Source: Methanomassiliicoccaceae archaeon UBA367
Lineage (GTDB): Archaea; Thermoplasmatota; Thermoplasmata; Methanomassiliicoccales; Methanomethylophilaceae
Assembly (NCBI GenBank): GCA_002506255.1
Contig: DAXF01000010.1
Span: forward strand, 17,387 to 36,878
Length of the DNA: 19,492 nucleotides
Reading direction: 5' to 3'
The translations under genes were made by a program, and so were the position numbers. This document shows positions 1-19,492 of this stretch, one piece after another; positions within the stretch are counted from its first letter, which is position 1; each line of letters opens with the position of its first letter. Below the pieces are notes generated by a model that was not told where the DNA came from, did not search any database, and saw only the letters and a program-made list of their open reading frames with translations.

Positions 1-791
1 GCCACGCCTTTGAGGAGGTGCGTGCAGAGGGAGTACATGTCGATGTCCTCTGAAGGAGTCATATCGAATGTGCCGGAGTACCATCCGAGCTTTGCCTTCT
101 CGAAAGCGAAGCCCGGATTCTTCTCGTTGGTGGGAGCCTTGGCGCTAACCTCATCCGAGAGAACCAGATCCATGATCCGGTCCACATTCCTCAGGTCCGC
201 AGAGGATGTTGGTATGATGCGGGCGTCAGGAAGTATATCCTTTATCTTATCGGAGATCCTGCCCGCCTTCTCATTATCGACCAGGTCTGTTTTGGTGAGG
301 ATTATGACCTCCGCCTCCCTTATCTGGTGAGCTGGAATGAGATCCACTGTGCTCTCTGTCCTCTCTTTTCCCCCGTTCAGTATGTCGAGGGCTCTGACGC
401 AGTCCACGACCACTGTGAACGGAACGACACTGAACTCGTCAGGGTACAGGCTCCTCATGGGGGCGACCACACTGCTCATTATGTTAGTGGATGTCCCTAT
501 AGGCTCGGCGATGATGACGTCGGGTTTGCCGGTAACGACAAGATCCCTTGCGTTCGAGACCAGATTATCGAAATTGGTGCAGAAGCACCCTCCGGAGATT
601 TCTCTGGTGTCCAGTCCCGCTCCTTTGGAGTACTCCGTGTCGACGAGGACGTTGCCCTGATCGTTGGTTATTATCGCAACAGTCTTTCCGTGCTTCTGAT
701 GCAGCTCTCTCGCCAAATTGACGGCCAACGTGGTCTTGCCGGCACCGAGATATCCTCCGAGCACCAGCATCCTGGTCTTCTTCCGGTCCAT
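1..791 (-). CDS. COG0523/CobW-like P-loop GTPase (3' end beyond the window)
   Basis: Reading leftward from the ATG at 791, the frame stays open to the window edge for 263 codons, so the C-terminus is missing. The N-terminus has a Walker A loop GGYLGAGKTT (residues 12-21), a G3-like region near residues 91-98 (DVIIAEPI) and a TKTD guanine-specificity motif (166-169). This order is that of the G3E family (CobW/HypB/UreG), whose members deliver metals or load cofactors using GTP. The family metal site GCxCC appears here as GCFCT (Cys69, Cys71), so one of the usual cysteines is replaced by Thr. It lies 8 bases behind the cysteine-rich HTH-like gene on the same strand, so the two are probably cotranscribed. 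The metal or client cannot be told from sequence; a corrinoid- or nickel-related role is only a guess. Confidence 0.85.
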   Translation of the reverse strand, partial: MDRKKTRMLVLGGYLGAGKTTLAVNLARELHQKHGKTVAIITNDQGNVLVDTEYSKGAGLDTREISGGCFCTNFDNLVSNARDLVVTGKPDVIIAEPIGTSTNIMSSVVAPMRSLYPDEFSVVPFTVVVDCVRALDILNGGKERTESTVDLIPAHQIREAEVIILTKTDLVDNEKAGRISDKIKDILPDARIIPTSSADLRNVDRIMDLVLSDEVSAKAPTNEKNPGFAFEKAKLGWYSGTFDMTPSEDIDMYSLCTHLLKGV

Positions 792-799
792 AATATTCC

Positions 800-1420
800 T
801 CAATCTATCATCACTATATTATGTCTGTTCATGAAGCTGCATCTCTCACAGGGGATCACAAGTACGCATCTGTCTCCGAAGGCAACACCTTTCAGAGCTT
901 CGATTATGCCCCTGTCCAAGGGCCTTAAACCGCTTCGCTTGTTGGAGCTGAGGGTCTCTCTCTCAGAGATGCTCAGGTCCTTGGGGACGATATTCTTCTC
1001 CACGAGGGAGGCCATGCAGTGCTCTGCTTCCTCTACTGAGCACTTGTCGCATCTAAGCCCCACTTCGTCCAAGGGGCCGTATATCTCTGCCAGCGGATCG
1101 ACCATGTATATCCTGCGGTCTTTACCGAGGCATATGTAGATCCCATGGGGGTTGGATGGGGCTATGTATTCCATCCTGGTGCCTCTGACCTTTTTCTCGC
1201 CCACGACCTTCCAGAAGTCCTGTAGGTGGTTTGACAGCTGATACACGAGCTGCTGGTACTTTATATCAAGAGCGTCGGCCAGATCCTGTTTGGTGATCTT
1301 TTTCCCCTTGCGGTATGATCTGAAAAGCTCACCCAGTATGGCTTGTCTCATCTCATGGTCCGAGACCGCGGTGTATGTGGTCGGGTCCATGTACAGTATT
1401 TCCATCTGACAGCTCGCCAT
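800..1420 (-). CDS. Cysteine-rich winged-helix-like regulator, unknown ligand
   Basis: This 206-residue protein matches no family I can name. Residues 25-85 look like a helical DNA-binding region (a helix-turn-helix pattern around KITKQDLADALDIKYQQLVY, then a basic stretch KKVRGTR). The C-terminal half carries CDKC (124-127), Cys135, Cys185 and CERC (191-194), so a metal or Fe-S site made from these thiols is plausible. The first ATG (1420) lies about 29 bases from an AT-rich TATA-like element, which fits a leaderless message; the Met at codon 6 is an alternative start. It shares an operon with the downstream GTPase and is divergent from proA. A metal-responsive regulator of its own GTPase operon is inference. 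Confidence 0.7.
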   Translation of the reverse strand: MASCQMEILYMDPTTYTAVSDHEMRQAILGELFRSYRKGKKITKQDLADALDIKYQQLVYQLSNHLQDFWKVVGEKKVRGTRMEYIAPSNPHGIYICLGKDRRIYMVDPLAEIYGPLDEVGLRCDKCSVEEAEHCMASLVEKNIVPKDLSISERETLSSNKRSGLRPLDRGIIEALKGVAFGDRCVLVIPCERCSFMNRHNIVMID

Positions 1421-1439
1421 GGCTCATGTAACGTAGCAT

Positions 1440-1500
1440 CTGTTCAAATATTTTACTTAATTCTATAACATTCCTAATCTAGTAATGCATATTTAGACGG
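1440..1500. promoter_or_regulatory. Divergent promoter region between the HTH-like gene and proA
   Basis: The 103-base gap is markedly AT-rich. For the minus-strand gene, an AAATATTTT element near 1446-1454 is centred about 29 bases from the ATG at 1420. For proA, GCATATTTAG (1488-1497) is centred about 32 bases before the ATG at 1524. Both spacings suit archaeal TATA boxes and short-leader or leaderless transcripts. No convincing Shine-Dalgarno precedes either start. Assigned by position and composition only. Confidence 0.45.
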
Positions 1501-1523
1501 GAACTTATACGCAGAGCATTGAG

Positions 1524-2834
1524 ATGATAACAGAGGAAGTCGCGAAAGCCAAGAGAGCATCCCTGAGGATGGCCGCTTTGAGCACGGAGACGAAGAACTC
1601 CGCCCTGGAGGCTATGGCCTCGGCGCTGAACAAGGGCAGGGACAGAATAATCGCGGCTAACATGAAAGATATGGAGGCCGCTGAAAAGGAGGTTTCCGCG
1701 GGAAGGATGACCCAGGCGCTGGCCAAGAGGCTGAAGGTTGACGGGGACAAGATAGACGGGATGATATCCGGCATAAGGGACGTGGCCAAGCTGCCCGACC
1801 CTGTGGGCGAGACACTATCCTCTCTGGAGCTGGATGAAGGTCTGGAACTCTATCAGATCCGGTGCCCCATAGGCGTCATAGGCACTATATTCGAATCCAG
1901 GCCCGATGTGGTCCCTCAGATAATGGCGCTTTGCCTCAAATCAGGGAATTCCGTGGTATTCAAAGGAGGGAGCGAGGCCGCAGCATCTAACAGGGAGCTC
2001 TTCGAGACACTGTCCGACGCTGCGGCATCCGCAGGAGTGCCCAGGGATGCTTTTGTGCTGATGGAGTCCAGGGAGGATGTCAGCAGGATACTGAAATTGG
2101 ACGGGATGATAGACCTTCTGATACCCAGAGGGAGCAATGATTTCGTCAGGTACATCAAAGAGAGCACCAAGATTCCTGTTCTGGGTCATGCTGCCGGGAT
2201 ATGCCATGTGTACGTCCATAAATCCGCTGATATCGGTAAGGCGCTGAATGTGACCGCCGACTCCAAGATGCAGTACCCCGCAGTATGCAATGCGGTAGAA
2301 ACGCTCCTGGTGGATGCGGAAGCGGCCGAGGGGTTCCTGCCTCTGATCAATGACGTGCTCGTGAAAGGCGGAGTGGAGGTCAGAGCCGATGCCGAGGCCT
2401 TGCCGTATATGGAACACGCCAAGACGGCTAGTGAGTCAGATTGGGATGAAGAGTACAACGATCTGATACTCTCCGTTAAAGTAGTGCATTCTTTGACAGA
2501 GGCTATAGACTTCATCAATCTCCACGGTTCCCATCATACAGATTCGATAATCGCTGAGGACAGGGAAGCGATAGAAGCGTTCGTCAAGAATGTGGACTCT
2601 GCGGATATAATGGTCAACGCTTCCACCAGATTCGCTGACGGTTACCGCTTCGGTAAGGGGGCAGAAGTGGGTATAAGCACCAATAAGGTGCACTCCCGCG
2701 GACCTGTGGGGATGGAGGGCCTGACGATCTACAAGTATGTCCTCTTGGGCAATGGGCAGGTAGTGAAAGATTACGTCGGTAAGAATGCAAAGAAGTACAC
2801 CCATCGTAAAATGGGTGGGGAGCTGAGGCTTTGA
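1524..2834 (+). CDS. proA: Gamma-glutamyl phosphate reductase (proline biosynthesis, step 2)
   Basis: A 436-residue member of the ALDH superfamily at the usual ProA length. It reduces gamma-glutamyl phosphate with NADPH to glutamate 5-semialdehyde, which cyclises to pyrroline-5-carboxylate. The family signature around the active-site cysteine, YPAVCNAVETLLV, is intact with Cys255, and the N-terminal half carries IGVIGTIFESRPDV (116-129) typical of ProA. It is followed directly by proB with a TTGA overlap. The order proA-proB is the reverse of the common bacterial proBA order. No proC is seen nearby, so the last step must be encoded elsewhere. The start at 1524 follows a TATA-like element at leaderless distance. 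Confidence 0.97.
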   Translation: MITEEVAKAKRASLRMAALSTETKNSALEAMASALNKGRDRIIAANMKDMEAAEKEVSAGRMTQALAKRLKVDGDKIDGMISGIRDVAKLPDPVGETLSSLELDEGLELYQIRCPIGVIGTIFESRPDVVPQIMALCLKSGNSVVFKGGSEAAASNRELFETLSDAAASAGVPRDAFVLMESREDVSRILKLDGMIDLLIPRGSNDFVRYIKESTKIPVLGHAAGICHVYVHKSADIGKALNVTADSKMQYPAVCNAVETLLVDAEAAEGFLPLINDVLVKGGVEVRADAEALPYMEHAKTASESDWDEEYNDLILSVKVVHSLTEAIDFINLHGSHHTDSIIAEDREAIEAFVKNVDSADIMVNASTRFADGYRFGKGAEVGISTNKVHSRGPVGMEGLTIYKYVLLGNGQVVKDYVGKNAKKYTHRKMGGELRL

Positions 2835-3955
2835 CCGACAGGAAGGCTCTCCTTTCCGGCATATCCACAATAGTGATCAAGATAGGCACGTCCTCCATAA
2901 TACGGGAGGGCGACGGCGCATCACAGGAGTTCATGGACTCTGTGGCGCGTCAGGTCAGGGAGCTGATGGATTCCGGCAAGAAGGTCCTGGTGGTCTCCTC
3001 CGGTGCCATCGGAGTAGGCCTCAAGGCAATGAAGGCCAGGCCGAAACCGAAGGAGGTGCCGATAAGACAGGCCGCGGCCTCAGTGGGGCAGAGCATCCTG
3101 ATGCAGAAGTGGAGTGACAGCTTCCAGAAACAAGGCCTTACCATAGCGCAGATCTTACTGACCCTGGATTTCTACTCGGACAGGGAGAAGTATCTCAATC
3201 TTAGGAATGCAATACAGACTCTGTTGGAATACGGTGTCGTACCAGTCATCAACGAGAATGATGTCGTCTGTGTGAAGGAGATAGATGCCATGTTCGGCGA
3301 TAACGATACGCTGTCAGCGTATGTGGGCAGTAAGATGGACGCAGACCTGCTCATATTGCTGTCGGATGTGGAAGGTCTGTATGACAAGAATCCTAAGCTT
3401 CACAGCGATGCCAAGTTGATAAGCACCGTGGAGAGCATAGACGAGGCCATAGAATCCATGGCCGGGGAGTCCACTTCCCGCGTGGGCGTCGGTGGCATGA
3501 AGACCAAAATCGATGCTGCCAGGATATGCGCGGAAGCCGGATTGTATATGATAATAGCTTCAAGTTCTGAGGATGACCCGATTCTGAGGGCTGCTCTGGG
3601 TGAGAACATAGGCACTATATTCATTCCCAAGGCCAAGGAGCGCAAGAAGCAGACATGGATAAAGAGCGCCAGGCCCGCAGGCATCCTTGTTGTGGACGCA
3701 GGCGGTGCAATCGCCCTCAAAAAAGGCAAAAGTCTCCTGGCCGTGGGTGTTAGAGAGGTTCGGGGAATGTTCGAGAGAGGCGACGTGGTCGCTATAGAAT
3801 GCGACGGCGAGATATTCGCGAAGGGAATTCCAGATTACGATTCCGAGGAGATTAACAAGATAAAAGGTCTTCACAGCGATAGGATCGAGTCGGTGCTGGG
3901 ACATAAGAGCTATGACGATGTGATCAGGCATGAGAACATAGCGCTTACGCGATAG
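2831..3955 (+). CDS. proB: Glutamate 5-kinase with C-terminal PUA domain (proline biosynthesis, step 1)
   Basis: 374 residues, close to the E. coli enzyme (367). It phosphorylates glutamate with ATP to the unstable gamma-glutamyl phosphate, which ProA uses at once. An amino-acid-kinase fold is shown by the N-terminal IVIKIGTSSI, VSSGAIGVG near 55-63, the INENDVV segment and the GMKTKIDAA nucleotide loop. The last 90 or so residues form a PUA-like domain (GILVVDAGGAIALKKGKSLL onward). The start is TTG at 2831, overlapping the proA stop TGA at 2832-2834, with GGGG/GAGG just upstream, so translation is probably coupled. It ends in TAG, one of only two amber stops among the complete genes here. 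The pirin gene converges 45 bases away. Confidence 0.97.
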   Translation: MTDRKALLSGISTIVIKIGTSSIIREGDGASQEFMDSVARQVRELMDSGKKVLVVSSGAIGVGLKAMKARPKPKEVPIRQAAASVGQSILMQKWSDSFQKQGLTIAQILLTLDFYSDREKYLNLRNAIQTLLEYGVVPVINENDVVCVKEIDAMFGDNDTLSAYVGSKMDADLLILLSDVEGLYDKNPKLHSDAKLISTVESIDEAIESMAGESTSRVGVGGMKTKIDAARICAEAGLYMIIASSSEDDPILRAALGENIGTIFIPKAKERKKQTWIKSARPAGILVVDAGGAIALKKGKSLLAVGVREVRGMFERGDVVAIECDGEIFAKGIPDYDSEEINKIKGLHSDRIESVLGHKSYDDVIRHENIALTR

Positions 3956-3999
3956 GGCTGCAGCCTTCAGTCTTGGAAGTGCGCCGAATATATTTCCTC

Positions 4000-4833
4000 T
4001 CAGATTTTGTGTCTCAGGAAATTCCCCATCCTGAGGTCTGTGAAGGCCTGTTGCAATTCTTCCTCTGTATTCATGACGATGGGCCCTCCCCATGAGATTT
4101 CTTCATAGAGAGGTCTGGCAGAAAGGAATATGAAACGACAACCGCCCTCTTCCGCTGTAACGGTAACAGAATCCCCTTCTCCGAAGAGCACTGCAGTCTT
4201 CTCAGGCAACACACGGCCGTGGATCCTCGCATCCCCTGATATCAGGAAAAGGAATACCGTATCCTCGGGATCGGTATCGATCGATATGGACCCGTTGTTC
4301 AGAGAGACATCATAGTATTCTGTCTGGATGTGATGGGTACTCACGCCCTTCTCTCCCATGAACTCTCCGGATATTACTTTCACTGTTGCATTATCCAGTA
4401 CTTTGGTCCCCATCATGTTCTCGGTGATATCGAAATATTTCGGTCGGGTTATCTTATCCTTCTTAGGAAGATTGATCCAAATCTGGAGACCGAGCAGCCT
4501 GTCGGCAGGCTGTGGCATCTCCTCATGCAGTATGCCGCTACCAGCTGTCATCCACTGGCTCTGTCCCGCGCCGATGATACCCTTGTTGCCTAGGCTGTCT
4601 TTATGATGCATCTCGCCTTCGATTAGATATGTGACTGTTTCAATGCCGCGGTGAGGGTGCATAGGAAATCCGGCTGCGTAGTCTCGGGGATTTGAGGAAT
4701 CAAAAGAATCCAGCATAAGGAAGGGGTCGAAATCGCGTGTGGTGTCATGCCCGAGCACTCTGGTGAGACGGACGCCGGCCCCGTCGACAGCCGGTTGCCC
4801 GGTGACTGTCTTTCTTATTCTTCTCTCAGCCAT
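4000..4833 (-). CDS. Pirin family cupin protein
   Basis: 277 residues with the pirin signature: FPMHPHRGIETVTYL supplies His59 and His61, and WMTAGSGILHEEMP supplies His103 and Glu105. Together these match the four ligands that bind iron in human pirin. The protein is a double-stranded beta-helix cupin. Prokaryotic pirins are variously reported as quercetin dioxygenases or as regulators of central metabolism, and the real role here is unknown. It is a single gene: upstream lies a terminator and then the abrB-like gene on the same strand; downstream it converges with proB. Start at 4833 chosen because the conserved N-terminal pirin region begins immediately and no longer in-frame extension is needed. 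Confidence 0.93.
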   Translation of the reverse strand: MAERRIRKTVTGQPAVDGAGVRLTRVLGHDTTRDFDPFLMLDSFDSSNPRDYAAGFPMHPHRGIETVTYLIEGEMHHKDSLGNKGIIGAGQSQWMTAGSGILHEEMPQPADRLLGLQIWINLPKKDKITRPKYFDITENMMGTKVLDNATVKVISGEFMGEKGVSTHHIQTEYYDVSLNNGSISIDTDPEDTVFLFLISGDARIHGRVLPEKTAVLFGEGDSVTVTAEEGGCRFIFLSARPLYEEISWGGPIVMNTEEELQQAFTDLRMGNFLRHKI

Positions 4834-4864
4834 GTTATCTTTGAAGGTACTTGCTTAGAATGAT

Positions 4865-4905
4865 AAAAAACAGGCTCGCCCCACTATACAATCTGTAGTG
4901 GGGCG
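4865..4905 (-). terminator. Intrinsic-type terminator of the abrB-like gene
   Basis: A perfect 10-bp stem (4877-4886 pairing with 4896-4905) encloses a 9-base loop. On the minus strand it is followed within five bases by a run of six T residues (4870-4865). It sits 31 bases past the stop of the small regulator and upstream of pirin, so it should end the abrB-like transcript. A G+C-rich hairpin plus T-run is bacterial in style; archaea mainly need the U-run. Confidence 0.75.
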
Positions 4906-4935
4906 AAGATCCGAGGCAATAAGTTTCCGGATGCC

Positions 4936-5106
4936 TCAGTCTAGGGAGATCTCCCCGTAATGTACGTTTTCTGTGCGGGTCATTATGCACGCATTATCTT
5001 TGTGGTCTATGAAGGCTAACTTCATTCCGGGTTTGAGTCCGAGTCGGTCCCTTACCTTCTTCGGAATGGTAATCTGCCCTTTTGCGGTCACGGTTGCTAT
5101 CTCCAT
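4936..5106 (-). CDS. AbrB/MazE-type swapped-hairpin DNA-binding protein, 56 aa
   Basis: A small gene found by reading the minus strand from the ATG at 5106 to TGA at 4936. The N-terminal half, [19 protein letters not shown] followed by KPGMKL, is the SpoVT-AbrB/MazE DNA-binding fold, which acts as a dimer or tetramer. A strong Shine-Dalgarno (GAGGAGGG) lies 5 bases before the ATG and fixes the start. The tail after residue 33 is short and carries no toxin-neutralising extension that I recognise, and no toxin gene is adjacent, so a stand-alone transcription factor is likelier than an antitoxin. An 8-bp inverted repeat in its leader may be its own operator. It is closed by a terminator. Confidence 0.88.
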
Positions 5107-5121
5107 GGTTTCCCTCCTCAG

Positions 5122-5146
5122 GTAAGGAATTCCTTTTTTTCCTTAC
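5122..5146 (-). promoter_or_regulatory. Inverted repeat in the leader of the abrB-like gene
   Basis: GTAAGGAA (5122-5129) is the exact reverse complement of TTCCTTAC (5139-5146), spaced by nine bases. Nested in it is a 12-base palindrome, AAGGAATTCCTT (5124-5135). A TATA-like CTATATCC lies at 5169-5176 on the minus strand, so the repeat would fall between the predicted transcription start and the Shine-Dalgarno. It could be an operator for the encoded regulator or an RNA hairpin near the ribosome site. Confidence 0.45.
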
Positions 5147-5331
5147 TTGATATGCACAGTGTATGATCGGATATAGATACATTTGCAAGGAATTTTGTTC
5201 GGACATGAATATTTCGTCCACAAAGACATTTTTCTTTGAAGAGGGGTGCTCATTCGCGGAATCGGGTCTTGTGCATCCCACAGGGATAAGCGAACATCCG
5301 CGGAAAGGAAGCTCTCCAAAATGATAATGGG

Positions 5332-5407
5332 TGGTGGGCTCGGCCGGATTTGAACCGGCGACCTTCGCCGTGTGAAGGCGACGTCATAACCCCTAGACCA
5401 CAAGCCC
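5332..5407 (-). tRNA. tRNA-Val (anticodon CAC)
   Basis: A full cloverleaf can be drawn on the minus strand. The acceptor GGGCTTG pairs with CGAGCCC (one T-G pair), and the anticodon stem TCGCC/GGCGA holds the loop TTCACAC with anticodon CAC. The T-arm carries GGTTCAAATCC, followed by discriminator A and an encoded CCA (5334-5332). The body is 73 bases without CCA. A TATA-like TTAAATAC at 5433-5440 lies about 30 bases upstream. No intron is visible. Confidence 0.96.
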
Positions 5408-5432
5408 AGCCCGCGAGTCTAGGTTCTATTTT

Positions 5433-5440
5433 GTATTTAA
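5433..5440 (-). promoter_or_regulatory. TATA-like box of tRNA-Val
   Basis: TTAAATAC on the minus strand, centred about 30 bases before the tRNA 5' end, with purine-rich AT bases downstream. Its position is what an archaeal TBP site would have. Confidence 0.5.
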
Positions 5441-5510
5441 TTGTTGCACGCACTGCATATATTCTCGATAGAGCAAGAGATGTTGGATTTGTAAAATAAT
5501 AAGGGGTTTG

Positions 5511-5527
5511 CCGTTCTTCCCGAACGG
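5511..5527 (-). terminator. Possible hairpin terminator after the acetate-transporter-like gene
   Basis: CCGTTC (5511-5516) pairs perfectly with GAACGG (5522-5527) around a five-base loop. On the minus strand the hairpin is 16 bases past the stop at 5544 and is followed, after a short AC-rich spacer, by a T-rich tract (TTATTATTTTA). The stem is short and the T-run is interrupted, so this is weaker than the terminator at 4865. Confidence 0.4.
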
Positions 5528-5543
5528 TCGGAATGATCTGCGC

Positions 5544-6113
5544 TCAGCTCTTCTTAGTTCCCAGCGGCAGGATCTCCTTTCCGTGCACTTCGTTGAGCAC
5601 TTCTCCGATCCCGGCGTAGAGAGCCGAAAGGGCGAGGAGTATTCCGAAGACGGATATGATTCTCGTGAGTATCTCTTCGACACCGATGGCGTTGTTAAGT
5701 GCCAGCAGCAGGAAGACAATCGTCAGCAGAGCGAACACGACACGGATCACTATAGGGGACTTCAGAGTTCCTATGAACATAAGGCCGGTGAAAAGCCCCC
5801 ATCCGAACATATAGGCTGCAAGGGCCGCCGTGTCTGGTGCAGTCATTAACCCCGTCAAAGGCAGCATCTCCATGAGGCAGAATGATATCCAGAATGCCCC
5901 GTAGGATAGGAATGCCACAGTTCCGAAGGTATTCCCGCGTCTCCACTCCATTGCGCCAGCCACAATCTGCATCATGCCTCCGTAGGCCAGACCCATGGCT
6001 ATTATCATCGAGTTCATGCCGTAGAGGCCCGTGTTATGGACCATCAGGCAGAATGTCGTCAGTGCGAACGCGATCAGACCGAGCGCGCCGCCGTTGCCTA
6101 ACTTCTCAGTTAT
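5544..6113 (-). CDS. Acetate uptake transporter (GPR1/FUN34/YaaH, SatP family), non-AUG start
   Basis: A six-helix inner-membrane protein of the AceTr family, which imports acetate or succinate with protons. YGGMMQIVAGAMEWRRGNTFG, SYGAFW and FIGTLK match family landmarks in order. The first in-frame ATG (6044) falls inside the first helix and would remove the segment KLGNGGALGLIAFALTTFCL, which aligns with the SatP N-terminus, so the true start must be upstream. The in-frame stop before it is TGA at 6119-6117. Between the two, the only start-like codon is ATA at 6113, eight bases after a strong AGGAGG. From there the protein is 189 aa, against 188 for SatP. The NPxPLGL motif is degenerate (NGGALGL). 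A one-base indel after the ATG at 6120 is the alternative explanation. Acetate supply would fit the acetyl-CoA genes further right. Confidence 0.82.
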   Translation of the reverse strand: MTEKLGNGGALGLIAFALTTFCLMVHNTGLYGMNSMIIAMGLAYGGMMQIVAGAMEWRRGNTFGTVAFLSYGAFWISFCLMEMLPLTGLMTAPDTAALAAYMFGWGLFTGLMFIGTLKSPIVIRVVFALLTIVFLLLALNNAIGVEEILTRIISVFGILLALSALYAGIGEVLNEVHGKEILPLGTKKS

Positions 6114-6120
6114 ATCTCAT

Positions 6121-6186
6121 TCCTCCTTTTTGCGGATGGGCCCGATTTCCCGGTTCGGAGGCCATGCGGCACCTGTTCGGGAACAG
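6121..6186 (-). promoter_or_regulatory. Leader of the acetate-transporter-like gene: Shine-Dalgarno and small palindrome
   Basis: AGGAGGA (6121-6127, minus strand) is the strongest ribosome-binding match in this part of the window. About 50 bases further upstream CTGTTC GG GAACAG (6173-6186) is a perfect dyad, which would fall right after a transcription start set by the TATA-like box at 6211-6218. The dyad could be an operator; nothing identifies its regulator. Confidence 0.45.
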
Positions 6187-6431
6187 ACCAAAGACTGATT
6201 CTATCACTCATATTTAAGTTGTATAGTTGTAAAACGTAAAATTATGTTCGAGTTTCGTAGGATACATATTAATTGATATTGATTTTCGTAACAATAATAC
6301 GAAACAAAGACTAGGGGTGAAATGTGCACTCCTATTTAACCGAAGTGTGAGAAGAAATACGGAATAGAATCATATCCGCTCCGGGTCTCCTGCGGGAACA
6401 TATAAAGCAGGAGACCGCGCATTATCGGGGT
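6187..6431. promoter_or_regulatory. Divergent intergenic region with TATA boxes and repeated TTTCGTA motifs
   Basis: No gene is seen between the transporter and the ALDH-like gene. The stretch holds a minus-strand TATA-like CTTAAATA (6211-6218) and a heptamer TTTCGTA at 6253-6259. The heptamer recurs as a perfect inverted pair, TTTCGTA (6284-6290) and TACGAAA (6298-6304), with a seven-base spacer. An imperfect dyad TAGGGGTG/CACTCCTA follows near 6314-6335. The plus-strand promoter is described separately. This density of dyads suggests controlled expression of one or both flanking genes. Confidence 0.5.
6384..6416 (+). promoter_or_regulatory. TATA box embedded in a perfect 10-bp inverted repeat
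   Basis: GGTCTCCTGC (6384-6393) and GCAGGAGACC (6407-6416) are exact reverse complements separated by 13 bases. The spacer contains the TATA-like CATATAAA (6399-6406), whose centre is about 29 bases before the ATG at 6432. A dimeric repressor bound here would cover the TBP/TFB site, so repression by promoter occlusion is the simplest reading. The repeat could also fold as a hairpin in DNA, but it lies upstream of the predicted transcript start. Confidence 0.65.
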
Positions 6432-7805
6432 ATGAATATTCCTGAGGATGCGGCCACGGAAGAGGATCGCATGTACGAGGGCGCGCTCAATGCGGTCTTC
6501 AACATAGAGAAGAAAGATTACCCCAGCTACATAGGCGGCCTCAAGGTTGCCTCCGGCAAATCTTTCGATGTCGTCAGTCCCATAGATCGGACCATAGTCT
6601 TCGGGAGATTCCAGGAACCGGAGGAAGGGCTGGTCGATAAGGCTGTGGAGGTTGCGGCGAAAGCCTACGTTTCGTGGTCTGAGACGAGTCCTGCCGAGAG
6701 GGCGGGGTATATTGAGACAGCCAGTGATTTCATCAGGAAGCAGAGGTACAGACTGGCAGGCATACTTACATTGAACGCAGGCATGACCAGGAAGGATTCC
6801 CTGGAAGAGGTGGATCGTCTTATAGAGATAATCGAGGACACGTGTGCCTTCGTCCGTGAAGGCGAATGCGATGATCCTACAGGCGTTTGGGGAGTGATAA
6901 CTTCATACAATTCGCCTCTTGCGGCTCCCATGGGATTCGCGATATCAGCGATGTTGAAAGGCAATACTGTGGTTCTGACGCCTTCGGGGTTGGTTCCTAT
7001 GCCTGTTTACTCCTTGTACAGCATACTTGAGACCGCGCATCTGCCGGAAGGGGTGCTGAATCTCATAACGGATAAGGACGGTGCATCGGCGAAAGCTCTT
7101 GCAGAGAACACGGAGCTGGCAGGCATAGCGTTCTCCGGATCGGGGGTACTGGCTGAGGATATGATGTTCACGCAGATGAACGTGGACTTGGACTTCATCA
7201 ACGAGACCAAGGGAATGAATCCTATATTCGTGTACAAGCCAGCTCATATGAAGGAGGCGGCCAAGCTCGTTGTGGATTCCGCTTTCACATATTCAGGGCA
7301 GAGAACGGATTCCACATCCAAAGTAGTGGTCACAGCGGACGAGGCCGATGCATTCCAGAGGGCTCTTCTCACAGAGCTGAGGAACATCAAGGTCGGGGAC
7401 CCGACTGACCGGGAGAGCACGATGGGCCCAGTGATATCCGAGAAGGATATGGAAAGGTTGCTTTGTGCAGCGGAATCCTACAGGGACAATCTGATCTTCG
7501 GAGGCAAGAGGCTTAGGGGGGAGTTCCTGGATAACGGCTATTTCGTATCCCCGGCGGTGTTCGTGGGGCTTCCGGAGGAGCACGACCTGAACAACATGGA
7601 TAATTCCCTTCCCATACTGTCGATACAAGTGGCACAAGATCTGGAGGATGCGGTGGAGTTAATAAACTCCTCGGAATTCGGTGCATCGGCAGGTATAATC
7701 ACCAAGGAAAGCTCAGCGGCGGAATTCTTCCTGGGCAACGTGCTAGCAGAGGAAGTTTTCATAAACGACTCAAGCAGAGTTGTGGGTCCTGCGCCAAAGG
7801 TCTGA
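6432..7805 (+). CDS. Aldehyde-dehydrogenase-like protein lacking the catalytic cysteine (P5C dehydrogenase-like)
   Basis: 457 residues of ALDH fold, most like 1-pyrroline-5-carboxylate dehydrogenases of the RocA type in the N-terminal third (YPSYIGGLKVASGKSFDVVSP). Key residues are mixed. Asn160 (SYNSPL, replacing PWNFPL) and Glu258 (INETKGMNP) are kept. The cofactor-binding Lys of KPxxxxP is Thr183 (LTPSGLVPMP), and the nucleophile of GQxC is Thr292 (SGQRTDST). The C-terminus stops at VVGPAPKV, about 30-40 residues short of normal, without the PFGGxKxSG segment. No frameshift into a continuing frame was found. Classical aldehyde oxidation is therefore unlikely; a binding or regulatory role or a different chemistry is possible. 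The reading frame is intact and tightly promoted, which argues against a dead gene. Confidence 0.85.
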   Translation: MNIPEDAATEEDRMYEGALNAVFNIEKKDYPSYIGGLKVASGKSFDVVSPIDRTIVFGRFQEPEEGLVDKAVEVAAKAYVSWSETSPAERAGYIETASDFIRKQRYRLAGILTLNAGMTRKDSLEEVDRLIEIIEDTCAFVREGECDDPTGVWGVITSYNSPLAAPMGFAISAMLKGNTVVLTPSGLVPMPVYSLYSILETAHLPEGVLNLITDKDGASAKALAENTELAGIAFSGSGVLAEDMMFTQMNVDLDFINETKGMNPIFVYKPAHMKEAAKLVVDSAFTYSGQRTDSTSKVVVTADEADAFQRALLTELRNIKVGDPTDRESTMGPVISEKDMERLLCAAESYRDNLIFGGKRLRGEFLDNGYFVSPAVFVGLPEEHDLNNMDNSLPILSIQVAQDLEDAVELINSSEFGASAGIITKESSAAEFFLGNVLAEEVFINDSSRVVGPAPKV

Positions 7806-7815
7806 TGGGAAGGTC

Positions 7816-8514
7816 TCAGATCCCTCTTATCCGGACGTCCTTGACGTATGCTTTGGCCTTCTCGGCCATATCCATCAGCACAGACTCGGGATAGGGGTCC
7901 AGAACGGTCAGATTCTCATCCAGGCAGTTCTTTGGACGGAATTGGTGAAGTCTGTATCTCTTGGCGCCGCGGATCTCCTTGAATATATCCTCCATCCCCT
8001 CGGGTTTGATGAGGACCGGCACAACGGTGGTCCTGAATTCGTAGTCCACTCCCGAATCCATGATTATCCGGATGCTCTTCCTGATATCAGAGACGTCCAC
8101 CGGGACATCTGTTACGGAAGAGTATCTCCCGTCCAACGGGGCTTTTATGTCCATTGCGATGAAATCCACCATTCCCGCGCCTATAAGGTCGTCAAGAACG
8201 TCCGGCATGGTCCCGTTGGTATCGATCTTTATATCCATGCCTAATTTTCTGAGCTTCTTGATTAGGTCCGGCAGGTCTTTGTTCAATGTGGGCTCTCCGC
8301 CGGATATGACGACGCCATCTAGGAAATCAGAGTTCCTCTTGATATATTCCATTATGCCGTCCAATGGGATGTCCTCTGCTTCCCCCGGATTCAGCACAAG
8401 GTCCCGGTTGTGGCAATAAGGGCATCTGAAGTTGCATCCGGCCAGATAGATCGTGCACGCCACCTTCCCGTCCCAATCAAGCAGGGTGGTCTTCAGGAAG
8501 CCCGATATCTTCAT
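7816..8514 (-). CDS. Radical SAM activating enzyme, anaerobic NTP-reductase-activase (NrdG) like
   Basis: 232 residues. The radical SAM cluster motif CNFRCPYC supplies Cys27, Cys31 and Cys34 (CX3CX2C), and ISGGEPTL (70-77) is the SAM-contacting GGEP motif. The N-terminal FLKTTLLDWDGKVACTIYLAG matches archaeal proteins annotated as anaerobic ribonucleoside-triphosphate reductase activases, which generate a glycyl radical on a partner. No NrdD or other glycyl-radical enzyme lies in the window, so the client is unknown. Its ATG at 8514 is 26 bases from the TATA-like GATATAAC (8537-8544), suggesting a leaderless message. It is divergent from the corrinoid activator gene and converges with the ALDH-like gene 10 bases away. 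Confidence 0.88.
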   Translation of the reverse strand: MKISGFLKTTLLDWDGKVACTIYLAGCNFRCPYCHNRDLVLNPGEAEDIPLDGIMEYIKRNSDFLDGVVISGGEPTLNKDLPDLIKKLRKLGMDIKIDTNGTMPDVLDDLIGAGMVDFIAMDIKAPLDGRYSSVTDVPVDVSDIRKSIRIIMDSGVDYEFRTTVVPVLIKPEGMEDIFKEIRGAKRYRLHQFRPKNCLDENLTVLDPYPESVLMDMAEKAKAYVKDVRIRGI

Positions 8515-8536
8515 GCCGCTCGGATTAGTGTACGGC

Positions 8537-8567
8537 GTTATATCGGTTTCCTGCGCATTCTTTTATT
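8537..8567. promoter_or_regulatory. Divergent promoters of the radical SAM gene and the corrinoid activator operon
   Basis: In a 77-base gap, GATATAAC on the minus strand (8537-8544) lies 26 bases from the radical SAM ATG. TTTTATT on the plus strand (8561-8567) is centred 28 bases before the ATG at 8592. Both positions suit archaeal TATA boxes. The two promoters overlap within 30 bases, so they may compete or be coregulated. Confidence 0.5.
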
Positions 8568-8591
8568 GCGGGCCTTGCGATATATGATGTC

Positions 8592-10106
8592 ATGACCGTT
8601 CGCGTTAGATTTCTCAGTGAGGGCAGGACCGTGGAAGTGGAGCCCGGAACCACCATAGCACAGGCGGCTGCCGCTGCAGGGGTGAACATCAACCTGCCAT
8701 GCGGGGGCCAGGGGAGATGCGGCAAATGCTCCGTGACCGTCGGCAGGGACATCAAGAAAAGAGTTCTCGCCTGCCAGACCCGGGTCGAAGGGGACACCGA
8801 TGTCACGACCCAGAATGTGGAGGAGAGGAACAAGGTCGTGGGAGTTACGGACCATAGGAGGGTCCCGATCAGCGACAAGACCCCCGTTGCGAGCGGGCAT
8901 GGTCTCGCTATAGATATAGGCACCACCACAGTGGCGGTGGAAATCGTAGATATGGACAATCATCTGGCACTGTATCGTGCGACCGGTGTCAACAGGCAAA
9001 GGGACAGGGGAGAGGACGTTCTGGCGAGGATGCAGTATTCTGCAGACGGAGGAACTCAGGAACTCAGGGGCCTGGTGCTCAGCACGATAAACGATCTACT
9101 GCATACATTCACGGAAGGCACCCAAGAAATAAACGCGGTATGTGTGTCAGGCAACACAACCATGACGCATCTCTTTTTGGGCGTGGACCCCTCACCCATA
9201 AGGGAGCCGCCATACATGCCGCTATTCGTCAAGGCCGAGACCACAGGGAGGGGGAGCGGGCTGGACGTCAATCCTAACGCCGCAGTCTATACCATGCCGG
9301 CCATATCCTCGTATGTGGGGGGGGATATAGTGAGCGATATCATCGTGGCAGGAATGGATCTGGAAAAAGGGACCTCCATGCTCATTGACGTAGGCACGAA
9401 CGGGGAGATAGCCCTGGGCAACAGCGAGATGATGCTCGTCTGCTCTTCCTCGGCCGGTCCCGCATTCGAGGGGTCCAAGACAACATCCGGCATGCTGGCA
9501 CAGTTGGGAGCCATAGACGGTGTTAGGATAGAAGACGGCGTAATCAGATACACCGTGATAGGGGGAGGGAGGCCGAAGGGAATATGCGGCTCCGGGATAA
9601 TCGACCTGGTGGCACAGATGTTCTCTGCCGGCATGATCGACAGGCGCGGGAACCTGACGGAGAAGGCGAACGCCAAGGATGGTGTGTTCACAGTTGCTCC
9701 GGATGTCGTCATAACTCAGTCAGAGATAATGGATATTGTGCTCACCAAGGCTGCGATATACTCTGCGGCCAGGACATTGGTCAGGAGCGTGGGGATGGAG
9801 TTCGGGGATCTGGATAAGATATATGTTGCGGGCGGTTTCGGGAATTTCATCAATCTGGATTCAGCAATCACGATCGGTCTGTTCCCGGACGTGGACAGGT
9901 CCAAGTATGTCTATCTGGGCAATGCCTCTCTCGGAGGGGCGGTGAACTATCTGCTGTCCGAGAACGCAAGATCCAGGACCGACGACATATCATACAGCGC
10001 GACGTACCTGGATCTGAGCTCAGAGCACAAGTTCTATGACGAATACACCTCGGCGCAGTTCCTTCCGCACACGGACAGGGGGCAGTTCCCCTCGGTGCAT
10101 TTTTAA
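8592..10106 (+). CDS. Reductive activator of corrinoid proteins (RACo-like, 2Fe-2S plus ASKHA ATPase)
   Basis: 504 residues. The N-terminus is a plant-type [2Fe-2S] ferredoxin domain with Cys37, Cys43, Cys46 and Cys61 (LPCGGQGRCGKC, then LAC). After a linker comes an ASKHA ATPase with two phosphate loops, AIDIGTTTVAVEI (about 105-117) and LIDVGTNGEIALG, plus VAGGFGNFINLDSAITIGLFP. The tail FLPHTDRGQFPS is typical of COG3894. Such proteins use ATP to reduce inactive Co(II) corrinoid to Co(I); bacterial RACo does this for the CoFeSP. At 504 aa it is shorter than RACo of acetogens (about 630) and lacks the [4Fe-4S] arrangement of methanogen RamA. It is first in an operon with the methionine synthase and CooC-like genes and opposite the CoFeSP genes, which makes CoFeSP its likely client. 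Confidence 0.9.
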   Translation: MTVRVRFLSEGRTVEVEPGTTIAQAAAAAGVNINLPCGGQGRCGKCSVTVGRDIKKRVLACQTRVEGDTDVTTQNVEERNKVVGVTDHRRVPISDKTPVASGHGLAIDIGTTTVAVEIVDMDNHLALYRATGVNRQRDRGEDVLARMQYSADGGTQELRGLVLSTINDLLHTFTEGTQEINAVCVSGNTTMTHLFLGVDPSPIREPPYMPLFVKAETTGRGSGLDVNPNAAVYTMPAISSYVGGDIVSDIIVAGMDLEKGTSMLIDVGTNGEIALGNSEMMLVCSSSAGPAFEGSKTTSGMLAQLGAIDGVRIEDGVIRYTVIGGGRPKGICGSGIIDLVAQMFSAGMIDRRGNLTEKANAKDGVFTVAPDVVITQSEIMDIVLTKAAIYSAARTLVRSVGMEFGDLDKIYVAGGFGNFINLDSAITIGLFPDVDRSKYVYLGNASLGGAVNYLLSENARSRTDDISYSATYLDLSSEHKFYDEYTSAQFLPHTDRGQFPSVHF

Positions 10107-10127
10107 TCAGGATAGGGAGTCTATGTC

Positions 10128-11138
10128 ATGATGGAATGGAAGTTCGCTACCACGCTGATAGGGTCGATGCCCTTCTCGGAGCCCGAGGATGCGCTGAAGA
10201 AGATATTGGACGGGAGGGTCGAGTGCCCTTCCTGGCCGCAGCTGTCCAGAGGTATGAAGGAGAGCATGTATGTGCAGACCGGGGCGCATCTTCCCGGGCT
10301 CAGGGTAAATGAGGACAAGGTCTTCGTGGACCTGAATGATTATGATCCCACAGAGGTGTATGAGGCCATAATATCTGAGGATGAGGATTTCTTCAAGCCG
10401 CCGGAGAGATGCCATGCAGGACTATACGGTCTTTTGAAGAATGATGTTTCCAGATTCAGAGCGGTCAAAGGGCAGGTCACCGGGCCAATAAGCGAGGGGC
10501 TGCAGATACAGGATATCAACGGACGTTCCGTGATATACGACGAGATGTACGGTGAGATAGTCAGGAAATCAGTCTGTATGACTGCAAGGTGGCAGGCGCG
10601 CAGGCTCATGAAGGCGAACGATTGTGTCATAATGTTCTTCGATGAGCCCTCTCTGTCCCTGTTGGGATCGCCATTCGCTCAGATAAACGAGAATGATGCG
10701 GTAGATTGGTTGAATGAGGCCATGGAGGGAGTGGAAGGATTCCGCGCCGTCCACTGCTGCGGTAACACTGATTGGGGCATGGTGCTTAGGACCAAATTGG
10801 ACATACTGAGCTTTGATGCATACAATTACGCGGGCAACCTGGCTCTTTACACAGATGACCTGAAGGCGTTCATGGATAGGGGAGGGGCGCTGTCCTGGGG
10901 GATAGTTCCCAACAGGGAAGAGGACCTGGAGAAGGAAACGGTTAGGAGCCTTTGTGCGAAACTGGAGAAAGCGATGGACAAGCTCCAGAGCAAAGGCCTT
11001 GATAAGCGGCAGATAGCCAGAAGGTCTCTGCTCACCCCTCAGTGCGGCCTCGAGGGGCTGTCCCGGGAGTCGGTGGATAAAGTGCTGGAACTTCTCAGCG
11101 GCGTGTCCAGGGAGATGAAGGGGAGGTACGGTTTTTGA
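10128..11138 (+). CDS. Core (folate-independent) methionine synthase, MetE C-terminal-domain type
   Basis: 336 residues of UROD/MetE-like TIM barrel without the N-terminal folate-binding half of MetE. The zinc/homocysteine site is present: VHCCGN gives His209 and Cys211 (HxC), and LTPQCGL gives Cys306. FDEP (171-174) and QVTGP (116-120) match other MetE barrel motifs. Core synthases of this kind take methyl groups from corrinoid proteins. The families MesB and MesC occur in anaerobes with the Wood-Ljungdahl pathway and are predicted to use CoFeSP. The location between the corrinoid activator and CoFeSP genes supports that; I cannot separate MesB from MesC by eye. The start is ATG 10128 or the adjacent ATG 10131, eight or more bases after GGGAG. 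Its stop overlaps the next start (TTGA). Another corrinoid methyltransferase role is the alternative. Confidence 0.8.
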   Translation: MMEWKFATTLIGSMPFSEPEDALKKILDGRVECPSWPQLSRGMKESMYVQTGAHLPGLRVNEDKVFVDLNDYDPTEVYEAIISEDEDFFKPPERCHAGLYGLLKNDVSRFRAVKGQVTGPISEGLQIQDINGRSVIYDEMYGEIVRKSVCMTARWQARRLMKANDCVIMFFDEPSLSLLGSPFAQINENDAVDWLNEAMEGVEGFRAVHCCGNTDWGMVLRTKLDILSFDAYNYAGNLALYTDDLKAFMDRGGALSWGIVPNREEDLEKETVRSLCAKLEKAMDKLQSKGLDKRQIARRSLLTPQCGLEGLSRESVDKVLELLSGVSREMKGRYGF

Positions 11139-11875
11139 TAATCGCACTGGCGGGAAAGGGTGGGGTTGGGAAGAGCACGATATCGTCTCAGCTGATCAGA
11201 CTGCTCTCCCGTGACGGGGTGGTTCTTGCGGTGGATGCGGACCCTAATTCCAATCTCTGCGATAAGCTGGGAATGGAGGTTTTGGGCTCAGTCGGTGAGC
11301 TAAGGAACGATATAGTCGATGATCCAGATATAGTTCCGGCGGGGATAAGCAAGCAGGAATACGTGGCCAATCATGTCCGTCAGATAATATCCGAGGAGGG
11401 GAACGTGGACCTCCTTGTTATGGGCCGGCCCCAGGGCCAGGGGTGCTACTGCTTCGTGAACGGTGTCATGAAAGAATGCTTAGCCAATCTGATACCCGCT
11501 TACGGGAATGTAGTGATAGATAACGAAGCCGGGATGGAGCATCTTTCCCGGAAGACCCTTCCAAAAGCTGATGCGATAATTTTCGTATCGGACCCCACGA
11601 AAACCGGGATCAAGACAGCTTCGAGATTGTCAGGTATAGTGGATGAGGTGAGCATAGATGCCGGGCGCAGGGTCCTGGTGATAAACAATGTCAATGGGAA
11701 TGCGGAAAATCTCATCCGATACGCTGGAGAATTGGGTTTTGAAGAGGTTTTCGTACTGCCTCATGATGAATTCATATCCCAATCCGCAATGGAGAGCGAG
11801 GCTCTCGATGTTCCAGCCGATACCGAGTTCGGGAAGGCCCTTTCCGGCTTGGTGAAGGTCCTCACTGGGAAGTGA
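11135..11875 (+). CDS. cooC: CooC/AcsF-type nickel-inserting ATPase
   Basis: 246 residues of the MinD/SIMIBI class. A deviant Walker A, GKGGVGKST (7-15), is followed by VDADPNSN. The CxC pair in QGQGCYCFVNG (Cys104, Cys106) corresponds to the metal-binding CxC of CooC, which dimerises around Ni or Zn. CooC loads nickel into CO dehydrogenase, and the related AcsF loads acetyl-CoA synthase. Since an ACS gene but no CODH gene is adjacent, an AcsF-like job is the better guess. The start is TTG at 11135, overlapping the stop of the methionine synthase gene, after a good GGGAGG. Its 3' end overlaps the convergent CoFeSP large-subunit gene by 14 bases. Confidence 0.88.
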   Translation: MIIALAGKGGVGKSTISSQLIRLLSRDGVVLAVDADPNSNLCDKLGMEVLGSVGELRNDIVDDPDIVPAGISKQEYVANHVRQIISEEGNVDLLVMGRPQGQGCYCFVNGVMKECLANLIPAYGNVVIDNEAGMEHLSRKTLPKADAIIFVSDPTKTGIKTASRLSGIVDEVSIDAGRRVLVINNVNGNAENLIRYAGELGFEEVFVLPHDEFISQSAMESEALDVPADTEFGKALSGLVKVLTGK

Positions 11876-13190
11876 GTTCCTTCAGATGCTTAGGTATCTG
11901 CTTTGATTCGTTGGTACCTACCAACACCTTTCTGCCGATCATCTCTTCCAGTCTGCCGGACATACGCGCAACCAATCCGGGCACTATTACCGGGCCGTCT
12001 GTCTTCGATAGGACGCCCGATTCCTCGAAGACCTCCGAGATCTTCTCCGGTTCGAATTTCCCGGCAGCGTATGCGGTCAGAACGGAAAGGCCCTCAGTGT
12101 TCACTATCTGCAGCCATACCGGTATCCTGCTCTTCTCTATGTCCGCCCTTACTGTGAAGTAAGTCAGGGAGAAATTGGTCGTGAACATTATAGGCGAATG
12201 CTCTCCCGGGTTCCCTATGGGATAAAGAGCCTGTTTGACCTGTATAGGAACCTGTGGGTCCGTGTATATGTTCTGCCTCAGAGTCATCAGGGGAAGGGCC
12301 TCGTAGCTTTCTAGATTATCGAATATCACGAGACTGCCGTATTTCATGGTAGAAACTGCCGCTATAGCCACGGCGTACTCCCCGCATCCGACCCTGTTCA
12401 TCAAAGGGTATCCCAAGGGCTTGAATTTCTTCTTCACCGCTGCACGTCTTGCTACTGTCTGATCCTCCAGGCACCTTTTAAGGCTGGAGCAACCAAGGTC
12501 CAGAACGAGGTCATCCGTGCCGGCGGCCTTCGCTCTTGCGGAGAGGTCCGCCGCCGATTCAAGGCTGTCAGCCCTTATCCCCAGGGGGCACCCGTGCTTC
12601 TTGGCCAGAGCCGCCATCTTCTCCACATTCCCGGCATCTGCCCCGTATATCAGGGGTCTCATCTTCCCTATCTCATCAAGAGCCCTCCCCATGGCCGTGA
12701 CATCATCGGATTCCAGGATCAGGGGTTTCTTCCACAAGGAGGATACAGCCTTCGCGGTCTCTGCGAATCTGGCCGGGTCCCCGCTCACGTTCTTGATCGA
12801 TATCATGTCTGCAGCGAAGATCATTCCGACGCGCTCGAAACTGAGGGAGGATATCGCATTTATCCTGTCGATAAGAGCTCCTCCTTCCAGGTCATCGCAT
12901 ACGGTCAGAGCGTAGGCCGTCTGATTGACGAAGCGGCGCTCGTGGCGATAAAGCACCGTCTCTCCGCCCATTTCCACTGCGGTCTCGCCCGTGCCCACAC
13001 TGACGGTGCGCATCGGAGGTGCGGCGGATTCGCTCAGAGCAGTCTTGGACTCCTCGCTGATATGTGGGCAGTCATCTATCTTCGCCTTCTGGTTGGCCAG
13101 GAGCATGGCGAAGGCAAGGCATGTGGGCTGACCGCAATCCTTGCAGTTCGTCTTCGGAAGGAGTTTGAAGAATTCTATGGCGGTAGCCAT
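11862..13190 (-). CDS. acsC: Corrinoid iron-sulfur protein large subunit (AcsC/CdhE, gamma)
   Basis: 442 residues from the ATG at 13190. An upstream in-frame extension exists but the conserved N-terminus begins here. Residues 12-41 hold the [4Fe-4S] motif with Cys16, Cys19, Cys24 and Cys41 (CX2CX4CX16C). A TIM barrel follows, and the last 100 or so residues form the corrinoid-binding domain. With the small subunit it carries the methyl group as methyl-Co(III) and passes it to acetyl-CoA synthase. The length is nearer bacterial AcsC (about 446) than typical archaeal CdhE (about 460-470). The start shares one base with the preceding stop (TGATG), so translation is coupled. Confidence 0.93.
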   Translation of the reverse strand: MATAIEFFKLLPKTNCKDCGQPTCLAFAMLLANQKAKIDDCPHISEESKTALSESAAPPMRTVSVGTGETAVEMGGETVLYRHERRFVNQTAYALTVCDDLEGGALIDRINAISSLSFERVGMIFAADMISIKNVSGDPARFAETAKAVSSLWKKPLILESDDVTAMGRALDEIGKMRPLIYGADAGNVEKMAALAKKHGCPLGIRADSLESAADLSARAKAAGTDDLVLDLGCSSLKRCLEDQTVARRAAVKKKFKPLGYPLMNRVGCGEYAVAIAAVSTMKYGSLVIFDNLESYEALPLMTLRQNIYTDPQVPIQVKQALYPIGNPGEHSPIMFTTNFSLTYFTVRADIEKSRIPVWLQIVNTEGLSVLTAYAAGKFEPEKISEVFEESGVLSKTDGPVIVPGLVARMSGRLEEMIGRKVLVGTNESKQIPKHLKELTSQ

Positions 13191-14113
13191 CAGGACACCC
13201 CCGTCAATTCTTCGGCGTATACTCTTGTCATATCCGCCGCGCCCGGCCCTCTTACGATGAGGATATCGGCTCCGGAGAGCATCGCGGCCAGAGCGGTCAT
13301 GGCTTCCCACCATGCGACCCTGTGTTTCGCATCCCCTAGTGACGGATCGTCAGTGCTCACGGCATCGGCTACATCCCAGGCTCCCGTGCAGTCGCACACC
13401 ATGGGTACCTGCAGCATCCTGTCTCCGGACAGGGCCGCGAGTCTTATCCTCTCATTCACAGAGTATGAGTAGTCCAGACCCATGCCCAAGGCGGCCATGA
13501 GAGGATCCATCGTTATGCTGTTCCTCTCTACGCCGAAATCTGTGAGAAGGATATTCATCTGCTTGGCGAGGTTTATGTCAAGATTGGAGAATGCAAGTAC
13601 GGCGTGCCCGTTGGACATGGATACGGCAGAGATCTTCTTGTATTCGTGTTCCTCTGTCCTTCCGAGTATCGCCTTGGTGCCTTTCATTGTGCCCCCGACG
13701 GCTTCCGCTATCCTGTTGTCTATGTCGGTGATGCCGCACCCAATGACCATGACAGGCAGACTTGTTTTGTCGGAGATCCTCTTCACGATTTCGGCGGCAT
13801 CCTCAGGAGAGGTACCCTTCTTGTCTGGTGCTGCACCCGGGAATCTGATGCAGATCATGTCCGCCCCGATCTCCTTCCACATATTGGCCCAGTCCACAGG
13901 GTCCTTCTGGCGGCCGTCGAACATCTCTGCAGCCATCTCGGGGTAGTCGGTGAGATCGTCGACCACCTCGCCTGCTATGATCGGGCGCTTCTTGAGAGTG
14001 TTCTCGAAGGAGAGGAACGGCATCCCGTCCGCACCTCCAGCAATGCAATTGCCGAATGCGATCTCCTCTATTTTACCTGTGTATTTCTCCTTTACTGATG
14101 GTATGTCTGCCAT
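13190..14113 (-). CDS. acsD: Corrinoid iron-sulfur protein small subunit (AcsD/CdhD, delta)
   Basis: 307 residues, a TIM barrel that pairs with the large CoFeSP subunit and helps cap the corrinoid. Family landmarks include an N-terminal IAFGNCIAGGADGMPFLSFE, RPIIAGEVVD, and an ITMDPLMAALGMGLDYSYSV segment in the C-terminal half. The size fits bacterial AcsD (about 310-323); archaeal CdhD proteins are commonly over 400 residues. The AGGTGAT ribosome site lies 4-10 bases before the ATG at 14113 and overlaps the upstream acsB stop codon. It sits between acsB and acsC in an unbroken operon. Confidence 0.93.
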   Translation of the reverse strand: MADIPSVKEKYTGKIEEIAFGNCIAGGADGMPFLSFENTLKKRPIIAGEVVDDLTDYPEMAAEMFDGRQKDPVDWANMWKEIGADMICIRFPGAAPDKKGTSPEDAAEIVKRISDKTSLPVMVIGCGITDIDNRIAEAVGGTMKGTKAILGRTEEHEYKKISAVSMSNGHAVLAFSNLDINLAKQMNILLTDFGVERNSITMDPLMAALGMGLDYSYSVNERIRLAALSGDRMLQVPMVCDCTGAWDVADAVSTDDPSLGDAKHRVAWWEAMTALAAMLSGADILIVRGPGAADMTRVYAEELTGVS

Positions 14114-14121
14114 TTAATCAC

Positions 14122-16335
14122 CTAAATGAGGGGCTCCATGCGGAGTGCGGGGTGGTCAACTTCCGTCATCCATGCAATCAGCCCCTCGGCGTTATCAGTT
14201 ATCGTCTCGTCCGCGATCTTGTCCATCAGATCGGGCATGCCCAAGTCACGGCATCTTTTACGGAGCTCCTCTCCCAACATATCCTTGAGCCGACGCGGCA
14301 TCCAGGAGATCCTGGGAAGTCCTCCTTCCGCTGCTATGAACTTATCGCTGATTATGTACTTCCTGCCCACACCCATGAATCCGGGGGTCTGCCTTCCGCC
14401 CCCTATGGACCCGGCCAGGGTCGAGAACTTCATGCCGACCGGCGTCATGCCCAGATAATCCCTGTCTACGAGGATAACTGACTGCATATCCACAGTCATT
14501 GCGATTATCACTTCGAAGCAGCCACAAGATGTCATGGGAGCGTCCATGAGGCTGTACAGGCACATCCTCGTGACAGTGCCGGATGATGCAGAGGAAACGG
14601 AATCGTTAACGCCTGCCCATTCACCTTTGATTCCATCCAGCAGATCGCCCATACTCACAGGCTTGTTGGGACCGGAAGGCGACAACTCGTTACCCGCCTT
14701 TGCATCCAGCCAGTTTATGGCACCGCATAGTCCCAGCCTCTCAGGGGATATTATGCATATGTGACCCGGGGCAAAGGACTGGCACATTGTACATGTATAG
14801 AAGCAGTCCACGAGCTCGTCCTTGAGTCCTTTCATTCTCTCGTCCCTAGCATCATAAATCTCTTTGGCAGCAGGGAGGCGGCACTCGATCTCTTCAAGAT
14901 CCGTGATTATCGTAACCTGAACACGGGTAACCACGCTGCCGAATTCCTTTCGGGTCGTGTGCATGAGCATTTTTCCCAGATGGGCAAGACGGAAGCCCTT
15001 CCCGACCGCCTTTTTACTAATCCTGACCCAGTCTGAATTCCTCTGCCCGGTGTGCCAGATGCCCTCTGCGAAGTTTATCCCGCTGTGGAATCTGCGTTCC
15101 ATGACAGACTCCAGGTCGCTCTGCATATCCTTACCGTAAACCTCGACTATCATTGCCAAAGGCATGACGGAGCCCTCCGGTATCTCATCCAGGTCCTTAC
15201 CTATCAAAAGTATCTTGCCGTCTTCGATCTCGTTCTCGTCTCTGGAGACAAGCAGTTCGAAGGCGGTGCTCCTGCTTCCCCCCGCTTCAAAGTAAGTATC
15301 GGGTTTTCTGAGAACCTCTCCTTCGAAGGAGGGTCCGTAGCCGACCGGCAGATCCAGAGGCTCAAGGGTGACGATTATCCCCCTCTCCTCGATCCCGACC
15401 TGGACCATTCTTCCCAGGTCATTGCTTTTCCTTATGGCCCCAGGCACGTCCGGCAGGTCAGAATCTGTCACTATCGGGGCGCTGTGCATAAGTGCCGCGA
15501 ACGCAAGAGCGGACTCCAATCTGTTAAGCTCCCCCGTCTTGATCACAAAGGCCTTGGGCCTCTTGGCCAGATATGCGGACAATCTCTCTCTGTCCCCGGG
15601 AGCGACGCCGCCGAAAGTCAGTGCGGCCCTCACATCGAAATTGAGCGCATGCACCACTCCTGCGAAGCCGCCCAGAGGATACATCATCCTGTCAAGTCCC
15701 ATGGCCACGTCATTATCTCTCATTCTCTCGGCGTATCCGAGGGATTGTGTTCCAGAAGTAACAAGGCCCAGCATGCCTTTTGACTGTATGTCCTTGGCCA
15801 TCAGTATTACGTTCTCGTTTCCCGTATCGCCCAAGAATACAGCAGCACCGGGGATCGTCTCATCCACCAGGCTGAGTCCCAGCTCCCTTATTACACGGTC
15901 GGGTATGAAGCCGTCCCTGTCAGCCTCCTCTGCGCCTATGTATGTTATTGCCTCGAGTATGTCCGCAGCGTACATGGCGCTCTCTCCGGCCGCAAGGCCG
16001 TCCTCCAGAGCAGATATCTTTGCGGAGCCGAGGGACTCCAGGAGTTCAAACGCTCCTTCCAGTGTCAGGCGATCCGTGCCCTTCCAGGCGCATACAGAGG
16101 GCACACCGTATCCTGTCTCAGGATATTCGAGAACTGTATTGCCCCCATGTCCTCTGATGGCTTCCATCACGGATTTCTTGGCTAAAGATACCAGGGCATC
16201 GGAACCTTCCGCTGCAAGTGCCAGCAATGAAGGCACGTCGTGCGCTCTGACGGCCTCCAGCAACAGCGGGATCTCTTCTGCGGAATCGATACCGTACTTC
16301 GAAGCGATCTTGCTGAATGCTGTCGGGTCCCTCAT
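14122..16335 (-). CDS. acsB: Acetyl-CoA synthase, full-length bacterial type (AcsB)
   Basis: 737 residues from the ATG at 16335; the frame continues upstream without conservation. It joins or splits a methyl group, CO and CoA. Four cysteines for the [4Fe-4S] cluster are Cys515, Cys518, Cys527 and Cys537 (CTMCQSFAPGHIC then LCG), and the proximal nickel site is Cys604-Gly-Cys606 (TSCGCFE). The spacing equals that of the Moorella enzyme (506, 509, 518, 528, 595, 597). A complete N-terminal domain of about 300 residues, used in bacteria to dock CODH and form the CO tunnel, is present. Ordinary archaeal CdhC (about 470 aa) lacks it. The ATG overlaps the stop of the ACT gene (ATGA), with GAGGA upstream. 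It ends in TAG, nine codons before TAA. No CODH gene is in the window. Confidence 0.95.
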   Translation of the reverse strand: MRDPTAFSKIASKYGIDSAEEIPLLLEAVRAHDVPSLLALAAEGSDALVSLAKKSVMEAIRGHGGNTVLEYPETGYGVPSVCAWKGTDRLTLEGAFELLESLGSAKISALEDGLAAGESAMYAADILEAITYIGAEEADRDGFIPDRVIRELGLSLVDETIPGAAVFLGDTGNENVILMAKDIQSKGMLGLVTSGTQSLGYAERMRDNDVAMGLDRMMYPLGGFAGVVHALNFDVRAALTFGGVAPGDRERLSAYLAKRPKAFVIKTGELNRLESALAFAALMHSAPIVTDSDLPDVPGAIRKSNDLGRMVQVGIEERGIIVTLEPLDLPVGYGPSFEGEVLRKPDTYFEAGGSRSTAFELLVSRDENEIEDGKILLIGKDLDEIPEGSVMPLAMIVEVYGKDMQSDLESVMERRFHSGINFAEGIWHTGQRNSDWVRISKKAVGKGFRLAHLGKMLMHTTRKEFGSVVTRVQVTIITDLEEIECRLPAAKEIYDARDERMKGLKDELVDCFYTCTMCQSFAPGHICIISPERLGLCGAINWLDAKAGNELSPSGPNKPVSMGDLLDGIKGEWAGVNDSVSSASSGTVTRMCLYSLMDAPMTSCGCFEVIIAMTVDMQSVILVDRDYLGMTPVGMKFSTLAGSIGGGRQTPGFMGVGRKYIISDKFIAAEGGLPRISWMPRRLKDMLGEELRKRCRDLGMPDLMDKIADETITDNAEGLIAWMTEVDHPALRMEPLI

Positions 16336-17237
16336 TTCAATTCCTCGTACTGGGTAAGAATGAATATCCCGTTCATGCCTTCCAGGGCATTCTCGAGTTT
16401 GATCCGGAATTCGTCCATCGGCATCTTGCAACCGCTGAAATCAGCCACAAGGTCCAAGGTCATCGTCTGATAGCATATCTTTATCTTGCTGAAAACAGAG
16501 ATGAGATTGACGTTTTTGGAAGCTATCCAATCCAGTACTTGGGTTATGGATCCCGGGCAGTCAGGGATCTCCAGACCTATCTTAACCAGCTTTGTCTCTC
16601 CTTTGAAGAAAGAGATGGAAATGATCCAGGAAGCGTAGTCTGCCACTATCATCACGGACTCGCCCTCGAAGTCCTCGAACACATCACCGTATTCTACCGA
16701 GAGGTCGTAGACGTTGTCCTTCAGAGTTATGGGAACGCCTCTTCTTATCTCGATCTTGTCGGAGCGCCCTTCGGTCCTGAAGACGCGGCCTATATCAGCT
16801 GGTTTAATCTGTATATGATCTATCTTGGAAACAGAGGGGTCGTTCTTCTCCTTAAGTTCGGCGAACTTCTCTGCCAGGATATTGACCTCTCCCGCGAAGT
16901 TAAGGTCCACGAGCATCTTCCAGATGATGATGGTATCGGATATGCCCTCCAAGGATATGGAGTTCAGTATGTTGATGTCCCTGTCTCCCAGGAATCTGGC
17001 CGCTTGAGCGCTGGAGCCCGGCACGTCCTGGATGTACATCGTTATATTGGTAAGGGTCCGGTAGTTCTCTTGGGGATAGGTAGACAGGATGAGCTCGTAT
17101 TTCTTCGGGCTTTCGTTGTCGTACTCAAAAAGAGTGCTGTAGATGTACCCGCCGTCCACGAGCCCCATCATATCCGCCAGGGTCTTTTCGATCCTTACAG
17201 TCTTATCTTTTACCTTGTCGAACTCCCAGTTCTTCAT
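16332..17237 (-). CDS. Double ACT-domain protein coupled to acsB
   Basis: 301 residues from the ATG at 17237, preferred because GGAG lies six bases upstream and the TATA-like CATATATCC (17271-17279) would start the RNA near 17249. An earlier GTG (17255) would fall before that. ACT-like segments occur at about 64-112 (IQDVPGSSAQAARFLGDRDI onward) and 220-269 (EIPDCPGSITQVLDWIASKN onward); the middle is not recognised. ACT domains usually bind amino acids or small metabolites and signal to an enzyme or regulator. No enzyme domain or clear DNA-binding domain is visible. It is the first gene of the ACS/CoFeSP operon and its stop overlaps the acsB start, so it probably senses a product (methionine, SAM or an amino acid are guesses) and acts on the ACS system. 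Confidence 0.82.
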   Translation of the reverse strand: MKNWEFDKVKDKTVRIEKTLADMMGLVDGGYIYSTLFEYDNESPKKYELILSTYPQENYRTLTNITMYIQDVPGSSAQAARFLGDRDINILNSISLEGISDTIIIWKMLVDLNFAGEVNILAEKFAELKEKNDPSVSKIDHIQIKPADIGRVFRTEGRSDKIEIRRGVPITLKDNVYDLSVEYGDVFEDFEGESVMIVADYASWIISISFFKGETKLVKIGLEIPDCPGSITQVLDWIASKNVNLISVFSKIKICYQTMTLDLVADFSGCKMPMDEFRIKLENALEGMNGIFILTQYEELK

Positions 17238-17269
17238 CCCCGTCTCCGAGTCCACCTAATTGAATGGAA

Positions 17270-17392
17270 TCATATATCCTTTCTGTCCTGACTCTTAACC
17301 GATACGAGAGGGCGCGTCCAACACGGATCGCCGTCGTCCTCGCGGTACGTTTTCTTCGGGATCTCCTTTTTGTTGTCTTCGTCCGGTGTCAT
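17270..17392 (-). CDS. Small ORF of 40 codons coupled to the zinc-ribbon gene
   Basis: The ATG at 17392 overlaps the TGA stop of the zinc-ribbon gene (ATGA), with GGAAGAG just upstream. The product is very polar (MTPDEDNKKEIPKKTYREDD at the N-terminus) and resembles no family I know. It ends at 17270, at the TATA-like box of the ACT gene. The coupling supports translation, but the length alone would allow chance. Confidence 0.35.
   Translation of the reverse strand: MTPDEDNKKEIPKKTYREDDGDPCWTRPLVSVKSQDRKDI
17271..17279 (-). promoter_or_regulatory. TATA-like box of the ACT-acsB-acsD-acsC operon
   Basis: CATATATCC read on the plus strand gives GGATATATG on the minus strand, centred about 38 bases before the ATG at 17237. 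That leaves a leader of about 12 bases containing GGAG. It is the only clear promoter element upstream of the operon, and the four genes are joined by overlaps or short gaps. Confidence 0.55.
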
Positions 17393-17787
17393 CTCTTCCG
17401 CCCCTTCGTGAATGTGTACTTGCCGGGCATGCGCATTTTGGTACCGACGGAATATGTGCATACAGAGCATTTCCTAAGGATCTCGGTTTCTCTGCCGTCC
17501 AAGGTCGTATTGCTTATGCCGATAAGGGGATTCCTGCAGACGGGGCAATCCTCCGGCAGGTCCCTGTTCTCCGCATCGTTGTAATCTATGGATACCTGCG
17601 AAAGCCCCCTGTTTATTGCCAGTCGCCTGATGCGCTCGCCACTGACGCGATAATCGCTGCCATCTTTGTTGATCTCCCTCAGCACGAGCTCTGTCATCTC
17701 TGATTGGGACCTGACCTGCTGGTTCCTGTACATGACGATGAAGATGGCCTCGGACAGCCGTTCGTCGCTGGGTATGCTGTAGGACAT
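17389..17787 (-). CDS. Small zinc-ribbon protein with helical N-terminal domain, function unknown
   Basis: 132 residues from the ATG at 17787 (a TTG one codon earlier is possible). Residues 8-65 form a mainly helical region with a helix-turn-helix feel (DYRVSGERIRRLAINRGL). CPVC (81-84) and CSVC (107-110) make a four-cysteine zinc ribbon, followed by a basic tail. The arrangement suggests a nucleic-acid-binding protein, perhaps an archaeal transcription-associated factor. A TATA-like GAATATATAC (17811-17820) is centred 29 bases upstream of the ATG, so the message is probably leaderless. It precedes the 40-codon ORF and the ACS operon but has its own promoter. Confidence 0.7.
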   Translation of the reverse strand: MSYSIPSDERLSEAIFIVMYRNQQVRSQSEMTELVLREINKDGSDYRVSGERIRRLAINRGLSQVSIDYNDAENRDLPEDCPVCRNPLIGISNTTLDGRETEILRKCSVCTYSVGTKMRMPGKYTFTKGRKR

Positions 17788-17873
17788 CAATGATAAAACA
17801 GCACTCCTGTGTATATATTCTTGGAGTAAGGCCTTAACAGCAGCATCAAAGTCTATGCTGTCCTGAGGAGTGG

Positions 17874-17882
17874 ATTATTAAA
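17874..17882 (+). promoter_or_regulatory. TATA-like box of tRNA-Leu
   Basis: ATTATTAAA is centred 30 bases before the tRNA 5' end at 17908, the usual archaeal distance. Confidence 0.45.
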
Positions 17883-17907
17883 CAGGCTAATCATCCCATA
17901 GGGCGAA

Positions 17908-17993
17908 GCGGGGGTTGCCGAGCGGCCAAAGGCGCGGGACTTAAGATCCTGTCCGTCAGCGGTTCATGGGTTCGAATCCCTTCCCCCGCACCA
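17908..17993 (+). tRNA. tRNA-Leu (anticodon UAA)
   Basis: The acceptor GCGGGGG pairs with CCCCCGC. The anticodon stem CGGGA/TCCTG (one G-T pair) encloses CTTAAGA with anticodon TAA, and a long class II variable arm follows. The T-loop is GGTTCGAATCCC. Discriminator A and an encoded CCA (17991-17993) complete it; the body is 83 bases without CCA. It converges with the YeiH-type gene, whose stop codon is only six bases past the CCA. Confidence 0.96.
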
Positions 17994-17999
17994 GGTCAT

Positions 18000-18989
18000 T
18001 TACCATATGCCGAGCAGATACTGCATACCCAAACTTGCCAAAGCTATGGATATCCAGCAGGCGAAACCCATAGCAAGAGGTTTCCCTCCGTTCTTGATCA
18101 GTTTTACCACATCTGTGTTGAAACCTATGGCTGTCATGGCGATTATTATCAGGAATTTGCTGAGGACCTTGAATGGCGAGAAAGCGTCTGGAGAGACGCC
18201 AAACATGCCAGTGCAAATGGTGGTTATGATCGATGCGAGCACGAAGAAGGCTATGAAAATCGGGAACATCTTCTTGAGGCTTACTCTGTTGCTGGAACGG
18301 TCGGAATCGCTCTTGGCGTAGATGTAGGCAAGGATCAGTGTGATCGGGATAATGGCCAAAGTCCTGGTGAGCTTTACTATGGTCGCCTGGTCGAGTACAG
18401 TCGTCCCGGTACCGTGAATATCATCCCATGAGGAAGCAGCGGCCGTGACCGAAGAAGTATCGTTTATCGCGGTTCCGGCGAAGAGAGCGAAGCCCTGATC
18501 AGAGAGGCCCAAAATGATTCCTATGGTCGGGAAGGTCAATGCCGCTATCACATTAAACAGGAATATCACGGAGATCGATCTAGCTATGTCCTCATCACTG
18601 GCCTGTATGGCCGGAGCAGCGGCGGCTATTGCGGACCCGCCGCATATGGCAGAGCCCACTCCTACCAGGGCGGAGGTCTTTTTGGGAATCCCCAGCAGCC
18701 TGTGCATTGCATATGCCACGGCCAATGCGACGGATATGGTCACGATGATAATAGGTAGGGACAATGCGCCCACTCTGGCGATTAGTGCCAAGTCCAATCC
18801 GAAACCGAGGAAGACGACCGCTGCCTGCAGGACGGTCTTTGAACAGAATGAGGTACCTCCGCGTGTGGCTTCACGGCTCTTCATGAAGAATCCCAAAAGC
18901 ATGCCCAGAAGTATTCCGAAGACCGGCCCTCCCACAACAGGGATCGCAGAGCCGAGGAACCAGCAGGGGATCGCTACGGCGATGCACAA
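18000..18989 (-). CDS. YeiH/YadS family putative sulfate exporter, N-terminus disturbed
   Basis: 329 residues from TTG at 18989 with about ten hydrophobic helices. The family signatures GGPVFGILLGMLLGF, LGFGLDL and VGVGSAICGGSAIAA are clear. Members are called sulfate exporters, though substrates are little tested. Conservation starts before the TTG: the same frame upstream reads RKRLKDLVPGIAL, the expected N-terminus, and is open back to an in-frame TAG at 19043-19041 with no ATG, GTG or TTG. An ATG at 19056 is in another frame (MREDIASGIF) and would join this frame with a +1 shift near the AAGGAAAAGG tract. So there may be a one-base insertion, a sequencing error or an unusual start. The rest of the gene is intact. 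Confidence 0.82.
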   Translation of the reverse strand: MCIAVAIPCWFLGSAIPVVGGPVFGILLGMLLGFFMKSREATRGGTSFCSKTVLQAAVVFLGFGLDLALIARVGALSLPIIIVTISVALAVAYAMHRLLGIPKKTSALVGVGSAICGGSAIAAAAPAIQASDEDIARSISVIFLFNVIAALTFPTIGIILGLSDQGFALFAGTAINDTSSVTAAASSWDDIHGTGTTVLDQATIVKLTRTLAIIPITLILAYIYAKSDSDRSSNRVSLKKMFPIFIAFFVLASIITTICTGMFGVSPDAFSPFKVLSKFLIIIAMTAIGFNTDVVKLIKNGGKPLAMGFACWISIALASLGMQYLLGIW

Positions 18990-19141
18990 AGCGATTCCCG
19001 GGACAAGGTCCTTTAACCTTTTCCTTGAAGATTCCTGATGCTATATCTTCGCGCATGTATGCGGCTAACAGTCCGCCTTGATTTCAAATTATCGAGAAAG
19101 GGGTAATAGGTTTGAGGGAAGCGGTTTGATCAGCACGCCGA

Positions 19142-19492
19142 TCAGTTCTTCTTCTCTTTGTTGAAGCAGAGGAACCAGTCAAGGCAGTACATGTCCTTGT
19201 TCTTGCCTTCCATCCTCTCCTTGGCGCCGGCGCAGGTGCCGGGGGCGGGGGAGATGGTGTCATCGCCCGGCATCCAGTTGGCAGGGGTTGCGACCTTGTC
19301 GGAATCTGCTTTCTGCAGCGCCTTGATGACCCTCACCATCTCGTCGAAGTTCCTTCCGGTGGACAGAGGGTAGTAGTGTATGCATCGGATGATCCCGTTG
19401 GGGTCTATGAAGAACATTGCCCTCACGGCCTTCGTATCGGAGCTTTTAGGCTGGATCATGCCGTATTTCTTGGCCACATCCATCTTTATGTC
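19142..19492 (-). CDS. Peroxiredoxin, archaeal Prx6-like, C-terminal part only
   Basis: The frame is open to the right edge, so the N-terminus and the peroxidatic cysteine are outside the window; the Met at 19483 is internal. Visible are VAKKYGMIQP, RAMFFIDPNGIIRCIHYYPLS and TPANWMPGDD, all typical of the C-terminal half of 1-Cys/Prx6 peroxiredoxins. A tail follows with three cysteines (GTCAGAKERMEGKNKDMYC, then WFLC), as in archaeal members where such cysteines can serve as resolving thiols. It removes hydrogen peroxide and organic peroxides, useful to a strict anaerobe. It is on the same strand as the YeiH-type gene, with about 85 bases between it and the ATG at 19056. Confidence 0.9.
   Translation of the reverse strand, partial: DIKMDVAKKYGMIQPKSSDTKAVRAMFFIDPNGIIRCIHYYPLSTGRNFDEMVRVIKALQKADSDKVATPANWMPGDDTISPAPGTCAGAKERMEGKNKDMYCLDWFLCFNKEKKN

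Follow-up and report, generated by a model that had tools for sequence, protein, structure and literature searches.

We suggest that the ACS-CoFeSP-MesB island described here is probably a hub for methyl-CoFeSP in a Wood-Ljungdahl pathway of the bacterial (tetrahydrofolate-linked) type, fed from methyl-THF by AcsE, with CODH as an optional part. The island looks like a mostly known design, with its supposedly missing parts lying elsewhere in close relatives. The window, the whole 19,492-nucleotide stretch that was analysed, is a Methanomassiliicoccales contig. An ACS tree places it as sister to the MAG RumEn M2 with a support of 0.993, and the two share 89.7% DNA identity over 15,408 bp.

All seven genes claimed in the preliminary description are intact (Table 1), and the two facing operons it recognised are real: acsV-mesB-acsF on the forward strand faces act2-acsB-acsD-acsC on the reverse strand, genes within each run overlap or are separated by gaps of no more than 21 bp, and the convergent ends of acsF and acsC overlap. 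The TTG start of acsF overlaps the mesB stop, and the act2/acsB junction is an ATGA overlap. Together with nrdG2, aldh and satP, the island is conserved in three named genomes at 75–98% amino-acid identity, and its facing core (acsB-acsD-acsC versus acsF-mesB-acsV) recurs in most of the ACS loci fetched from the order; satP is found at the same place in loci L001-L003 only. Given this conservation across relatives, the arrangement is not due to chance. The small Cys-rich protein gave no Pfam match.

Table 1. Features of the island and its surroundings (positions within the window)
Feature	Position	Strand	Basis
acsV / RACo, reductive activator of corrinoid (CoFeSP)	8592..10106	+	Pfam and NCBIfam AcsV
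mesB, folate-independent (core) methionine synthase	10128..11138	+	zinc ligands and their spacing
acsF / CooC-like P-loop ATPase, presumed ACS nickel insertase	11135..11875	+	P-loop domains; function presumed from position
acsC, CoFeSP large (gamma) subunit	11862..13190	-	PRK04165; N-terminal FeS domain
acsD, CoFeSP small (delta) subunit	13190..14113	-	PRK04452.1-2
acsB, acetyl-CoA synthase, bacterial type with N-terminal domain	14122..16335	-	NF040764
act2, double-ACT protein, presumed amino-acid sensor	16332..17237	-	PRK08577, below cut-off; AlphaFold model
nrdG2-like radical SAM activase, conserved acsV neighbour	7816..8514	-	TIGR02495, 205 bits, above cut-off; synteny
aldh, aldehyde dehydrogenase family protein, conserved neighbour	6432..7805	+	Aldedh, 263.6 bits; synteny
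satP-like acetate uptake transporter near the island	5544..6044	-	NCBIfam AceTr_1, 175.5 bits, above cut-off
small Cys-rich protein upstream of act2	17389..17790	-	position conserved among relatives

The acsB product scores 829 bits against NF040764, above the cut-off, and 680 bits against the M. thermoacetica ACS (1oao/3i04). It has all six cysteines of the A-cluster, which we take to be C506, C509, C518, C528, C595 and C597 in M. thermoacetica numbering, as C516, C519, C528, C538, C605 and C607 (residue numbers refer to the 738-residue translation, one residue more than from the ATG). The six are complete in 71 of 73 ACS sequences, the exceptions being L149, which deviates at one position, and L160, a broken sequence. 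The CO alcove of ACS is formed by Phe229 and Phe512 (PMC11321310), the equivalents of which, F242 and F522, are kept in the window. Both CoFeSP subunits lie above NCBIfam cut-offs (acsC, PRK04165, 538.6 bits; acsD, PRK04452.1-2, 301 bits). CbiA and AAA_31 P-loop domains were found in acsF, all NCBIfam matches of which are below cut-off.

The activator acsV combines an N-terminal 2Fe-2S domain with the Pfam domains RACo_C_ter (282 bits) and Raco_middle (159 bits), and reaches 431 bits against NCBIfam AcsV, under the 800-bit cut-off. RACo-type activators also serve methanol and methylamine corrinoid proteins, and acsV scores 137 bits against TIGR04270, a model of methylamine activases, far under its 500-bit cut-off. 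A flow of methyl groups from such corrinoid proteins to CoFeSP, and on to acetyl-CoA or methionine, would also suit an order with members that use methanol and methylamines, as stated in the available text of PMC10804542; the same text reports mtrA and mtrH in an environmental clade of the order. However, we consider this supply highly improbable, as the window shows no recognisable methyltransferase to join these proteins to CoFeSP, and the AcsE of relatives suffices.

The preliminary description had placed a folate-independent methionine synthase beside CoFeSP in an archaeal host, which gene content bears out. The 336-aa MesB of the window is a single catalytic domain without the folate-binding N-terminal half. 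Its Pfam search at 1e-3 returned no match, its NCBIfam methionine synthase match is weak (31.6 bits versus a 258-bit cut-off), and a search of solved structures produced a chance match only. The zinc ligands H209, C211, D230 and C306 are all retained, as are S13 and D172, and the ligand spacing of 2/19/76 equals that of D. mccartyi MesB (214/216/235/311, positions taken from PMC7857596) while differing from those of MesA (2/22/61) and MesC (2/19/89). Not one of the 147 genomes examined from the order matched the MetH family PF02574. Matches to the MetE-type family PF01717 occur in 35 of them, with a maximum of 28.1 bits and 16 above the family's 21-bit cut-off, and are so marginal that we take them to be other proteins of that fold. 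Judged by sequence, MesB appears to be the only clear methionine synthase in the order's genomes.

The link between CoFeSP and MesB in this order is already known as a prediction. In the available text of Price et al. 2021 (PMC7857596), a CoFeSP-fed MesB was predicted for Methanomassiliicoccales, which are said to have MesB only, tied to the Wood-Ljungdahl pathway; the window resembles that system in zinc-ligand spacing and in acsC/acsD linkage. The same text treats the pathway as present; CODH-less genomes, a CoFeSP-less clade and the double-ACT gene are not discussed in it, and the terms 'ACT domain' and 'carbon monoxide dehydrogenase' do not occur. No biochemistry of this archaeal MesB or ACS was found in the accessible portions of the literature examined.

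CODH, MTHFR and AcsE are indeed absent from the window, as first described, no CODH, AcsE or MetF query matching within it at E≤1e-3. It is mainly because of the window's edges that the pathway had been called incomplete. Outside its island, RumEn M2 encodes a CODH (641 bits, above cut-off), Fhs and MTHFR, and its AcsE scores 289 bits against PRK07535 (above cut-off) and 246 bits against the M. thermoacetica MeTr 2e7f; a second AcsE-type model, NF040758, was matched below cut-off (174–181 of 370 bits). The next two relatives, UBA381 and AS10, have MTHFR and Fhs. AcsE was found by family search in UBA381 and in AS10 by PF00809 count only, a proxy, which gives MTHFR in 3/3 of the closest genomes and AcsE confirmed in 2/3, with the third by proxy. 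In UBA381 the island and the MTHFR-AcsE cluster share a contig, at a distance of ~34 kb that a 19.5-kb window cannot span. We infer that the window's own genome resembles those of its sisters. Since RumEn M2 has Fhs, MTHFR and AcsE, methyl-THF can serve as the source of methyl-CoFeSP, which then does not have to be derived from acetyl-CoA.

The presence of CODH varies between close sisters. CODH was scored by TIGR01702, since PF03063 alone cannot separate it from the hybrid-cluster protein; none was found in UBA381 and AS10, where the only PF03063 matches are hybrid-cluster proteins and the position of the 3.3-kb cooC-cooS cassette is empty. This bears on a purely anabolic reading, in which ACS, with CODH encoded elsewhere, makes acetyl-CoA from methyl-THF and CO2 and MesB is a side exit. 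The full set of CODH, Fhs, MTHFR and AcsE in RumEn M2, the conserved alcove phenylalanines of the window ACS and the ACS/CODH reported in another member of the order (PMC6147122, text available in part) all fit such a role. However, ACS, CoFeSP and MesB persist in UBA381, AS10 and G137, a near-single-contig genome, with no CODH found, so that CO2-based synthesis cannot maintain ACS there, and we regard an anabolic role alone as quite unlikely.

Across the 147 genomes surveyed, with the PF00809 count as AcsE proxy, ACS is present in 71, MesB in 72 and both in 64; MTHFR occurs in 48, every one with ACS or MesB. Among the genomes with ACS and MesB in which CODH is absent, eleven have neither MTHFR nor the AcsE proxy, so that on gene content some relatives appear to maintain the island with no methyl branch. 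In the sister clade G114-G119 all six genomes retain ACS, CoFeSP and MesB, and none has CODH, MTHFR or the AcsE proxy. Another clade (G121-G124 and G126, 5/5 genomes) still has ACS, with no CoFeSP or MesB found; the nickel-cluster cysteines of this ACS are kept and its CO pocket is changed from Phe to Tyr.

The preliminary description had proposed a route like that of Dehalococcoides. In such a route, ACS would cleave acetyl-CoA, CO would be released and methyl-CoFeSP would feed MesB with no methyl branch. The genes absent from the window agree with it, as do the nearby acetate transporter, ADP-forming acetyl-CoA synthetase homologues in 21 of the 23 genomes examined (one above the curated cut-off) and the matching gene set of G114-G119, 6/6. 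For the window's organism we nevertheless think it unlikely, given MTHFR, Fhs and AcsE or its proxy in RumEn M2, UBA381 and AS10 and the UBA381 cluster on the island's own contig. As far as relatives show, the proposal is thus not supported for this organism, RumEn M2 having CODH as well as the methyl branch, and it survives as what, from gene content, would be the best fit for G114-G119. Of the combination of a complete CODH and methyl branch with an ordinary methionine synthase, against which the same proposal had been set, RumEn M2 has the first two and not the third.

According to the available text of Deobald 2020 (PMC7005905), D. mccartyi has an incomplete Wood-Ljungdahl pathway and a core-MetE, and the methyl group of acetyl-CoA goes to methionine while CO leaves the cell. 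On that account it resembles the window in ACS, CoFeSP and core methionine synthase but has no MTHFR or AcsE, whereas the window's sisters have both (one AcsE by proxy); the archaeal clade G114-G119 is the closer parallel. The matches to 1oao (680 bits, window ACS) and 2e7f (246 bits, RumEn M2 AcsE) liken the island to the acetogen tetrahydrofolate-type pathway of Moorella (CODH/ACS, AcsE), from which it differs in that CODH is not part of the cluster and is variable among close relatives, and in having MesB and a double-ACT protein as integral members. Methanimicrococcus and Methanolapillus, likewise gut methanogens, lost the CODH subunits CdhA and CdhB and need acetate; they differ in retaining MtrA-H and Mer from the H4MPT pathway, and Methanolapillus also in being without CdhC, the ACS subunit (available text of PMC11362671).

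In the methyl-CoFeSP hub that we favour, RACo would keep the CoFeSP cobalt reduced and AcsF would load nickel into ACS. AcsE, encoded outside the island, would methylate CoFeSP from methyl-THF; an H4F methyl branch is reported in the order in the accessible text of PMC10804542. Methyl-CoFeSP would pass its methyl group either to homocysteine via MesB or, reversibly, to ACS for exchange with acetyl-CoA, the direction of flux being presumptive. CODH would be an optional separate cassette that, if present, links CO2 and CO to ACS. Without it, ACS would have to take or release free CO, and the net direction there may therefore be acetyl-CoA cleavage.

ACT2, whose gene is coupled to acsB, may be an amino-acid sensor. 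It scores 58.6 bits against PRK08577, under the 140-bit cut-off; its AlphaFold model has a pLDDT of 83.6, and the top matches of a fold search against the PDB were mostly ACT-domain proteins with some elongation factors, at low whole-chain TM. A solved-structure search gave no match. An ACT2-ACS fusion, suggested by open ACS frames of ~1,000 aa, was rejected, as act2 of L143 ends before the ACS frame starts; the extra ~300 residues of such frames had no Pfam match.

Our tentative and by no means favoured proposal is that CODH-free ACS in this order is an acetyl-CoA-cleaving methyl donor. In G114-G119 no source other than acetyl-CoA is evident for the methyl-CoFeSP that would supply methionine synthesis; CO would be discarded as waste, and an ACT sensor might act on ACS. 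The ACS of G121-G124 and G126, having lost CoFeSP and MesB, would have to use another methyl donor or chemistry. No report of a CODH-less or CoFeSP-less ACS in the order was found among the top-ranked papers of a literature search that covered their text in part and mostly not subscription papers. The order shows an apparent stepwise dismantling of the Wood-Ljungdahl pathway, in which CODH, then the methyl branch, then CoFeSP and MesB are lost and ACS stays. What ACS does without CODH can thereby be tested with only a few genes, and methionine synthesis in methanogens without textbook methionine synthases is open to direct test here. The pattern of gene loss also yields predictions as to which of these archaea depend on acetate, release CO, or require methionine.

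Seven genes, all intact, make up the island. They form two runs that face each other, with acsV, mesB and acsF on the forward strand and act2, acsB, acsD and acsC on the reverse strand, and inside either run the genes overlap or lie no more than 21 bp apart. The acetyl-CoA synthase (ACS, AcsB) matches Moorella ACS with 680 bits and keeps all six A-cluster cysteines. The folate-independent core methionine synthase MesB gave no Pfam match and a weak NCBIfam match; its zinc-ligand spacing (2, 19, 76) is exactly the one that Price et al. (PMC7857596) list for D. mccartyi MesB, which sets it apart from MesA and MesC, and both homocysteine-site residues, Ser and Asp, are present. Queries for CODH, MetF and AcsE (the methyltransferase from methyl-THF to CoFeSP) found nothing in the window; as a positive control, the AcsE query recovers its counterpart in locus L192.

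Refined gene starts of the island and spans of neighbouring genes in the window
Feature	Position	Strand	Remark
act2	ATG start 17237	-	start refined from sequence
acsB	ATG start 16335, ATGA overlap with act2	-	start refined from sequence
acsD	ATG start 14113	-	start refined from sequence
acsC	ATG start 13190	-	start refined from sequence
aldehyde dehydrogenase gene	6432-7805		recurrent island neighbour in the wider clade around the window, the CoFeSP-less clade included
NrdG2-like radical SAM gene	7816-8514		as for the aldehyde dehydrogenase gene
PF03601-family (yeiH-like) membrane protein gene	18000-18989		also in RumEn M2; no match in the UBA381 or AS10 loci

An ACS scan of genome contigs gave five loci, in UBA381 (genome G001, locus L001), AS10tlH2TH_373 (AS10; G002, L002), RumEn M2 (G003, L003), Nt197P4bin30 (G004, L004) and the Thermoplasmata MAG RS_9_17 (G005, L005). 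In L001-L003 the island is syntenic with that of the window, with 84-96% amino-acid identity from acsV to acsB, and is also flanked by nrdG2, aldh and satP. L005 has the same facing layout, with a CODH gene immediately ahead of acsB and no match to act2. In the ACS tree, built from 70 of 73 sequences (short ones from G032, G055 and G139 were left out), the window and RumEn M2 adjoin with a support of 0.993, followed by UBA381 and then AS10. The act2 of RumEn M2 (L003, 9068-9989) matches as two pieces in different frames, and its acetyl-CoA synthetase homologue is likewise split, reflecting frameshifts or draft errors. Broken acsB genes in L160 (G020, with a gap of ~1.6 kb) and L153 (G014) possibly represent ACS decay or assembly error.

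CODH, noted in the preliminary description as absent from the island, is present in RumEn M2, where a cooC-cooS cassette of about 3.3 kb sits between conserved genes (L161, 7.8-11.1 kb). The flanks of this cassette lie on one contig in both UBA381 and AS10, with 151 and 36 bp, respectively, between the aligned flanks, and missing contigs therefore cannot explain its absence there. The loci compared with L161 were L212 and L213 of these two relatives. Missing contigs can hardly account for the lack of CODH in G137 either, an essentially single-contig genome (1,818,080 bp) that carries the ACS island, with Fhs, FolD, MTHFR and AcsE adjoining it, and gives just a single weak match to the CODH model (434-aa frame, 1.7e-8). 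We conclude that the absence of CODH in close relatives of the window is real.

It had been proposed that such a CODH-less pathway cleaves acetyl-CoA and passes the methyl group through methyl-CoFeSP to methionine, as in D. mccartyi. A window without CODH, AcsE and MetF agrees with this, but both the methyl branch and AcsE are encoded in the sister genomes. The UBA381 contig that bears the island also has an MTHFR-AcsE cluster, ~34 kb away from it; the distance is similar in RumEn M2. A window of 19.5 kb is too short to show such a cluster. The island reads most simply as a methyl-CoFeSP hub supplied by methyl-THF: CoFeSP would be methylated from methyl-THF, and the methyl group could exit through MesB or ACS. 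CoFeSP was predicted as the methyl source of MesB in this order by Price et al. 2021 (PMC7857596), and reports on the order describe an H4F methyl branch (PMC10804542) and, in one member, MALP, ACS/CODH (PMC6147122). In D. mccartyi, ACS cleaves acetyl-CoA and CO exits the cell, and methyl transfer from CoFeSP to core-MetE is offered as a speculation (Deobald 2020, PMC7005905).

The order of RumEn M2 was sampled with 147 genomes, one per species, with completeness values not given. ACS (PF19436) was found in 71, MesB in 72 and both in 64; MTHFR occurred in 48, every one with ACS or MesB, and Fhs in 131. CODH (TIGR01702) exceeded the cut-off in 49 genomes, and sub-cut-off pieces of >200 bits each were counted as partial CODH in G057, G058 and G133. 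Matches at E<=0.001 extended to 113 genomes altogether, the remaining weak ones being taken for hybrid-cluster proteins, an identity confirmed by family search in all three cases tested (G001, G002 and a piece from G004). By this count, 40 of the 71 ACS genomes have full or partial CODH and 31 have none. CODH above the cut-off with no ACS or MesB found was seen in G036, G060, G063, G068, G071, G073, G074 and G076. CODH and ACS share a single continuous ~1,370-aa frame, an apparent fusion protein, in G006, G009, G010, G127, G128, G132, G134 and G136 (e.g. L095, L096, L100, L121). Other ACS open frames span 957-1,036 aa (L143, L133, L149 and others; G013, G108-G113, G140-G148), about 250-300 residues preceding ACS, with no Pfam domain in the one frame tested. 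MetH/BHMT (PF02574) matched none of the 147 genomes, against 9 of 14 control genomes. MetE-type PF01717 matches in 35 genomes (16 above the 21-bit cut-off, best 28.1 bits) were provisionally taken for other proteins.

Because FolP also matches PF00809 (at least one match in 141 of 147 genomes), at least two matches per genome served as the proxy for AcsE. The second, weaker match itself was displayed for eight genomes, the others resting on match count. Three two-match genomes were excluded: in G041 and G057 the matches listed appear to be fragments of a single gene, and in G046 the second match was not displayed. Family searches confirmed the proxy in 3/3 tested (G001, G003, G137; PRK07535 above cut-off, NF040758 below its cut-off), and the G003 protein also has a PDB match. 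Of the 64 genomes that combine ACS with MesB, 38 have CODH (30 with MTHFR and the AcsE proxy, 6 with neither, 2 with the proxy only). The 26 lacking CODH comprise 14 with MTHFR and the proxy (G001, G002 and G137 among them), one with the proxy only (G145) and 11 with neither, indicating that the island can exist without the methyl branch.

Five genomes (G122, G121, G123, G126 and G124; loci L155-L159, respectively) keep act2, ACS, acsF and acsV in the island's layout, with acsC, acsD and mesB missing from it. All five fall outside the 96 genomes with a CoFeSP-family match and the 72 with MesB, and neither CODH nor MTHFR was found in them. Their ACS is divergent (36-37% identity) and lacks the N-terminal Pfam domain (one tested); all six A-cluster cysteines are kept. 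Phe229 and Phe512, alcove residues that hold CO in Moorella ACS (PMC11321310), are replaced by Tyr in four and five of the five, respectively. Their acsV has diverged (37-38%), but acsF has not (57-60%).

In close relatives of the window the act2 gene adjoins acsB; at many further ACS loci of the order it lies slightly upstream. A model of the double-ACT protein (34 sequences, pLDDT 83.6, pTM 0.76) matched ACT-domain folds, e.g. a putative glycine-cleavage repressor and aspartate kinase regulatory domains, as well as some elongation factors, with whole-chain TM of at most 0.26 on the query among the best 50 matches listed. Amino-acid feedback control of ACS through this protein is our guess.

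The proposed acetyl-CoA-to-methionine methyl route fits best in another clade, G114-G119, all six genomes of which have ACS, CoFeSP, MesB and Fhs, with no CODH, MTHFR or AcsE proxy found. The equivalents of Phe229 and Phe512 are Phe in all six, as in the window ACS. Homologues of ADP-forming acetyl-CoA synthetase occur in all six (G116 by partial match) and in 21 of 23 chosen genomes, with none found in G053 and G054; only one of the 23 (G137) exceeds the curated cut-off. Judging from gene content, acetyl-CoA would be the sole evident source of methyl-CoFeSP in this clade, among the sources searched.
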